Assembly (NCBI RefSeq): GCF_002188635.1
Contig: NZ_NINX01000039.1
Span: forward strand, 186,001-250,000
Direction: 5' to 3'
Source: Pigmentiphaga sp. NML030171
Lineage (GTDB): Bacteria > Pseudomonadota > Gammaproteobacteria > Burkholderiales > Burkholderiaceae_B
DNA length: 64,000 nucleotides
Position 1 is the first letter of the stretch, and each line of letters opens with the position of its first letter. Of the stretch, positions 1-64,000 are shown piece after piece. The notes under the pieces are model-generated. The model had not been told where the DNA came from. It did no database searches and was given only the letters and a program-made list of their open reading frames with translations. A program made the translations under genes and the position numbers.

Positions 1-152
1 CCGACGCGGCGGCGCTGTCCAGCGTGCGCGTCATGGGGCCGTGCATCGCCATGGGAGCGGCGGCTGCCCACGCCCTGGACCTGACCCTGGGCGGCAAGGT
101 GCGGGACGTGGACGTGTCCGCCCTGCAGGAACGCATCCGCAACAACATCTGA
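1..152 (+). CDS. FAD-dependent oxidoreductase, C-terminal end (partial)
   Basis: Only the last 49 codons are inside the window, ending at the TGA at 150-152. The peptide reads RVMGPCIAMGAAAAHAL and then DVDVSALQERI. This resembles the end of the FAD-dependent oxidoreductase family PF12831, where an R-V-M-A-x-C-x-A-M-G-Q-A-A-G stretch contacts FAD and is followed by a short tail. In many members the segment has MGQAAG; here it is MGAAAA. A Bug solute-binding gene follows 49 bp downstream on the same strand, so the two are probably co-transcribed. Substrate cannot be told from this fragment. Confidence 0.6.
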   Translation, partial: DAAALSSVRVMGPCIAMGAAAAHALDLTLGGKVRDVDVSALQERIRNNI

Positions 153-158
153 ACATAA

Positions 159-180
159 GCGGGAACGCCGAGGTTCCCGC
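159..180 (+). other. Intercistronic hairpin
   Basis: GCGGGAAC at 159-166 pairs perfectly with GTTCCCGC at 173-180 around a 6-nt loop. It sits between the FAD oxidoreductase stop and the Bug start and has no T-run after it. It is more likely an mRNA-stabilising or attenuating stem than a full terminator. Confidence 0.45.
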
Positions 181-201
181 GCCATTCCTCAAGGAGACTC
201 C

Positions 202-1173
202 ATGAAAATCCTGTTCGCGTCCCTGCTGGGCGCGGCCTGCGCCGCGACCGCCACCCATGCCGTCGCGGCCGCCGGCCCCGCCTATCCGTCCAGGCCGGTC
301 ACGCTGATCGTGCCCAATGCCCCGGGCGGCGCCATCGACATCCTGAGCCGCCTCCTGTCCGAGCGCCTGCAGAAGACCTGGGGCCAGCCGGTGGTGGTGA
401 TGTACAAGCCGGGCGCCAACACGGTGGTCGGCACGGATCACGTCGCCAAGTCCGCGCCCGACGGCTACACGCTGGGCATCGTCGTGACCTCGCACGTCAT
501 CAACCCGACGTTGCGCAAGACCATGCCGTTCGACACGGTCAAGGACCTGGCGGGCGTCTCGATGCTGGTGACCTCGCAGATCGTCATCACCGCGACGCCG
601 TCGCTGCCGGCCAACGACCTGGCCGGCGTGATCGCGATGGCCAGGAAGGATCCGGGCAAGATGAGCTACGCCTCGCCGGGCAGCGGCAGCTCCATGCACC
701 TGACCGGCGAACTGCTCAAGAGCATGACCGGGGTGGACATGCTGCACATTCCGTACAAGGGCAGCGGCCCCGCCTACACGGAGGTGATGGCCGGCCGCGT
801 GCCGCTGCTGATCGACCCGCTGTTCTCGTCCATGCCCTACATCAAGTCGGGCAAGCTCAAGCCTATCGCCGTCACCGGCAAGACGCGCGATCCCAGCGCG
901 CCCGACATCCCCACGGTGGCCGAGACCATTCCGGGCTTCAACGTGCAGAGCATCTTCGGCCTGGTGGCGCCGGCGGCGACGCCGCGCGAGGTGATCAACA
1001 AGATCAGCGCCGACGTGGGCACCATCCTGCGCAGCGCGGATTTCAAGGCTCGCCTGGCCGAAGTGGGCCTGACCTCGGCGCCCAGCACGCCCGAGGAGTT
1101 CGACGCCCTGGTCAAGGCCGAGATCGAGAAGTGGGCCCCGGTGGTGAAGGCCTCGGGCGCCACCGCCGACTGA
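202..1173 (+). CDS. Bug/TctC-family tripartite tricarboxylate transporter solute-binding protein
   Basis: 323 aa periplasmic binding protein. Residues 1-23 form a Sec signal peptide ending in an AVAA-type cleavage site. The family hallmarks follow: YPSRPVTLIVPNAPGGAID near residues 30-48, the WGQPVVV segment, the APDGYTLG motif, and later HIPYKGSGPA. Bug proteins bind carboxylates or related small acids with two beta-strands and bridging waters. No TctA or TctB membrane partner lies in the window, so it is either an orphan or uses a distant permease. AAGGAG lies just upstream of the ATG. It sits between an FAD oxidoreductase and the IclR/aconitase X genes, which suggests it delivers the substrate of that pathway. 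Confidence 0.93.
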   Translation: MKILFASLLGAACAATATHAVAAAGPAYPSRPVTLIVPNAPGGAIDILSRLLSERLQKTWGQPVVVMYKPGANTVVGTDHVAKSAPDGYTLGIVVTSHVINPTLRKTMPFDTVKDLAGVSMLVTSQIVITATPSLPANDLAGVIAMARKDPGKMSYASPGSGSSMHLTGELLKSMTGVDMLHIPYKGSGPAYTEVMAGRVPLLIDPLFSSMPYIKSGKLKPIAVTGKTRDPSAPDIPTVAETIPGFNVQSIFGLVAPAATPREVINKISADVGTILRSADFKARLAEVGLTSAPSTPEEFDALVKAEIEKWAPVVKASGATAD

Positions 1174-1178
1174 GGCGC

Positions 1179-1209
1179 TTCCATGGAAACCTGCCGGCTT
1201 CTCTATAAA
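1179..1209 (+). promoter_or_regulatory. Predicted promoter and palindromic operator for the IclR gene
   Basis: A -10-like TATAAA is at 1204-1209. The expected -35 position (about 1181-1186) falls inside the 10-bp perfect palindrome TTCCATGGAA at 1179-1188. IclR-family regulators often bind inverted TTCC/GGAA half-sites, so autoregulation is plausible. This is inference from position and symmetry. Confidence 0.35.
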
Positions 1210-1249
1210 ATGGGCGATCCTTTTTTTCCGCCGCATCCGGAGTCCCGCC

Positions 1250-2113
1250 ATGCCACGAAACGCCCCCCGAGCCCCATCCGCCGCCAAGACCCGGCGGGCG
1301 TCCGCCGCGGCCGAACCGAGTGGCACCGTGTCCGCCCTGGAGCGGGGGATCGCGGTGCTGCGCTGCTTTCGCGAGGACCTGCGCGTATTGAGCAATGCCG
1401 AACTGGCCGCGATGACCGGGATCCCCAAGCCCACGGTCACGCGGCTGGCCACCACGCTGGTTTCCCTGGGCCTGATGAAACAGGAACCCGAGACCGAGCG
1501 CTTCTCGCTGGCGGCGGGCGTGGTGTCGCTGGCCCAGGCGTTCCTGGGCGGGGTCGATACGCGCTCGATCGCGCGCCCGCACATGCTCGCGCTGGCCAAC
1601 GAAACCGAAGGCTCGGTCTATCTGGCGATACGGGACGAGCTGCACATCGTGCTGATCGAGACGGCCTCGCCGCAATCGGCGCTGCTCCTGGCGCGGCTGC
1701 GGGTGGGGTCGCGCTTCTCGGTGGCCAGTTCGGCACTGGGGCGCGCCTACCTGAGCGCGATGACCGACCAGTACGAGAAGGATCGCCTGCTGCAAAGCAT
1801 ACGCAAGGAATGCGGCGAGGCGGAGTGGGCGCGGCTGGAGAAGGGGCTCGAGCGCTCGCAGCGGGATGCGCGCATGCACGGCTATTGCCTGTCGCTGGGC
1901 GAGTTCCACCGCGACATCAATTCGGTATCGGTGCCGCTGGTCGTGCCGGGCGGCGAGATCATGGCGCTGAACTGCGGCGGGCCGGCTTTCTCGTTCACCG
2001 AGAAGCGCCTGCGCAACGAGGTGGCGCCGCGCCTGATCGAGACCGCGCAGGCGATCGCGCGCGATACGGGCGGCAAGGTGCCGCTGCCGGACAAATTGCT
2101 CAAGGTTTCTTGA
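1250..2113 (+). CDS. IclR-family transcriptional regulator
   Basis: 287 aa. A basic, alanine-rich tail of about 25 residues precedes SALERGIAVLRCF. The winged helix-turn-helix lies at about residues 47-77 (LSNAELAAMTGIPKPTVTRL). The C-terminal IclR effector-binding domain follows, with FSVASSALGRAYLSAM and the late GGEIMALNCGGPAFSF segment. The ATG follows a GGAG at 1240-1243. It lies 43 bp before the aconitase X large-subunit gene on the same strand and may be co-transcribed with it, so it probably controls that gene pair and the upstream Bug gene. Effector unknown. Confidence 0.92.
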   Translation: MPRNAPRAPSAAKTRRASAAAEPSGTVSALERGIAVLRCFREDLRVLSNAELAAMTGIPKPTVTRLATTLVSLGLMKQEPETERFSLAAGVVSLAQAFLGGVDTRSIARPHMLALANETEGSVYLAIRDELHIVLIETASPQSALLLARLRVGSRFSVASSALGRAYLSAMTDQYEKDRLLQSIRKECGEAEWARLEKGLERSQRDARMHGYCLSLGEFHRDINSVSVPLVVPGGEIMALNCGGPAFSFTEKRLRNEVAPRLIETAQAIARDTGGKVPLPDKLLKVS

Positions 2114-2156
2114 CCCGCGCGGCGTCGCGGGCCGGCTGCCAGGAAGGAGGGCGGCA

Positions 2157-3440
2157 ATGCGACTGACGGATCACGAGAAAGCCATGCTCGACGGCGCGCA
2201 TGGCCCGGCCAAGCAGAAGGCCATGGACCTGCTGCTGCGCTACGGCAACGCGCTGGGGGCCGAGCGCCTGGTCGAGACGCGCAACGTGGCGGGTACCATC
2301 GGCGCCACCACGCCGTTCATGCGCAAGTTCGCCGACGAGCGGGGCGGCCTGGACGCGGTGTTCTCCGAGTTCAACCTGGACAGCGCCGAGGTCGTGGCCA
2401 TTCCGCCCGTCGAGGTCTACAGCAGCCACCTGCAACAGGGCATCGATCCCGAGCACGCCGCCCAGCAGGGGGTGGGCGAAGAGGTCGTGCGCATCTTCCG
2501 CAAGGGCGATGCCTACAGCGCGGGCCTGGGCGTGCAGCTCCTGAACACCTGCACGCCCTACCAGGTCGGCAACCTGCCGGCCCGGGGCGAGCACTGCGCA
2601 TGGATGGAGTCTTCGGCCGTCATCTACATCAACGCCGTGCTGGGCGCGCGGTCGAACGCCGAAGGGCGCGAGAGCACGGGTGCGGCCATGCTGACGGGCC
2701 GCATTCCCTATTGGGGCTACCACATCGAGTCAGAACGGCGCGGCACCCACCTGGTGGAGCTGGACATGCCCATCGAGTCGATGTCGGACTGGGGCATGCT
2801 GGGCTACTACGTGGGAGACAAGGTGCAGGACAAGGTCCCGGTCATCACCGGCGCGGGACTGGCGCCCAGCACCCTCAAGCTCAAGCACTTCGGCGCGGCC
2901 GCGGCGTCGTCGGGCGGCGTGGAGATGTACCACATTCCCGGCTTCACTCCCGAGGCGCCGACGGTCGAGGCCGCCTTCGGTGGCAATCGCCGGCGCGAAG
3001 TGTTCCGCTTCGGGCCCAGGGAGCTGCGCGAGACCTACGAGAACCTCAACGCCACGGCGCACGACCCCGACGTCGATTTCGTCATGCTGGGCTGCCCGCA
3101 CTACAGCATCGAGCAGATCTGGGAAGTGTGCCGGCTGCTGCAGGGCAAGCGCGTGCATGAGAATACGCAGCTCTGGATCTTCACGCCCCGTGCCACCAAG
3201 CAGATCGCCGACCAGAACGGCTACACCCGCATCATCGAGGACGCGGGCGGCTACCTGATGTCGGACACCTGTTCGGCGCTGGGGCGCGTCATTCCCCAGG
3301 GAACCAAGGTGGCGGCCGTTGATTCGGCCAAGCAGGTCCACTACCTGCCGGCCATCATGGGCATACAGGCATGGTTCGGCAGCACCGCCGATTGCATCGA
3401 GGCCGCGGTGACCGGCCGCTGGAAAGGAGGTTTGCGATGA
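2157..3440 (+). CDS. Aconitase X catalytic (large) subunit, DUF521
   Basis: 427 aa, full length for the large subunit of two-chain aconitase X. It begins MRLTDHEKAMLDGAHG, typical of the family, and carries the conserved cysteines and the late YLMSDTCSA segment expected near the iron-sulfur site. Bacterial aconitase X enzymes characterised so far include cis-3-hydroxy-L-proline dehydratases; archaeal ones act on mevalonate 5-phosphate. The substrate here is not decided by sequence alone. A strong AAGGAGG RBS is 7 bases before the ATG. The gene overlaps the small-subunit gene by ATGA (3437-3440), which predicts translational coupling of the two chains. Confidence 0.9.
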   Translation: MRLTDHEKAMLDGAHGPAKQKAMDLLLRYGNALGAERLVETRNVAGTIGATTPFMRKFADERGGLDAVFSEFNLDSAEVVAIPPVEVYSSHLQQGIDPEHAAQQGVGEEVVRIFRKGDAYSAGLGVQLLNTCTPYQVGNLPARGEHCAWMESSAVIYINAVLGARSNAEGRESTGAAMLTGRIPYWGYHIESERRGTHLVELDMPIESMSDWGMLGYYVGDKVQDKVPVITGAGLAPSTLKLKHFGAAAASSGGVEMYHIPGFTPEAPTVEAAFGGNRRREVFRFGPRELRETYENLNATAHDPDVDFVMLGCPHYSIEQIWEVCRLLQGKRVHENTQLWIFTPRATKQIADQNGYTRIIEDAGGYLMSDTCSALGRVIPQGTKVAAVDSAKQVHYLPAIMGIQAWFGSTADCIEAAVTGRWKGGLR

Positions 3441-3889
3441 GCGCGCAGGACAGTTCCACGGCCGTTTCCCGGGTCATCGTGCTGCAAGGCCGGGGCATCG
3501 TGGGCGGACGGGCCGAGGGCGAGGCGCTGGTCACGCGCGACCGGATCTCGGGGTGGGGCGGCATCGATCCCCGCACCGGCACCGTCATCGAGACCCGCCA
3601 CGAGTTGCGCGGAGTGAGCTTCGCCGGCAAGGTGCTGGTGTTTCCCGGCGCGAAGGGGTCCTCGGGCTGGTCCGGCCAGTTCCACATCGCCCGCATCTCC
3701 GGCATGGCGCCCGCGGCCATGCTGTTCAACGAGATGACGACCAAGATCGCGCTCGGGGCCGTGGTCACGCACGCGCCGTCGGTCACCGACTTCGACATCG
3801 ACCCCTTGTCGGTGATCGAGACGGGAGACTGGGTCCGGGTGGACGGGGACCTGGGCCGGGTCGAAGTGGCCAAGCGGGCCAGGGGCTAG
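3437..3889 (+). CDS. Aconitase X swivel-domain (small) subunit, DUF126
   Basis: 150 aa. The central HELRGVSFAGKVLVFPGAKG and later GSSGWSGQFHIARISGMAPAA segments match the mobile swivel domain that closes over the aconitase X active site. The start is fixed by the ATGA overlap with the large-subunit stop, with AAAGGAGG about 7 bases upstream. A longer in-frame start at 3371 exists but lies inside the upstream gene and has no reason to be used. A GC-rich hairpin of CTGCCG/CGGCAG type follows shortly after the stop. Confidence 0.9.
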   Translation: MSAQDSSTAVSRVIVLQGRGIVGGRAEGEALVTRDRISGWGGIDPRTGTVIETRHELRGVSFAGKVLVFPGAKGSSGWSGQFHIARISGMAPAAMLFNEMTTKIALGAVVTHAPSVTDFDIDPLSVIETGDWVRVDGDLGRVEVAKRARG

Positions 3890-3981
3890 GCATTTCCCCG
3901 GTCGAGCACGATAATGGGCTGCCGCCCGGCAGTCAGCCGTGGGCGACCGGAGTCCCCGCAAACCAAGGTTCGGAGTTCACG

Positions 3982-4254
3982 ATGAAAAAAACGCTAGCAG
4001 TGTCCCTGACCGCCCTGTTCATGGCCCTGACCGGCCCCGCCCTGGCCGCCGAAAACACCCAGCAGAACAAGATGACCACCTGTAACAAGGACGCCGGCGA
4101 CCGCAAGGGCGACGACCGCAAGGCTTTCATGAAAGAGTGCCTGTCCGCCAAGAAGATGACCCAGCAGGAAAAAATGACCGCCTGCAACAAGGAAGCCACC
4201 GGCAAGAAAGGCGACGACCGCAAGGCCTTCATGAAGCAGTGCTTGAGTAGTTAA
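3982..4254 (+). CDS. psiF: PsiF-repeat small secreted protein
   Basis: 90 aa. Residues 1-22 are a clear signal peptide (MKKTLAVSLTALFMALTGPALA). Two copies of the PsiF repeat follow, about residues 31-55 and 65-89, each with the pattern M-T-x-C-N-K, then RKGDDRKAFMK and a second cysteine. The family is named for a phosphate-starvation-inducible E. coli gene of unknown function. I found no convincing Pho box in the 92 bp upstream; a GATAAT at 3910-3915 could be its -10. A GGAG lies 7 bases before the ATG. The stop is followed after one base by the composite repeat at 4256. Confidence 0.85.
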   Translation: MKKTLAVSLTALFMALTGPALAAENTQQNKMTTCNKDAGDRKGDDRKAFMKECLSAKKMTQQEKMTACNKEATGKKGDDRKAFMKQCLSS

Positions 4255-4255
4255 T

Positions 4256-4454
4256 CCCCCCTACGCCCTTCGGGCGCCCCCCAGGGGGCGGCACTGGCGG
4301 ACCGGCAAAGCCGGATCCGCGGCGCCCTGGATCAAAGCAAGAACGCGGTGCTTCGCACCGAGACAACCCCACTAGACCCAGGATGCGGTGGATCCGGCTC
4401 CGCCGGTCCACCCGCATCGCCCCCTGGGGGGCGCGCGAAGCGCGTAGGGGGGGG
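4256..4454. repeat. Composite inverted-repeat element, copy A (complete)
   Basis: About 199 bp bounded by 35-bp imperfect inverted ends (4256-4290 and 4418-4452). Each end starts CCCCCCTACGC, then carries a TTCG- or GAAG-type mini-hairpin, then the self-complementary CGCCCCCCAGGGGGCG. Inside are two further hairpins of the form GGACCGGC...GCCGGATCC and a CTAGACCCAGGATGCGG segment. The left end begins one base after the psiF-like stop. The right end abuts the stop codon of the minus-strand aminotransferase gene. Position and structure suggest a bidirectional terminator. Relatives are at 5778-5827 (half) and 59513-59789 (full). Confidence 0.85.
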
Positions 4455-5714
4455 CTACACCTGCAGGCTGTATTCCAGCGTGGCCATGCTGGCGGGCATG
4501 TCGACCTTGGCGCCCAGGTCGCGCATGGTCGAGCCCAGCGCGTGCAGCGTGCGGAACAGGTTGTGGGTCCGGCACTGTTCGCCCATCTGGCCGATGCGCA
4601 CGATGGGCAGGCCGAACGAGCCCGAGATTTCCACCCGGTAGCGTTCGGAGATGTGCGCGCAGATCCCGGTGTTGGTCAGGCCGTCGGGCACCGTGATGCC
4701 GACCACCGAGTTCAGGCGCGAGGCCGGTGGCGCGAACAGGCGCAGGCCCATGGCCTCGATGCCGTTCTGCAAGGCGAAGGACGAACGCGAATGGCGCGCG
4801 AAACGCACCGGCAGGGTCTCGGCGCAGACCAGGCGCAGCGCCTCGTGCAGCGCCAGCACCCCGGACACCGGGGCGGTGTAGTGGTACGACCCCTTGTGCC
4901 AGAAGTTCTCGGCCAGCCTGGCGTCCAGCACCCAGTGGGTATTGGGCGTCTTGCGCCGGCTGATGTGTTCCCACGCATCGTTGGAGAACGCGATCAGCGA
5001 GACGCCGGGAATCGACGACAGGCCCTTCTGGCCACCGGTGATGACGGCGTCGATCTGCCAGTCGTCCATCTGCAGCGGCATGGTGCTGAGCGTGCAGACG
5101 GCATCGACCACGACCAGGCAGCCGCGCTTCTTGGCGGCCTTGGCGATGGCGGGCAGTTCGCGGTTGAAGACCGTGTTGGAGGTCTCGCCCTGGACGATGG
5201 TCAGGACGTCGGGGCGGTGCTGCTCGATCGCCTGCTCCACCAACTGGGCCGACGCGGCCTGGTGGCCGTCGATTTCCAGCGTGACGACGTCGGCGTCCAG
5301 GCGCCGGCTCATCTCGGCCATGCGGGCGCTGAAGAAACCGTTGACCACGCACAGCACCTTGCTGCGGGGCGACACCAGGTTGCAGATCGCCATCTCCATC
5401 GCAGCCGAACCCGGGCCGGCCACGCCCAGCACCCATTCCGACTTCGTCTGGAACACATAGCCCGCCATCTGCTTGACCTGGGAGATGATGGTCGACATGG
5501 TCGCGCCCAGGTGGTTGATGACCACCGAGTTGGCATGGGCCACCACGTCGGGAATGGGAACGGGGCCGGCGCCCATCATCAGCAGGGGATCGTCGGGCAG
5601 GATCTCGCTCAGCAGGCGCACACGGGGCGGCTGCGAGTAGACAAGCGGGGGATGGTCGGTCGAGGAAGCGGTGTCAGCGGTTTCTTCGGCGGCGCGAAGC
5701 GGGCGGGTTGGCAT
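4455..5714 (-). CDS. Class V pyridoxal-phosphate aminotransferase (serine-pyruvate/alanine-glyoxylate type)
   Basis: 419 aa. The fold-type-I features of class V enzymes are present: LLMMGAGPVPIP near the start, GPGSAAMEMAICNL, the VVVDAVCTLSTMPLQMD segment with the PLP-binding aspartate, and VITGGQKGLSSIPG with the Schiff-base lysine. The C-terminal RIGQMGEQC region is also typical of serine-pyruvate / alanine-glyoxylate transaminases. The ATG at 5714 is chosen because it gives a normal length with about 35 residues before the core; the RBS is weak. It stands alone between two repeat elements. Exact amino donor is not decided. Confidence 0.88.
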   Translation of the reverse strand: MPTRPLRAAEETADTASSTDHPPLVYSQPPRVRLLSEILPDDPLLMMGAGPVPIPDVVAHANSVVINHLGATMSTIISQVKQMAGYVFQTKSEWVLGVAGPGSAAMEMAICNLVSPRSKVLCVVNGFFSARMAEMSRRLDADVVTLEIDGHQAASAQLVEQAIEQHRPDVLTIVQGETSNTVFNRELPAIAKAAKKRGCLVVVDAVCTLSTMPLQMDDWQIDAVITGGQKGLSSIPGVSLIAFSNDAWEHISRRKTPNTHWVLDARLAENFWHKGSYHYTAPVSGVLALHEALRLVCAETLPVRFARHSRSSFALQNGIEAMGLRLFAPPASRLNSVVGITVPDGLTNTGICAHISERYRVEISGSFGLPIVRIGQMGEQCRTHNLFRTLHALGSTMRDLGAKVDMPASMATLEYSLQV

Positions 5715-5777
5715 GTTGGATACGCGGCTGTGAGTGGAAAGCCCGGAGCCGGGCGGTCTGTCGGCCGCATGCCCGTT

Positions 5778-5827
5778 AGGGGCGGCGCTGGCGGACCGGC
5801 GGGGCCGGATCCGCGGCGCCAGGGGGG
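5778..5827. repeat. Half copy (copy B) of the composite repeat
   Basis: The stretch with GCTGGCGGACCGGC, then GCCGGATCCGCGGCGCC, matches the left inner half of copy A (4283-4330) almost base for base. The C-run/G-run ends and the CTAGACCC segment are missing. It lies between the psd stop (5867) and the aminotransferase start, again just 3' of a minus-strand gene. A second small inverted sequence, GCTCGAC...GTCGAGC type, is near 5839-5860. Confidence 0.75.
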
Positions 5828-5866
5828 ACGGGCGCCGTGGGGGTCGAGCATGCTCGACGATGTCGA

Positions 5867-6727
5867 TTATAGATTCACTGCGCGTCCGAGCGCCTGGCCC
5901 ATGCGCACGCCGACCAGCGGCCCCAGCGCATCGTTCCAATCCACCCGGCCGGCACCGAACAGCAGGACCACGGTCGAGCCGAGCTTGAAGCGGCCCATCT
6001 CGGCGCCTTTGTCCAGCCGCACGGCGCCGTCGTCGTAGCGCGTGGTCACGATGCGCGAGCCGTGCGGGTCGACCTGGCCGCCCCAGACGGTTTCCATGGC
6101 GCCCACGATCATGGCGCCCACCAGCACCACCGCCATGGGGCCGAGTTCGGTATCGAACAGGCATGCCAGGCGTTCGTTGCGCGCGAACAGGCGCGGCACG
6201 GTCCGGGCGGTGAGCGGATTGACCGAGAACAGGCGTCCGGGGATGTAGACCGTTTCGCGCAAGGTGCCGGCCACCGGCATGTGCACCCGGTGATAGTCGC
6301 GGGGGGACAGATAGATGGTGGCGAAGCCGCCATCCCGGTAGGGATCGGCGCGCCGCGCATCGCCGCCCAGCAGCTCGTCGGCGCTGAAATCGTGCCCCTT
6401 GGCCTGGAAGATGCGGCCGGCGCGGATGGGGCCCAACTGGCTGATGGCGCCGTCGGCGGGACACAGCACGGCGTCCGGGGCGGGATCCAGCGGACGCGCG
6501 CCGGGCTTGAGCGCGCGGGTGAAGAAGGCGTTGAAGTGTTCGTAGGCGGTGGGGTCGGGCTCCAGGGCCTCGCTCATGTCCACGCCGTACTGGCGGATGA
6601 AACGGGCGATGGCGGGATTCTTCAGGCCGGCGACGCGGCAGTGCGCAAGGCGTCCGAACAGGCTGGAGACGAGCGCCTGGGGCGCGAGATATTGGCCGTA
6701 GATGAAAAGCTGGTCTTTGATGGACAT
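5867..6727 (-). CDS. psd: Phosphatidylserine decarboxylase proenzyme
   Basis: 286 aa, the usual length. Catalyses phosphatidylserine to phosphatidylethanolamine at the inner membrane. The autocleavage motif LGST is present in [13 protein letters not shown] near residues 251-254; cleavage before the serine creates the pyruvoyl group. The conserved CPADG aspartate and the DYHRVHMP histidines that drive self-processing are also present. The N-terminus ([16 protein letters not shown]) is the expected amphipathic membrane-anchoring region. The gene has its own short upstream gap to the LacI gene stop (47 bp) on the same strand. Confidence 0.97.
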
Positions 6728-6774
6728 GTCGGGGCCTCGCGCGGGCGAGGCAGTTTCGGGTTCGCGCCTGGATA

Positions 6775-7791
6775 TTACAGCGGTGCGGAGGAGCCGCGCA
6801 CGACCAGCTCGGGCCGCAGGACGACCGTGGACGTCGTGCCCGGCACGCCGCGCAGGCTGTCCAGCAACAAGCGGGCCGCCCGGAACCCCATCTCGTAGTG
6901 CAGGATGCGTACCGTGGTCAGGGGAGGCGACACCCTGTCCATCAAGGGCATGTCGTTATGTCCCACGACCGAGACGTCCTGCGGCACCGTGCGTCCGCGC
7001 TGCTGCAACGCCTGGATCGCCCCCAGCGCGATCAGGTCGTTAGCCGCGACGATGGCCGTGAACTCGGCTCCGGTGCCCAGCAGCGCGCGCGTGCCTTCCT
7101 CGCCGGCATCGCAGGAATAGGCGTCGCACTGGGCGAAGCCGGCCGGCTCCAGCCCGTGCGCGGCCATGGCCTGGATGAAGCCGGCCTGCCGCAGCGAACC
7201 GGTGGACAGCGCCAGCGGCCCGGACAGGTGGGCGATGCGGCGATGGCCGATGGACACCAGGTGATCGACGGCCAGTTTCATGCCCAGCATGTCGTCGCTG
7301 ACGACGGCGGGCAGGCTGCCGTCTTCGTCGCGGCGGTTGACCAGCACGACCTTGACCTGGTCGCGCACCAGGCGCTCGACCAGCGGGTCGTGCAGGCTGG
7401 AGGTCGCGATGATGAGCCCTTCGACGCGCTGGGCCAGCATGCGGTCGGCGGCCTCGTCCGGCGCCTGTTCGTTGCCGGTATCGGCCACCAGCACGAAGAA
7501 GCCCTCGGCCGCCAGCGCCTGTTCGATGCCGCGCAGGATGGGCGGGAACACGGGATTGGTGATGTCGGGCAACAGCACGCCCACCGTGCCCGACCGCCCG
7601 GTGCGCAGCGCCGACGCCGCGCGGTTGACGCGGTAGTTCAGGGCGCGGGCGGCGGCCTCGACGCGGCCGATCACTTCGGGGCTGACCATGTGGCGTCGTT
7701 CGGGGTCCAGCGCGCGCGAAGCGGTGGTCTTGTGCACCTGGGCGTGCAGGGCGATGTCGGCAAGGGTGGCGGCGGAAGAACGCTTGGGCAT
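6775..7791 (-). CDS. LacI-family transcriptional repressor
   Basis: 338 aa. It starts [28 protein letters not shown], the LacI helix-turn-helix and hinge region, followed by a periplasmic-binding-like effector domain ([26 protein letters not shown]). The C-terminus carries the family's [12 protein letters not shown] and PPLTTVRI segments. The ATG at 7791 is chosen because the upstream in-frame extension (to 7977) crosses the operator and divergent promoter. It is divergent from the intradiol dioxygenase operon and most likely represses it through the palindrome at 7872-7887. Ligand unknown. Confidence 0.93.
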
Positions 7792-7841
7792 GGGCGAGAT
7801 GATAGCGAAGTGCCGGCGCATGGGGGCGGGAAATCTCCTTG

Positions 7842-7869
7842 TTGACAAGTGGAACGATCCGGCTAAACT
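7842..7869 (+). promoter_or_regulatory. Sigma-70-type promoter for the intradiol dioxygenase operon
   Basis: Consensus -35 TTGACA at 7842-7847, 16-bp spacer, -10 TAAACT at 7864-7869. The predicted start point is about 7876, inside the adjacent perfect palindrome. Confidence 0.7.
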
Positions 7870-7871
7870 GA

Positions 7872-7887
7872 ATGCTATCGATAGCAT
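7872..7887. promoter_or_regulatory. Predicted LacI-family operator
   Basis: ATGCTATCGATAGCAT is a 16-bp perfect palindrome with the central CG typical of LacI-family operators. It begins 2 bp after the -10 and covers the predicted transcription start, an ideal repression position. The only LacI-family gene in the window is divergent and 80 bp away. Confidence 0.75.
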
Positions 7888-7900
7888 GAGGTTATGCCAA

Positions 7901-8770
7901 ATGTTGCCCAGCACGCCAGAGTCTCTTACCCCCATTGTTTTGCAATCGATGGCAAATACCGCCGATCCGCGCGTCAAGGAACTGCTATGCAGCCTGGTCC
8001 GGCATCTGCACGCCTTCGTACTGGAAACGCGGCTGACCGAGGCCGAGTTCGAATATGCGCTGGGCTATCTCAATGCCATCGGGCAGGCCACCTGCGACAC
8101 CAAGAACGAGGCGGTGCTGGTGGCCGACCTGCTGGGCGTGTCGTCGCTGGTGGCGCTGCTGAACAACGCTGACCATCATGGCGAGTCGGACGCCGCGCTG
8201 CTCGGTCCGTTCTGGCGCGCCAACTCGCCCAGCCTGGAACCGGGGGCCTCGCTGGCGGCGCCGGGCACGCCCGGCATCCCGCTCGAAGGCAGCGGGCTGG
8301 TCCAGGACCGCGAGGGCCGGCCACTGGCCGGCGTCACGGTGGACATCTGGCATGCATCGCCCAGCGGGCTGTACGAGAACCAGGACGAGACCCAGCCCGA
8401 CATGAACCTGCGCGGCCGCTTCACGACCGACGAGAACGGACGCTTCCGCTTCCGTTCGGTGCGGCCGGCGGGCTATCCCGTGCCGGTGGACGGGCCGGGC
8501 GGCGTGCTGCTGCGCGCCCAGGCGCGCCACGAGTTCCGGCCGGCACACCTGCATTTCATGTTCTCCAAGCCCGGCTACAAGGTCCTGATCACCCAGGTCT
8601 ACGCCGACGACTCGGAGTTCCTGCACAGCGATCCCACTTTCGGCGTGACGCGCCGGCTGGTCGGCCAGTACCGGGTGGAATCGCGCCCGGGCGGCGACGT
8701 CGCGGTCTTCGATCATTGCTTCACGCTGCTGGAAGGCGAGATGGTCTTCCCGCATCCCCCGATTCCCTGA
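7901..8770 (+). CDS. Intradiol ring-cleavage dioxygenase (hydroxyquinol/catechol 1,2-dioxygenase-like)
   Basis: 289 aa non-haem Fe(III) dioxygenase. An N-terminal helical dimerisation domain (about 1-95) precedes the beta-sandwich catalytic core. Expected Fe ligands are visible: Tyr in SPSGLYENQD, Tyr in AGYPVPVDGP, and the two histidines of FRPAHLHFMF. The RPAHLHF signature and the long N-terminal domain resemble hydroxyquinol and catechol 1,2-dioxygenases rather than protocatechuate 3,4-dioxygenase. ATG 7901 is chosen over 7886 because the latter lies inside the operator only about 10 nt from the predicted start point, while GAGG at 7888-7891 is well spaced for 7901. First gene of a six-gene operon. 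Confidence 0.88.
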   Translation: MLPSTPESLTPIVLQSMANTADPRVKELLCSLVRHLHAFVLETRLTEAEFEYALGYLNAIGQATCDTKNEAVLVADLLGVSSLVALLNNADHHGESDAALLGPFWRANSPSLEPGASLAAPGTPGIPLEGSGLVQDREGRPLAGVTVDIWHASPSGLYENQDETQPDMNLRGRFTTDENGRFRFRSVRPAGYPVPVDGPGGVLLRAQARHEFRPAHLHFMFSKPGYKVLITQVYADDSEFLHSDPTFGVTRRLVGQYRVESRPGGDVAVFDHCFTLLEGEMVFPHPPIP

Positions 8771-8800
8771 ACTTCCCACGCATCACCAAAGGAACTCCCA

Positions 8801-9568
8801 ATGACACAAGCATCCACATTCGCGCCGCAGGACCGCCTGGACGGCAAGGTGGCCGTGATAGCCGGCGGCACCGGCGCAATCGGCCATGCCAGCGCGCGGC
8901 GCCTGGCGGCCCGCGGGGCGCGTTGCGTGCTGCTGCATAACGGCGATCCCGCCGCCGCTTCCCGGGTGGGCGAACTGCCCGGGGAAGGACACGCCGAGGT
9001 CCGGGCCTCCATTACCGACAGCCCGGCCCTGAAGGCGGCGGCCGAGCGCGTCCGCGCCGACTTCGGCACCTGCCACATCCTGGTCAATAGCGCCGGCTAC
9101 ACCAAGCCCGTGCCCGCGGCCGACCTGGAGGGCCTGACCGACGAACTGATCGACGACATCCTGAAGGTCAACTTCCGGGGCGTCTTCTCGACCATCCGCG
9201 CCTTCGCGCCGCTGCTCAAGGAAAGCGGCGATGGCCTGATCGTGACGCTGTCCTCGATCGCGGCCTTCACGGGCGTCGGCAGCAACCTGGCCTACGTTGC
9301 GGCCAAGGCCAGCGTGGACGTGGTGGGCGAGGCCCTGGCCCGCGTGCTCGCGCCGCAGGTGCGCGTGCTGTCGGTCAGCCCGGGCGTGGTCGACTCCACC
9401 TTCGTGCCGGGCCGGGGCGCCGACTTCAACGCCAAGACTGCCGCCACCACGCCGCTGGGCCGCATCGGCACCACCGACGACATCGCCGCCGCCGTGGAAG
9501 CCTGCGCCACCTCGCTGCGTTTTGCCACCGGCACCCGCATCGTGGTCGATGGAGGACGCCACCTGTGA
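8801..9568 (+). CDS. Short-chain dehydrogenase/reductase
   Basis: 255 aa classical SDR. The dinucleotide-binding motif is VAVIAGGTGAIGHASARRL, a GGTGAIG variant of TGxxxGIG. The NAG-type motif is NSAGYT. The catalytic serine is in TLSSIAAFTG and the YxxxK pair is YVAAK. An AAGGA RBS is about 10 bases upstream of the ATG. It overlaps the next gene by 4 bp (9565-9568). In this operon it probably oxidises or reduces a hydroxy/keto intermediate made after ring cleavage; the specific substrate is unknown. Confidence 0.9.
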   Translation: MTQASTFAPQDRLDGKVAVIAGGTGAIGHASARRLAARGARCVLLHNGDPAAASRVGELPGEGHAEVRASITDSPALKAAAERVRADFGTCHILVNSAGYTKPVPAADLEGLTDELIDDILKVNFRGVFSTIRAFAPLLKESGDGLIVTLSSIAAFTGVGSNLAYVAAKASVDVVGEALARVLAPQVRVLSVSPGVVDSTFVPGRGADFNAKTAATTPLGRIGTTDDIAAAVEACATSLRFATGTRIVVDGGRHL

Positions 9569-10446
9569 ACCCGACCGTCATCACCTGCGCGATCACCGGC
9601 AACCTGACCAAGCCGGAGCAGACGCCGCACCTGCCCATCACGCCCGAGCAGATCGCCAATTCGGCGCTCGAGGCGGCCCGCGCCGGCGCGGCGCAGGTCC
9701 ACATCCACGTGCGCGATCCCCAAACCGGCCGCCCGTCGATAGACGTCGCGCTGTACGACGAGGTCATCCGCCGCATCCGGGCCGAGAACCGCGAAGTCAT
9801 CATCAACCTGACCACCGGCCCGGGCGGCCGCTACGTGCCGAGCGAGGCCGAGCCCCGCGTGGCCGGCCCCGGCACCACGCTGCTGCCCCCGGAGAAAAGG
9901 GTCGAGCACATCGCGCGGCTGCGGCCCGACGTCTGCTCGCTGGACCTGAACACCATGAACTCGGGCGCGGAGGTGGTCATCAACACCCCGCGCAACGTGC
10001 GCATCATGGCCGGCGTCATCCGCGAGGCGGGCGTCAAGCCGGAACTGGAGATCTTCGACAGCGGCGACATCCACCTCGCGCGCGACCTGATCGCCGACGG
10101 CACGCTGGACGGGCCGGGCATGTGGACCTTCGTCACCGGCGTCAAGTACGGATTCGAGGCCACGCCCGAGACGCTGCTGTATGCGCGCGGCCTGCTGCCG
10201 GCGGGCGCCTTCTGGTCCGCCTTCGGGGTGGGCCGCCACGAGTTCCCCATGCTGGCGGCCGCTTTCGTGTCGGGCGGCCACGTCCGCGTAGGCCTGGAAG
10301 ACAACATCTACCTGTCCCGGGGCGTCCTGGCGCCCAGCAACGCGGCGCTGGTGGAGCGTGCCGCGCGCATCGTGCAGGACCTGGGAGGAAGCGTGGCGAG
10401 CGCCGGCGAGGCGCGCGACATGCTGGGCCTGCCCATCAGGAATTGA
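9565..10446 (+). CDS. BKACE-family beta-keto acid cleavage enzyme (DUF849)
   Basis: 293 aa. Starts as GTG-overlapping frame at 9565 with the SDR stop. It carries the family pattern: ITCAITGNLTKPEQTPHLPI near the start, and AAQVHIHVRDPQTG with the zinc-binding H-x-H. INLTTGPGG and FGVGRHEFPM also fit. BKACE enzymes (the family of 3-keto-5-aminohexanoate cleavage enzyme) transfer the acetoacetyl part of a beta-keto acid to acetyl-CoA. Here it sits next to a ring-cleaving dioxygenase, so the substrate could be a beta-keto acid related to a cleaved ring. That link is inference from context. Confidence 0.9.
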   Translation: MNPTVITCAITGNLTKPEQTPHLPITPEQIANSALEAARAGAAQVHIHVRDPQTGRPSIDVALYDEVIRRIRAENREVIINLTTGPGGRYVPSEAEPRVAGPGTTLLPPEKRVEHIARLRPDVCSLDLNTMNSGAEVVINTPRNVRIMAGVIREAGVKPELEIFDSGDIHLARDLIADGTLDGPGMWTFVTGVKYGFEATPETLLYARGLLPAGAFWSAFGVGRHEFPMLAAAFVSGGHVRVGLEDNIYLSRGVLAPSNAALVERAARIVQDLGGSVASAGEARDMLGLPIRN

Positions 10447-10463
10447 AGGAACCGCTACCGATC

Positions 10464-11486
10464 ATGTCCACCGTCATGCAAGAAACCCAACACGGGCCGG
10501 CCGTGCGCGTACAGGCCAAGGCCGAGTCCGCCGCCCACCTGGCCCCGGCCATCGAAACCCTGGCCATGCCCCGGCCGGATCCGGGCCACGCCGTCGTCAA
10601 GGTGGCCAGCGCGGCCGTCAATCCCAGCGACGTGAAGGCGGCGCTGGGCCTGATGCCGCAGGCCGTCTGGCCGCGCACGCCCGGGCGCGACTTCGCCGGC
10701 ACGGTGGTGGCCGGCCCCACCGAATGGATAGGCCGCCGCGTCTGGGGCTCGGGCGGCGACCTGGGCATCACGCGGGACGGCTCCCATGCCGCCTGGCTCA
10801 CGCTGCCGCTGGCCGCGCTGGAGGAAATGCCCGCGGGCCTGGACTTCGATGCCGCCGGCTCGATAGGCGTGCCGTTCGTGACGGCCTACGAAGGTTTCCA
10901 ACGCAGCGGCATGCCGCTGCCGGGCCAGGTGGTCGCCGTCATGGGGGCCAACGGCAAGGTGGGGCAGGCCGCCGTCCAGCTCGCGGCGCAGGCGGGAGCC
11001 CGCGTCATCGCGGTCCAGCGCCGGCCGGGACCCTACGCCGGCTTCGCCTGCGCGCCGGTCGAGGTCGTGGACGCCAGCCGGGAAGACGTGGCCGCGCGGC
11101 TGCGCGAGCTCACCGACGGCCGCGGCGTGGACCTGGTCTACAACACCGTGGGCAGCCCGTACTTCCAGGCCGCCAACCAGGCCATGGCCAAGCGCGCCAC
11201 GCAGATCTTCATCTCCACGGTCGAGCGCCCGGTGCCGTTCGACATCTTCACGTTCTACCGCGCCATGCACACCTACGTGGGCGTGGATTCGCTGGCCATG
11301 GACTGCACCGAGGCGGCCGCGCACCTGCGGGCGCTGCGGCCGGGGTTCGAGGCCGGCACGCTGCGGCCGTTCCCCGTCGGCGCCGATGCCGTCTATGCAC
11401 TGACCGACGCGCTCGATGCCTACCGCACGGTAATCGGCGGATCGGACCAGCGCATCGTGCTGCGGCCGTGGGAAGGCCGGGCATGA
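10464..11486 (+). CDS. Medium-chain dehydrogenase/reductase, quinone-oxidoreductase type
   Basis: 340 aa. An N-terminal GroES-like domain (AAVNPSDVKAALGLMP, then PGRDFAGTVV) is followed by a Rossmann domain with VVAVMGANGKVGQAAVQLA. No structural zinc cysteine cluster is visible, so it belongs with zinc-independent NADPH quinone oxidoreductases/enoyl reductases. Start at ATG 10464, with GAAGGA 14 bases upstream. It is 17 bp after the BKACE gene and overlaps the cupin gene start by ATGA. Confidence 0.85.
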   Translation: MSTVMQETQHGPAVRVQAKAESAAHLAPAIETLAMPRPDPGHAVVKVASAAVNPSDVKAALGLMPQAVWPRTPGRDFAGTVVAGPTEWIGRRVWGSGGDLGITRDGSHAAWLTLPLAALEEMPAGLDFDAAGSIGVPFVTAYEGFQRSGMPLPGQVVAVMGANGKVGQAAVQLAAQAGARVIAVQRRPGPYAGFACAPVEVVDASREDVAARLRELTDGRGVDLVYNTVGSPYFQAANQAMAKRATQIFISTVERPVPFDIFTFYRAMHTYVGVDSLAMDCTEAAAHLRALRPGFEAGTLRPFPVGADAVYALTDALDAYRTVIGGSDQRIVLRPWEGRA

Positions 11487-11845
11487 ACGTCACCCGCTAT
11501 CCCGAGGCTCCCGTCTACGAGGCTCCCAACCACTTCGACATGCGCTGCGTGCGCCTGCAAGGCAGGGAAGCCGGCCCGGCCGAACAGCTGTGGCTGGGCG
11601 TCTCGACGCTGGAACCCGGCGGCCACACCTCGCTGGATGGCTCGCCCATGGAGAAGCACTACGTGGTCCTGGAAGGCGAGCTGACCGTCGTGAGCGAGCT
11701 GGACGGGGTGCGGCAGGAAGCCACGCTGGCGCGCCTGGATTCATGCCGCCTGGCGCCCGGCGAGAAACGCCAGTTGATCAACCGCAGCGGCCGGACGGCA
11801 TCGGTGCTGCTGGCCATGCCATTCAGCCCGCCCGTCCCGGGCTAG
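11483..11845 (+). CDS. Single-domain cupin protein
   Basis: 120 aa. The cupin core reads LEPGGHTSLDG, then EKHYVVLEGELTV, and a second half LAPGEKRQLINRSGRTASVLLAM. The first motif supplies His residues and a Glu suited to metal binding; the second-motif histidine is not obvious. The start is set by the ATGA overlap with the MDR gene. Such small cupins in catabolic operons are often isomerases, dioxygenases or sensors; the role here is unknown. Confidence 0.82.
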   Translation: MNVTRYPEAPVYEAPNHFDMRCVRLQGREAGPAEQLWLGVSTLEPGGHTSLDGSPMEKHYVVLEGELTVVSELDGVRQEATLARLDSCRLAPGEKRQLINRSGRTASVLLAMPFSPPVPG

Positions 11846-11883
11846 GGCCGCCGTTCCATTCGATAAACCAGAGGAGACACACC

Positions 11884-12876
11884 ATGCAACGACATTCCCA
11901 CGCTCGCCGGACCTCGCTGCGCGTCCTCGCGGCCGCGACCATGCTAGCCGCGGGCGCGAGCGCTCAGGCCCAGGGCAACTGGCCGCAAGGCGGCCCCATC
12001 CGCTTCATCGTCCCGTTCACCGCCGGCAGCGGCACCGACGTGGTGGCGCGTTCGATCGCCGACAAGCTGGGCCCCATCCTGGGCGCACAGATCGTGGTCG
12101 AGAACAAGCCGGGCGCGGGCGGCACGCTGGGCGCCGCGCAGGTGGCCAAGGCGCCCGCCGATGGCTACACGCTGCTGATCCACAGTTCGGGCCACCTCGT
12201 CAATCCGTCCATTTACCCGAACCTGCCGTACGACACGCTCAAGGACTTCGAGGGCATCACGCCGCTGGCCAGCCTGCCCAACGTGCTGGTGGTCTCGCCC
12301 TCGGCAGGGTACAAGAACCTGGGCGACCTGGTCGCCAAGGCCAAGGCCGATCCCGGCAAGCTGTTCTATGCCTCCGCCGGCAACGGCTCGGCCACGCACA
12401 TGAACGCGGAACAGTTCCGGGTGGCCGCCGGCATCGATGCCGTGCACGTGCCGTTCCGCGGGACGCCCGAGGCCATCACCGAGACCATCGCCGGCCGTAC
12501 GACCTGGTTCTTCGCGCCCCTGGTATCGGCCCTGCCCATGATCAAGGACGGCAAGCTGCAGGCGCTGGCCGTCGGTACCGCCGCGCGTTCGGCCGCGCTG
12601 CCCGACGTGCCCTCCATGACCGACTCGGGCCTGCCGGCCGCGGCCTACACGTTCTGGGTGGGCCTGTTCGCGCCGGCCAAGACGCCCCAGCCCGTGGTCG
12701 ACAAGATCCACGCCGGCGTGCTGAAGGTGCTGGAGATGCCCGACATCAAGACCCGCTTCGCCAACCTGGGCGCCGCCCCCATGCCCATGGACCAGAAGGC
12801 CTTCGAGAAGTACCTGGCCGACGAGACGAAGTCCGCGTCGCAGCTGGTGAAAGCCGCAGGCATCAAGATCGAGTAG
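11884..12876 (+). CDS. Bug/TctC-family solute-binding protein, last gene of the dioxygenase operon
   Basis: 330 aa. The signal peptide (to about residue 29, ASAQAQ) follows a basic MQRHSHARRTSLR start. Family motifs present: IRFIVPFTAGSGTDVVARSIADKLG, APADGYTLLIH, and VHVPFRGTPEA. It is 38 bp after the cupin gene with an AGAGGAG RBS and ends at a strong bidirectional terminator, so it closes the LacI-controlled operon. It probably binds the aromatic or ring-derived acid used by the pathway; no membrane subunits are nearby. Confidence 0.93.
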   Translation: MQRHSHARRTSLRVLAAATMLAAGASAQAQGNWPQGGPIRFIVPFTAGSGTDVVARSIADKLGPILGAQIVVENKPGAGGTLGAAQVAKAPADGYTLLIHSSGHLVNPSIYPNLPYDTLKDFEGITPLASLPNVLVVSPSAGYKNLGDLVAKAKADPGKLFYASAGNGSATHMNAEQFRVAAGIDAVHVPFRGTPEAITETIAGRTTWFFAPLVSALPMIKDGKLQALAVGTAARSAALPDVPSMTDSGLPAAAYTFWVGLFAPAKTPQPVVDKIHAGVLKVLEMPDIKTRFANLGAAPMPMDQKAFEKYLADETKSASQLVKAAGIKIE

Positions 12877-12911
12877 GCTAGCGTCGCTCCCGCCGGTCGT
12901 CCCCAAGGAAA

Positions 12912-12944
12912 AACGGCCTCGCTTCTTTCGAAAGCGAGGCCGTT
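12912..12944. terminator. Bidirectional hairpin terminator
   Basis: AACGGCCTCGCTT at 12912-12924 pairs perfectly with AAGCGAGGCCGTT at 12932-12944 (13 bp, 7-nt loop). It sits midway between the convergent Bug genes ending at 12876 (+) and 12965 (-). Short A and T runs flank each side, so it can serve both. Confidence 0.85.
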
Positions 12945-12964
12945 CCCGTTTCGGGGGGACGCGA

Positions 12965-13930
12965 TCAGTCCAGCATCGGCAGCTTGGCCTCTTCGGCCAA
13001 TTTCTTCAGCGAAGCCTGGCCGTCCAGCATGAACTTGGCGAAGTCCTTGCCGACGATCATGTTCAACTGCGAGCCCATCTGGTCGAACTGTTCGCTCATG
13101 CCGGGCTTGGACAGTTCGGTGGTCAGGATGTTGGTGATCTTGGCGATCACGTCGGGCGGGGTGTTCGCCGGCGCGTACAGGCCCAGCCAGGTGGAGAACT
13201 GCAGCTGGGGATAGCCCAGCTCCACCGTGGTGGGGACGTCCGGCAGGGTCGGCCAGCGCTTGGGTCCCATGACGGCCAGCGCGTGGACGCGGCCGCTCTT
13301 GGCGTTGGGCGCGACGCTGCCCGGGGAGTCGAACATGGACTGGACCTGTCCGCCCATCAGGTCGTTCATGGCCGGAGCCGCGCCGCGATAGGGAATGTGC
13401 AGCATGTTGGCGCCGACGCCGTGGGCGAACAGTTCACCCGCCAGGTGGTAGCCGGTGCCGTTGCCCGAGGACGCGAAGGTGGTGCCCGGGTGCGACTTCA
13501 CGTAGGCCACGAAGTCCTTGAAGTCCTTGACCGGCAGCGAACGGGTGGCGACCACCACGTGCGGCGACACGGTCACCGTCATGATGGGCGTGAAGTCCTT
13601 GTTCGCGTCGTAGGGCACGTCCTTGCGCAGCACGGGGGCGACCAGGTGCGTGGACGAGGACGTCAGCAGCAGGGTGTAGCCGTCGGCCGGCGATTTGGCG
13701 ACGAAGTTCGCGCCGATCGCGCCGCCCGCGCCGGTCTTGTTCTCGACGATGGTGGCCTGGCCCCAGTTCTGTTGCAGCTTCTGGGCGAGCAGGCGCGCGA
13801 CCGTGTCGGTGTTCGTGCCGGGAGGGAACGGATTGATGATGCGGACGGGGCGGTCGGGGTAGGGTCCGGCATGAGCGGGAGCGACGGCCAGGGTGCCCAG
13901 CACGAGGGCGGCGGCGAGTGCGCGATACAT
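12965..13930 (-). CDS. Bug/TctC-family solute-binding protein (orphan)
   Basis: 321 aa. Signal peptide MYRALAAALVLGTLAVAPAHA. Family motifs include YPDRPVRIINPFPPGTNTD, WGQATIVENKTGAGG, SPADGYTLLLTSS, and HIPYRGAAPAMNDL. It is the only minus-strand gene in this stretch, convergent with the previous Bug gene and divergent from the FetAB-like genes. With no enzyme or permease gene beside it on its own strand, its ligand cannot be guessed. Confidence 0.93.
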   Translation of the reverse strand: MYRALAAALVLGTLAVAPAHAGPYPDRPVRIINPFPPGTNTDTVARLLAQKLQQNWGQATIVENKTGAGGAIGANFVAKSPADGYTLLLTSSSTHLVAPVLRKDVPYDANKDFTPIMTVTVSPHVVVATRSLPVKDFKDFVAYVKSHPGTTFASSGNGTGYHLAGELFAHGVGANMLHIPYRGAAPAMNDLMGGQVQSMFDSPGSVAPNAKSGRVHALAVMGPKRWPTLPDVPTTVELGYPQLQFSTWLGLYAPANTPPDVIAKITNILTTELSKPGMSEQFDQMGSQLNMIVGKDFAKFMLDGQASLKKLAEEAKLPMLD

Positions 13931-14089
13931 AGATGAAACAACCTTGAAATGGTAAATGGGCTTTGTGGTCTTATCGTTGCCGCGAGCAACTATCCATTAT
14001 ACGTGCATGAGCCGGAAAGCCCCGTGCCACGCGGGCTTCGCGCTAGACTGTCGCTCCGTCCGAGCATCCGCCCCCTGGCGAATACGACC

Positions 14090-14704
14090 TTGACCGACAC
14101 CTGTTCCTCCCTGATCGTGAATGGCCTGCACGGCCGTCTCGCCGGCCCTTTCGACCTGGGTATCGAAGGCGGGGAGTGCGTGGCCTTGTCCGGCCCGTCC
14201 GGCGTGGGCAAGAGCCTGCTGTTGCGCATGATCGCCGACCTTGAACCGGCCCGGGGCCGCGTCGAGCTGGACGGCGTGGACCGCGACCGCATGCCGGCCC
14301 CGGCCTTCAGGCGCCAGGTTACCTATGTCGCCGCCGACGCCGGATGGTGGGCGGACATCGTGGCCGATCACATGGCGTATCCGGAGCGGGCGCGGGCGCT
14401 GCTGCCCGAGCTGGGGCTGGCCGATGCACTGTTCGAGGCGCCCGTGGCCACGCTGTCGACCGGACAGCGCCAGCGGCTCGCGCTGGTGCGAGCCATCTCG
14501 CAGCACCCGCGTTTCCTGTTGCTGGACGAACCGACCTCGGCCCTGGATCCCGAAGCCACCGCCCGGGTCGAGGCCCTGTTGGCGCGGCTGCGCGAGCAGG
14601 GCACCGGTCTGCTGGTGGTCACGCATGACGCGGCCCAGGCCGTGCGCATCGCCACCCGGCGGTTGCGCGTGACCCCCGGCGGATTGGAGGACGAAACGCC
14701 ATGA
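14090..14704 (+). CDS. FetA/YbbL-like ABC transporter ATP-binding protein
   Basis: 204 aa from TTG 14090. Walker A is GPSGVGKSLL, the signature LSTGQRQRLAL replaces LSGGQ, Walker B is FLLLDEPTSALD, and the switch histidine is in VVTHDAAQAV. The TTG start gives the usual short lead into FDLGIEGGECVALSGPSG; GTG codons at 14003 and 14027 are in frame and possible but would add an atypical basic tail. No strong RBS supports any of them. ATGA overlap (14701-14704) with the permease gene. E. coli FetAB is linked to iron export and peroxide resistance; that role here is by homology only. Confidence 0.8.
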   Translation: MTDTCSSLIVNGLHGRLAGPFDLGIEGGECVALSGPSGVGKSLLLRMIADLEPARGRVELDGVDRDRMPAPAFRRQVTYVAADAGWWADIVADHMAYPERARALLPELGLADALFEAPVATLSTGQRQRLALVRAISQHPRFLLLDEPTSALDPEATARVEALLARLREQGTGLLVVTHDAAQAVRIATRRLRVTPGGLEDETP

Positions 14705-15507
14705 GCCCCATTTCACTGACGCCGATGGAACTGGCCATGGCGGCCGTGCTGGTGCTGGCCAGCGCCGCGCTGTCGCTGCGGCTGGCGCTGGGGATCCAGC
14801 GTCCGCTGCTGGTGGCGGCGGCACGCATGGTCGTGCAACTGGTCCTGGTGGGCCTGTTCCTGCGGCAGGTGTTCGCGTTGACCTCGCCCTGGGTGACCGG
14901 CGCGGTCGTTGCGCTGATGATCGCCGCGGCCTGCCACGAAGTCGGCTCCAGGCAGGAGCGGCGCTTCCAGGGAGCATGGCGCTATGGGGTGGGCGGCGTG
15001 CCGGTGGGCGTCGCCACGCTGGGCATCGCGCTGCTGGCGCTGGCGACGGCGCTGCGTCCCGACCCCTGGTACGACCCGCGCCACGCAATCCCGCTGGCCG
15101 GCATCGTCCTGGGCACGGCCATGAACAGCGCCAGCCTGGCCTTGAACGGCGTGTTCACCTCGGTCTCGCGCGAACGCGCGGCCATCGAGGCCCGGCTGGC
15201 CCTGGGCGCCGACCGCTACACCGCGTTCCGGAACATCATCCGGGGCGCGGTGCGGGCGGGGGTGCTGCCGGTGATGAACCAGATGGCGGCGGCGGGCGTC
15301 ATCACCATGCCCGGCATCATGACCGGCCAGATCCTGGCCGGCATGGACCCCATCGAATCGGCCAAGTACCAGATCCTGCTGATGTTCCTGCTGGCCGGCG
15401 GCGGCTTCGCGGCGTCGGCCGGTTCGGTCTACCTGGCGGTGTGGCGGCTGACCGACGCACGCGACCGCCTGAGGCTGGAGCGGCTGGTCTCGCGGCACGG
15501 CGGCTGA
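14701..15507 (+). CDS. FetB/YbbM-like ABC transporter permease (UPF0014)
   Basis: 268 aa with about seven hydrophobic helices. The family features are LALGIQRPLLVAAARMVVQL in the first part, IPLAGIVLGTAMNSASLALN in the middle, and VITMPGIMTGQILAGMDP near the end. Start ATG overlaps the ATPase stop. After the stop come two GC-rich inverted repeats (CGGCCG pair and GTTGCA/TGCAAC pair, 15532-15552) that may end the transcript. Confidence 0.88.
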   Translation: MSPISLTPMELAMAAVLVLASAALSLRLALGIQRPLLVAAARMVVQLVLVGLFLRQVFALTSPWVTGAVVALMIAAACHEVGSRQERRFQGAWRYGVGGVPVGVATLGIALLALATALRPDPWYDPRHAIPLAGIVLGTAMNSASLALNGVFTSVSRERAAIEARLALGADRYTAFRNIIRGAVRAGVLPVMNQMAAAGVITMPGIMTGQILAGMDPIESAKYQILLMFLLAGGGFAASAGSVYLAVWRLTDARDRLRLERLVSRHGG

Positions 15508-15635
15508 CGCTGCGGCCGCGCGGCCGATGCCGTTGCAACCGGCCGCTGCAACTGGATACCTTGTCGGGGCCGCCTGCCGCGGCCTTGCGCTATGCTTGGC
15601 TCGTTGCACACCTGTGCTCGAGGAGCCGATTGAAA

Positions 15636-16151
15636 ATGATGCTCAAACCGCGACGCGAAATTTTCCTTGTCCTGCTGCTGGCAGGTTCGCTGGGCATGAC
15701 GCCCGCATGGGCTGATCCGCCCGGCGGCAAAGGCAACGGCAATGCCCACGCCGGAGGCGGACACGGGGGCGGCAAGGGGCAGGGAAGCAAGGGCCACGGG
15801 CAAGGGCAGGGCGACAAGGTGTCGGGCAAGGGCGGCGGCCCCAAGCAGGGCAAGCGCGCCGATGGCGGCGACGACCTGGTCCGCGCGGGCATCACGGTAT
15901 CGCTGGCCAGGAACTATGCCTCCGACTACCAGGCGGTGGGCTATGGCCCCTTGCCCCCGGGCATACGCAAGAACCTGGCCCGGGGCAAGCCGCTGCCACC
16001 GGGCATCGCCAAGAAGGCCGTGCCGTCCGGCATGCTGTCGAGGTTGCCGGTCTATCCCGGCTACGAGTGGCGTGTGGCGGGCACGGACCTGATCCTGGTG
16101 TCGCTGGCCACCCTGGTCGTAGCCGACGTGCTCGCCGACGTATTCCGTTGA
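15636..16151 (+). CDS. CigR-like / RcnB-related secreted protein with Gly-His-Lys-rich linker
   Basis: 171 aa. A signal peptide (to about residue 24, MTPAWA) is followed by a low-complexity Gly/Lys/His/Gln segment (about 25-70), then a compact domain: YGPLPPGIRKNLARGKPLPP, GIAKKAVPSGML, YPGYEWRVAGTDLILVS and a hydrophobic C-terminal helix. The LPPGIxKNLARGKPLPPGI pattern is that of the CigR family, named for a Salmonella anti-virulence regulator, and related to RcnB. ATG 15636 is used (AGGAG 10 bases upstream); a TTG 6 bases earlier is too close to the RBS. Function in non-pathogens is unknown. Confidence 0.75.
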   Translation: MMLKPRREIFLVLLLAGSLGMTPAWADPPGGKGNGNAHAGGGHGGGKGQGSKGHGQGQGDKVSGKGGGPKQGKRADGGDDLVRAGITVSLARNYASDYQAVGYGPLPPGIRKNLARGKPLPPGIAKKAVPSGMLSRLPVYPGYEWRVAGTDLILVSLATLVVADVLADVFR

Positions 16152-16200
16152 CCGGACTGCGAAGCATCCATTCCAAGCACGCATTTCCAAGGAGAACAAG

Positions 16201-16812
16201 GTGCGAAGCCTGATCACTGCCTTTTTCGTCATGCTGGCGGCCACGCTGTCCGGCTGCGGCTACAACGACCTGCAACGCGCGGACGAACAGGTCAAGGCCA
16301 GCTGGTCCGAGGTCCTGAACCAGTACCAGCGGCGCGCTGACCTCATCCCCAACCTGGTCAACACGGTCAAGGGCTATGCCAGCCACGAGCAGGATACGCT
16401 GACCGCCGTGGTCAACGCCCGCGCCCAGGCCACCGGCATCAACGCGACGCCCGAGCTGGTCAACGATCCCGAGGCCTTCGCCAAGTTCGATGCCGCCCAG
16501 CAGCAGCTGACTAGCGCGCTGTCGCGCCTGATGGTGGTGGTGGAGCGCTACCCGGACCTGAAGGCGAATGAGAACTTCCGCGACCTGCAGGCACAGCTCG
16601 AAGGCACCGAAAACCGGATCACCGTGGCCCGCAATCGCTACATCAAGTCGGTCCAGGACTACAACGTGATCGTGCGCTCGTTCCCGAGCAACCTGACCGC
16701 GAAGGCTTTCGGCTATCCGGTGAAGGCCAATTTCTCGGTGGCCAACGAAAGCGCCATTTCCACGCCGCCCACCGTCGACTTCGGCGGCAACAAGCCCGCG
16801 GGCGCCCGATGA
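16201..16812 (+). CDS. lemA: LemA-family lipoprotein
   Basis: 203 aa from a GTG start preceded by CAAGGAGAACAAG. The signal ends in a lipobox (TLSGC, Cys 19), so it should be an outer- or inner-membrane lipoprotein. The LemA pattern follows: NDLQRADEQVKASWSEVLNQYQRRADLIPNLV and long coiled helices with AENFRDLQAQLEGTENRI-type sequence. LemA genes are usually followed by TPM-domain genes, as here (4-bp overlap with the next). The biochemical role of the LemA/TPM module is unclear. Confidence 0.93.
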   Translation: MRSLITAFFVMLAATLSGCGYNDLQRADEQVKASWSEVLNQYQRRADLIPNLVNTVKGYASHEQDTLTAVVNARAQATGINATPELVNDPEAFAKFDAAQQQLTSALSRLMVVVERYPDLKANENFRDLQAQLEGTENRITVARNRYIKSVQDYNVIVRSFPSNLTAKAFGYPVKANFSVANESAISTPPTVDFGGNKPAGAR

Positions 16813-17720
16813 GCGCATGGCGGGCCTGGGGACGCCGGGCGTCGGCATGGCTGGCCGCCGGGCTTGCCGTGCTGTGGCTGGCTGCCGCGCCGGTCCAGGC
16901 CGCCAGCGATGGCCTGGTGGCGATTCCGCCGTTCGGCGGGCTGGTCACCGACCTGACCTCGACGCTGACCGCCGAGCAGCGCTCCGGACTGGAACAGCAA
17001 TTGCGGGCGTTCCAGGAGCGCAAGGGCAGCCAGGTCGCGATCCTGATCGTCCCCAGCACCGTGCCAGAGAGCATCGAGCAGTATTCGCTGCGGGTGGCCG
17101 AGGCCTGGAAGCCCGGCCGCAAGAACGTGGACGACGGCGTGCTGTTCCTGGTGGCCAAGGACGATCGGCGCATGCGGATCGAAGTGGGCTACGGACTGGA
17201 GGGGGTGCTGAACGATGCCACGGCGAACCGCATCCTGAACGAGATCGTCACGCCGCGATTCCGCGAGGGCGATTACTACGGTGGCATCTCCCAGGGAGCC
17301 GACCGCATCATGCGGCTCATCGACGGCGAACCGCTGCCGCCGCCGCCCCAGCGCGCCGCCCGGGAAGGCGGTGACCTGGAAGGCATCGCCCCCGTATTGC
17401 TGATCGTCGCGCTGGTGGCGGGCGGCATGCTGCGGCGTGCCCTGGGCAGGCTGCCGGGCGCGCTCGTGACCGGCGGTGTCGTGGGCGGCGCGGCCTGGCT
17501 GCTGTCCGGCGCGGTGGCCATCGCGATCCTGGGCGCCGTGCTGGCGTTCTTCTTCACCCTGGTGGGTGGCGGCTTCGCCGGCCTGCCGGGCGGCTACGGC
17601 GGCAGCCATCGCGGGGGCCGCGGAGGAGGGGGCTTTGGCGGCGGAGGATTCGGCGGCGGCGGCTTCGGTGGTGGTGGGGGCGGCGGCTTCGGTGGCGGCG
17701 GCGCTTCGGGACGGTGGTAG
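16809..17720 (+). CDS. TPM-domain (YgcG-family) protein with glycine-rich tail
   Basis: 303 aa. Signal peptide to about residue 31 (APVQA), then a TPM domain: VTDLTSTLTAEQRSGLEQQL, GSQVAILIVPST, NVDDGVLFLVAKDDRRMRIEVGYGLEG and the ATANRI segment. Two hydrophobic helices (about 192-255) anchor it, and the last 45 residues are almost pure Gly-Phe-Gly repeats. Known homologues are membrane proteins of unknown role, some suggested to have phosphatase-like activity. Overlaps LemA by ATGA, so the two products are probably made together. Confidence 0.92.
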   Translation: MSAWRAWGRRASAWLAAGLAVLWLAAAPVQAASDGLVAIPPFGGLVTDLTSTLTAEQRSGLEQQLRAFQERKGSQVAILIVPSTVPESIEQYSLRVAEAWKPGRKNVDDGVLFLVAKDDRRMRIEVGYGLEGVLNDATANRILNEIVTPRFREGDYYGGISQGADRIMRLIDGEPLPPPPQRAAREGGDLEGIAPVLLIVALVAGGMLRRALGRLPGALVTGGVVGGAAWLLSGAVAIAILGAVLAFFFTLVGGGFAGLPGGYGGSHRGGRGGGGFGGGGFGGGGFGGGGGGGFGGGGASGRW

Positions 17721-17722
17721 GC

Positions 17723-18217
17723 ATGGCGATCAAACGATTCCTCAAGCATCTGGTGACGACCCGCCGCGCGGCGCACCGGGCTTTCCCGGCCCGGTCGCTG
17801 GACCGCATCGAGCGAACCATCCGCGAGGTCGAGTCGCGCCATGACGGCCAGATCCGTTTCGTGGTCGAGGCCGCGCTGGACATGGGCCCGCTGTGGCAGC
17901 AGCAGTCGCCGCGGGAACGGGCGCTGGAAGTCTTCGCGCTGCAAGGCGTATGGGACACGCCCGACAACAACGGCATCCTTCTGTACGTGCTGATGGCCGA
18001 CCATGCGGTCGAGATCGTCTGCGACCGGGGCATCCACGCCTGCGAAACCGCCGGGACCTGGGAAGCCGTCTGCCGCGGCATCCAGGAGGCGTTTGCCCAG
18101 GGCCGCTACGAGCAGGGCGTGATCGAGGGTATCACCGCGCTGGGCGCCTCGCTGGCCCGGCACTACCCCGGCGCGTCCCGCGCCAACACGCTGCCCGATC
18201 GTCCGCGGATCATGTAG
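17723..18217 (+). CDS. Second TPM-domain protein, signal-less
   Basis: 164 aa. No signal peptide or membrane helix. The TPM core is visible in RIERTIREVESRHDGQIRFVVEAAL, GVWDTPDNNGILLYVLMADHAVEIVCDRGIH and the C-terminal GVIEGITALGASLARHYP. ATG 17723 follows the previous stop by 2 bp; a GTG at 17714 would overlap it. Pairing of a secreted Gly-tailed TPM protein with a short TPM protein behind LemA is a common gene order in proteobacteria. Confidence 0.88.
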   Translation: MAIKRFLKHLVTTRRAAHRAFPARSLDRIERTIREVESRHDGQIRFVVEAALDMGPLWQQQSPRERALEVFALQGVWDTPDNNGILLYVLMADHAVEIVCDRGIHACETAGTWEAVCRGIQEAFAQGRYEQGVIEGITALGASLARHYPGASRANTLPDRPRIM

Positions 18218-18239
18218 CGCTCAGGGGACGGCCGCGTCC

Positions 18240-18257
18240 CTTTCATGAAAGTGTCAC
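18240..18257 (+). promoter_or_regulatory. Pho box (PhoB site) upstream of PhoX
   Basis: CTTTCAT-GAAA-GTGTCAC is two 7-bp half-sites 4 bp apart and matches the E. coli Pho-box consensus (CTGTCAT-AAAT-CTGTCAC) at 14 of 18 positions. A -10-like TAGCAT is at 18268-18273, exactly 10 bp further, the spacing seen in PhoB-activated promoters. Predicted start point about 18280. Confidence 0.72.
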
Positions 18258-18259
18258 CC

Positions 18260-18299
18260 ATGCCTCCTAGCATTCGCCCAGACGCGAATCGGGAGGCAT
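18260..18299. promoter_or_regulatory. Long palindrome over the PhoX promoter start
   Basis: ATGCCTCC (18260-18267) pairs with GGAGGCAT (18292-18299), and inside them ATTCGC (18272-18277) pairs with GCGAAT (18284-18289). The structure covers the -10 and predicted start. It may be an operator or a 5' leader hairpin. Confidence 0.5.
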
Positions 18300-18375
18300 G
18301 ATTCCCTGGTTTCCGGAACCGGGATGCCGCCGTCGATTCGACGTTGCAACGCACCCCTCCTTGGAAACCAGAACA

Positions 18376-20346
18376 ATGTCCGATACGTTACTCAACAACT
18401 CGCGCCGCCAGGCGCTCAAGTTCCTGGCCGGCGCGCCCGCCATGCTGCCTCTCGGGACGGTCACCGCGTCCCTGCTGGCCGCCTGTGGCGGGGACGACGA
18501 TCCCATCACGCCCACGCCCCAGCCGTCCGCGGATTTCGTGTCGGCCTCGTTCACCTCCACCCCCGCGCCGTCGCTGTCCAATCCGGCGGCGATGGCCACG
18601 ACCACCGTGAACTCCACCCTGACGGTGAAGCTGAGCGACGGCAGTTCCCACGCCTACAAGCTGGCGTACCAGCCGTTCTTCATCACCGGCGACATGGTCT
18701 CGGATGGCAAGGGCGGCAAGATCCTGGCCGGCGGCTACGTCGACATCAACAACAAGCCGATCATCGACAAGTCGGTGGCAGGCAAGGAACGCCAGATCTT
18801 CTCGGACTCGCCGGACGGCACCTCGCTGCTCGCGCTGTCCAACGCCAACGTCCCGGGCATCAAGGGCAAGGCCGTGTTCGCCGTGGTGCAGTTCGAGTAC
18901 ACGACGCGCGACCAGAGCGGCGCCGATACCTACGGCACGCTGCCGTCGCCCATCGCCGTCCTGACCCTGGACCAGGACCAGGCCACCGGCAAGCTGAGCC
19001 TGGTCAAGTACCACAACGTCGACACCTCGGCGGCGCATGGCCTGTGGATCACTTGTGGCGCGAGCCTGTCGCCCTGGAACACCCACCTGTCTAGCGAGGA
19101 GTACGAACCGGATGCTCCTTTCGTTTCGACCAACGCCCAGTTCAAGGCCTTCAGCAAGAACCTGTACGGCGACGAGACCAAGGCCCGCCCCTACCACTAT
19201 GGCCACATTCCCGAAGTCACGGTGAATCCGGACGGCACGGGTTCGATCAAGAAGCACTATTGCATGGGGCGGATCTCGCACGAGCTGATCCAGGTGATGC
19301 CCGACAACCGCACGGTGCTGATGGGCGACGACGCCACCAACAGCGGCCTGTTCGTGTTCGTGGCGGACAAGGAGAAGGACCTGTCGGCGGGCACGCTGTA
19401 TGTCGCCAAGCTGGGGTCCGGTTTCTCGGTCGACCCGGCCGCGCCCGGCGCCAACCTGACCTGGATCAAGCTGGGCCACGCCACCAGCGCGGAGATCGAG
19501 CAGATGGCCAACACGCTCGATCCCGAGGACATCATGACGGTGCTCAAGTCCGATCCCTCGGACGCGACCTATACGAAGATCTTCTCGAACGGCGCGGCAA
19601 ACTGGGTCAAGGTCAAGCCTGGCATGGAGAAGGCCGCCGCCTTCCTGGAGACGCACCGCTACGCCTATCTGATGGGCGGCAGCATGGGCTTCACCAAGAT
19701 GGAGGGCACCACGGTCAACATCAAGGACAAGGTGGCCTACTCGGCCCTGCAGAACATCCAGGACTCCATGGTCAAGGGCAATGCCAAGGGCTGGAACGAG
19801 CAAAGCGGCATCGCGCTGGACAAGGCGCTGATCGCCGGCGGCGTGCTGGCCCATACCCTGGCCGGCGGCCAGAAAGACCAGACCGGCGCGGCCATCAACA
19901 GCGAATGGATGCCGGTGCACACCAGGATGCTGCTGGTGGGCGAGGATATCGCGGCCGACGCCTTGGGCAACAAGGCCAACCCGGAACTGGTGGCCAACCC
20001 GGACAACCTCAAGTTCTCGGAAAAACTGCGCACGCTGTTCATCGGCGAGGACAGCGGCTCGCACGTGAACAACTTCCTGTGGGCCTACAACGTCGACACC
20101 AAGTCGCTGTCGCGGCTGCTGTCGGTACCCGCGGGCGGCGAGTCGACCGGCCTGCACGCCGTGGACGAGATCAACGGCTGGACCTACATCATGAGCAACT
20201 TCCAGCACGCCGGTGACTGGAGCTCGCTGCACGACAAGGTCAAGGACACGCTGGATCCGCTGATCCGCTCCAACTACAAGGACCGCTTCGGCGCCGCGGT
20301 GGGGTACCTGACCGCCGATCCCACGAGCATCAAGCTCAAGGGTTGA
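18376..20346 (+). CDS. PhoX-family (DUF839) secreted phosphatase, Tat lipoprotein-type signal
   Basis: 656 aa. A twin-arginine signal (NNSRRQALKFL, Arg 10-11) runs into a lipobox-like LLAAC (Cys 37), so it may be a Tat-exported lipoprotein. The DUF839 beta-propeller domain fills the rest, with motifs such as HGLWITCGASLSPWNTHLSSEE, CMGRISHELIQVMPD and LFIGEDSGSHVNNFLWAY. PhoX enzymes are Ca/Fe phosphomonoesterases induced by phosphate lack. ATG 18376 is chosen because it puts the RR motif at the N-terminus; an in-frame ATG at 18298 has an RBS too close to it. A Pho box lies upstream. Its 3' end overlaps the convergent Usp gene by 11 bp. Confidence 0.9.
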   Translation: MSDTLLNNSRRQALKFLAGAPAMLPLGTVTASLLAACGGDDDPITPTPQPSADFVSASFTSTPAPSLSNPAAMATTTVNSTLTVKLSDGSSHAYKLAYQPFFITGDMVSDGKGGKILAGGYVDINNKPIIDKSVAGKERQIFSDSPDGTSLLALSNANVPGIKGKAVFAVVQFEYTTRDQSGADTYGTLPSPIAVLTLDQDQATGKLSLVKYHNVDTSAAHGLWITCGASLSPWNTHLSSEEYEPDAPFVSTNAQFKAFSKNLYGDETKARPYHYGHIPEVTVNPDGTGSIKKHYCMGRISHELIQVMPDNRTVLMGDDATNSGLFVFVADKEKDLSAGTLYVAKLGSGFSVDPAAPGANLTWIKLGHATSAEIEQMANTLDPEDIMTVLKSDPSDATYTKIFSNGAANWVKVKPGMEKAAAFLETHRYAYLMGGSMGFTKMEGTTVNIKDKVAYSALQNIQDSMVKGNAKGWNEQSGIALDKALIAGGVLAHTLAGGQKDQTGAAINSEWMPVHTRMLLVGEDIAADALGNKANPELVANPDNLKFSEKLRTLFIGEDSGSHVNNFLWAYNVDTKSLSRLLSVPAGGESTGLHAVDEINGWTYIMSNFQHAGDWSSLHDKVKDTLDPLIRSNYKDRFGAAVGYLTADPTSIKLKG

Positions 20347-20824
20347 CGGCCGGGGAGCCCGGGCCGGCTTCGCCGCCGGCCTCGGGCTGCCGCACCAGCA
20401 GCACCGGCACCGGCGCCTCGCGCAGGATCTTCTCGGCGCTGCTGCCCAGCACCATGCGGGGCAGGCCGCGCCGGCCGTGGGTGCCGATCACGATCAGGTC
20501 CGCCGGCCATGTGCGCGCTTCCTGGATGACCAAGTCGTGCACGGGGCCGGCGAAATTGTCGTGCAGCACCGTATCCGCCGCGATGCCGGCGGCCTTCGCC
20601 TTGGCCTCGGCCTGCTGGATCAGTTCGGCGCCGTTGGCGCGCAGGACGTTGATCCAGTCGGAATAGGCGGCGTAGGCGCCCATGGAACCGGCCAGCGACA
20701 ACTCGTCGATCACGTGCATCAGGCGCAACTGCCCCTTGGTCAGCGCGGCGATGCGCAGGGCCTCGTCCAGCCCGCGGTTGGAGGTGGGGCTGCCGTCGAC
20801 GGGAACGAGTATGCGCTGGTACAT
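20336..20824 (-). CDS. Universal stress protein, single UspA domain
   Basis: 162 aa. Starts MYQRILVPVDGSPTSNRGLDEAL and ends with the nucleotide-loop motif VIGTHGRRGLPRMVLGSSAEKILREAPVPVLLVR, so it is probably an ATP-binding type. The extra C-terminal tail (about 15 residues, Gly/Pro-rich) overlaps the convergent PhoX gene. It is the last gene of a three-gene minus-strand set with the secreted small protein and the tandem Usp gene, under a predicted FNR/ANR site. Confidence 0.93.
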   Translation of the reverse strand: MYQRILVPVDGSPTSNRGLDEALRIAALTKGQLRLMHVIDELSLAGSMGAYAAYSDWINVLRANGAELIQQAEAKAKAAGIAADTVLHDNFAGPVHDLVIQEARTWPADLIVIGTHGRRGLPRMVLGSSAEKILREAPVPVLLVRQPEAGGEAGPGSPAVNP

Positions 20825-20857
20825 GGGGATGCTCCTGGTTCGTGGTGACCGCTCGGG

Positions 20858-21256
20858 TCAGAAATAGAAGGAAACCTCGGCACGCCCCGAGGCCGGGACG
20901 CGGACCTGGCGGCTTTGCCGGGCCGATCCGTACTCCGCATCGATGCGGTAGTCGCCCGGCGCGAGCCGGGCCAACAGGTAGGGGCCCTGGGTGGTCACGG
21001 ACAGGACGTCCTTGCCGCCGCTGTCGCGGATGGCCACGCGTACGTCGGCTACGTATTCACCGCTCTTGGCGGCCGCCAGCACGCGCAGGCTGTAGTCCTT
21101 CATGCCCCGGATGGCGGCCGACTCGTCCTGGCCCACGCCGCCCGTCACGTAGGCGATGCCGTTCTGTTCGCCCTTGTCCATCGCCTGGCCGGCCAACGGC
21201 CACGCGGCCGCCAGCGCCAGCGCCAGCGGCGCCGCCCATCGTAGGTTCTGCTTCAT
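20858..21256 (-). CDS. Small secreted carboxypeptidase-regulatory-like domain protein
   Basis: 132 aa. Signal peptide MKQNLRWAAPLALALAAAWPLAGQAM, then a beta-rich domain: GIAYVTGGVGQDE, VADVRVAIRDSGGKDVLSVTTQGPYLLARLAPGDYRIDAEYGS, ending VSFYF. This is the pattern of carboxypeptidase regulatory-like (transthyretin-type) domains found in periplasmic proteins. AAGGAG is well placed for ATG 21256, which is preferred to the upstream in-frame ATG at 21286. Being in a hypoxia/stress operon, it may be an envelope stress protein; the function is unknown. Confidence 0.75.
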   Translation of the reverse strand: MKQNLRWAAPLALALAAAWPLAGQAMDKGEQNGIAYVTGGVGQDESAAIRGMKDYSLRVLAAAKSGEYVADVRVAIRDSGGKDVLSVTTQGPYLLARLAPGDYRIDAEYGSARQSRQVRVPASGRAEVSFYF

Positions 21257-21299
21257 GATGCTGCTCCTTGCCGATCTCCGGGCCACGCGGGCCCATGTA

Positions 21300-22139
21300 T
21301 CAATGGGAAAACAGGACCGGCACGGTCATCGACTCCAACAAGGTCCGAGTCGTGCCGCCCAGGACCGCCTCCCGCACGCGGCTGTGGCCGTAGGCGCCCA
21401 TCACGATCAGGTCGCAGGCGTTGTCGGCGGCCGCGTTCAGGATGCAATTGCCGATTCCTATCCCCGCGCTTTCGCGCACCGTTTCCTGCGGGATGGGATA
21501 TTGCCGTCCGGCGCAGTAGGCCAGGAAGTCGGCTCGCTTGGTCTGGGCCGCCTGCTCCGGTTCGGACGGCGGGTCGACCCGCAGCGCGAACAGTTCGGTG
21601 GCTTCTTCCAGGATGGGGCCGGCATCGGCCAGTGCGCGGGCCGACTCGCGGCGTTCGTCCCAGCAGAAAAGCACGCGGCGGCCGATGGCGTTGAATTCGC
21701 CCACCGATGGCCACATCAGGAGCGGACGGCCCGCGCCCAGCATCACGGTGGCCAGCAGGACCGGCATTTGTTGCGGCCCCGGGTCGGCATCGTCGGGCTG
21801 GCTCATGACCAGCAGATCGCAATAACGCGCCTGCTCGCACAGGACGTTCTCGGCAAGGCCATTGCCGGTGCGCCAGTGCGCCGTCACGCCGGTCTCGCCA
21901 GCGACTTCCTGCAACAGGGCCTCGGTGGCGGCGCGGTCGTCGTCCACGCGCTGGCGCAGCATGCGATTGACGTCGTCGGAAACGAAGAAACCTTCGTAGA
22001 GGTAGGGAAGGGGGCGGCCGAAGCTGGCGTGGATGCCGACCAGCGTGGCATCGTGCTCGGCGGCCAGTTGCGCCGCGGCGCGTACGCGCCGCCTGCAGCC
22101 CCGGTCCAGATCCAGATGAACTGCGATACGTCCCAGCAT
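21300..22139 (-). CDS. Tandem-domain universal stress protein
   Basis: 279 aa with two UspA folds. The first (1-135) begins MLGRIAVHLDLDRG and lacks a clear ATP loop. The second ends DLIVMGAYGHSRVREAVLGGTTRTLLESMTVPVLFSH, the usual nucleotide-loop region. First gene of the set; 43 bp separates it from the small secreted protein gene. Promoter elements upstream on the minus strand match a class II FNR/ANR arrangement (see 22170-22211). E. coli UspE and many anaerobically induced Usp proteins have this double-domain form. Confidence 0.92.
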   Translation of the reverse strand: MLGRIAVHLDLDRGCRRRVRAAAQLAAEHDATLVGIHASFGRPLPYLYEGFFVSDDVNRMLRQRVDDDRAATEALLQEVAGETGVTAHWRTGNGLAENVLCEQARYCDLLVMSQPDDADPGPQQMPVLLATVMLGAGRPLLMWPSVGEFNAIGRRVLFCWDERRESARALADAGPILEEATELFALRVDPPSEPEQAAQTKRADFLAYCAGRQYPIPQETVRESAGIGIGNCILNAAADNACDLIVMGAYGHSRVREAVLGGTTRTLLESMTVPVLFSH

Positions 22140-22169
22140 ATGCGCCTCCAGCCGTGAGTGGATGACTCC

Positions 22170-22211
22170 ATCCTAGCCGCGACGCGATGCGTGAACCTTG
22201 ATCTGGCTCAA
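22170..22211 (-). promoter_or_regulatory. FNR/ANR box and -10 for the universal-stress operon
   Basis: TTGAT-CTGG-CTCAA at 22198-22211 differs from the FNR/ANR consensus TTGAT-N4-ATCAA at one position. On the minus strand a -10-like TAGGAT is at 22175-22170. If transcription starts about 22163, the box centre is at -41.5, the textbook class II activation position. Confidence 0.72.
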
Positions 22212-22320
22212 GTCCGCCGCACGCGTGGGCGACGGTGGCAACTCATAAATAGTCTGGTACGAAAAAAGCCAAAAGGAAAGGGCGCTGGCGGGAGAGTTGG
22301 TAACCAGAACTGAACGGGTG

Positions 22321-23586
22321 CTAGACCGCCGCCGCGCGCCGCGCCAGCAGGATGGCATTGGCCGCCGCCAGCGCCAGCGGGACGGTCACCAGGCCGATGA
22401 AGCCGTTCCAGCCGGCCAGGTCCAGCGCGTAGCCGCCGCCCAGCCCGATCAGGCTGGATCCGCAGTAGTACCCGAACAGATACAGGGAAGACGCCTGGGC
22501 ACGGCCTTGCCGGGCTGCGCGCGCGACCCAGGAACTGCAGATCGAGTGCGCGCCGAAGAAGCCGAAGGTCAGCACGGCCATCCCGAGAACCAGCAGCCAC
22601 AGGTTGTCCGACAGGGTCAGCAGCGCGCCGGCCAATTGCAGCAGGACGCCCGCCGCCATGACGCGGCCATGTCCCAGGCGCGCGGCCAGGTCGCCCATCC
22701 AGGCGGAACTGACGATGCCCGCCAGGTAGACCACCGACACCATGCCGACCACGGCGTGGCTGAGCGAGAACGGCGGGGCGAGCAGCCGGAAGCCGATGTA
22801 GTTGTACACGGCGACGAAACCGCCCATCAGCAGGAAGCCCTGGGCGAACAGCCGCAGCATGGCGGGATTGCGCAGATGGGACCGGAAGCTGCCCAGGGCG
22901 CCGGCCAGGTCCAGCGCGCGCGGCTTGAAATGCCGCGACGCGGGCAATGTCCTCCAGAACAGCACCGCCCCGGCGAAGCCGATCAGGCCGATGACCAGGG
23001 CCGCGACGCGCCAGCCGTGGCCGTCGGCGATCACGCCGGCCAGCAGGCGGCCGGACATCCCGCCGATGGCGGAGCCGCCGATGTACAGGCCCATGGCCAG
23101 GCCGGCGGCGCGGGGCTCCATTTCCTCGCCCACGTAGGCCATGGCGACGGCCGGCAGGCCGCTCAGGGTGATGCCCATCAAGGCGCGCAGCGTCAGCAGC
23201 GCCGGCCATTGCGGAAAGAGGGTCATCGCGGTGGTCAGGGTCGCCGAGCCCAGCAGCGAGGCGAACATCAGCGTGCGCCGGCCCAGCCGCTCGGACACCG
23301 CGCTGGCTGCCAGCATGGAGATGGCCAGCAGGGCGGTCGACAGCGACAGCGCCAGGCTGCTGGCGGCGGCCGACAGGCCGAAATCATGGGCGAACAGCGG
23401 CATCAGCGGCTGGACGAAATACAGCAGCGAAAAAGTCGAGAAGCCGGAAGCGAACAGCGCGACCACCGCGCGCCAGAAGGCCGGCGTGCCGCGTTCGATG
23501 TGGCCGGGCGGCTGGGCCGGCACGGCCGGTGAAACGGTGGTATCCGCGCGAGACAGAGGGGCGCCGGCGGGCGGAGCGGAAGACAT
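22321..23586 (-). CDS. MFS transporter, YnfM-like
   Basis: 421 aa, 12 predicted helices after a 35-residue cytoplasmic N-terminus. Motif A-type loop is SERLGRRTLMFASLL, and the second-half copy is GDLAARLGHGRVMAAG. It resembles the YnfM subgroup of drug/metabolite efflux MFS proteins. It is divergent from a LysR gene 94 bp away, as ynfM and ynfL are in E. coli, and is probably controlled by it. Export substrate unknown. Confidence 0.88.
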   Translation of the reverse strand: MSSAPPAGAPLSRADTTVSPAVPAQPPGHIERGTPAFWRAVVALFASGFSTFSLLYFVQPLMPLFAHDFGLSAAASSLALSLSTALLAISMLAASAVSERLGRRTLMFASLLGSATLTTAMTLFPQWPALLTLRALMGITLSGLPAVAMAYVGEEMEPRAAGLAMGLYIGGSAIGGMSGRLLAGVIADGHGWRVAALVIGLIGFAGAVLFWRTLPASRHFKPRALDLAGALGSFRSHLRNPAMLRLFAQGFLLMGGFVAVYNYIGFRLLAPPFSLSHAVVGMVSVVYLAGIVSSAWMGDLAARLGHGRVMAAGVLLQLAGALLTLSDNLWLLVLGMAVLTFGFFGAHSICSSWVARAARQGRAQASSLYLFGYYCGSSLIGLGGGYALDLAGWNGFIGLVTVPLALAAANAILLARRAAAV

Positions 23587-23680
23587 GGCAGTCGAGCAAG
23601 TGACGTTCTAGGGGTTAACTCTAGGCCTTTTGTCTGATATCGTCCAATACTGAAATCATGCCCAGTAATATCCAATCCCT
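23587..23680. promoter_or_regulatory. Divergent MFS/LysR control region
   Basis: AT-rich 94 bp for this genome. It contains two TCCAAT copies (23648 and 23669 regions), a GATATC palindrome near 23637, and a short GTTAAC near 23615. LysR proteins often bind T-N11-A sites in such gaps, but I could not settle on one site. Confidence 0.35.
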
Positions 23681-24589
23681 ATGATAGATCTGCGCCGGGT
23701 AAGGTATTTCGTGGCGGTGGCCGAGGAACTGCATTTCGGCCGGGCAGCGGCCCGGCTGGGCATTTCCCAGCCGCCGCTGAGCCAGCAATTGCAGGCCCTG
23801 GAGCAGGACCTGGGAGCGCGGCTGCTCCACCGCAACAAGCGACAGGTTTCCCTGACCGAGGCAGGCCAGCTGTTCCTGCCCGAGGCCCGCGCGCTGCTGG
23901 CCCAGGCCGAACGCGCGGCATCCATCGCGGCGCGTGCCGCGCGGGGCGAACTGGGCACGCTGCGCGTGGGTTTCACCGAAAGCGCGGTCCTGACGGGGGC
24001 GCTGCCCAACCTGTTGTCGCGTTTCCGCGAACGCCATCCGGCCGTGGCGGTGCAATTGATCGAAGAGACCAGCCAGGAACAGATCCAGGCCCTGCTGGAC
24101 GGACGCAGCGACGTGGGATTCATGCGCCTGCCCGCCAGCGGCGCCTTTCCCGCGGAACTCGACGCGCATCCGCTGTTGTCCGATCCGCTGGTCGCGGTCT
24201 TGCCGCGCCGGCACCGGCTGGCCGGCGCCAGCGAGGCGCTGGGCGTTGCCGAACTGGCCCAGGAACCCTTTGTCTTCTTCGCTCCCGGCGCGGGCACCGG
24301 CGTCTACAGCCAGGCACTGAACCTGTGCCGGGCGGCGGGCTACGCGCCCCGCATCGCCCAGGAGGCCCGGGAAGTGGTGACCATCGCGGGGCTGGTGGCG
24401 GCGCGGCTGGGCGTCTCCATCCTGCCGGCCTCGGTGCGCCGGCTGGACGTGGCCGGCGTGGTCATCCGGACGCTGCGCGAACCCGAGGCCGCTTCGAAGC
24501 TGTGGCTGGCCAGCCGGCGCGACGGCGCCTCGGCCACCGGGGCCGCTTTCCGGCGCCTGGCGGTGGGGCCGCAGCCCGCCTCCTTATAA
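23681..24589 (+). CDS. LysR-family regulator
   Basis: 302 aa. N-terminal winged HTH: MIDLRRVRYFVAVAEELHFGRAAARLGISQPPLSQQLQALEQDLG. The effector domain starts GELGTLRVGFTESAVLTGALP, typical of the subgroup that responds to aromatic or small organic effectors (BenM/CatR/YnfL side). Divergent from the MFS gene, which is its probable target. The next gene, FecR-like, starts 46 bp downstream on the same strand. Confidence 0.93.
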   Translation: MIDLRRVRYFVAVAEELHFGRAAARLGISQPPLSQQLQALEQDLGARLLHRNKRQVSLTEAGQLFLPEARALLAQAERAASIAARAARGELGTLRVGFTESAVLTGALPNLLSRFRERHPAVAVQLIEETSQEQIQALLDGRSDVGFMRLPASGAFPAELDAHPLLSDPLVAVLPRRHRLAGASEALGVAELAQEPFVFFAPGAGTGVYSQALNLCRAAGYAPRIAQEAREVVTIAGLVAARLGVSILPASVRRLDVAGVVIRTLREPEAASKLWLASRRDGASATGAAFRRLAVGPQPASL

Positions 24590-24635
24590 TCGTCCCACCG
24601 TACCGAATTCCGCTCCCGCCTCCCGCCGCATCGCC

Positions 24636-25205
24636 ATGTCCCTGCCTTCCCCCCGTACTCCGTCCACGCAACCCCGGCCCTGGAAACGATGGCTGGGCTG
24701 GGCCTGCCTGGCCCTGGCACTGGGGCTGACGGGGGCCTTGACCGTGAGCTGGGTCATGCGCGAGAGCTCGCCGCAGTTCGGCGAACAACTGCGTACAGAA
24801 GGCCAGGCGCGGTCGCTGGAGCTGCCCGACGGTTCCCGCATCGACGCCGGTCCCGGCACCTCGCTGTCGGTGGCCTATTACTCGCGCCGGCGCCAGGTGA
24901 TCCTGGCCCGCGGCGAGGCATCCTTCCACGTGCGCTGGCAGTACCGCGCCGCCTTCTCGGTGCAGTGGGGCGTGAACGAGGTGGTCATCGACGGCACCCG
25001 CATCGAAACGCCCGACATCCTGTTCCGGGTCGCGGCCGAGCCCGAGCGCCTGCGGGTCGAACTCGTGGAAGGCGCGCTCAAGGTGCGTACCGTGACGGCC
25101 GGCCCCCGCGAGTTCGTGGAGCTGCAGCCGGGCGACGCCCTGACCGTGGACATGGGCACGCGCACCCACCAGCTCACCCACGCGAGCCCGGCCCCCGCGC
25201 GCTAG
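24636..25205 (+). CDS. FecR-domain protein with one membrane anchor, lone
   Basis: 189 aa. One transmembrane helix (about residues 21-42) then a FecR-type periplasmic domain: ARSLELPDGSRIDAGPGTSLSVAYYSRRRQVILARGEASFHV, and EVVIDGTRIETPDILFRV. The cytoplasmic DUF4880 anti-sigma part is missing, and no ECF sigma or TonB receptor gene is near. So it is either a truncated signalling protein or a member with a different role. Its stop overlaps the convergent MFS gene by 4 bp. Confidence 0.8.
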   Translation: MSLPSPRTPSTQPRPWKRWLGWACLALALGLTGALTVSWVMRESSPQFGEQLRTEGQARSLELPDGSRIDAGPGTSLSVAYYSRRRQVILARGEASFHVRWQYRAAFSVQWGVNEVVIDGTRIETPDILFRVAAEPERLRVELVEGALKVRTVTAGPREFVELQPGDALTVDMGTRTHQLTHASPAPAR

Positions 25206-26629
25206 GACGGTTCGTCCGGCCGCCGCGCCGGCAGGGGCGGGGCGATGTCCTCCAGCGACTTGCGTTCGGCGTCCACGCCGTGGCGCAGCGCGCCCAGGCC
25301 CGCGGCCGCCATCATGGCCGCCGCCACCGCATAGCCGAGGGCCACCGCCGCATGGCTGCCCGTGCCTATCAGTTCGCCGAACAGGGCCGGGCCGGCGAAT
25401 CCTCCCAGCCCGGTTCCCACCGCGTAGAACACCGCGATCGCCACCGCCCGCATTTCCAGCGGAAAGATCTCGCTCACGGTCAGGTAGGCGGAGCTGGCCG
25501 CCGCCGAGGCGAGGAAGAATACGGCCGACCAGCACCAGGCCTGGCTGCGCGCGTCCAGCCAGCCTTGCGCGAAGGCCCAGCCGGTCAAGGCCAGGCCCAG
25601 GCCGGCCGAGACATAGGTGGCCGCGATCATGCGCCGCCGGCCGACGACGTCGAACAGCGGCCCCAGCAGCAGAGGGCCCAGCACGTTGGCCAGCGCGAAC
25701 GGAAAGACGTAGAGGCCGACGCGGCCCTCCGCCACCCCGTGGAAGCGCGTCAGCACCAGCGAATACGTGAAGAAGATGGCGTTGTAGAAGAATGCCTGGG
25801 CCACCATGAGTCCGAGGGCCACGGCGCTGCGGCGGCGATAGTCGCGCACCAGGATGCGGGCGACCTGGAGCAGGGTGGGGGAGCGGCCCGCCACCGGCGA
25901 GGTGCCCGCGACCGGCGGCAGCGCGCCATGGCGGCGAATCGCCTCGTCCTCGATCGCGAGCACGATGCGCCGGGCCTCGTCCAGCCTGCCGTGCGCGGCC
26001 AGCCAGCGCGGGCTTTCCGGAACATGGCGCCGCACCAGCAGGATGGCGGCCGCCATGACGCCGCCGGCGAGGAAGGCCGCGCGCCATCCCCATACCGGCC
26101 CCAGCACGCGGACATCGAGCAGCAGCAGGCTCAGTCCCGCGCCCAGGGCCGCGCCCAGCCAGAAACTGCCGTTGATGGCCAGGTTCACCCGTCCGCGCAC
26201 GCGGGCCGGGATCAGTTCGTCGATGGCGGAATTGATGGCGGCATATTCGCCCCCTATGCCCAGGCCCGTCACGAAGCGGCAGGCGGCGAAGAAGGCGAAG
26301 CCGGGCGCGAAGGCCGTCGCCAGGCTGCCGGCCATGTAGATCGCCAGGGTGATCAGGAACAGCCGCCGGCGGCCCAGGCGGTCGGTCATCCGGCCGAAGG
26401 CCAGCGCTCCCAGCACCGCGCCCGCGATGTACAGCGAGCCCGACCAGCCGACCTGCGCCGCGCTCAGGGCCAGCGTGTCGCCGCGTTCCAGGACGCCGCC
26501 CACGCTGCCGACCAGCGTGACCTCCAGGCCGTCCAGCACCCAGGCCACGCCCAGCGCGACGGCCACGCGGGTATGCCAGGGCGACCACGGTAGCCGGTCG
26601 AGGCGATTGGGCAGATCGGTCCGCGTCAT
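25202..26629 (-). CDS. MFS transporter, sugar/aromatic-acid porter type (SV2/NiaP-like)
   Basis: 475 aa, 12 helices. Family signatures are [16 protein letters not shown] in loop 2-3, the [17 protein letters not shown] sequence after helix 6 seen in sugar porter/NiaP transporters, and [16 protein letters not shown] in the second half. Transports are usually proton symport of sugars, nicotinate or aromatic acids; not decided here. The ATG at 26629 overlaps the TerC-CBS stop by ATGA, so the two are one transcript. Upstream in-frame codons to 26857 belong to the TerC gene. Confidence 0.88.
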
Positions 26630-28155
26630 GGCTCGTCCTGCCTGGCCACCTCCACCACGGAGATGCGGTTGTCGTCCAATTCCCTGACGGTATAGCGGTA
26701 GCCGGCATGGTCCAGCCAGGCTCCCACCGGAGGCAGTTCGGCGAACCGGTCCAGCAGGAAACCGGCCAGGCTGGTGTAGCCCGGGCCCGCCAGGCCGGAC
26801 GGCAGGTCCAGCGCCTGTTCCACGTGCCGCAGGTCGGCGGAGCCGTCCATGCGCCATCGCCCCGGCCCCAGCGGCTGGATGGACGGTGTCTCGTCTTCGT
26901 CGGGGAAGTCGCCGGCGATGGCCTCCAGCAGGTCTACGGGAGTGACCAGGCCCAGTACGGTGCCGTATTCATCGGTCACCAGCACCAGTTGGCCGCGCGA
27001 ATCGCGCAGCACGTCCATCAGGTCCAGGATGGGGATGGATTCGTGCACGTAGATGGGCGCGCGCAGGCGCGAAGCGTCGATGGCTCCGGTCTCGAGCAGG
27101 CTGGCCAGGAGATCCTTGGCGCGCGCGACGCCGGCCACGTCGTCGAAGTTGCGCCGGCAGACCGGCATGTAGCTGTGGGGGGTATCGAGGATGCGCGCGC
27201 GCTGTTCGTCCGCGCCGGCCGTCAGGTCCACCCACGAGATCTCCGAGCGCGGCGTCATGATGGACCGCACCGAGCGGTCGGCCAGCGTCAGTACGCCGCT
27301 GACCATGTGGCGCTCCTCCTCGGCGAAGGCGCCCTGCGCGGGGGAGGGGGCGCTTTCGTCGGTTCCCTGGGAGGCCCGCCGCCCGCCCAGCATGGTCAGG
27401 ATCGCATCGGCGGTCCGTGCCCGCAGCGGGCGGCGGGCCGCGTGCCGGAGCGCGTTGCGGCGCGCGGTCTGGTTGAAGGCCTCGATCAGGATGGAGAAGC
27501 CGATGGCCGCGTACAGGTAGCCCTTGGGGATATGGAAGCCCAGCCCGTCGGCCACCAGGCTCAGGCCGATCATCAGCAGGAAGCTCAGGCAAAGCACCAC
27601 GACCGTCGGATGGGCATTGACGAAGCGCGTGAGCGGCTTGGACGCCAGCAGCATGATGGCCATCGCCACGACGACCGCGATCATCATGATGGACAGCTCG
27701 TTGACCATGCCCACGGCCGTGATGACCGAGTCCAGCGAGAAGACGGCATCGAGCAGCACGATTTGCGCCACGACCAGCCAGAATCCGGCTTCGACCTTGC
27801 GGTTGCCCGCGTGGTCGCCGCTGCCTTCCAGCCTTTCGTGCAGTTCCAGCGTGGCCTTGAACAGCAGGAACAGGCCGCCCGCCAGCAGGATCAGATCGCG
27901 TCCCGCGAACGAGAAGCCGGCCACGCTGAACAGCGGCCGGGTCAGCGTGGCCAGCCACGATATGGCGGACAGCAGCGCCAGCCGCATCACCAGGGCCAGC
28001 GCCAGGCCGATGACCCGGGCCCGGTCGCGCTGGGCGGCCGGCAGCTTGTCGGCCAGGATGGCGATGAAGACCAGGTTGTCGATACCCAGCACGATCTCGA
28101 GCACGATCAGGGTCAGCAGGCCGGCCCAGGCAGTGGGGTCCATCAACCAATCCAT
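26626..28155 (-). CDS. TerC-family membrane protein with CBS pair and CorC/HlyC domain (YoaE-like)
   Basis: 509 aa. Residues 1-240 are the TerC membrane region with the acidic helices [20 protein letters not shown] and [24 protein letters not shown] domains follow ([15 protein letters not shown] and [32 protein letters not shown]), then a C-terminal CorC_HlyC domain. The architecture matches E. coli YoaE (518 aa). TerC proteins are implicated in metal-ion homeostasis (Mn in particular); the exact ion here is unknown. Overlaps the MFS gene downstream. Confidence 0.9.
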
Positions 28156-28374
28156 GGCTTGCTCCGCGGGAAGGGAAGATTCGCGCAGTGTCGCATGGCG
28201 TCCGGGAATCCGGACACCGCACGGGTGGCGATTCCGTGTTTCCGCCAGTATCCGAAGGCCGGACGGGGCGTGGCCTGGAGCGGCCATGCATGAGCTGCAA
28301 TGGTCCGCATATTGCTTGGTTGGCGCCTGCGGCGGACCGCGTCCGGGCCGCTTGCCATGGCAAGGAGAACAAAG

Positions 28375-29688
28375 GTGACAACCCACTCAGCGTCCTTACC
28401 GCAGTCCTCATCCCGTCCTTGCTGGATGCCGCCGCTGGGCCGCGGCCTCGTCTACAGCCTGGCGCTGGCCGGCATGATCGGCCTGGCCGCCTGCGGCAGC
28501 GACGACGATCCTCCGCCCGCGCCGCCGGAACCGCCCGCCAATACCTATCCGCATGCGAAGGAACCGATAGGGACGGTGCGGGAAATGTACGACGGCACGC
28601 TGACGCCCGATCTCGCGGTCAACACCTTCCGCAACATCGATCGTCTGTTTCCCACCCGCAGCATCGCTCCCGCCGCGACGCCGCGCCCGCTGCCCAAGGC
28701 GGCCAGGCAACTGCCCGCGATCAAGTTCACGGCCGGTGGCAAGAACTACGACATCTACGACTACCTGGCGCTGAATCGCGTCTCGGGCCTGCTGGTGCTC
28801 AAGAACGGCGAGATCGCCTACGAGACCTACCAGTACGGCAACACCGAGAAGACCCGCTGGATGTCCATGTCGGTCGCCAAGTCCATCACGTCGACGCTGA
28901 TCGGCGTCGCCATCCAGGACGGCCTGATCGGCAGCGTGCACGACCAGGTGGTCAAGTACGTGCCCAAGCTGGCGGGTAGCGCCTACGACGGGGCCACGGT
29001 GCGCGACGTGCTGATGATGTCTTCGGGCGTGAAGTGGGACGAGACCTATACCAATCCCGCCTCGGACCGCCGCGCGTTGCTGGAGGCCCAGATCAGCCAG
29101 AAGCCGGGCTCGGCGCTGGAGCTGATGAGCAAGCTGCCGCGCGCGGCCGAACCCGGCTCCACCTTCAACTACAGCACCGGGGAAACGCAGATCGCCGGCG
29201 AATTGCTGCACGGTGCCATCAAGAAGCCGCTGGCCCACTACCTGTCGGAGAAGATCTGGTCGAAGTTCGGCATGGAGGCCGAGGCCAACTGGTGGCTGGA
29301 CTCGCCGGACGGCATCGAGATCGGCGGCAGCGGCCTGAGCGCCACGCTTCGCGACTGGGGCCGCTTCGGGCTATTCTTCATGAACGATGGCGTGATCGAC
29401 GGCAAATCCATCCTGCCCAACGGCTGGGTGGCCGATGCCGGCAGCGGCAAGACGCTCAGCGGCGGTGATCCCCTGCCGTACTACGGCTACATGTGGTGGG
29501 TGAACACCGACGGCCAGTCGGCGATCGACAAGGCGTTCTACGCCACCGGCATCTTCGGCCAGAACATCTACATCAACAAGAAGGAAAAGGTGGTGATCGT
29601 GACCTGGGGCGCGCAGTCCAAGCCCACGGGCGCCGGCGTCATCAACAACACGGCGTTCTTCGACGCCGTGGTGAAGGCGCTGCAATAA
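28375..29688 (+). CDS. Serine hydrolase lipoprotein, beta-lactamase/class C fold
   Basis: 437 aa from GTG 28375, which has an ideal AAGGAG RBS. The signal ends in lipobox LAAC (Cys 40) followed by [12 protein letters not shown], a likely lipoprotein linker. The class C-like catalytic motifs are SVAK (166-169) and YST (266-268); the third KTG-type motif is less clear. Esterases such as EstB and D-amino-acid/6-aminohexanoate hydrolases share this fold. No regulator or permease is adjacent; the divergent 219-bp gap to the TerC gene holds a GTCCGG/CCGGAC hairpin near 28201-28216. Confidence 0.88.
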
Positions 29689-29774
29689 GGGCAGGGCGGC
29701 CGCCGGGGACGAGGAGGGCGGGGCGCCCCCGCTTTCCTTCGTCCCTCGGTTCATTCACAAGGAACATTCCCGCC

Positions 29775-30215
29775 ATGCTCATCCGCCCTGCCGCCGAGAC
29801 CGACTTCGATCAATGGCTGCCGCTGTGGCGCGGCTACCAGGCGTTCTACCGGGTCGACATCCCGCTGGAAACCACGCAATTGACCTGGACCCGCATGATG
29901 GACGAAAGCGAACCCATGCATTGCGCGGTCGCCGCATCCGACGGCCGCCTGGTCGGATTGGTGCACTACATCTTCCACCGCAGTTGCTGGACACGGGGCG
30001 ACTACGTCTACCTGCAGGATCTGTACGCGCAGCCCGAATGCCGCGGGCAAGGCGTGGGCCGGGCGCTGATCGAACACGTCTACCGGGCCGCAGCCGACGC
30101 CAACGCGGCGCGCGTGTATTGGCTGACCCACGAGAGCAATGCGCAGGCGATGCGGCTGTATGACCAGGTGGCGGAGAAAAGCGGGTTCGTGCAGTACAGG
30201 AAGGCGCTGGGATAG
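29775..30215 (+). CDS. GNAT-family N-acetyltransferase
   Basis: 146 aa. The acetyl-CoA binding segment is QDLYAQPECRGQGVGRALIEHVY (Q/RxxGxG/A pattern). ESNAQAMRLYDQVAEKSGF is the usual C-terminal motif. The ATG follows an AAGGAAC. It is 87 bp after the serine hydrolase gene. Substrate not determined. It is the last gene before the dif-like site. Confidence 0.88.
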   Translation: MLIRPAAETDFDQWLPLWRGYQAFYRVDIPLETTQLTWTRMMDESEPMHCAVAASDGRLVGLVHYIFHRSCWTRGDYVYLQDLYAQPECRGQGVGRALIEHVYRAAADANAARVYWLTHESNAQAMRLYDQVAEKSGFVQYRKALG

Positions 30216-30348
30216 GCGTGGGTCGAGACGATTGCGGCAGGGTCATGGATGCGCTTGGCGTGTCGCTGACCGCCGTTGCCAAGGAAAAGGGACATGTGCA
30301 TGCGTAGGGAGCAACTGGACCCGGTCGGGTTGTCTTTCATATTACGTG

Positions 30349-30376
30349 ACTTTACATAATATACATTATGCGCATA
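30349..30376 (-). other. Chromosome dimer resolution site dif (predicted)
   Basis: Read on the minus strand: XerC-side arm TATGCGCATAA (30376-30366), spacer TGTATA (30365-30360), XerD-side arm TTATGTAAAGT (30359-30349). E. coli dif is GGTGCGCATAA / TGTATA / TTATGTTAAAT, so 24 of 28 positions agree, with the whole core exact. It lies in the 239-bp convergent gap between the GNAT and LysR genes, and gene orientation changes around it. XerCD would resolve chromosome dimers here at division. Confidence 0.9.
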
Positions 30377-30454
30377 ATCGGGATGTCGGAGCCACCGTTT
30401 CCCACGGCGCCACATCAGGCTCGTCGATACGCCGGCCCCCGTGCCTGCTTCGCG

Positions 30455-31354
30455 TCATGTCATGAAGAGATCGATCATCTGTTCCCGCATCCAGATACAC
30501 GCCGGGCTGGTGTGCGAGCGTTCGTGCCAGAAGATCGCCACGTCGAAGGCCGGCATGGCTATGGGCAACTGCGCGACTTGCAGCCTGCCTTCCTTGGCCA
30601 GTTCCGTGGCGACCCGGCGCGGCACGATAGCGACCAGGTCGGTGCGCGTCAGCGTCATGGCCAGCGCCATGATGTTGGGAAAGTACGTGACGATGCGGGC
30701 GTGCTTCTTCAGGAGCACCTCCTCGATGATCTGGTGACCGCCTCCCAGGGATGTCACCACCGCGTGCGGTGCCTGCAACAGCAATTTCTGGGTCAGCGTG
30801 CCGCGGGACAACGGATGTCCGGCGCGCATCAGGACCACGTAGCGTTCCTCGAACAGATGCTGGGTTCTCAGGCGGCTGCCGCGCAGCCTGGGCAGGTGGC
30901 CGGCGGCGAAATGGATGCGTCCGTTCTCGAGTCCGACGCGTATGTCCTCCTGCGACAGGGTCTCGGTTTGCACCCGCACTCTAGGGGCCACCTGCTGCAA
31001 GCGCTCCAGCAGCATGGGCAGGATGTTGACCTGCCCCATGTCGGGAATGTGGAAACGGAAGGTTTGCTCGCTGACGCCAGGGTCGAAATTCTTGCGGTGA
31101 TCCAGCGCCTGTTGCAGGCCGCTCAGGGCGTTGATCACGGTCTCGGCGATCTCCAGCGCGTACGGCGTAGGCTGCATGCCGCTCGTGCTGTTGACGAACA
31201 ATGGATCGCCCAAGAGTTGGCGCAGCCTGGTCAGGGCATTGCTCATCGCGGGCTGCGTGATGCCGAAGCGGTCTGCGGCCAGCGTCACGCTGCGGGTCTC
31301 CAGCATGGCTTGGAAGACAGAGAACAGATTGAGGTCGGAACGGTATAGGTTCAT
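30455..31354 (-). CDS. LysR-family regulator, NodD/LinR-like subgroup
   Basis: 299 aa from ATG 31354 (MNLYRSDLNLFSVFQAMLETRSVTLAADRFGITQPAMSNALTRLR). The HTH fits the NodD/SyrM/LinR-type LysR proteins, which begin with LRxLDLNLL. The earlier in-frame ATG at 31366 is disfavoured because a LysR-type T-N11-A palindrome (31365-31379) covers it and neither has a good RBS. Divergent from the ThDP enzyme operon, which it most likely controls with an aromatic or keto-acid effector. Its 3' end is 79 bp from dif. Confidence 0.9.
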   Translation of the reverse strand: MNLYRSDLNLFSVFQAMLETRSVTLAADRFGITQPAMSNALTRLRQLLGDPLFVNSTSGMQPTPYALEIAETVINALSGLQQALDHRKNFDPGVSEQTFRFHIPDMGQVNILPMLLERLQQVAPRVRVQTETLSQEDIRVGLENGRIHFAAGHLPRLRGSRLRTQHLFEERYVVLMRAGHPLSRGTLTQKLLLQAPHAVVTSLGGGHQIIEEVLLKKHARIVTYFPNIMALAMTLTRTDLVAIVPRRVATELAKEGRLQVAQLPIAMPAFDVAIFWHERSHTSPACIWMREQMIDLFMT

Positions 31355-31364
31355 GGCCTTATGC

Positions 31365-31379
31365 ATTCATTTTGTGAAT
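31365..31379. promoter_or_regulatory. LysR-type T-N11-A palindrome
   Basis: ATTCA-TTTTG-TGAAT contains a T-N11-A core with perfect 5-bp arms. It sits in the divergent gap immediately upstream of the LysR gene start and about 36 bp from the outward -35, fitting an autoregulatory/recognition site. Confidence 0.55.
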
Positions 31380-31401
31380 TCTTGGAATACAGCAAATAAA
31401 C

Positions 31402-31430
31402 TTAAAAAATGACTACGGCAAGCCTACTAT
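31402..31430 (+). promoter_or_regulatory. Predicted promoter of the ThDP enzyme operon
   Basis: Weak -35 TTAAAA (31402-31407), 17-bp spacer, -10 TACTAT (31425-31430). A poor -35 with a good -10 is typical of LysR-activated promoters. Confidence 0.45.
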
Positions 31431-31489
31431 GAATTCCGACGCGGGCGCACGCCAGATGCGGCCGCCGCGAACATGGAGATACCGCAGTC

Positions 31490-33217
31490 ATGACTTCCCG
31501 GGCAGTTGCCACCACTGCCGCGCGCCGCCTGCTGGAGCTTGCTGCCAGGCTGGGCGTGGATTACTTCTTCACCAACCTGGGCAGCGACCACCCGGCGTTC
31601 ATCGAGGCCTTCGCGGCCATCGACGGCGAAGGCACCGCCATGCCCCGGATCGTCGTTTGTCCGCACGAGATGACCGCCCTCACCGCCGCCCACGGCTATG
31701 CCATGGTGACGCGCCGCCCGCAGATCGTGCTGGTGCACGTGGACGTCGGTACGCAGAACCTGGGTTGCAGCCTGCACAACGCCTCGCGGGGCCGTGTGCC
31801 CGCCATCATCGTGGCCGGTTTGTCGCCCGTGACCGTAAGCGGCGACCGCGCCGGCGCGCGCACCGAGTTCATCCACTACACGCAGGATGCTCCGCGCCAG
31901 CATGAAATCGCGGCGCAGTACATGAAGTGGACCTACGAATTGCGCGCACCCGAGATGCTGGACAACGTGCTGATGCGCGCGATGCAGGTGGCGACCACCG
32001 CACCCGAAGGCCCGATCTATCTGACCGGCGCGCGGGAAGTCTGGGAAGGCCCGGCCGAGCCCCTGCCCGACGAGGCGCTTGAGCACTGGTCCCCTGCCCG
32101 TCTCGGCGGCTTGCGCGAGGAAGCCGTGGCGGAATTGCACGGGGCGCTGTCGCAAGCCCGGCGGCCCCTGGTGTTGACGACCTACCTGGGACGCAATCAG
32201 GCCGCCGTCGGCCGCCTGGTGGAATTATCGGAGCGGCTGGGCCTGCCGGTGGCCGAGATCGCGCCGCAGTACGTCAACTTTCCTGGCGGGCATCCGCACC
32301 ATGCCGGTTACCGGCGCAATGCGCTGGTGGCCGACGCCGATCTCATCCTGATGCTGGACGTGGACGTGCCGTGGATCGTCTCGCGCACGGGCCCGGCCGC
32401 GGGCGCGCGTCTGTTTCACATCGATGCCGACCCGGTGAAGGAAGGCATGGGGTTCTGGCATTTCCCCGCGCACCGCAGCTATCTTGCCGACAGCGACTAT
32501 GTCCTGCGGCAGTTGCTGGACTACGGCCGCGATCGCGCGGAACCGGTGCCGGCCGAGCGGCTGCGATGGATAGCCGAGGCGCGCCAGCGGGTGGCGGCCG
32601 CTCCCCTGCCCTCCCTATCCGTCAGGCAGGGCGGCATCACTGTCAGGCAGTTGACGGAAGCGGTGGGCGAACTGGTCAACGACCGCACGGTGATCGTGTG
32701 CGAAGAGCCTTCCGGAACCGAGACCATTCTATCGACGCTGCGGCTGAACCGGCCCGGTAGCTACTACGTCAACGGCGGCAGCGGCCTGGGCTGGGGCATC
32801 AACGCCGCCGTGGGTGTCAAGCTGGCGGATCCCGGGGCCGAGGTGATCGCGCTCAGCGGCGACGGAAGCTTCCTGTTCGGCGTGCCCAGCAGCACTTATT
32901 GGGTGGCGCAGACCTACGGCGCCCCCATTCTTACCGTCGTCTACAACAACCGGGGCTGGAATTCCCCCAAGGTCTCCACGAACCTGGTACATGCCCATTC
33001 CACGGCGAAAAGCAGGGATCGCTACTGGATAACGGTGGCGGACGGCGCCCGGCTGGCGGACATAGCCGCCGCGGCGGGCGGCGCGGCGGCCTTTCGCGTC
33101 AGCGAAGGCCAGGCGCTGCGCGGCACGTTGCAGGAAGCGTTGGAAACCGTGCGGGCAGGCCGCAGTGCCGTCGTCGAAGTCATGCTTGATCCCATTTCCG
33201 AGCAGGTGCTGGCATGA
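31490..33217 (+). CDS. Thiamine-diphosphate-dependent enzyme (acetolactate synthase / benzoylformate decarboxylase superfamily)
   Basis: 575 aa with the three ThDP-enzyme domains. The PYR domain holds the conserved glutamate in VVCPHEMTALTAAHGYAM. The PP domain carries the Mg/ThDP motif GDGSFLFG ... VVYNN (GDG-x(n)-NN). NGGSGLGWGINAAVGVK precedes it. The family spans acetolactate synthases, keto-acid decarboxylases and lyases; sequence alone does not decide. An aldehyde dehydrogenase gene of the benzaldehyde type overlaps its stop (ATGA), which favours a decarboxylase making an aldehyde. ATG 31490 lies in GTCATGACT with no strong RBS. Confidence 0.85.
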   Translation: MTSRAVATTAARRLLELAARLGVDYFFTNLGSDHPAFIEAFAAIDGEGTAMPRIVVCPHEMTALTAAHGYAMVTRRPQIVLVHVDVGTQNLGCSLHNASRGRVPAIIVAGLSPVTVSGDRAGARTEFIHYTQDAPRQHEIAAQYMKWTYELRAPEMLDNVLMRAMQVATTAPEGPIYLTGAREVWEGPAEPLPDEALEHWSPARLGGLREEAVAELHGALSQARRPLVLTTYLGRNQAAVGRLVELSERLGLPVAEIAPQYVNFPGGHPHHAGYRRNALVADADLILMLDVDVPWIVSRTGPAAGARLFHIDADPVKEGMGFWHFPAHRSYLADSDYVLRQLLDYGRDRAEPVPAERLRWIAEARQRVAAAPLPSLSVRQGGITVRQLTEAVGELVNDRTVIVCEEPSGTETILSTLRLNRPGSYYVNGGSGLGWGINAAVGVKLADPGAEVIALSGDGSFLFGVPSSTYWVAQTYGAPILTVVYNNRGWNSPKVSTNLVHAHSTAKSRDRYWITVADGARLADIAAAAGGAAAFRVSEGQALRGTLQEALETVRAGRSAVVEVMLDPISEQVLA

Positions 33218-34680
33218 GGACTCCGGACTTCCTGGATGCCGGGGCCTGGGCCGGCAAGCTGTTCCAGGGGGCATGGACCCCGGCCGATGGCCTGGCCTAT
33301 GACGCGGTCGACAAGGCGAACGGTGCCCGCCTGGCGAGCCTGACGCTGGCGACGCCCGCCGCGCTGTCGGCATCGGCCCGCCAGGCCGCGCATGCCCAGC
33401 CGGCGTGGGCCGCCACACCGCACGAGGAACGGGCGGCGATCCTGCGCCGGGCAGCCGACTTGGTCGACGGCCATCGCGACGAAGCCGCGCAATGGATCAT
33501 GCGCGAGACAGGCGCCATTCGGGCCAAGGCGGACATGGAGCTGCGCTCGGCCATGCTGACCCTCCACCAGGCTGCCTCGATGCTGGGCGAACCCCAGGGG
33601 TTGGTATTTCCTTCCGCCGCCGACAAACTGAGCTATGGCCGGCGCATTCCGCATGGCGTGGTGGGCGTGATCGCACCGTTCAATTTCCCGCTGACCCTGT
33701 CCATGCGCGCCGTGGCGCCTGCCCTGGCCACGGGTAATGCCGTCGTGCTCAAGCCGGACCCGCAGACAGCGGTCAGCGGCGGTCTTTATATCGCTCGCTT
33801 GTTCGAGGACGCCGGGCTGCCGGCCGGCCTGTTCCACGTACTGCCGGGTGGCGCCGAGGTGGGCGAGGCGATGTGCGTGGATCCGCTGGTCGGCATGGTG
33901 GCCTTCACCGGATCGACCGCCGCAGGCAGGCGCGTAGGGGCGCTGTGTGGCGAGCATTTGAAGAAAGTGTCGCTCGAACTGGGCGGCAAGAATTCGCTGA
34001 TCGTCCTCGACGATGCCGATCTGGAGCTCGCCGCCGGTTGCGCCGCGTTCGGCGCATGGATGCACCAGGGCCAGATCTGCATGGCCACGGGCCGCATCCT
34101 GGCCCACGAAAGCGTCGCCCGTCGCCTGGCCGATCTGCTGGCCGCCAGGGCCGGCAAGATGAAAACGGGCGATCCGCGGCAAGCGGGCGTGCGGCTCGGC
34201 CCCATGATCAATGCCCGCCAGCTCGAGCGCGTCGACCAACTGGTCAAGCGCACGATCGCAGCCGGCGCGCGGCTGTGCGCGGGCGGCATGGCCGATCGCC
34301 CGTTCTATGCCGCCACGGTGCTGGATGGCGTGCGGCCGGGCATGCCGGCCTTCGACGAGGAAGTATTCGGACCGGTCGCCGTGGTGACGCCTTTCTCCTC
34401 GGACGAGGAAGCCGTTGCCCTGGCCAACCGTACCGAGTACGGGCTGTCTGCCGCGGTCGTCTCGCGCTCGGTGGCGCGGGCAATGGCCTTGGGTCGCCGC
34501 CTGCGTACAGGGCTGTTGCACATCAACGACCAGACGGTGGCTGGCGATCCTCGCGTGCCCTTCGGCGGCGTCGGGGCCTCGGGGAATGGCGGCCGTATCG
34601 GCGGCCCCGCCAACTGGGACGAATTCACGCAGTGGCAGTGGGTCACCGTTCAGGACCGGCCCCCCGCCTACCCCTTCTGA
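33214..34680 (+). CDS. Aldehyde dehydrogenase, benzaldehyde-dehydrogenase-like
   Basis: 488 aa NAD(P)-dependent ALDH. The nucleotide site is NVVLKPD-type (GNAVVLKPDPQTAVSGG), the catalytic glutamate is in LELGGKNSLIVLDD, and the catalytic cysteine is in WMHQGQICMATGRI. The HQGQICMxTxR form and the following FDEEVFGPVAVVTPF are typical of benzaldehyde/vanillin-type ALDHs such as XylC. Overlap with the ThDP gene means coupled translation, so aldehyde would be oxidised as it is made. A Bug gene follows 74 bp later. Confidence 0.92.
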   Translation: MRTPDFLDAGAWAGKLFQGAWTPADGLAYDAVDKANGARLASLTLATPAALSASARQAAHAQPAWAATPHEERAAILRRAADLVDGHRDEAAQWIMRETGAIRAKADMELRSAMLTLHQAASMLGEPQGLVFPSAADKLSYGRRIPHGVVGVIAPFNFPLTLSMRAVAPALATGNAVVLKPDPQTAVSGGLYIARLFEDAGLPAGLFHVLPGGAEVGEAMCVDPLVGMVAFTGSTAAGRRVGALCGEHLKKVSLELGGKNSLIVLDDADLELAAGCAAFGAWMHQGQICMATGRILAHESVARRLADLLAARAGKMKTGDPRQAGVRLGPMINARQLERVDQLVKRTIAAGARLCAGGMADRPFYAATVLDGVRPGMPAFDEEVFGPVAVVTPFSSDEEAVALANRTEYGLSAAVVSRSVARAMALGRRLRTGLLHINDQTVAGDPRVPFGGVGASGNGGRIGGPANWDEFTQWQWVTVQDRPPAYPF

Positions 34681-34754
34681 TCCATTACCCCGGCACCCGC
34701 CGGTTCATCCAGCCGTCCAGCCGTCGCAGAACGGCAAGGAGAGGAGACATTTCC

Positions 34755-35720
34755 ATGAAATTCCAGGCTTACCCGTTGCTGGCAGCTTGCGCGCTGGCTT
34801 GTGCCACCTCCGCTGGCGCCGCCGATTATCCTTCGCGCCCGATCCGTATCGTGGTCGACTTCCCGGCCGGCGGTACCATCGATTCTCTTGCACGCATCGT
34901 CGGCCAGCGACTGGGCGATCGATGGGGGCAACCGGTGGTGGTCGAGAACCGCCCGGGCGCGGGTGGCAACATCGGTGCCCACGAGGTCTACGGGTCCGCA
35001 CCCGACGGCTATACCCTGCTGGCCACGCCCCCTGGGCCGTTGTCGATCAACGAGTACCTGTACAAGGACCTGACCTTCAAACCCTCGTCCTTCGCGGCAA
35101 TAGGCTTGTTGGCAGGCAGCCCCAACGCCATCACGGTCAAATCCTCGTTGCCGGTCAGATCGGTGCAGGAACTGATCGCCTACGCCAAGGCCCATCCCGG
35201 CAAGCTGACCTACGGCTCCCAGGGCAACGGTTCGACGTCGCACCTGACCGGACAGTTGTTCGCGACGATGTCGGGCACCTCGCTGGTCCACGTTCCCTAC
35301 AAGGGCGAAGGTCCCGCGCTGACCGACCTGATGGCGGGCCGCGTCGATCTTTTCTTCGGGAACATTTCGGCCGTGCTCAAGCTGCGCGACACCGGCAAGG
35401 TGCGCATCATGGCGGTAGCCGACCACGCACGTACCGAGATCGCCTCCGATGTCCCGAGCGCCGCCGAATCCGGGTTTCCAGGCTTCGAGAGCAGTGCCTG
35501 GTTCGCGCTGATGGCGCCGCCGGGCACGCCGGCCCCCATCGTCGACAGGCTGAACGAGGCACTGGCGGCCATTCTGGCCGACGACGGCGTGAAGAAACGC
35601 TTCCTCGCACTGGGGGCCGAAGCCAGGTCCTCGACCCCGGAACAAGCCCAGGCGTTCATCGAGGCTGAGCGCGTACGGTGGAAAAAGGTCATCGTCGAAG
35701 CCGGCGTGACCATGGATTGA
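34755..35720 (+). CDS. Bug/TctC-family solute-binding protein of the ThDP/ALDH cluster
   Basis: 321 aa. Signal peptide MKFQAYPLLAACALACATSAGAA, then YPSRPIRIVVDFPAGGTIDSLARIVG, WGQPVVVENRPGAGGNIGA, APDGYTLLAT and VHVPYKGEGPALTDL. AGGAGAGGAG precedes the ATG. Last gene of the LysR-controlled set, so it likely captures the acid that feeds the decarboxylase. The stop is 13 bp from the convergent recD stop. Confidence 0.93.
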   Translation: MKFQAYPLLAACALACATSAGAADYPSRPIRIVVDFPAGGTIDSLARIVGQRLGDRWGQPVVVENRPGAGGNIGAHEVYGSAPDGYTLLATPPGPLSINEYLYKDLTFKPSSFAAIGLLAGSPNAITVKSSLPVRSVQELIAYAKAHPGKLTYGSQGNGSTSHLTGQLFATMSGTSLVHVPYKGEGPALTDLMAGRVDLFFGNISAVLKLRDTGKVRIMAVADHARTEIASDVPSAAESGFPGFESSAWFALMAPPGTPAPIVDRLNEALAAILADDGVKKRFLALGAEARSSTPEQAQAFIEAERVRWKKVIVEAGVTMD

Positions 35721-35733
35721 TACGGCTTCAACC

Positions 35734-37815
35734 TCAGACCGACAATCCGCTGATGCGCCGCACCCGCCGGGCCACCGCTTCCTCCAGCACCCCCGGCGCC
35801 GTCTCCACCATCGTGAACCACGTCCGCGCGCGCGTCACGCCGGTATAGACCAGTTCCCGCGTAAGGATGGGACTGGTCCGATCCGGCAGCAGCAAGGCGG
35901 TGTGCGCGAATTCCGAGCCTTGCGATTTGTGGACGGTCATGGCGTAGACGGTTTCCACCGCGTTGAGCCGGCTCGGCAACGCGAAGCGCACGCCGTCGGT
36001 GCCGTCGCTGCGCGGGAAGGCCACGCGCAGCGCGGTGCCTTCCCCGTCGCCTTGCGGCACGCGCAGCGCGATGCCGATGTCGCCGTTCATCAGGCCCAGG
36101 GCGTAGTCGTTGCGGGTGACGAGGACGGGACGACCTTCGTACCAGCCCAGCTCCTGTTCGATCAGTCCGCGCGCGCATAACGCCCTCGCGATGCGCGCGT
36201 TGAGGCCTTCGACCCCCTGCTCTCCCTTGCGGACGGCGCACAACAGGCGGAAGGCGTCGAAGGCCGCCAGCACCCGGGCCGCCCAGCTTTCCCAGGCGGG
36301 ATCGTCGCCCGGGATATCCGCGGCCGGACGGGTGCGCTGCATGACGTCCAGGTAGTGCGCATAGCCACAGGGTTTGCCGCGCGCGGAGGCCGGATGGCCA
36401 TCCAGCAGCAGCCGGTCGAGCGCGTCCGGCCGGATGCCGCGCGTGTCATAGACGTCGGGATCGGGCGCGGCGGATTCTCGTTCCAGCACGGTTCGTACTT
36501 CCTGCGGCAGCCCGGCGTTGACCGCGCGGGCCAGTTGCCCGATGCCGCTGCCGGCGCCGAAGCGGCGCGAGCGGCGCAGCATGACGATCTGCTGCGCCAT
36601 CGCATGGCGTTCGGCATCGCCGGGCGACAGCCCCGTGCCGGCCAGGCTTTCGCCGCTGGCTTGTTCGAGCCAGGCCAGGGTCTCGGGCGTGTAGTGGCCG
36701 GCATCGGCGTCGCGGCAGAGATCGCCCAGCACGGCGCCCGCCTCCACCGACGCGAGCTGGTCCTTGTCGCCCAGCAGGACCAGCCTGGCGTGAGGCGGCA
36801 AGGCGGCCATCAAGTGCGCCATCATTTCGACGTCTATCATCGACGCCTCGTCCACGACCAGCATGTCGATGAGCAAGGGATTACCGGCATGGTGGCGGAA
36901 ATGGCGCGTGTCCGGCCGGCTGCCCAGCAGCCGGTGCAGCGTCGAGACTTCGGTCGGGATGGCCGCCCGGACAGCGTCGGAAACGGGAAGTCGTCCGACC
37001 TGTTCGGCGATGGATGCCGACAGGCGGGCCGCCGCCTTGCCGGTGGGCGCGGACAGCAGGATGCGCAGCGGCCGCCCCGCTTCTACCGCCGCCATCTGCA
37101 GCAGCGCGAGCAGGCGCACGACCGTGGTGGTCTTGCCGGTTCCCGGTCCACCGGTGACGATGCCGATGCGGCCCCGGGCGGCCAGCGCGCAGGCCAGCTT
37201 CTGCCAGTCGGGACCGCTGTCCGCGGCTTGGGTTTCGTCGAACAGCAACGCCAGCGATTGCGCGAGGTTCGGCGGTGTCTCGACCGGGTGCGCTAGGCGC
37301 TCCCGCAGGGCCTGGGCGATGCGTCGCTCGAAGTCCCAGTAGCGCCGCAGGTACAGGCGGCCGGCATCGAGCACCAGCGGCCGCCCCTCGTCGGTCGAGT
37401 CCGCCCTAGCGGCATCCGCCACCAGCGGGCTGCCGGCCAGCGCGGCCAGCCACGTCGCGGCATCCACGCCGGCAAGCAGGTCGGACGGCAGGCGCATCGA
37501 GGGCCCCATGTCGCCCTCAGGCGGCAGGGACAGCGCCTCGTCGGGCCGCTCCAGCGTCAGGGCCAGGTCCAGGCAGACGTGACCGTGCCCCAATTGATGA
37601 CTGGCCAGCGCGGCGGCCACCGCCACCAGGGGCTGGGTATCGGGACGGCACTCGAGCAGGAAGCCGACGAAGGCGCGGTCCAGCCGCCGCAACCAGCCGC
37701 GCTCGACCCAGGCATCGAGCAGCCCGAGCAGCGATTCGCGGTCGCGCAGGTCCGGCGAAGCCTGCGGCGCGGGCGCATCGAACGGCAATTCGTAGTTCGA
37801 GGAAGCCCGGGTCAT
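35734..37815 (-). CDS. recD: RecBCD exonuclease V alpha subunit
   Basis: 693 aa SF1B helicase with 5'-3' polarity. Walker A is GGPGTGKTT (residues 222-230); Walker B-type VVDEASMIDVEMM, GDKDQLASVEAGAVLGDL and the C-terminal YAMTVHKSQGSEF and YTGVTRAR motifs are all present. N-terminal 1-110 is the RecC-contact region. ATG at 37815 overlaps the recB stop by ATGA. The long reading frame that continues upstream to 41136 is recB sequence in another frame and is not a fusion. Confidence 0.97.
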   Translation of the reverse strand: MTRASSNYELPFDAPAPQASPDLRDRESLLGLLDAWVERGWLRRLDRAFVGFLLECRPDTQPLVAVAAALASHQLGHGHVCLDLALTLERPDEALSLPPEGDMGPSMRLPSDLLAGVDAATWLAALAGSPLVADAARADSTDEGRPLVLDAGRLYLRRYWDFERRIAQALRERLAHPVETPPNLAQSLALLFDETQAADSGPDWQKLACALAARGRIGIVTGGPGTGKTTTVVRLLALLQMAAVEAGRPLRILLSAPTGKAAARLSASIAEQVGRLPVSDAVRAAIPTEVSTLHRLLGSRPDTRHFRHHAGNPLLIDMLVVDEASMIDVEMMAHLMAALPPHARLVLLGDKDQLASVEAGAVLGDLCRDADAGHYTPETLAWLEQASGESLAGTGLSPGDAERHAMAQQIVMLRRSRRFGAGSGIGQLARAVNAGLPQEVRTVLERESAAPDPDVYDTRGIRPDALDRLLLDGHPASARGKPCGYAHYLDVMQRTRPAADIPGDDPAWESWAARVLAAFDAFRLLCAVRKGEQGVEGLNARIARALCARGLIEQELGWYEGRPVLVTRNDYALGLMNGDIGIALRVPQGDGEGTALRVAFPRSDGTDGVRFALPSRLNAVETVYAMTVHKSQGSEFAHTALLLPDRTSPILTRELVYTGVTRARTWFTMVETAPGVLEEAVARRVRRISGLSV

Positions 37816-40800
37816 GCCTGTGCCTCCGCAACGCCGGCGAACAGGCGGTCGAGTTGCTCGATCAGTTCGCGCGGCGGGCGATCGAAGTACGCGCCGCGTG
37901 TCGGCGCCCGGGTGCCGCGCAGGAACAGGTACAGCGCGCCGCCCATGTGGCGGTCGTAGTCGTAGTCCGGCAGCCGCGCCGTCAACTGCCGGTGCAGCGC
38001 CAGCAGGTACAGCACGTACTGCAGGTCGTAGCGCTTGGCCAGGATCTCGCTTTCCATCGCGGCGGTGGTGTAGGCCGCGTCGGTCGCGCCCAGCCAGTTC
38101 GACTTGTAGTCGGCCACGTAATAGCGCCCCTGGTGTTCGAAGGTCAGGTCCATGAAGCCCTTGAACATGCCGTTGAGCATGGCCGGCTCCAGCCCGGGCC
38201 GCGCCGCGCCCGGCACGACGTGGCGCCGGACCAGCGCATCGATGCGCGCGACGTCGACGTGGCGGCTTTCGAACCAGAATTCCATTTCGACCCGGTAGGA
38301 CTCGAGCTCCGCGAACCGGAAGCTCCGCCCCGCGCCCAGCGGCAGCCGTTCGGTCAGCACGCCCGACAGCCAGCGGCTCAGCGGCGTGATCCAGCTTTCC
38401 CAGCCGCGGCGGTTGCAGCGGCGCGCGACGGCGTCGGCCAAGCGGTCCGGATCGGCCGCGGCGGCGCCGAAGCCCTCCTCCCCTGCCCACTCGAACAGGC
38501 CGTGCAGGAAGGTGCCCGGTCCCGGCCCGCGCGGAAAGCGATGCATGCCGGTGCCTGCCGGCGCGGCCAGCGTCTCGTCCGTGTCGGGAACGTCGTCGTC
38601 GAACAGCTTTTGCGCCTCGGGCGTCTCGGGGCTGGTGTCGCCGTGCAGGCGGGCCTCGCGCGCATCTTCGTCGCCGTCGGCCAGGCTGGCGACGCGCAAG
38701 GCGCTGTAGGAAGCGATCCACCACGGTTCGCCGGGCTGGCGTCCGGGCGTGCGGTACACGGGTTCGGCGGGACCGTCGGCCTGCATGTCCAGGACGACGG
38801 TGTCCGGCCGTGGGGCCGGCACGGTGCGCAGCAAGGCCCCGGAAGGATCCAGGGCGCGCAGCACGGACTCCAGCCGGGCCGATCCCGCCAGCGGTTCGCC
38901 GCCACCGGCCAGATAGCCCAGCGCGCACAGCGGCCAACCCGATTCGGCGGCGCGGCCGCGCTTGAGGTCGGCCACGCCCAGCCAGCAGGCATGGCGCGCC
39001 CGCGTCAGCGCCACGTACAACAGACGCAGGTCTTCGGCCAGCCGCTCGCGGTCGGCCAGCGCCTCCTCGGCCTCGCCGGGCGCGATGCTGACGACCAGTC
39101 GGCCGGATTCGTCGTGATAGCGCAGCGGCGGGCGGGTACGGTCGGCGGGCCGGAATGAGCAGGCGAACGGCAGGAAGACCAGCGGATATTCCAGCCCCTT
39201 GGACTTGTGGACCGTCACGACCTTGAGCAACTGGGCATCGCTTTCCAGCCTCAGGATCTGGGCTTCGTTGGCCTGGCCGTCCTGCGCCAGGTGCTCCGCC
39301 AGGTGGCGGATCAGGGCCTGCTCGCCGTCCAGTTCGCCGGCCGCCTGTTGCAGCAGTTCGGCCAGGTGCAGCAGGTTGGTCAGGGCGCGTTCGCCGTCCG
39401 CGCGCCGGGCCAGCGCCGCCGGCAGCCCGAAGTCGTCCATGAAGCGCCGCAGCATGGGCAGCACGCCCTGGCGCCGCCACAGGTCGCGGTAGCCACGGAA
39501 ACGCAGCACCCAGGACTCCCAGAAGCGCTCGTCGCGGTTCAGCCGGTCGAGCTCGGCCAGCGGCCGGTCCAGCGTCGCGCTGGCCAGCGTCGCGCGCAGC
39601 TTGCGGTCGTCGTCGGGTTCGGCGCAGGCATGCAGCCAGCGCAGCAGGTCGGCGGCTTCCTGGCCGTCGAACACCGAGTCCTTGTCCGACAGGTAGACGC
39701 TGCGCACGCCGCGTTCGGCCAGCGCGGAACGGATGGCATGGGCCTCGCCCATGTCGCGCACCAGCACCGCGATGTCGGCGGGCGCGAGGCCGCGGATCGC
39801 GCCGTCTTGCAGGAAGCCCGTGTTCCCCGCCCGGCCGCCGGCCAGCAGGCGGACGATCTCGGTGGCGCAGGTGGCGGCCATGGCCGCGCGGTAGGTGCCG
39901 CCGGCGATGGGCGCGTCCTGGTCGGCCAGCCAGAAGGTCAACGGCGCGGCGGGCGCGCCGTCCGTGACCAGGGACTCCGCCCTGCCCTGCGCCGCTACCG
40001 GCACGAAGGGCAGCGGGTCGTCGCCGCCGCGCCGGAACAGGAAGGCGCCCTGCCCGTCCGGCCGGTTCTCGGCAGTCTCGAATACGGCGTTGACCGCGGC
40101 GACCATGCCGGCGCTGGAGCGGAAGTTGGTGCCCAGCGTGTAGTGGCGGCCGGCGGTCGCCCGGCGGGCGCGCAGATAGGTATGGATGTCGGCGCCGCGG
40201 AAGGCGTAGATGGCCTGCTTGGGATCGCCGATCATCAGCAGCGCGCAATCGTCGGAGTCGTCGGCGACGCGGTAGACGCGGTCGAAGATCCGGTACTGGA
40301 CAGGATCGGTATCCTGGAATTCGTCGATCAGCGCCACCGGGAACTGGGCGCGGATGACCTGGGCCAGCCGATCGCCGTTCTCGCCGCGCAGCGCCGCATC
40401 CAGGCGGGTCAGCATATCGTCGAAACCCATTTCGGCGCGGCGCCGCTTTTCCTCGTCGAAGCGGATCCGCACCCGATACGCGGCGTGCGCCAGCATGTCG
40501 GCATCGGCCGATGGCAGTCGGGCAAGCAGGCGCGGCAGGTCGACCATGGCATCCAGCGCGGGATGGTCGATGCGATGGCCGGCCTCGCAGATCTCGGCCA
40601 TGCCGGCCGGAGTCAGGCGCTGGAATCCCGTTCCCAGGTCCAGGATTTCCAGCGCGGGATCGGACGCCCAGGCGGACAAGCGGTCGAACCAGGGGCCGTA
40701 CCAGCGTGCCTGGAACTTGCGGGCGTTGACGCGCTTGGCGGCGCAGGCCGCATCGCACAGTGCGCGCAATTCCTGGCTCCAGGCGGTCCACGGAGCTTTC

Positions 40801-41504
40801 AGCTGGGCGAGCGCCGCGGCGCGGCGGGCACGGGCACTGGCGTAGATGTCCGCCAAGGTGCCGGGGATGTCGCGTGGCGATGCATGGGCCAGCAAAGGCG
40901 AAATCCGCCGCCGCAAGGCATCGGGGGTGATCCAGTTCGTCGACACCCAGTCCAGCGTCTCGTCCCGCAATGCATAGCAATGTTCGCGCCAATAGTCGCG
41001 CACGACCTCGGCCAGGAGGTCGGTATGGTCGGTTTCCAGTGTCTGCGTGAACAGGCTGCCGCTGTCGAAGGCGTGTTCGCGCAGCATGCGCTGGCACCAG
41101 CCGTGGATGGTGGACACCGCGGCCTCGTCCATCCATTGCGCCGCCACGTCCAGCTTGCTGGCGCAGGCGGGCCAGTCGGCCTCGGGGTAGTCGCCACGCA
41201 AAGCAGCGATCAAGGTATCCGGCGCCTCGGTTTCCTCGCGGAAATAGCGTGCGGACTCCGCCAGCCGGGCGCGAATGCGGTCACGCAGTTCCTGGGTGGC
41301 GGCATCGGTGAAGGTCACGACCAGGATCTCGGGCGGCAGCAGCTCGCGGCCGAAGGCGCTCTCGCCACCATGCCCCAGCACGAGTCGGACGAACAGCGCG
41401 GAAATGGTGAAAGTCTTGCCCGTGCCGGCGCTGGCCTCGATCAGGCGGCTGCCACGCAGCGGCAGGGTCAGTGCCAGGTCGCGTGTCGGGGACGAAGCGC
41501 TCAT
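37812..41504 (-). CDS. recB: RecBCD exonuclease V beta subunit, helicase-nuclease
   Basis: 1230 aa. UvrD-type helicase at the N-terminus: Walker A EASAGTGKTFT (23-33), VVTFTDAATQELRDRI, Walker B-like LIDEFQDTDPVQY, GDPKQAIYAFRGAD, and VVTVHKSKGLEYPLVFLPF. The C-terminal nuclease domain has FLHGLFEWAG and YYVADYKSNWLG, the catalytic Asp-x-Lys motif. Overlaps recC stop (41501) and recD start (37815) by ATGA at both ends. Repairs double-strand breaks and processes DNA ends; chi recognition is by RecC. Confidence 0.97.
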   Translation of the reverse strand: MSASSPTRDLALTLPLRGSRLIEASAGTGKTFTISALFVRLVLGHGGESAFGRELLPPEILVVTFTDAATQELRDRIRARLAESARYFREETEAPDTLIAALRGDYPEADWPACASKLDVAAQWMDEAAVSTIHGWCQRMLREHAFDSGSLFTQTLETDHTDLLAEVVRDYWREHCYALRDETLDWVSTNWITPDALRRRISPLLAHASPRDIPGTLADIYASARARRAAALAQLKAPWTAWSQELRALCDAACAAKRVNARKFQARWYGPWFDRLSAWASDPALEILDLGTGFQRLTPAGMAEICEAGHRIDHPALDAMVDLPRLLARLPSADADMLAHAAYRVRIRFDEEKRRRAEMGFDDMLTRLDAALRGENGDRLAQVIRAQFPVALIDEFQDTDPVQYRIFDRVYRVADDSDDCALLMIGDPKQAIYAFRGADIHTYLRARRATAGRHYTLGTNFRSSAGMVAAVNAVFETAENRPDGQGAFLFRRGGDDPLPFVPVAAQGRAESLVTDGAPAAPLTFWLADQDAPIAGGTYRAAMAATCATEIVRLLAGGRAGNTGFLQDGAIRGLAPADIAVLVRDMGEAHAIRSALAERGVRSVYLSDKDSVFDGQEAADLLRWLHACAEPDDDRKLRATLASATLDRPLAELDRLNRDERFWESWVLRFRGYRDLWRRQGVLPMLRRFMDDFGLPAALARRADGERALTNLLHLAELLQQAAGELDGEQALIRHLAEHLAQDGQANEAQILRLESDAQLLKVVTVHKSKGLEYPLVFLPFACSFRPADRTRPPLRYHDESGRLVVSIAPGEAEEALADRERLAEDLRLLYVALTRARHACWLGVADLKRGRAAESGWPLCALGYLAGGGEPLAGSARLESVLRALDPSGALLRTVPAPRPDTVVLDMQADGPAEPVYRTPGRQPGEPWWIASYSALRVASLADGDEDAREARLHGDTSPETPEAQKLFDDDVPDTDETLAAPAGTGMHRFPRGPGPGTFLHGLFEWAGEEGFGAAAADPDRLADAVARRCNRRGWESWITPLSRWLSGVLTERLPLGAGRSFRFAELESYRVEMEFWFESRHVDVARIDALVRRHVVPGAARPGLEPAMLNGMFKGFMDLTFEHQGRYYVADYKSNWLGATDAAYTTAAMESEILAKRYDLQYVLYLLALHRQLTARLPDYDYDRHMGGALYLFLRGTRAPTRGAYFDRPPRELIEQLDRLFAGVAEAQA

Positions 41505-44500
41505 GCCCGCTCTCCCCCGGTTTTCCTCTCGGTACGCGCCGGCCGGGCCGTTTCGAACAGCGGCAGATACAGCGTCCGGGCCCAGGAACCGAACTCCTCG
41601 TCCGACCACAAGGCCTGGAAGTCCGGGAACTGGCGCATCAGATAGGGATTGCGGTCGACCTCGCCGGGCATGGTGGGCCCGCCCTCGTAGGTCTTGCGCG
41701 CCTGCTCGTATGCCGCCGCCTCGTCCGGCAGCGCGGCCAGCCACGCGAACGCCGTGCGCACGGCCACCGGCGGCGGAAGGCGCATGCCGGCGTCCCAGGC
41801 GTCGATCAGGTCGCCCAGCCAGGCCCGCGCCTCGCTTTCGGCCACGGGCGGCAGGCTGAATTCGCCGTCGGTGGCGACCAGCACGGTGTGCAGGGACAGC
41901 CCCGTCGCATTGCCGGCCAGATGCGCCACCCAAGGCCGGATCAACCGATGCCATCGTGGCAGGCGCGCGGCCACGCCCAGCTCGCCGGGAATGGCCTCGA
42001 GCCAGAGGTGCCCGCCGTCGTCGTTGCGCCGCAGTCCGCCCAGCCAGCCCTGCAACGAGATCTCGCCATGCCGGAACTCCACCGCGGCCGGCACCTCGCA
42101 TGCCAGCGGCCAGCGCGCGCGCCACTCCCGATGCCGCGCCAGCACGTCGGGCAGCGGCGCGATCAGCGCCTGCGCCACGCGTTCGCCGAATCCGGCCAGC
42201 GGCAGCTCGCCGCCGCGCGCCAACATCCTGGCCGTCGCGTGCAGCCTGTCCAGGGCCTCGTCGGCGTCGTCCGCGGACAAGCCGGCCAGCAACAAGCGCT
42301 CGCTCAACTGGTAATGGGTCAGGCCGTCGAGCGCGAAGGGTTCTTCGTCCTCCGCCGCCTCTTCGGCATCGTCGAAATGGATCTTCAGCCGCTGGTTGAA
42401 GAAGGCCCGCAGCGGGTCTCGGGCATAGGCCTGCAACTGCGCCAGTTCCAGGACGGCGCCGGCCGGGGGCGGCGGCAGGGCCTGCGGCATGGGCGCCCCG
42501 GACGCCCGGGGCTCGTGCATCACCGCCCATTCCCGCGCATAGGTGAACAGCCGCCCCGAGCGCGAGGCGAAATAGCGCGGGCTGAAAGGCTGCAGCGGAT
42601 GGACCGTGGTCAGGCCGTCCAGCAGGTCCGCGCCGTCCTGGCTTTTCCAGCCCGCGGCAAGATGGTCGCGCAATTGCGCCACCAGCACGGAAGGCGGCCG
42701 CTCGGCGTTGTCGCGTACGCTGCGGCCGACCCAGCTCACGTACAGCGCGTCGCGCGCCGACAGCAGCGCCTCGAGCAGCAGATAGCGGTCGTCCTCGCGG
42801 CGCGAACGGTCGCCCGGCCGGTAGTCGGCGCGCATCAGGTCGAAATCGGGCGGCGTCTGGACCCGGGGATAGTCGCCGTCGTTCATGCCCAGCAGGCAGA
42901 CGACGCGGAACGGGATCGCCCGCATCGGCATCAGGGTGCAGAAGTTGACCGACCCTGCCAGGAAGCGCTGGTTCAGGCGGCTGCGATCCAGGTCGCCCAG
43001 CCAGGCCTCGCGCACCACCACCAGCGGCAGCGTTTCCTCCAGGCCGACGCGCTCGCACACCTCCAGCCAGTCGTCCAGCAACTGCGACAGGCTGGCCAGC
43101 GCGGCTTCCTCGCGCTCGGTCGTCGGCGTGAAGAGATCGGCCATCAGGGTCCGCAGCCGGAATCCCCAGGCCTGGGGCGCGGCCGGCGTCGCCAGGGCGG
43201 CGCGGATGCGTTCCAGGCTCTCCAGCAAGGCGTCCAGCGATCCGACCAGCGCCGCGTCCAGGCCGCCCACTTCGTCATAGGGTTCGATGCCCTCGAACGC
43301 CGGCGCGGCGCCCACCGCGTAGCCCAGCAGCATGCGGCGCAGGCCGAAGCGCCAGGTGTTCTGCTCCATGCCCCCGGGCAGGCCCAGGCTGGCGCGCTGG
43401 CCGGCGTCCACGCCCCAGCGCACGCCCGCCCCGGCGATCCAGCGATGCAACTGCGGCAGGTCGCTTTCGCGCAGGCCGAAGCGCTGGCGCACGGCCGGCA
43501 CGTCCAGCAGGTCCAGTATCTCGCTGACCGCGAAACGGCTCTCGGGCAGCCGCAGCAGGTGCTCGACCGCGATCAGCAGCGGCTCGCGGCCGCGCTGCCC
43601 CTGGTCGGCCAGCGTATAGGGAATGTGGCGGCGGTCGCGCGGATCGATCTGGCCGAACACTGCCCGGATGTGCGGCGCGTAGGCATCGATGTCCGGCACC
43701 ATGACGATGACGTCGCGCGGCCGCAGGCTGGGGTCGGCATCGAAGCGGGCCAGGAGCTGGTCGTGCAGGATCTCGACCTCGCGCTGCGGGCTGTGGGCGA
43801 TGTGGAAACGGATGGAGGCGTCGGTCTCGACGTCCACCGGCGGCCATTGTTCCCGCGTTTCCTCGAGCGAGCGCAGATTGAGGATGTCGTCCTGGACCTG
43901 GGCCAGCAGGTGCTCGGCGGGCGGTTCGCTGAACAGGTCGATGCGGCGGTCGCTGATGGAAGCGAAATGCTCCTGGTAGCGCTCGGGAATGTCGTAGGTA
44001 TCGAGCAGGTGGATGTAGTCGCGGCCCTGTTTGCCCCAGGCCGCCAGCAGCGGATTGCCGAAGCGGTGCATGGCCTGCGCGTCCGGCGCCGCGGGCATGC
44101 CGGGCTTGCGCTGGTGCCGCCGGTACTGGTGGCGCAGCAGGTCCTGGTCGGCGACGATGTCGGTCCAGTGATGCTGGCAGGGATTGTGGACGCACAAGAG
44201 GACCTGGCAGAACTTGGACAGTGCCGCCAGCGCCTCCAGCGACTGCGCCGGCATGGACGAGATCCCGAATACGATCACCCGGCGCGGCAGGTCCCGCGGC
44301 GGCGCATCGGCCTCGGCCAGCCGCGCCAGGAAGCGCCGGTGCACGCGCGCCCGGCTCTGGATCACGCCATCGTCGCCCACGTCGGCCAGCACCGCGCGCC
44401 ACAAGGCGGCCTGCCAGCGGTCCTCCGCGCCGAGCGGCACGGTGCCGCGCCGCGATGTCCGCAACACGTCGCGCCCATGCTCCCAGTCGTCCAGCCAATC

Positions 44501-44983
44501 GGCGCGGTACACCTGGTACTGGTCGAACAGGTCCGCCAGCCGCTCGGCCAGTTGATGGCGCTTGCGCATGCTGTCGTCGTCGGCCAGGAAGCGCCGCAGC
44601 GGCAGGAACACCTCGTCGCCCAGCACCTGCGGCAACAGGCGCAGCAGACGCCAGGTCAAGCCGTTGCGGTCGAGCGAAGATGTTTCGGGAAGCAGGTCCT
44701 TGCCCAGCACCGCGCGGTAGGCCTGCCAGAGAAAGCGCGCCGGCAGTTGCACCGCCACCGCCGCCGCGATCCCGCAGCCTTGCGCCCCCGCCTCGTCCGG
44801 ATCGGCCGCCAGGGCGAACTTCAGCCACTGCGCGATGCCGTTGCTCTGCACCAGGATGATTTCGTTCTCGAGCGGCGCCAGCGGATACCGCTTCATCCAT
44901 GACACCGCCAGCCCGCGCAGTTCCTCCAGCCGATTGCCGTGGACGACCATGAAACCGGGAGCGAGCGGCGAAGAAGCGGGCAT
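41501..44983 (-). CDS. recC: RecBCD exonuclease V gamma subunit
   Basis: 1160 aa, first gene of the recC-recB-recD operon. Starts MPASSPLAPGFMVVHGNRLEELRGLAVSWMKRYPL and has NEIILVQSNGIAQWLKFALA, the RecC N-terminal helicase-like domain. VCLLGMNDGDYPRVQTPPDFDL is the conserved central region. A second in-frame ATG is 11 codons in. The upstream gap of 56 bp holds a perfect hairpin (44996-45021) that ends the neighbouring ABC gene; no strong promoter was seen, so recC may be read weakly or from further upstream. Confidence 0.95.
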   Translation of the reverse strand: MPASSPLAPGFMVVHGNRLEELRGLAVSWMKRYPLAPLENEIILVQSNGIAQWLKFALAADPDEAGAQGCGIAAAVAVQLPARFLWQAYRAVLGKDLLPETSSLDRNGLTWRLLRLLPQVLGDEVFLPLRRFLADDDSMRKRHQLAERLADLFDQYQVYRADWLDDWEHGRDVLRTSRRGTVPLGAEDRWQAALWRAVLADVGDDGVIQSRARVHRRFLARLAEADAPPRDLPRRVIVFGISSMPAQSLEALAALSKFCQVLLCVHNPCQHHWTDIVADQDLLRHQYRRHQRKPGMPAAPDAQAMHRFGNPLLAAWGKQGRDYIHLLDTYDIPERYQEHFASISDRRIDLFSEPPAEHLLAQVQDDILNLRSLEETREQWPPVDVETDASIRFHIAHSPQREVEILHDQLLARFDADPSLRPRDVIVMVPDIDAYAPHIRAVFGQIDPRDRRHIPYTLADQGQRGREPLLIAVEHLLRLPESRFAVSEILDLLDVPAVRQRFGLRESDLPQLHRWIAGAGVRWGVDAGQRASLGLPGGMEQNTWRFGLRRMLLGYAVGAAPAFEGIEPYDEVGGLDAALVGSLDALLESLERIRAALATPAAPQAWGFRLRTLMADLFTPTTEREEAALASLSQLLDDWLEVCERVGLEETLPLVVVREAWLGDLDRSRLNQRFLAGSVNFCTLMPMRAIPFRVVCLLGMNDGDYPRVQTPPDFDLMRADYRPGDRSRREDDRYLLLEALLSARDALYVSWVGRSVRDNAERPPSVLVAQLRDHLAAGWKSQDGADLLDGLTTVHPLQPFSPRYFASRSGRLFTYAREWAVMHEPRASGAPMPQALPPPPAGAVLELAQLQAYARDPLRAFFNQRLKIHFDDAEEAAEDEEPFALDGLTHYQLSERLLLAGLSADDADEALDRLHATARMLARGGELPLAGFGERVAQALIAPLPDVLARHREWRARWPLACEVPAAVEFRHGEISLQGWLGGLRRNDDGGHLWLEAIPGELGVAARLPRWHRLIRPWVAHLAGNATGLSLHTVLVATDGEFSLPPVAESEARAWLGDLIDAWDAGMRLPPPVAVRTAFAWLAALPDEAAAYEQARKTYEGGPTMPGEVDRNPYLMRQFPDFQALWSDEEFGSWARTLYLPLFETARPARTERKTGGERA

Positions 44984-44995
44984 GCGCGAACAATG

Positions 44996-45021
44996 AGAAT
45001 GGGGGGCGATCCCCCCATTCT
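44996..45021. terminator. Perfect hairpin between the iron SBP gene and recC
   Basis: AGAATGGGGGG (44996-45006), loop CGAT, CCCCCCATTCT (45011-45021): 11-bp perfect stem. It lies 18 bp after the minus-strand SBP stop and 12 bp before the recC start. There is no long T-run, so it may attenuate rather than fully stop transcription into recC. Confidence 0.6.
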
Positions 45022-45039
45022 ACAGAGCGGCAGGAACGA

Positions 45040-46065
45040 TCAACGGTATCCGGTACGGTCCAGGATCTTTTGGGCCGTGACCTGGTTGCGGCCGATCGCG
45101 CCGATCGACACCGTCTCGGCCTTGAACGGACCCAGCGCTTCCAGCGCGGCGTTGTCGGTCTTGACCGACCGCACGGCCGGCCATTCGTTGTTGCCCGCGG
45201 CGAAATAGTTCTGCGCCTTGTCGCTGGCCAGGTACTCCAGGAACTTGACCGCGGCTTCCTTGTGCGGCGCATGGCGGGCCACCGCACCGCCGGCGACGTT
45301 CATGTGCACGCCCTGCCCCGCCTGGTCGGGCCACAGGAAGCCGATCTTGGCGATTGCGGCCTTGTCCTCGGGCTTGTCGGACCGGGCCATGCGCACGTAG
45401 TAGTAGTTGTTGGTCAGCGCGACGCCGCATTCGCCCGAGGCCACGCCCTTGATCTGGTCGGTGTCGCCGCCCTGCGGGCTGCGCGCCATGTTGGCCACCA
45501 TGCCCTGGGCCCACTTCTCGGCCGCGGCCTCGCCGTTGCGCTCGATCAGCGAGCCCAGCAGGGACAGCATGTAGGGGTGGGAGCCGGACCGCGTGCAGAC
45601 CTTGCCCTTGTTCTTGGGGTCGGCCAGCTTTTCGTAGGTATCGACGTCCGCCGGGTTGACGGTCGCCTTGTTGTAGACGATGACGCGGGCGCGCGTGGAG
45701 AAACCGAACCATTGCGGGTCCTTGCCCGGTTCGCCGCCTTGCAGGTTGGCGGGAATGCGCTCGGCCAGCACCTTGGAGCTGACCGGCTGGAACAGGCCGT
45801 CGGCCTCGGCGCGCCACAAGCGCGCGGCGTCGACCATCAGGATCACGTCGGCCGGGCTCTTGGCGCCCTCGCTCTTCAGGCGCTCGACCAGCGCGGCATC
45901 GCCGGCCTCGATGCGGTTGATCTTGATGCCGGTCTGGTCGGTGAATCCCTTGTAGAGCAGCTCGTCCGTCTGATAATGGCGGGCGGAATAGATGTTCAGT
46001 TCCTGCGCGTGGGCGCCGGCGGAGACGGCCAGCAACGCGGCGGTCAGCAGGGAAAGCTTGAGCAT
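45040..46065 (-). CDS. Fe(III)-type ABC transporter substrate-binding protein (FbpA/FutA-like)
   Basis: 341 aa. Signal peptide MLKLSLLTAALLAVSAGAHA, then ELNIYSARHYQTDELLYKGFTDQTGIKIN, the usual start of FbpA/FutA ferric-binding proteins. The tyrosine cluster TNNYYYVRMA that coordinates Fe(III) is present, along with the SGSHPYMLSLLGSL segment. It sits downstream of the permease gene on the same strand. A 29-bp inverted repeat lies in the 77-bp gap. Probably loads ferric iron stripped from host or environmental carriers. Confidence 0.92.
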   Translation of the reverse strand: MLKLSLLTAALLAVSAGAHAQELNIYSARHYQTDELLYKGFTDQTGIKINRIEAGDAALVERLKSEGAKSPADVILMVDAARLWRAEADGLFQPVSSKVLAERIPANLQGGEPGKDPQWFGFSTRARVIVYNKATVNPADVDTYEKLADPKNKGKVCTRSGSHPYMLSLLGSLIERNGEAAAEKWAQGMVANMARSPQGGDTDQIKGVASGECGVALTNNYYYVRMARSDKPEDKAAIAKIGFLWPDQAGQGVHMNVAGGAVARHAPHKEAAVKFLEYLASDKAQNYFAAGNNEWPAVRSVKTDNAALEALGPFKAETVSIGAIGRNQVTAQKILDRTGYR

Positions 46066-46099
46066 GGACGAGGCCTCGGGATAAGGTCGAGTTGGCAAC

Positions 46100-46128
46100 G
46101 AGATGGGAATTATTGTCATTCCCATCTC
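46100..46128. promoter_or_regulatory. Inverted repeat upstream of the iron-binding protein gene
   Basis: GAGATGGGAAT (46100-46110), 7-nt centre TATTGTC, ATTCCCATCTC (46118-46128), perfect 11-bp arms. On the minus strand the inside reads GGGAATGACAATAATTCCC, which agrees with the 19-bp Fur box consensus at 13 positions. It is either a Fur site serving the SBP gene or a transcript hairpin that sets the SBP:permease ratio. Confidence 0.5.
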
Positions 46129-46142
46129 TCCCGTCAAATCTT

Positions 46143-47768
46143 TCAGCTTTTCGTAAGCTTGTCCCGCCGGGAAATGGCCCGGGCCAGCACGATCACCGGC
46201 AGCAGGCCGGCCAGCACGATGGTCAGGGCCGGGACGGCGGCCTCTCCCAACCGTTCGTCCGCCGCCAGGTGGTCGGTGATGACGGCCAGGGTGTCGAAGT
46301 TGAACGGCCGCAGCACCAGGGTCGCGGGCAGCTCCTTCATCACGTCCACGAACACCAGCAAGGCGGCGGTCAGCAGGCTGCGCCGCAACAGCGGCTGGTG
46401 CACACGCGCCAGCAGTTCCCAGGTCCCCGCCCCCAGGCTGCGCGCGCTGGCATCCAGGGACGGCGTGATCTTGGCCAGCCCCGCCTCCGTCGTTTGCAGC
46501 GCCACCGCCAGGAAGCGGACCAGGTAGGCATAGACCAGCAGCGTCAGCGTGCCGGTCAGCGTGCCCTGGAACGACCATCCCCACGCCTCCAGCCGGCCGT
46601 CCAGCGCGCCCACCAGGATCAACAGGCCCACCGCCAGCACCGCGCCGGGCACCGCGTAGCCCATGCCCGCCACGCTGTTGGCGGCGCGCACCAGCCGCCC
46701 GGGCGCCAGGCGGGCGGCGTAGGCCAGCCCGAGCGCCAGCACCACGGCCAGCACCGAGGTCGTGGCCGCCAGCCGCAGGGTATTGCCCAGCCACATGGCA
46801 TAGCGGTTCCAGTCGATGACGTGGAAATCCTGGGCGGCGAACCGCAGCATGATGGCCACGGGCAGCAGGAATCCCAAGGTCAGCGGTACGAGGCATACCA
46901 GGTTGGCCCAGACCGCCCGGCGGCCCGACAGCCGGCGCGGCGCCTGCTCGTGGCGCTGGGCGCCCGCGTGAAAGCGCAGGCGGGTCCGGCTGCGGCGCTC
47001 CAGCCAGACCAGCACGAACACGAAGGCCAGCAGGGCCGACGCCAGCTGGGCCGCGGCGATGCGGTCCCCCATGGACAGCCAGGCCCGGTAGATGCCGGTG
47101 GTGAAGGTCTGCACGCCGAAGTACGACACCGCGCCGTAGTCGGCCAGCGTCTCCATCAGCACCAGCGTGATGCCGGCCACGGCCGCGGGCCGCGCCAGCG
47201 GCAGCACCACCGCGAAGAAAGCCCGCGCCGGGCCGCAGCCCAGCGTGCGCGCGGCCTCGGACAGGCGCGGGCTGCGCTCGAGGAAGGCCGTGCGCGTCAG
47301 CAGGTAGACGTAGGGATAGAACGCGAAGATGAAGACCAGCGCCGCCCCGTACCACGACCGGATGGCCGGGAACCATGGCAGCCGGGGCTGACCGGTCAGG
47401 TCCCGCAGCAGGGTCTGCACCGGCCCCGAGAACTGGAAGAAGTCGGTGAAGGCATAGGCCATGACATAGGTCGGCATGGCCAGCGGCAGGATCAGCGCCC
47501 ATTCGTAGACGCGCCGCCCGGGGAAATCGTGGGCCGCCACGACCCAGGCGGTGGCGACGCCCACGACGGCGGCGCCCGCGCCCACGGCCGCCATCAGCAG
47601 CAGCGAGGTGGCGACATAGCCCGGCAGCACCGTGCCGGCCAGGTGGGCAAGGATGTCCCGGGCGCCGGCGTCGGCGTTCGACACCGACCACAGCAGGCTG
47701 ACGATGGGCAAGGCGATGAAGGCGGCCACGGCGGCGGCCGGCCAGGAAAGCGCGGTGCGTCGGTGCAT
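46143..47768 (-). CDS. Fe(III)-type ABC transporter permease, fused two-domain (FbpB-like)
   Basis: 541 aa with about 12 helices in two homologous halves. The ATPase-docking (EAA) loops are EAARTLGCGPARAFFAVVLPLARPAAVAGI in the first half and ASARSLGAGTWELLARVHQPLLRRSL in the second. It is a typical FbpB/FutB permease. ATG 47768 is used; a TTG at 47783 is an alternative. It is divergent from the ATP-binding gene, so the three transporter genes are split into two transcripts, and its gene precedes the SBP gene, which is the reverse of the classic fbpABC order. Confidence 0.92.
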   Translation of the reverse strand: MHRRTALSWPAAAVAAFIALPIVSLLWSVSNADAGARDILAHLAGTVLPGYVATSLLLMAAVGAGAAVVGVATAWVVAAHDFPGRRVYEWALILPLAMPTYVMAYAFTDFFQFSGPVQTLLRDLTGQPRLPWFPAIRSWYGAALVFIFAFYPYVYLLTRTAFLERSPRLSEAARTLGCGPARAFFAVVLPLARPAAVAGITLVLMETLADYGAVSYFGVQTFTTGIYRAWLSMGDRIAAAQLASALLAFVFVLVWLERRSRTRLRFHAGAQRHEQAPRRLSGRRAVWANLVCLVPLTLGFLLPVAIMLRFAAQDFHVIDWNRYAMWLGNTLRLAATTSVLAVVLALGLAYAARLAPGRLVRAANSVAGMGYAVPGAVLAVGLLILVGALDGRLEAWGWSFQGTLTGTLTLLVYAYLVRFLAVALQTTEAGLAKITPSLDASARSLGAGTWELLARVHQPLLRRSLLTAALLVFVDVMKELPATLVLRPFNFDTLAVITDHLAADERLGEAAVPALTIVLAGLLPVIVLARAISRRDKLTKS

Positions 47769-47834
47769 CGGATACCAGGACAAATCGACGGACGACGCGG
47801 GCGCGAAGGTCCGCCTGGCGTTGGCGGCAAGCAG

Positions 47835-47851
47835 GAATACGAATTATATTC
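47835..47851. promoter_or_regulatory. AT-rich inverted repeat in the divergent transporter gap
   Basis: GAATA-CGAATTA-TATTC, 5-bp arms around 7 bp, in the 110-bp gap between the permease and ATP-binding genes. AT-rich hexamer-like repeats suggest a weak Fur-type site, but the match to consensus is poor. Confidence 0.25.
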
Positions 47852-47878
47852 ATGCGCTTGCGCAATCCGTCCGCCCCC

Positions 47879-48931
47879 ATGCCCCACCCTCACCTGCAGC
47901 TCGATCACGTCCGCCTGGGCTATCGCATGCCGACCGGCATGCACGTCGTCGTCGACGACCTGTCGCTGGCCCTGCACGAAGGCCGCATCGGCTGCCTGCT
48001 GGGGCCATCGGGCTGCGGCAAGAGCACGGTGCTGCGCGCGATCAGCGGTTTCGAACCCCTGCTGGCCGGAAGCATCGCGCTGCACGGCGAAGTCGTCGCC
48101 ACGCCGCGCCGCAGCCTGGCCCCCGAGAAACGCCGGGTGGGTGTCATGTTCCAGGACTACGCGCTGTTCCCTCACCTGTCGGTGGAAGACAACGTCGGTT
48201 TCGGCCTGCGGCGCGAACCGGCCGCGGCCCGCGCCGCGCGGGTAAAAGGGCTCCTGTCCCTGGTCGGCATGGCCTCGCTGGGCGGCAAGTATCCGCACGA
48301 GCTGTCCGGCGGCCAGCAGCAGCGCGTGGCGCTGGCCCGCGCGCTGGCGCCACGCCCCGAACTGCTGCTGCTGGACGAGCCCTTTTCCAGCCTGGACGTG
48401 GACCTGCGCGAGCGACTGGCCGGCGAAATACGGGACATCCTGAAGGAGGCCGAGGCGACTGCGATCCTGGTGACGCACGACCAGGCCGAGGCTTTCGCGA
48501 TGGCCGACGAGATCGGCGTGATGGAGCAAGGCCGGATCGTGCAGTGGGGCAAGGCCTACGATCTTTATCACCACCCCGCCACGGCGTTCGTGGCCGGCTT
48601 CATCGGCGCCGGCGTGCTGGTGCCGGGCCGGCCGACAGGCAACGGCAGCATCCGGCTTGAATTCGGCGATATCGATGCGCCCGGCCCTGTTTCCACGAAC
48701 GGCGATGTCCGGGTCCTGCTGCGGCCCGACGACCTGCTGGCCGACGCCGACAGCCCCATCCGGGCGCGGCTGGTCCACAAGGTCTTTCGCGGCCCGGGCT
48801 ACCTGTACACCTTGCGCCTGCCCTCGGGCAGCGAAGTGCTGGCGCAGATGCCCCGCGAGGACGGGCATCGCATGGGCGACGAGATCGGCATCCGCCTGCG
48901 GACGGGCAGCCTGCCCGCCTTTCCCGCTTAG
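47879..48931 (+). CDS. Fe(III)-type ABC transporter ATP-binding protein (FbpC-like)
   Basis: 350 aa. Walker A GPSGCGKST, Q-loop FQDYALFPHLSVEDNV, signature LSGGQQQRVALARAL, Walker B LLLLDEPFSSLD, and switch histidine in LVTHDQAEAF. The C-terminal ~100 residues form the TOBE regulatory domain (VRVLLRPDDLL). Start taken at ATG 47879 (MPHPHLQLDHVRLGY); ATG 47852 is in frame and lies directly after the AT-rich repeat. Divergent from permease and SBP genes that complete the system. Its last 4 bp overlap the convergent ankyrin gene. Confidence 0.93.
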   Translation: MPHPHLQLDHVRLGYRMPTGMHVVVDDLSLALHEGRIGCLLGPSGCGKSTVLRAISGFEPLLAGSIALHGEVVATPRRSLAPEKRRVGVMFQDYALFPHLSVEDNVGFGLRREPAAARAARVKGLLSLVGMASLGGKYPHELSGGQQQRVALARALAPRPELLLLDEPFSSLDVDLRERLAGEIRDILKEAEATAILVTHDQAEAFAMADEIGVMEQGRIVQWGKAYDLYHHPATAFVAGFIGAGVLVPGRPTGNGSIRLEFGDIDAPGPVSTNGDVRVLLRPDDLLADADSPIRARLVHKVFRGPGYLYTLRLPSGSEVLAQMPREDGHRMGDEIGIRLRTGSLPAFPA

Positions 48932-49614
48932 CGGCGCTGCTGCTGTTGCCGGCGCTGGCGGTCCTGGTTCAGGCGTTCGACCAGGTTGTTGGCCAGTATC
49001 GTGTTGCCCGCGTCCCGGCCGACATCCACGGCGTTCTTGCCCTCGGCATTGCGGACGTAGCCATCCGCCCCTTCGTCCAGCAGCAGCTTCACCGTCGAAG
49101 TATGGTCGTAGCGCATGGCCATCATCAGGGGCGTCATCTTCCCGGGCGATTCGGCGTCGATGTAGGCATAGTGCTCCAGCAGCACGCGCACCGCGTCGTC
49201 GTTGCCCTTGGATGCGGCGTAGTGCAGCGCCGTCCAGCCCTCCTGGTTGACCTCGGCGCCGCGCTCGATCAGTTTTTCCATCCGCGCGGCCTCGCCCCGG
49301 ATGGCCAGGTACATCAGCGGCGTCTCGCGCAGCCGGTTCTGGCGATTCACGTCGATGCGCTTGTCGGCCAGCAGGACGTCATAGACGCCCCAGGCCTCTT
49401 CCTTGATGGCTTCGAGCAGCGGCGTATTGCTGGCGGCATTCGGCATGTTGGGATCCATGCCCCGCGCGAGCAGCGTTTTGACCGTGGACGCGCGGTCGTT
49501 GCGGATGGCGATCCAGAAATCCTCTTCCGCGCCTGCCTGCGCCGCCGAGAACGCGGTCAGCCAGCACCACAGCAACAGGAACCCCCATCCGCGCCGCGCC
49601 CACGAGCCAAACAT
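48928..49614 (-). CDS. Ankyrin-repeat secreted protein
   Basis: 228 aa. Signal peptide after a basic start: MFGSWARRGWGFLLLWCWLTAFSAAQAGA. Four to five ankyrin repeats follow, e.g. ASNTPLLEAIKEEAWGVYDVLL, RETPLMYLAIRGEAARMEKLIERGA, WTALHYAASKGNDDAVRVLLEH and MTPLMMAMRYDHTSTVKLLLDEGA. It ends RQRRQQQQRR. ATG 49614 is preferred to the upstream in-frame ATG at 49674 because AAGGA is 9 bases before it and the signal peptide then starts correctly. This gene follows tatD in related species. It is a probable periplasmic protein-protein interaction module of unknown partner. Confidence 0.88.
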   Translation of the reverse strand: MFGSWARRGWGFLLLWCWLTAFSAAQAGAEEDFWIAIRNDRASTVKTLLARGMDPNMPNAASNTPLLEAIKEEAWGVYDVLLADKRIDVNRQNRLRETPLMYLAIRGEAARMEKLIERGAEVNQEGWTALHYAASKGNDDAVRVLLEHYAYIDAESPGKMTPLMMAMRYDHTSTVKLLLDEGADGYVRNAEGKNAVDVGRDAGNTILANNLVERLNQDRQRRQQQQRR

Positions 49615-49686
49615 AATGCGTTTCCTTATATTTGCTTTCCAAGCCATTGATTGAAAAGCTTTTTTCTTCAACATCGAACAGCTGGA

Positions 49687-49708
49687 TTAAAGTTATTTCT
49701 AACTTTAA
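49687..49708. repeat. AT-rich inverted repeat between tatD and the ankyrin gene
   Basis: TTAAAGTTA-TTTC-TAACTTTAA, perfect 9-bp arms, starting one base after the tatD stop. The 95-bp gap is strikingly AT-rich for this genome. It could end tatD transcription or form part of the ankyrin gene promoter (TATAAGGA region). Confidence 0.55.
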
Positions 49709-49709
49709 G

Positions 49710-50480
49710 TTAACGCTGTATATCTTTGAATAGATTGAAAAAATTCTTGGTCGACGCTTCCGCCACCGCTTCGACCGTGATGCCCCGCAGGTCGGCGATC
49801 TTCTCGGCGACGTGGATCACCTTGGACGGGTCGTTCAGCTTGCCCCGGTGGGGTACGGGCGCCAGGTATGGCGAATCGGTTTCGATCAGGATCCGGTCCA
49901 GCGGGATGTTGCGGGCCACTTCCTGCAGTTCCCGCGCATTCTTGAAGGTGACGATGCCCGAAAAGGAGATGTGGAAATTCATCGCGATGGCCGCGTCCGC
50001 CACTGCCTGGGATTCGGTGAAGCAATGCATCACGCCGCCGACTTCCGCCGCCCCCTCTTCTTCCATGATGCGCAGCGTATCTTCCGCCGCCGAGCGGGTG
50101 TGGATGATCAGGGGTTTGCCGGTCCGCCGGGCGGCACGGATATGGTTGCGGAAGCGGTCGCGCTGCCAGGTCAGGTCACCCGTCAGCCGGTAGTAGTCCA
50201 GCCCGGTTTCTCCTATCGCGACGACCTTCGGAGTCGCCGCCAGCTCGACCAATTGCTCGACCGTGGGGTCGGGGGTGTCCTCGTAGTCGGGGTGCACGCC
50301 CACCGAGGCCCAAAGATTGTCATGGCCCCGCACCAGCTCCATCAGCCGAGGCCAGTCGGGCAGGTTCACGCTGACGCACAGCGCCTGGGCGACGTGGTTG
50401 CCGCGCATGCGCTCGAGGATCTCGGGCAGTTGCGCGGCCAGTTCGGGAAAATCCAGATGGCAATGCGAATCGACGAACAT
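49710..50480 (-). CDS. tatD: TatD-family metal-dependent DNase
   Basis: 256 aa from ATG 50480 (MFVDSHCHLDFPEL). Metal ligands visible: HCH in DSHCHLD, Glu in IGETGLDYY, His in LIIHTRSA, His in GVMHCFTES and Asp in IETDSPYLAP. In-frame ATG at 50513 and GTG at 50534 exist, but the usual TatD N-terminus is the MFVDSHCHLD form. Last gene of the mltG-tmk-holB-tatD set; TatD proteins are 3'-5' exo/endonucleases with roles in DNA repair and quality control. Confidence 0.95.
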   Translation of the reverse strand: MFVDSHCHLDFPELAAQLPEILERMRGNHVAQALCVSVNLPDWPRLMELVRGHDNLWASVGVHPDYEDTPDPTVEQLVELAATPKVVAIGETGLDYYRLTGDLTWQRDRFRNHIRAARRTGKPLIIHTRSAAEDTLRIMEEEGAAEVGGVMHCFTESQAVADAAIAMNFHISFSGIVTFKNARELQEVARNIPLDRILIETDSPYLAPVPHRGKLNDPSKVIHVAEKIADLRGITVEAVAEASTKNFFNLFKDIQR

Positions 50481-50534
50481 GGGAAAGGAAGACGGTAAGG
50501 CTGCGGAATCCATAGTACCAGCGGGAGCGGGCAC

Positions 50535-51617
50535 CTAGGCCCGCTTGGGGCGGCGGCCCAGGCAGGCCGCGCTGGCCTGGGCCAGCACATCCTGGGCGAA
50601 CAGCCGTGCATTGAGCGGATGGTCGGCGATCCTGCGCTGGCGGGTGAGCCAGCGCGACAGCTCGGCCACCCGGCCGCGCTCGGCGCGCTCGCCTATCTTC
50701 GCACTCTGGGAGGCCAGGTCGGGGAAATAGCGCGCGCCCATGCCGGCCTGGGCCAGGGCCACGTCGATGGCCAGGCGTTGCAGGGCGTCGATCCACTCGG
50801 CGGCGGGAATCTTGTCCAGCGCGTCGACGATCTGCCCCAGGTCGGGCGGCTTGCCTTGCGCGAGCGCGGTCACGAAGGTGTCCAGCCATGGCGCCCTGGG
50901 CGGAACGCCGGCTTCGGCACGGCGCCAGGCCGCGACCGGCGCCCCCCCGGCGGCGGCCAGTTGCGCGGCCGCGTCCTGGACGCCCTGCTCTTGCAGCCAG
51001 GCCAGGGCGGGTTCGGGCGCCGGCGTTCCCAGGGGCAGCCGGCGACAGCGCGACACCAGGGTGGGCAGCAGCCGGTCGGGCGCGTCGGACACGAGCAGGA
51101 ACACGGTCTGGGGGGGCGGTTCCTCCAGGATCTTCAGGAGGCCGTTGGCTGAAATGGTGTTGAGCGTTTCAGCCGGATACAGCACCACCACCCGCAGGCC
51201 GCCCCGGTGCGTGCCGGTATTGGCCCAGGATTCCAGGGCGCGTATCTGCTCGATGCGGATCTCGCGCGAGGGGGCGCGCTTGCCGGCCTTCTTGCCGTCA
51301 GCATCGACGGCTTCTTCCTCGGCATCGCCCTCTTCGGCCTGGCCTTCGGCCAGCGCCACGGCTTCGGGACGGACGCGGCGGAAGTCGGGATGGTTGCCCG
51401 AGGCATACCAGGTGCAGGCGGGGCACCGCCCGCAGGCCATGCCGTCCTGCGGCGACTCGCACAACAGGCCGGCGGCGGCGGCGCGCGCGAACTCGACCTT
51501 GCCTATGCCCGCCAGTCCGTGGATGAGCCAGGCGTGGGCAAAGCGTCGCCGCTGTTCTTCGCCCAGCCAGGCGCGGGCCGTTTCTTCATGCCAGGGATAG
51601 AACCGGGGCAGGCTCAT
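50535..51617 (-). CDS. holB: DNA polymerase III delta-prime subunit
   Basis: 360 aa clamp-loader subunit. P-loop-like [14 protein letters not shown], zinc-binding cysteine cluster in [16 protein letters not shown], and [19 protein letters not shown] as in delta-prime. A charged insert ([19 protein letters not shown]) between residues about 90 and 115 lengthens it slightly. The start overlaps the tmk stop (51614-51617). tatD starts 55 bp downstream. Confidence 0.95.
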
Positions 51618-52267
51618 GGGCCATCCGCCGCGGCGATGCAGGCCTGCAGCTGGGCGGCCAGCTCCGCCCGGACCGCCTCGATCGGCCGGGTCGAATCGAT
51701 GATGCGAAAACGCGCCGGATCCGCCTTGGCCCGGGCATGATAGGCCGCGCGCGTGCGTTCGAAAAAGGCGTCGTCCTCGCGCTCGAAACGGTCCAGGGTG
51801 CGGCCCCGCCCCAGCCGTTCGCGGGACACTTCCAGCGGGACGTCGAACAACCAGGTCACGTCCGGCTGCAAGTCCCCGTGCACCCATTGCTCCAGCAACG
51901 CGATGCGCTCGGCGGCCAGGCCGCGGCCGCCCCCCTGGTAGGCGTAGGTGGCGTCGGTGAAGCGGTCGCAGACCACCCACTGGCCCCGCGCCAGCGCCGG
52001 CTCGATCACGGTGCGCACGTGCTCGCAGCGCCCCGCGAACATCAGCAGGGTCTCGGTATCGAGCCGCATGGGTTCGTTCAGCAGCAGCTCGCGCAGTTTC
52101 TCGGCCAGCGGCGTGCCGCCGGGCTCGCGGGTCTGCACCACATCCAGGCCGGCCTCGCGCAGCCGGGCCACGAGCCATTCCAGGTGCGTGCTCTTGCCCG
52201 CGCCGTCCACGCCCTCGAGCGTGATGAAACGGCCGCGGCGCACCGCCGCGTTCGCGCCGGCGCTCAT
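51614..52267 (-). CDS. tmk: Thymidylate kinase
   Basis: 217 aa. Makes dTDP from dTMP. P-loop GVDGAGKST, substrate-binding [16 protein letters not shown], and [20 protein letters not shown]. The LID region is [17 protein letters not shown]. Overlaps mltG stop and holB start by ATGA at each end, which implies coupled translation of these three genes. Confidence 0.97.
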
Positions 52268-53322
52268 GGCTGCACCGCCTCGGTCTGCATGGACGGCGGC
52301 GGCTGCAACCCCCTGAGCTGGTAGCGCGCGACGTAGCGGTTGTGGCTGTCCAGGGTCTCGGAGAAGGCGCTGGTGCCGTCGCCGCGGGAGACGAAATACA
52401 GGTACTTGTGCTTCTCGGGCTGGACCGCGGCCAGCAGCGAGGCCCGGCCCGGGTTCGAGATGGGCGTGGGCGGCAGCCCGCGGCGCGTGTAGGTGTTCCA
52501 CGGGGTGTCGGCGCGCAGGTCGCGGCGGCGCAGGTTGCCGTCGAAGACCTCGCCCAGGCCGTAGATGACAGTCGGGTCGGTCTGCAGCGGCATGCCGACC
52601 CTGAGCCGGTTGACGAACACGCCGGCGATGCGCCGGCGATCGGCCTCCATGCCGGTTTCCTTTTCGATGATGGAGGCCAGGATCAGGACTTCGTACGGCG
52701 AGCCCAGCGGCAGGTCCGGATCGCGTTGCGCCCAGATCTCGGCCAGTTCCCGCTGTTGCGCGCGATAGGCGCGGCGCAGGATGTCGATGTCGCTCGAGCC
52801 CACGGCGAACAGATAGGTGTCCGGAAAGAACAGCCCTTCGGGATGGCTGGTCGAGGCGCCGATCTTGGCCGTGACCGTGGCGTCGTCGAGGCCGTCCAGG
52901 GTCTGGCGCACGTCGGGATGGCGGCGCAGGGCCGCGCGTATCTGGCGGAAGTTCCAGCCCTCGATGAAACGGATCTCGCGCTGCGTGACGTCGCCGCGCG
53001 CGAGCCGGTTCAGCAGCGTCCACAGCGAATCGCCGCGCGCCACTTCGTAGCCGCCGGCCTTGATGCGGCGTTCCGTGCCCGTCACGCGCGCATAGGCGAT
53101 CAGGACCTCGGGCGGCACGGCGATGCCGGCCTCGCGCACCTGCCGGGCGATGCCCCGCATGGTCGTGCCTTCGTCGATGACGAAGTCCACCTTGTCCGCG
53201 GGCAGGGAAAGCGGCATGCGCAGCCACGCGACGCCTGCGCCGACGATGGCCAGCGATGCCAGCAACAGCGCGGCGAACGATATGGCCAGCGCGCGTTTCA
53301 GGGAAAAATGTCGTTTGGGCAT
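52264..53322 (-). CDS. mltG: Endolytic murein transglycosylase
   Basis: 352 aa. One N-terminal transmembrane helix (about 10-32), LysM-like region and YceG domain. The catalytic glutamate is in [11 protein letters not shown], and [27 protein letters not shown] is the conserved C-terminal region. Cleaves glycan strands in peptidoglycan at sites of synthesis. First gene of the set, divergent from ygfZ with a 43-bp gap that must hold both promoters. Confidence 0.96.
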
Positions 53323-53329
53323 GGGCGCC

Positions 53330-53335
53330 TATAAT
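53330..53335 (+). promoter_or_regulatory. -10 element upstream of the ygfZ-like gene
   Basis: Consensus TATAAT with the ATG 30 bp downstream. The matching -35 would lie inside the mltG coding region near 53307 and is poor. Confidence 0.45.
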
Positions 53336-53365
53336 ACTTCGATCGACCTCATCGACCGTTTCAAG

Positions 53366-54391
53366 ATGTCCGTCCAAGAGATTTTATCCGCGAGCGCGCG
53401 GCCGGATGCCGCCCTCGCGCACATCGCGCCGCTGGACCATTTGACCGTGCTCGAAGCCCGGGGTGCAGACACGATCGAATTCCTGCAGGGACAACTGACC
53501 CAAGACGTCAAGAAACTCGGCGACGCCGACGCGCGGCTTGCCGGCTATTGCACGGCCAAGGGCCGGCTGCTTGCCAGCGCCATCGTCTGGCGCGCCCAGC
53601 CCGATCCCGCCGATCCGGTCCCGCGCGTGCTGGCGCTGGTCGATGCCAGCATCGCCCAGGCGCTGCAGAAGCGCCTGTCCATGTTCGTGCTGCGCGCCAA
53701 GGTCAAGCTTGCCGCCACGCCGCTGCGCGTGGCCGGCGTCTGGCGCGGGACCGATGCGGCGGCCCTGCAGGCGGCCGCGGGCGGGTTGCTGCCCGCCGCG
53801 CCCTGGTCGCGCGCCGACCTGCCCGACGCCACCTGGATCGCGGCCCCCGCCGCCGACGCGTCGCCGCGCTGGTGGTGGATAGGAACGGACGACGCGCTGC
53901 AACGGCTGGGCACCGCGCTGGGGGCCCCGGCGCAGGCCGGCCTGGCCCAGGCCTGGCGCGCCGCCGACATCGCTTCGGGCCTGCCCTGGATCACGGCGCC
54001 GACGCAGGACCTGTTCGTGCCGCAGATGGTCAACCTGGAGCTGATCGGCGGGGTCAGCTTCACCAAGGGCTGCTATCCTGGCCAGGAAGTGGTCGCGCGC
54101 AGCCACTACCTCGGCAAGCTCAAGCGCCGCATGTTCGCCGGCCATGTCGCCGGCGGGCAGCCGGATCCGCAGGCGCTGGCCGGTGCCGACGTCTTCCAGG
54201 AAGGCGACGAGCAGCCCTGCGGCCGCATCGTCAACGCGGCGCGCGAAGGCGGCGGGGTCGCGATCCTGTACGAAAGCTCGCTGGCTGCCGCGCAAGGCCA
54301 GGCCCCCCTGCACGCCGGCTCGCCCGCCGGTCCGATCATCCAGCCGCGGGCGCTGCCCTACGCCCTGTCCGACGATACCCGCTCGGCATGA
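53366..54391 (+). CDS. ygfZ: YgfZ-type folate-binding Fe-S cluster repair protein
   Basis: 341 aa. GcvT-like fold with the diagnostic K-G-C-Y-x-G-Q-E motif in [24 protein letters not shown]; the cysteine is essential in E. coli Ygf[14 protein letters not shown] near the N-terminus is also conserved. It helps maintain Fe-S enzymes using tetrahydrofolate. ATG 53366 (MSVQEIL) follows an AAGA; upstream in-frame codons run back through the mltG gene. Overlaps the next gene by ATGA. Confidence 0.92.
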
Positions 54392-54720
54392 GCCCAGCGC
54401 CGGGACCCGCCATGCACAATCTCTACGTCTACTACAAACTGCCGCAAGCCCGGCGCGCCGAGGCCCTGGCGCCCGCCCGCCGGGTGCTCGAGGCCGGCCG
54501 CGCCCGGAGCGCCCGGGCGGCCCTCCTGGCGCGCCCCGCCGCCGACGACGGCGTGGTCACCTGGATGGAGGTCTACGAAGACGTGGCCGACGTGCCCGGA
54601 CTCGAGGCCGCGCTGGCCGAAGCGGTGCAGGCCAGCGGCCTGGCGGCCCTCCTGCTGGCCCCTCGCCGCAGCGAGGTCTTCGTCGACCTGCCCGCCGATC
54701 CGGCGGGATGGGAAGACTGA
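54388..54720 (+). CDS. DUF4936 family protein
   Basis: 110 aa. Sequence begins [37 protein letters not shown] and ends EVFVDLPADPAGWED, a pattern of the small DUF4936 family found beside ygfZ-type genes in beta-proteobacteria. Start set by the ATGA overlap; ATG 54412 (MHNLYVYYKL) is an alternative and may be the better match to the domain start. Function unknown; it looks like a compact alpha-beta ferredoxin-like fold by its length and hydrophobic pattern. Confidence 0.75.
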   Translation: MSPAPGPAMHNLYVYYKLPQARRAEALAPARRVLEAGRARSARAALLARPAADDGVVTWMEVYEDVADVPGLEAALAEAVQASGLAALLLAPRRSEVFVDLPADPAGWED

Positions 54721-54724
54721 CGCC

Positions 54725-55540
54725 ATGTGCCTGATGGCCTTCGCCTGGGATCCGCGCGGTCCGACCACTTTGCTGATGGTGGCCAACCGAGACGAGTTCT
54801 ATGCCCGGCCCACGGCGCCCGCCGACTGGTGGCAGGATCATCCCGACATCTGGGCCGGACGCGACCTGGCGGCCGGCGGGACCTGGATGGGTATCACGCG
54901 GCATGGGCGCTTCGCCGCCATCACGAATTACCGCGAGGGAGGCCGGAACGATCCAGCCGCGCCCTCGCGCGGCGGACTGGTGTCCGGTTTCCTGGCTGGC
55001 ACCTCGACCCCCGCGGGTTATCTGCGCGACCTGGCCCGGCGTGCCGGGCCCTTCAACGGATTCAACCTGGTGGTGGGGGAATTGTTCGGGCGGAGCCCGT
55101 CGCTGTGGTACCTGTCGCATCGCCGCGGCCATTCCGCCACCTCGCCCGAGGCGCTGGCGGCCGGCGTGTACGGCTTGTCGAACGCGGTACTGGACACGCC
55201 CTGGCCCAAGGTCGTGCGCACCACCGCCGCGCTGGCCACGCTCAAGGCCACCGAGGCCCGCACGCCGGCCTACCTCCAGATGCTGAGCGACACGACCATC
55301 GCGGAAGACACGCAATTGCCCAGCACCGGCATCAGCCTGGAACGCGAGCGGGCCCTGTCGGCCGCCTTCATCATCACGCCCGACTACGGCACGCGGGCCC
55401 AGACGGTGATCCAGGCCACCCGCGACGGCCATGTCGAAGTGGCAGAACGCAGCTTCGACAACGCCGAGCAGGCGCGGCTGCTGGTTCCCGCTTCGCTGCG
55501 TCAGGCCTCGTTCGAGGTCTCGAACACCGCGCGCAGGTAG
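54725..55540 (+). CDS. NRDE-family protein (DUF833)
   Basis: 271 aa. Carries the NRDE motif in MVANRDEFYARPTAPADWW, plus GGTWMGITRHGRFAAITNYR and GVYGLSNAVLDTPWPKV. The conserved Met-Cys start suggests that Cys2 becomes an N-terminal nucleophile, as proposed for this family. Its 3' end overlaps the convergent esterase gene by 40 bp. Role in bacteria unknown. Confidence 0.9.
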   Translation: MCLMAFAWDPRGPTTLLMVANRDEFYARPTAPADWWQDHPDIWAGRDLAAGGTWMGITRHGRFAAITNYREGGRNDPAAPSRGGLVSGFLAGTSTPAGYLRDLARRAGPFNGFNLVVGELFGRSPSLWYLSHRRGHSATSPEALAAGVYGLSNAVLDTPWPKVVRTTAALATLKATEARTPAYLQMLSDTTIAEDTQLPSTGISLERERALSAAFIITPDYGTRAQTVIQATRDGHVEVAERSFDNAEQARLLVPASLRQASFEVSNTARR

Positions 55541-56472
55541 TCCACCGAATCGCGGTGCGCCTGCCGCGCCACGCGCAAGGCCCCGCCCATGTTGTAGAAA
55601 CTGTGGATGGCCCCCTCGTACACCTGGATCCGGACCGGCACCCTGGCCGCTTCCAGTTTGCGTCCGTAGGCCAGCCCTTCGTCCACCAGCGGGTCGCATT
55701 CGGCCAGTTGCAGGAAGGCCGGCGCCAGCCCGACGAACTCCGGGGCGTCCAGTACCGCGAAGCGCCAGTCCAGCCGGTCGGCGTCGTCTCGCAGGTACAG
55801 GTTGAAGAACCACTGTATCGTGCGCTCGTCCAGCAGGTAGCCGGTGGCGTACGCCCGGTGCGAAGCCGTGTCCTGCCACGCGCTGGTACCCGGGTACAGC
55901 AGCACCTGCGCCGCCAGCGGCAGGCCGTCGTCCCGCGCTCGCAGCGCGGCCTGGGCCGTGAGCGTGCCGCCGGCGCTGTCTCCCATGCCGGCCACCCGCG
56001 CCGGGTCGATGCCCAGCATGTCATGCCGCTCGAACGCCCACCGCCAGGCGGCGTAGACGTCGTCGGCGGCGGTGGGAAAGCGGTGCTCGGGCGCCAGCCG
56101 GTAGTCCAGCGACAACACCTTGCAGCGGGCGCCGTTGGCCAGCATGCGGCAGATGGCGTCGTAGTCGTTCACGCTGCCGACGGTGAAGCCGCCGCCATGC
56201 GAGAAAATCACGAGCGGCGCGGGATCCGCGGACAGCATGCCCGTGTACAGGCGGGCGCCTATCGTGGCCCCGTCTCCCACCGGAATGTCCAGGTCGCGCA
56301 CCGCGGCTACCTCGGCCGCGGCGATTTCCAGCACCTTGCTGGCTTTTTCGTGGACGGCGCGCGCCTGCTGCGGCGTGTACTGCCAATAAGGCGGACGATT
56401 GGCCCGCCGCACCCGCGATACGAGATCGGCCACCTGGGGATCCAGGGGCCGCGGGTGCCGCAGCTCAGCCAT
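55501..56472 (-). CDS. Alpha/beta hydrolase of the hormone-sensitive-lipase family
   Basis: 323 aa esterase. The oxyanion motif is VIFSHGGGFTVGS, the nucleophile elbow GDSAGGTL, and the likely acid/base residues are in ECDPLVDEG and GAIHSFYNMGG. It hydrolyses short-chain esters by family. Overlaps the thioesterase gene start (56465-56472) upstream on the same strand and the NRDE gene 3' end on the other. Part of a small hydrolase/thioesterase/Dabb/DoxX set. Confidence 0.92.
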   Translation of the reverse strand: MAELRHPRPLDPQVADLVSRVRRANRPPYWQYTPQQARAVHEKASKVLEIAAAEVAAVRDLDIPVGDGATIGARLYTGMLSADPAPLVIFSHGGGFTVGSVNDYDAICRMLANGARCKVLSLDYRLAPEHRFPTAADDVYAAWRWAFERHDMLGIDPARVAGMGDSAGGTLTAQAALRARDDGLPLAAQVLLYPGTSAWQDTASHRAYATGYLLDERTIQWFFNLYLRDDADRLDWRFAVLDAPEFVGLAPAFLQLAECDPLVDEGLAYGRKLEAARVPVRIQVYEGAIHSFYNMGGALRVARQAHRDSVDYLRAVFETSNEA

Positions 56473-56893
56473 CGACGCCCTGGTCGCTGCGCTTCCTGAT
56501 GTACTTGAACGTGCCGCTGGACCGGGCCACCAGCCCGCCCCCCTCGTCCCTGACCTCGGCCTCGCAGAAGGCCATGGTGCTGGAGCGGTGGTAGCACTTG
56601 CCGTAGGCCACCAGGTTGCCGGCCTCGCCCGGACGCACGAAGCTGGTGGTCATGTCCACCGTCGCGCTGCCACGCAGCTCCGGATGCAGGGACCGCGCCG
56701 CCGTGGCCATGGCCGCATCGAGCATGGTCATCAGCACCCCGCCGTGGCAGACGTGCCAGCTGTTGCAATGCTGCGGCAGGACATCGAGCCGGACCTCGGA
56801 CTGTCCACCCTCGGCCTTGACCAGCCTGGCGCCCAGCCAGGCCAGGAACGGGATGGGCACATCCGTGACGGTGGCGGGATTCGTGATGGACAT
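56465..56893 (-). CDS. PaaI-type hotdog thioesterase
   Basis: 142 aa. Typical PaaI/YbgC-like pattern: NSWHVCHGGVLMTMLDAAMATAARSL with the active-site His/Gly and Asp. SATVDMTTSFVRPGEAGNLVAYGKCYHRSSTMAFCEAEV completes it. It should hydrolyse acyl-CoA thioesters. ATG 56893 follows an AGGGGATG; the Dabb gene lies 7 bp upstream on the same strand. Confidence 0.9.
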   Translation of the reverse strand: MSITNPATVTDVPIPFLAWLGARLVKAEGGQSEVRLDVLPQHCNSWHVCHGGVLMTMLDAAMATAARSLHPELRGSATVDMTTSFVRPGEAGNLVAYGKCYHRSSTMAFCEAEVRDEGGGLVARSSGTFKYIRKRSDQGVDG

Positions 56894-56899
56894 CCCCTC

Positions 56900-57214
56900 T
56901 TACCTCGCCACGGGCAGGTCGTAGTCCAGGCAGGCCCGCTCGGCCCGCACCGCCCCCATGAACGGCTTGATCGCCACGTGGCGCGGATGCGCCTGGTAGG
57001 CGTCCAGCGCCTCGCGGCTGGCAAACAGCGAGTTCAGGACGACGTCGTGCGTGGCCTCGTGGCCGTCGGCGGCCAGCCCTACCTCGAATTCGAGGATGCC
57101 GGGGACGCAATCGCGGCAGCTCTCGAGCAGCCGCCGGACCTTCTGCATGTTGGTCTGGCGGTCGGCGCCTTCGGCTTCGTCCTTGAGTTTCCACATGACG
57201 ATATGGCGGATCAT
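56900..57214 (-). CDS. Dabb (stress-responsive A/B barrel) protein
   Basis: 104 aa. Begins MIRHIVMWKLKDEAEG and contains LLESCRDCVPGILEFEVG and HPRHVAIKPFMGAVRAERACLDYD. The Dabb fold is a dimeric ferredoxin-like barrel with varied roles, including decarboxylase-type enzymes in some pathways. Short gaps to DoxX and the thioesterase suggest one transcript. Function not known. Confidence 0.88.
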   Translation of the reverse strand: MIRHIVMWKLKDEAEGADRQTNMQKVRRLLESCRDCVPGILEFEVGLAADGHEATHDVVLNSLFASREALDAYQAHPRHVAIKPFMGAVRAERACLDYDLPVAR

Positions 57215-57250
57215 GGCGGGGTCGGTCCTCTTGCTGGGGCGTGAACGGAA

Positions 57251-57661
57251 TTACCTGCGCGCGACGCGCTGGCCCAGGATGGCCACGACGATCAGGCCGC
57301 CGATCACGGTGATGTGCTCGAGCACGACCATCATTTCATGGAACGCGGCCTCGCCCTCGAACTTCCAGAACGGGTGCGCCACCGGAATGGTCAGCACCGT
57401 GAACACCGCCAGGGCCCCGGCGCCCAGCCACGCGGCGCGGTTGAAAATGATCAACAGCGATCCACCCAGCTGGACGATGATGGTCAGCACGTTGAACAGC
57501 CAGGCCGGTTCGAGCCCGAAATGGCTCATCTCGGCGACCCCGCCCTGGAAATCGAACAGCTTGACCAGGCCGCTGGTCCAGAACATGAACGTCAGGACGA
57601 TGCGGCCGAACAGCAGCAGCGCGCGCGATTCAAGCAAGGATTGTATCGGTGCAGGTGTCAT
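57251..57661 (-). CDS. DoxX-family membrane protein
   Basis: 136 aa with four predicted helices. Conserved features include ALLLFGRIVLTFMFWTSGLVKLFDFQG near the N-terminus and VPVAHPFWKFEGEAAFHEMMVVLEHITVIGGL near the end. DoxX proteins are small quinone-linked or redox-related membrane proteins with uncertain role. First gene of the set. A GGCGGCC/GGCCGCC hairpin (57733-57752) lies between it and pit. Confidence 0.88.
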   Translation of the reverse strand: MTPAPIQSLLESRALLLFGRIVLTFMFWTSGLVKLFDFQGGVAEMSHFGLEPAWLFNVLTIIVQLGGSLLIIFNRAAWLGAGALAVFTVLTIPVAHPFWKFEGEAAFHEMMVVLEHITVIGGLIVVAILGQRVARR

Positions 57662-57800
57662 GGTGGCGGTTCCGGGAAAGAGGGATCATGCCGACGCCCG
57701 GGTGCTCCCTTCTTCTCCGCGCGGCGGCGCCAGGCGGCCTTTACCGGCCGCCATGGCGCGCCATCATACTGGAAACAAGTCGTAACGCGGCGTCCCGGCC

Positions 57801-58808
57801 TCAGAACAGGGTCTTGCCCACCCACCAGGCGCCCGCGGCCACGAGGGCGGAAGCCGGGATGGTCAGGATCCAGGCCCAGACGATGTTGCCCGCCAGCCCC
57901 CAGCGCACGGCGTTGAACTTGCGGCTGGAGCCGACGCCGACGATGGCGCCGGTGATGGTGTGGGTGGTCGAGACGGGAATACCCAGGATGGCCGCCAGGA
58001 ACAGCGTCATCGCGCCGCCCGTCTCGGCGCAGAAGCCCCCCACGGGCTTGAGCTTGGTGATGCGCTGCCCCATGGTCTTGACGATGCGCCAGCCGCCGAA
58101 CATGGTGCCCAGCGCGATCGCCACGTAGCAGCTGACCACCACCCAGATCGGGACGTGATCCTTGGCCCCCGGGACATTGGCCGCGATCAGCAGCAGCCAG
58201 ATGATGCCGATGGTCTTCTGCGCGTCGTTGCCGCCGTGTCCCAGGCTGTAGAGCCCGGCCGAAAGCAGTTGCAGGCGGCGAAACCAGCCGTCCACCCGCA
58301 GCGGCCGCGTCCGGCGGAACAGCCAGGACACCAGCAGCATCAGGAAGCCGCCCAGCACGAAGCCCAACACCGGGGAAACCACGATGAAGGCGACGATGTA
58401 GAGGATTTCCCGGACCATCAGGACGCTGGGGCCGGAGCTGGCCAGGCCCGCGCCCACGATGCCGCCGATGAGCGCGTGCGACGACGAGGACGGAATGCCG
58501 AAGAACCAGGTGATCACGTTCCAGGCGATGGCGCCGACCAGCGCCCCGAAGACGACGTAGTGGTCCACCACGCTCGGGTCGATGATGCCTTTGCCGACGG
58601 TGGCCGCCACCTTCAGGTGGAAGACGAAAATCGCGACGAAATTAAAAAACGCGGCGAAAACGACCGCGTGATGAGGCTTGAGCACCCCCGTGGAAACCAC
58701 GGTGGCGATGGAGTTGGCGGCGTCGTGGAACCCATTCATGAAATCGAAAATGAGTGCCAGGACGACCAGGAAGGCAAGCGTGGCGAAGCTGATCTGAAGC
58801 GTATCCAT
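57801..58808 (-). CDS. pit: PiT-type inorganic phosphate transporter
   Basis: 335 aa, ten or so helices. The PiT repeat GFHDAANSIATVVSTGVL near residues 26-43 and GIPVSTTHTITGAIVGVG near 275-292 are the substrate-binding repeats. Low-affinity phosphate/metal-phosphate symporter of the inner membrane. It is 13 bp after the DUF47 gene on the same strand, a standard pair. A Pho-box-like site upstream of that gene suggests that phosphate state controls both. Confidence 0.95.
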   Translation of the reverse strand: MDTLQISFATLAFLVVLALIFDFMNGFHDAANSIATVVSTGVLKPHHAVVFAAFFNFVAIFVFHLKVAATVGKGIIDPSVVDHYVVFGALVGAIAWNVITWFFGIPSSSSHALIGGIVGAGLASSGPSVLMVREILYIVAFIVVSPVLGFVLGGFLMLLVSWLFRRTRPLRVDGWFRRLQLLSAGLYSLGHGGNDAQKTIGIIWLLLIAANVPGAKDHVPIWVVVSCYVAIALGTMFGGWRIVKTMGQRITKLKPVGGFCAETGGAMTLFLAAILGIPVSTTHTITGAIVGVGSSRKFNAVRWGLAGNIVWAWILTIPASALVAAGAWWVGKTLF

Positions 58809-58821
58809 GAAATCCTTCCGA

Positions 58822-59448
58822 CTAGGCGTTTTCCAGGACGATGCCTTCGATCAGGTTCGCGACGTCCTCGCACTTGTCGGTGATTTCTTCCAGCAGTTCG
58901 TAGATGGCTTTCATCTTGATGAGTTGACGGGTGTCGGCTTCGTCGCGGAACAGGCGGCCCATGCCGCGGCGCATCACCCGGTCGGCATCCGATTCCAGCC
59001 GGTCGATCTCTTCGCAGATCTTCATGATGCTGGCCGTATCGTTCAGGTTGTGCAGCAGGCTCACGACCATGTGCAGCCGGTCGCAGCACTGGACCCCGAT
59101 GTCGGCCAGCGCCCGGGCATCCGGCGTGACGGCGCGGATGTCATAGAGGTTGATGCACTGGGCCGCGTCTTCCATCAGGTCTAGGATGTCGTCCATGGTC
59201 GTGATGAGGTTGTGGATCTGGTCCCGGTCCAGCGGCGTGATGAAGGTCTTGTGCAGCATATCGATCGTATCGTGGGTGACCTTGTCGGCCTTCTTCTCCA
59301 GCGTCTCGATGTTCTTGACCCGCTCCTCGGCCTGGCCCAGATCGGCCATCAGGGCGGCCAGCTCCCGGCTGCCCTGGCGCGACAGATCGGCATGCGCCGT
59401 GAACAGATCGAAAAAGCGGCCCTCTTTGGGCATCAAGCGTCCAAACAT
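58822..59448 (-). CDS. DUF47 (PhoU-like) regulator of the Pit transporter
   Basis: 208 aa all-helical protein. Starts MFGRLMPKEGRFFDLF and contains KNIETLEKKADKVTHDTIDMLHKTFITPLDRDQIHNL with the E-x-x-x-D-type metal-binding segments repeated later (DRLESDADRVMRRGMGRLF). Family members are coupled to Pit and limit phosphate uptake in some bacteria. ATG 59448 with GAGG upstream is chosen; in-frame codons up to 59544 enter the repeat element. Confidence 0.92.
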   Translation of the reverse strand: MFGRLMPKEGRFFDLFTAHADLSRQGSRELAALMADLGQAEERVKNIETLEKKADKVTHDTIDMLHKTFITPLDRDQIHNLITTMDDILDLMEDAAQCINLYDIRAVTPDARALADIGVQCCDRLHMVVSLLHNLNDTASIMKICEEIDRLESDADRVMRRGMGRLFRDEADTRQLIKMKAIYELLEEITDKCEDVANLIEGIVLENA

Positions 59449-59469
59449 CACGTCCTCGCAGTACGCCAC

Positions 59470-59487
59470 GTGACAGTTACATGACGT
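59470..59487 (-). promoter_or_regulatory. Pho-box-like site upstream of DUF47-pit
   Basis: On the minus strand ACGTCAT-GTAA-CTGTCAC agrees with the Pho box consensus at 13 of 18 positions, the second half-site being exact. It ends only 21 bp before the start codon and has no good -10 after it. That position fits repression or a downstream role better than classic activation. Confidence 0.45.
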
Positions 59488-59512
59488 GTTTAAAAAACCG
59501 CGAGAGTGTAGC

Positions 59513-59789
59513 ACCCCCTTCGCGCTTCGCGCGGGGAAGCCCACCCCTACGCGCTGGCGCGCCCCCCCTCAAGGGGGCGATGCGGGTGGACCGGCGGAGC
59601 CGGATCCACCCGCATCCTGGGTCTAGTACCCGTTTCTCGGGTTGTGGCGCCGGTGCTTCGCTGGCTGCCAGGCGAAGCACCGGTGATTCAGTCCAAGACA
59701 GTTTCCCTAGACCCAGGAAACCGCGGATCTGGCTCCGCCAGTCCGCCGGTTTCGCCCCCTGGGGGGCGCCCGCAGGGCGTAGGGGGGGG
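59513..59789. repeat. Composite inverted-repeat element, copy C
   Basis: About 277 bp. The right end reads TTTCGCCCCCTGGGGGGCGC, then GCGTAGGGGGGGG, and stops one base before the dnaB stop codon (minus strand). Inner hairpin arms GGACCGGCGGAGCCGGATCC (59588-59607), TCCTGGGTCTAG (59615-59626) and CTAGACCCAGGA (59707-59718) match copy A. The left end is degenerate and has an extra segment (CCTTCGCGCTTCGCG). A GGTGCTTCG...CGAAGCACC stem (59652-59682) lies in the middle. It fills the whole 342-bp gap apart from the DUF47 promoter. Confidence 0.85.
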
Positions 59790-59790
59790 C

Positions 59791-61182
59791 CTAATAATCA
59801 GAATCGACGAACGCGTTGCCCGAGAAGTTGGCGAACTTCGTGTACATCCCTTGCCAGGTCAGCCGGACAGTGCCGATCGGGCCGTTACGTTGCTTGCCGA
59901 TGATGATCTCGGCCGTGCCCTTGTCGGGCGTGTCAGGGTTGTAGACCTCGTCGCGGTACAGGAAGATGATCACGTCCGCGTCCTGCTCGATGGCGCCGGA
60001 TTCCCGCAGGTCGCTCATCACCGGGCGTTTGTTGGGGCGCTGTTCCAGGCCCCGGTTCAGCTGGGAAAGCGCGATCAGGGGGCAGTTCAGTTCCTTGGCC
60101 AGGCCCTTCATCGAGCGGCTGATTTCCGACAGCTCCGACGCCCGGTTCTCGCTGCCGCCACCGCCGTTGCCCGACATCAGCTGCAGGTAGTCGATGATGA
60201 TCAGGCCCAGCTGGCCGCACTGCCGGGCCAGGCGGCGGGCGCGCGAGCGCAGTTCCATGGGGCTGAGCGCGGGAGTTTCGTCGATGTAGAGCTGGGTATC
60301 CTGCATCTTCTGGATGGCGTGCGTCAGCTTGGGCCAGTCCTCGTCCAGCAGCTTGCCCGTGCGCAGGCGCTGCTGGTCCAGGCGGCCGATCGAGCCCAGC
60401 ACACGCATGGCCAGCTGCGAGGCGCCCATTTCCATGGAGAAGACCGCCACCGGCAAGCCCTCTTCCACCGCCACGTGCTCGCCGATGTTGACCGAGAACG
60501 CGGTCTTGCCCATGGAGGGGCGGCCGGCCACGACGATCATGTCGCCCGGCTGCAGCCCCGAGGTCATCTTGTCCAGGTCGGTGAACCCCGTGGGCACGCC
60601 GGTGACGTCCGAGGTGCTGTCACGGTGGTAGAGTTCGTCGATGCGCTCGACCACCTGGGTCAACAGCGGCTGCAGCGACAGGAAGCCCGCGCTTCCGCGC
60701 GCGCCCTCTTCCGCGATCTTGAAGATCTTGGACTCGGCCTCGTCCAGCAGTTGCCGCGTGTCCTTGCCCTGGGGGTTGAAGGCCGCGGCCGAGATCTCGT
60801 CGGCCACGGTGACCAGCCGCCGCAGCACCGCGCGGTCGCGCACGATTTCCGCATAGCGGCGGATATTGGCCGCGGACGGCGTATTCTGCGCCAGCGAATT
60901 CAGGTAGGCCAGGCCGCCCGCCTCTTCCGCCTTGCCGGCCGTCTGGAGCGACTCGTGGGTCGTCACCACGTCGGCGGGACGCGCCAGCCCGATCAGCTTG
61001 GCCATCTGCTGCCAGATCAGCCTATGGTCGTAGCGATAGAAGTCGTCTTCCTTGAGGATGTCCGCGATGCGGTCCCAGGCGGCGTTGTCCAGCAGCAGGC
61101 CGCCCAGCACCGATTGCTCCGCCTCGACCGAGTGAGGCGGGACGCGCAGGGACTCGAGCTGGGGATCGACGGGCGAATTCAT
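59791..61182 (-). CDS. dnaB: Replicative DNA helicase
   Basis: 463 aa, no intein. The N-terminal domain (RVPPHSVEAEQSVLGGLLLDN) is followed by the RecA-like ATPase: Walker A GRPSMGKTAF, SMEMGASQLAMR, and IIIDYLQLMSGNGGG, with arginine-finger region RNGPIGTVRL near the end. ATG 61182 gives the standard N-terminus; in-frame codons to 61455 cross the rplI terminator. It follows the rpsF-priB-rpsR-rplI genes by a 226-bp gap with a terminator, so it probably has its own promoter. Confidence 0.97.
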   Translation of the reverse strand: MNSPVDPQLESLRVPPHSVEAEQSVLGGLLLDNAAWDRIADILKEDDFYRYDHRLIWQQMAKLIGLARPADVVTTHESLQTAGKAEEAGGLAYLNSLAQNTPSAANIRRYAEIVRDRAVLRRLVTVADEISAAAFNPQGKDTRQLLDEAESKIFKIAEEGARGSAGFLSLQPLLTQVVERIDELYHRDSTSDVTGVPTGFTDLDKMTSGLQPGDMIVVAGRPSMGKTAFSVNIGEHVAVEEGLPVAVFSMEMGASQLAMRVLGSIGRLDQQRLRTGKLLDEDWPKLTHAIQKMQDTQLYIDETPALSPMELRSRARRLARQCGQLGLIIIDYLQLMSGNGGGGSENRASELSEISRSMKGLAKELNCPLIALSQLNRGLEQRPNKRPVMSDLRESGAIEQDADVIIFLYRDEVYNPDTPDKGTAEIIIGKQRNGPIGTVRLTWQGMYTKFANFSGNAFVDSDY

Positions 61183-61292
61183 AGAGCGGAAAACCTGGTG
61201 TTCGAGCATGGGCGGCGGGAATGCCGGCCCACGACAGTTTAGCCCGGCTGGACGGAAGAGGAATCCATCCGCCTGCCCCGGGGGCGACCCCG

Positions 61293-61331
61293 AAAAAAGA
61301 ACCCCCCATTCTGTGAAGAAATGGAGGGTTC
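61293..61331 (-). terminator. Rho-independent terminator after rplI
   Basis: Minus strand: GAACCCTCCATT (61331-61320), 9-nt loop, AATGGGGGGTTC (61310-61299), one mismatch in 12 bp, then six T residues (61298-61293). It ends the rpsF operon and separates it from dnaB. Confidence 0.85.
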
Positions 61332-61408
61332 CTGTGCCGGCGCCATCCAGGAAGGATGCGCTGGCGGTGGACGTCCGGCCGGCTCGGAGAAGCGCGACCG
61401 GAGAAGCG

Positions 61409-61864
61409 TCAGGCGGTTTCGCCGACCACGACCACCGTGATGTTGGCCACGACATCGGTATGCAGGCCGACTTCCAGCGGGAATTCGCCGATGGTCTTGA
61501 GCGGGCCGTTGGGCAGGCGAACCATGCCCTTTTCGACCGACTCGAAGCCCGCCTGCTTCAGCGCGGAAGCGACGTCGAAGTTGGTAACCGAGCCGAACAG
61601 GCGGCCGTCCACACCCGCCTTCTGGGTGATGGACACCGAGTAGCCTTCCAGCCGCTGGGCCACGGCCTGCGCGGCGGCCAGCTTGTCGGCCTGGGTCTTT
61701 TCGAGTTCGGCGCGGCGCGCCTCGAACTCTTTCAGCGCGGCGTCGGTGGCGCGCTTGGCCATCTTCTGGGGAATCAGGAAGTTACGGGCATAGCCGTTCT
61801 TCACGCGGACGACGTCACCCAGGTTGCCGAGGTTGACGACTTTTTCGAGCAAGATGATTTGCAT
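61409..61864 (-). CDS. rplI: 50S ribosomal protein L9
   Basis: 151 aa. Begins [33 protein letters not shown], the diagnostic L9 N-domain with its 23S-rRNA contacts, followed by the long central helix and a C-domain ([16 protein letters not shown]). ATG 61864 preferred over the in-frame 61882 start, with GGGAGA upstream. Last ribosomal gene of the operon. Confidence 0.98.
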
Positions 61865-61882
61865 GATGGTCTCTCCCGGCAA

Positions 61883-62155
61883 TCAATTGTGGTTGTCGGT
61901 GTAGGCCAAGAGCGCCAGGAAGCGGGCGCGCTTGATAGCCGTGTCGAGCTGGCGCTGGTAGTGCGCCTTGGTGCCGGTCAGGCGGGCAGGAATGATCTTG
62001 CCGTTTTCCTGGATGAAGTCACGGAGGACTTCGATGTCCTTGTAATCGATCTGGTCGACGCCGGCTGCCGTGAAGCGGCAGAACTTGCGGCGCTTGAACA
62101 GCGGATTCTGTTGACCGAACTTCTTCTTTTCCTTGCGTTTGCCGAATGCGGCCAT
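61883..62155 (-). CDS. rpsR: 30S ribosomal protein S18
   Basis: 90 aa. [44 protein letters not shown] is the conserved S18 core; the single cysteine is in KFCRF. It pairs with S6 on the small subunit platform. 18 bp before rplI. Confidence 0.98.
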
Positions 62156-62183
62156 GATGTACCTCTTGGGTATTCAATCCGTT

Positions 62184-62516
62184 TCACACCTGGGGCTGTC
62201 CTGCCGGCCCGCCCTCCTCGCCCTGCCGGACGATGGCGGCCTGCTGGATGTGCAGCCTCAGTCTGCTTGAACCTTTCCGGGTCGGTGCCAGGAACCCTTC
62301 GATCCGGATCGACCGGCCCAGCGCCTCGCGCTCGAGCCTGCCGGCCAGATCGCCGACGACGACTGCGTTGACGAGCATCTCGACCCGGCGGGGTCTCCCG
62401 CCTTCGATCAGCTCGGATTCGTGGGCAAGCGCCAGTTCCAGCACCGGGATTCCGGCGGGGGTATACCTGAGCGGCTTGCACTCGACCACCTGGGCGGTCA
62501 GATGAACCTTGTTCAA
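62184..62516 (-). CDS. priB: Primosomal replication protein PriB
   Basis: 110 aa OB-fold single-stranded-DNA-binding protein. Begins MNKVHLTAQVVECKPLRYTPAGIPVLELALAHESE and includes RVEMLVNAVVVGDLAGRLE. In the operon between rpsF and rpsR, the normal location for PriB in beta- and gamma-proteobacteria. Works in replication restart with PriA. The slightly longer acidic/proline C-tail (EEGGPAGQPQV) is disordered in appearance. Confidence 0.93.
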   Translation of the reverse strand: MNKVHLTAQVVECKPLRYTPAGIPVLELALAHESELIEGGRPRRVEMLVNAVVVGDLAGRLEREALGRSIRIEGFLAPTRKGSSRLRLHIQQAAIVRQGEEGGPAGQPQV

Positions 62517-62610
62517 CGCCGTGTCGTCCGTGGCATCGACGGGCTCCCGCTACGGCGGGCCTGCGATGCGGGCGGTCGGCAACGACCTGTCATGCCAGTC
62601 CAGCCGGGGC

Positions 62611-62982
62611 TCAGGCCTCGGCGGGGGCGGCTTCGGTGGACACCTTGCGGGCCTCCTCGCGCTCGACGATCTTCATCATCGGCGACGGGGCGGTCTCGGC
62701 CTTCTTCATCTTGACGACGAGATGGCGCAGCACGGCATCGTTGTAGCGGAAAGCGTGCTCGAGTTCGTCCAGCGTGAGTTGGCCGCACTCGATGTTCATG
62801 CACACGTAGTGAGCCTTGACGAGCTTCTGGATCGGGTACGCCAGCTGGCGGCGGCCCCAGTCTTCCAGACGGTGGATCGTGCCGCCCTGGCTGGTGATCA
62901 GCGACTTGTAACGGTCGACCATGGCCGGAACCTGCTCGCTCTGGTCCGGGTGAACGATGAAAACTACTTCATAGTGACGCAT
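62611..62982 (-). CDS. rpsF: 30S ribosomal protein S6
   Basis: 123 aa. [59 protein letters not shown] and [21 protein letters not shown] are S6 hallmarks. It has a Glu/Ala-rich C-tail. First gene of the operon, with an AAGGAG RBS and a structured leader upstream. Confidence 0.98.
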
Positions 62983-63109
62983 CGAAGCTCCTTATGGATG
63001 GTCCCGCGGGCGTCCGGATGGGGCCCGCTGTAGGCGCAAGTCCGCTCAAGCGTCTAGAGTCGGACAAGGGATCAATCTGGCGAAAAAATGGCTTCCGCCA
63101 AAAATCAAG
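62983..63109 (-). promoter_or_regulatory. rpsF operon leader with two stem-loops
   Basis: On the minus strand a stem of GTCCG(A)CTC with GAGCGGAC spans 63065-63040 with a one-base bulge. A second stem, GCGGGC with GCCCGC, spans 63028-63006. S6:S18 binds its own leader in many bacteria to control the operon; these stems are candidates for that element, but I could not assign the conserved binding bases. Confidence 0.45.
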
Positions 63110-63115
63110 CCCTCT

Positions 63116-63144
63116 ATTATCGCCCGCAGAAGGGCAAAAAGCAA
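63116..63144 (-). promoter_or_regulatory. Promoter of the rpsF operon
   Basis: Minus strand: -35 TTGCTT (63144-63139), 17-bp spacer, -10 GATAAT (63121-63116). Predicted start about 63109, giving a 127-nt leader. Confidence 0.65.
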
Positions 63145-63150
63145 GCCAAA

Positions 63151-63186
63151 GGCCCGAGAACCGCCGTGCGGCGTGGTTTCGGGGCC
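63151..63186 (-). terminator. Imperfect terminator after the asparaginase gene
   Basis: GGCCCCGAAACCACGCCG pairs imperfectly with CGGCGGTTCTCGGGCC on the minus strand and is followed by TTTGGCTTGCTTTTT. It is in the right place to end asparaginase transcription, overlapping the rpsF -35 region's upstream side. Confidence 0.5.
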
Positions 63187-63245
63187 CATTTCCGGGCATG
63201 GATGCACCGCCGCGGTTGCGGGCTGGCCGGCCTCGCACGGGCGGA

Positions 63246-64000
63246 TCAATACGTGTCGAAGGCGCCCTGGATGTCGTCCATGCCCGCGCCCAGCGCCAGC
63301 ATCAGCAGCACGCGCGCCTTCCACGGCGACAGCGTACCGGCGCCGGGCAGCCCGCCCGAGGCCGCGACGCAGCCGCTGCCCGTGCGGGTCGCGCGGACCA
63401 CGGCCACGCCGCCGCGCTCCAGTCCGTCCAGCGCCTCTTGCGCGTCGGCGCTGGCCGAACCGTTGCCGGTCCCGGCCCAGACCAGGCCGCGCGCCCCGGT
63501 GGATCCCACCGCCCGGATCAGGGCGGCCGAGCCGCCGGCATAGCCGGCCAGCACCTCGACCGGAGGCAGCGGCGTGGCGGCCGTGAAAGGCGTGGCGCTG
63601 GTGTGCGGACGTTCCGGCCGCCCCATCCAGGCGACCCGGCCGTCCTGGACCCAGCCCAGGGCGCCCGCGTTGGGCGAAGCAAAGGCATCGGGCCGGTTGG
63701 CATTGGTCTTGGACGCGTCGCGCGCGCCCAGGATCTGGTGGTTGAGCACGACCAGCACGCCGCGCCCGGCCGCCTGCGGATGGGCGGCCACCGTGGCCGC
63801 GTCCAGCAGGTTCAGCGGGCCGTCGGGAGACAGCGCGGTCGCCGGGCGCATCGCGCCCACCAGAACCACCGGCCTGTCGGTCTTGAGCACCAGGTGGAGG
63901 TAATACGCGCTTTCCTCGAGCGTGTCCGTACCGTGGGTGACGATCACGCCGTCGGCGCCTGCGTCGAGCAGTGACTGCACCCGCCCGGCCAGCGACTGCC
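63246..64000 (-). CDS. L-asparaginase type II, C-terminal part (partial)
   Basis: The frame is open to the window edge; about 250 residues are visible. VIVTHGTDTLEESAYYLHLVL holds the second catalytic threonine-aspartate pair (HGTDT), and VVLVGAMRPATALSPDGPLNLLDA is the family's next block. Then GVLVVLNHQILGARDASKTNANRPDAFAS is typical of type II enzymes. The N-terminal part with the first threonine and any signal peptide is beyond 64000. It hydrolyses asparagine (often also glutamine). Confidence 0.9.
   Translation of the reverse strand, partial: QSLAGRVQSLLDAGADGVIVTHGTDTLEESAYYLHLVLKTDRPVVLVGAMRPATALSPDGPLNLLDAATVAAHPQAAGRGVLVVLNHQILGARDASKTNANRPDAFASPNAGALGWVQDGRVAWMGRPERPHTSATPFTAATPLPPVEVLAGYAGGSAALIRAVGSTGARGLVWAGTGNGSASADAQEALDGLERGGVAVVRATRTGSGCVAASGGLPGAGTLSPWKARVLLMLALGAGMDDIQGAFDTY

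Follow-up and report, generated by a model that had tools for sequence, protein, structure and literature searches.

The 28-mer at positions 30349–30376 of the window (the whole 64,000-nucleotide stretch of DNA that was analysed), which reads TATGCGCATAATGTATATTATGTAAAGT on the minus strand, is almost certainly the chromosomal dif site of Pigmentiphaga sp. NML030171, on which XerCD and FtsK would act. dif is the usual 28-base site where joined sister chromosomes are taken apart before a bacterial cell divides. The identification draws on the sequence of the 28-mer, its uniqueness in the draft genome, a polarity switch around it and the presence of genes for XerC, XerD and an FtsK gamma domain in the same genome. 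The site is real but ordinary, being of a known kind and expected in such a genome.

Results

A 28-bp site between convergent genes

The site and its surroundings are laid out as follows.

30349..30376, minus strand: dif site, 28 bp (11-6-11); 24/28 bases as in E. coli, 26/28 as in B. pertussis; single in the genome at ≤3 mismatches; inside the KOPS-switch interval
30366..30376, minus strand: predicted XerC-binding arm TATGCGCATAA, assigned from its position relative to E. coli dif and from the layout in the available text of PMC2731167
30360..30365, minus strand: central hexanucleotide TGTATA, same as in E. coli
30349..30359, minus strand: predicted XerD-binding arm TTATGTAAAGT, same as the B. 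pertussis arm in the available text of PMC2731167
30216..30454, no strand: 239-bp gap holding dif, between convergent genes with ORF ends at 30215 (plus) and 30455 (minus)
29493..30215, plus strand: GNAT acetyltransferase gene, left neighbour (Pfam PF00583, 1.2e-17)
30455..31366, minus strand: LysR-family regulator gene, right neighbour (Pfam PF03466, 1.3e-26; PF00126, 9.1e-17)

The first-pass annotation had described just such a 239-bp gap between convergent genes, as well as a 28-mer matching E. coli dif at 24 of 28 bases with an exact 6-bp centre, and both descriptions hold. Each outer arm carries two of the four differences from E. coli. The 28-mer is non-coding, lies between two family-matched genes and has a GC content of 25%, as against 67.5% in the published draft (PMC5543643). 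When one arm is inverted with respect to the other, 6 of the 11 positions agree, by a count of our own that has no control and differs from the published palindrome scoring. A plus-strand ORF at 30368–31348, which overlaps dif by 9 bases and runs antisense to lysR nearly throughout, was taken as spurious.

KOPS polarity switches at dif, and GC skew changes sign near it

The contig that carries the window (C45, 334,518 bases, with dif at 216,349–216,376) was analysed whole. The KOPS-like octamer GGGNAGGG occurs 44 times forward and 4 times reverse to the left of dif, and 4 times forward and 26 times reverse to its right. The best single change-point of its orientation falls between −670 and +1702 bp from dif, an interval covering 0.7% of the contig, with a likelihood that was reached in none of 1000 runs with permuted orientation labels. 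GGGNAGGG points to dif from both sides, a direction proper to a terminus and not to an origin. A switch of KOPS orientation at dif is also described in the available text of PMC13342612. Of all octamers occurring 25 times or more on the contig, GGGCAGGG ranked first by skew statistic in the direction of dif (52 vs 5), and the further G-rich octamers GCAGGGCG, GGGGCGGG, CGAGGCGG and GGTGGTGG are strongly dif-directed on both sides.

GC skew on the same contig is +0.038 to the left of dif and −0.019 to the right. The raw cumulative curve has its maximum at 238,950, which is 22.6 kb from dif, and is flat around it (5,569–5,731 when read every 10 kb between 200 and 260 kb, against 5,758 at the peak). 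According to the available text of PMC2731167, the distance from dif to the skew switch in proteobacteria is 7.3 kb at the median and 21.4 kb at the third quartile, and amounts to 39.1 kb in E. coli, so that 22.6 kb falls within the ordinary range, in its upper quarter. The first-pass annotation had expected the skew to change here, which it does: the sign flips, and KOPS orientation inverts within a 2.4-kb interval that holds dif. Its more exact expectation, an extremum within a few kb of 30360, failed, as the maximum is 22.6 kb away on a flat plateau. The annotation had further called the window the replication terminus, and this stands for the zone in which skew and KOPS polarity switch. 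We use "terminus" for that switch zone only, because the available text of PMC3025954 argues that replication need not end at dif. The contig joins the cases in which dif is located more precisely by KOPS polarity than by raw GC skew.

A same-genus relative, G007, was examined through forty 20-kb samples and 20 kb at its own dif, in which GC skew and KOPS were scored. Its dif lies at 48% of the length of a 5,993,223-base contig whose first ORF is dnaA. Skew was positive in 18 of the 20 samples before dif and about zero in the other two (−0.001 and 0.000), and negative in 19 of the 20 samples after dif, the one positive sample being the last, which adjoins dnaA. With the dif sample left out, KOPS counts were 87/17 before dif and 10/81 after it (20 samples each); within the dif sample, all five KOPS to the left are forward and all six to the right are reverse, which places the switch somewhere from 1,672 bp before dif to 768 bp after it. 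The genes that flank the site in the window also lie on either side of dif in G007, although its GNAT match covers only 56 residues.

The site is single in the genome and recurs in relatives

The search covered a 57-contig draft genome of 5,862,145 bases. With no more than 3 mismatches allowed, the 28-mer itself occurs in it once, at 30349–30376 of the window, and a degenerate 24-mer core likewise occurs once, at the same place. One dif per chromosome is thus matched by one site at this threshold, and the genome-wide search for a better dif match that the first-pass annotation had proposed returned none elsewhere. Within the window the 24-base core was found once at ≤3 mismatches and in 0 of 100 shuffles, and no further dif-like site of at least 18/28 was seen between 20001 and 41000; on the whole contig, the next-best match to E. 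coli dif reaches 17/28. The E. coli 28-mer has no match in the window at ≤3 mismatches because the two sites differ at four positions. That the site merely resembles dif by chance can be set aside as having a negligible probability: its AT-richness (25% GC) means that local composition could favour look-alikes, but matches of at least 24/28 to E. coli dif are expected about 2e-6 times per genome on both strands under an independent-base model at 67.5% GC (3e-4 with uniform bases), the site coincides with the KOPS switch, and the core is present in all 10 same-genus relatives searched.

At ≤2 mismatches the core was found in 77 of 101 genomes (own genome included), and a reversed-pattern control matched none of the 101. 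Seventy-five of the 77 have a single match, while one (G077) has two, near contig ends, and another (G037) has three. The three dif-like matches of G037, which belongs to the same family, lie on contigs C69, C266 and C317; a mixed assembly or dif-using elements could account for them. When 8 relatives were re-searched at ≤3 mismatches, each had exactly one site. The other 24 of the 101 genomes, seven of which belong to the same family, had no match to the core at ≤2 mismatches; all 24 possibly carry a more divergent dif.

Base conservation was scored over 47 loci (41 distinct sites) chosen by the 24-base pattern, and this choice makes the count partly circular, leaving only positions 1, 2, 4, 24, 27 and 28 free. 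At these positions, among the 41 distinct sites, T is found at 28 in all, G at 27 in 83%, A at 24 and A at 2 in 78% each, A at 1 in 54% and A at 4 in 46%.

Gene context around dif was compared in 16 relatives. The window's two-sided context is retained in G002 and G007; G003 has the context with additional sequence to the left and right of dif, G005 has the left-side context only (within the 20 kb read), and the remaining relatives have little or none of it. The 28-mer is thus conserved even where the genes around it are not.

Mobile elements, a second replicon and toxin-antitoxin genes

Two readings would keep the 28-mer as a XerCD site and deny it to the main chromosome. In one, it would be the attachment site of a XerCD-using phage, IMEX or plasmid. 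About a quarter of published proteobacterial dif sites adjoin phage or mobility genes (available text of PMC2731167), and in G003, of the same genus, some 8.8 kb of other sequence separates dif from lysR. Against this, the single site in the draft would leave the chromosome with no second dif of its own, and no second dif-like site bounding an insert, as in an IMEX, was found in the draft at ≤3 mismatches. Eight ORFs around dif were searched; five gave Pfam matches, none to phage or mobility families, and three had no match. The surrounding 1.9 kb had no plasmid match (near mode) and 1.1 kb had no phage match (distant mode), both in searches from which records close to the own genome were possibly excluded. 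Furthermore, dif has these same gene neighbours in G002 and in G007, in the latter on the 5.99-Mb contig that begins with dnaA. We consider a mobile origin extremely improbable.

The other reading, that the site is the dif of a second chromosome or chromid, has in its favour that replicon identity is not directly readable from a 57-contig draft. It would, however, require the main chromosome to have its own dif, and the draft holds no other site at ≤3 mismatches; the syntenic dif of G007, moreover, sits on the dnaA-bearing contig. This reading, too, has very little probability, and the main-chromosome dif is the one we retain.

The ground beside dif carries traces of toxin-antitoxin genes. Positions 30237–30307 of the window hold a 3' stub, some 70 bases long, which when translated resembles the C-terminus of an addiction-module antidote (TIGR02684) of G007; in G007 that antidote and a RelE/ParE-type partner (TIGR02683) adjoin dif. 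In G003 (L055:9278-18844) a RelB-family ORF lies to the left of dif, and the ~8.8 kb between dif and lysR includes response-regulator-like and Wzi-family ORFs. Eight ORFs of the G003 stretch were searched, giving matches to the GNAT, RelB, response-regulator and Wzi families and four ORFs without a match; the response-regulator ORF scored over the cut-off for Trans_reg_C and under it for Response_reg. The 8.8-kb stretch was also considered as a dif-integrated element and rejected, there being no second dif-like site (at least 18/28) or arm (at least 10/11) in the 20 kb read. It is conceivable, though we think it quite unlikely, that dif-adjacent ground in Pigmentiphaga is a recurrent spot for the landing or loss of toxin-antitoxin genes, a notion drawn from three genomes (G007, G003 and the window) with family searches on G003 and G007 only. 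If it were true, these modules might protect the terminus from being lost.

The recombination machinery is encoded

The genome encodes XerD (TIGR02225, 378 bits) and XerC (TIGR02224, 342 bits), each over its curated cut-off, and one FtsK gamma domain (FtsK_gamma, 97 bits). XerD aligns to the solved XerD structure 1a0p, which we take to be the E. coli protein, over residues 6–289 of 290 and through the HVLRH and LGH...QIYTH stretches, presumably the bearers of the catalytic residues. XerC aligns to 1a0p likewise, with lower similarity.

In the established E. coli pathway, FtsK reads KOPS until it reaches dif-bound XerCD, and there triggers the recombination by which chromosome dimers are resolved. 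By analogy with that system, XerCD binding, FtsK activation and dimer resolution are expected at the Pigmentiphaga site. The TATGCGCATAA arm would be bound by XerC and the TTATGTAAAGT arm by XerD. During division, KOPS of the GGGNAGGG type, which point to dif from both sides, would guide FtsK; FtsK would join the two dif copies of a dimeric chromosome and activate XerD, and recombination by XerCD would then yield two monomers.

Discussion

The analysis locates dif and the zone of the skew/KOPS switch in a Pigmentiphaga genome, which helps in ordering draft contigs, and it opens no new question. A literature search for dif in Pigmentiphaga returned, among the matches listed, none that pairs the genus with a dif site.

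Compared with dif of E. coli K12, as given in the available text of PMC2731167, the Pigmentiphaga site shares 24 of 28 bases, with the same 11-6-11 layout, centre and inner arms, and departs at positions 1, 2, 24 and 27. Dif of Bordetella pertussis Tohama I (same source, same extent) is closer still, with 26 of 28 bases in common and an identical XerD arm and centre; the two departures, at positions 1 and 4, both fall in the XerC arm. The first-pass annotation had suggested that the XerD-arm differences from E. coli were possibly lineage-specific, and the comparison agrees with it: because the B. pertussis arm is identical, these differences are a trait of the wider group, and most of the related sites scored have the same bases. 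The dif of Pigmentiphaga kullae K24 (G002) lies in the same gene order (beta-lactamase-family gene, GNAT, dif, LysR, TPP enzyme, aldehyde dehydrogenase), but differs from the window's site in the outer bases of the XerC arm and has TGTGTA as its centre.
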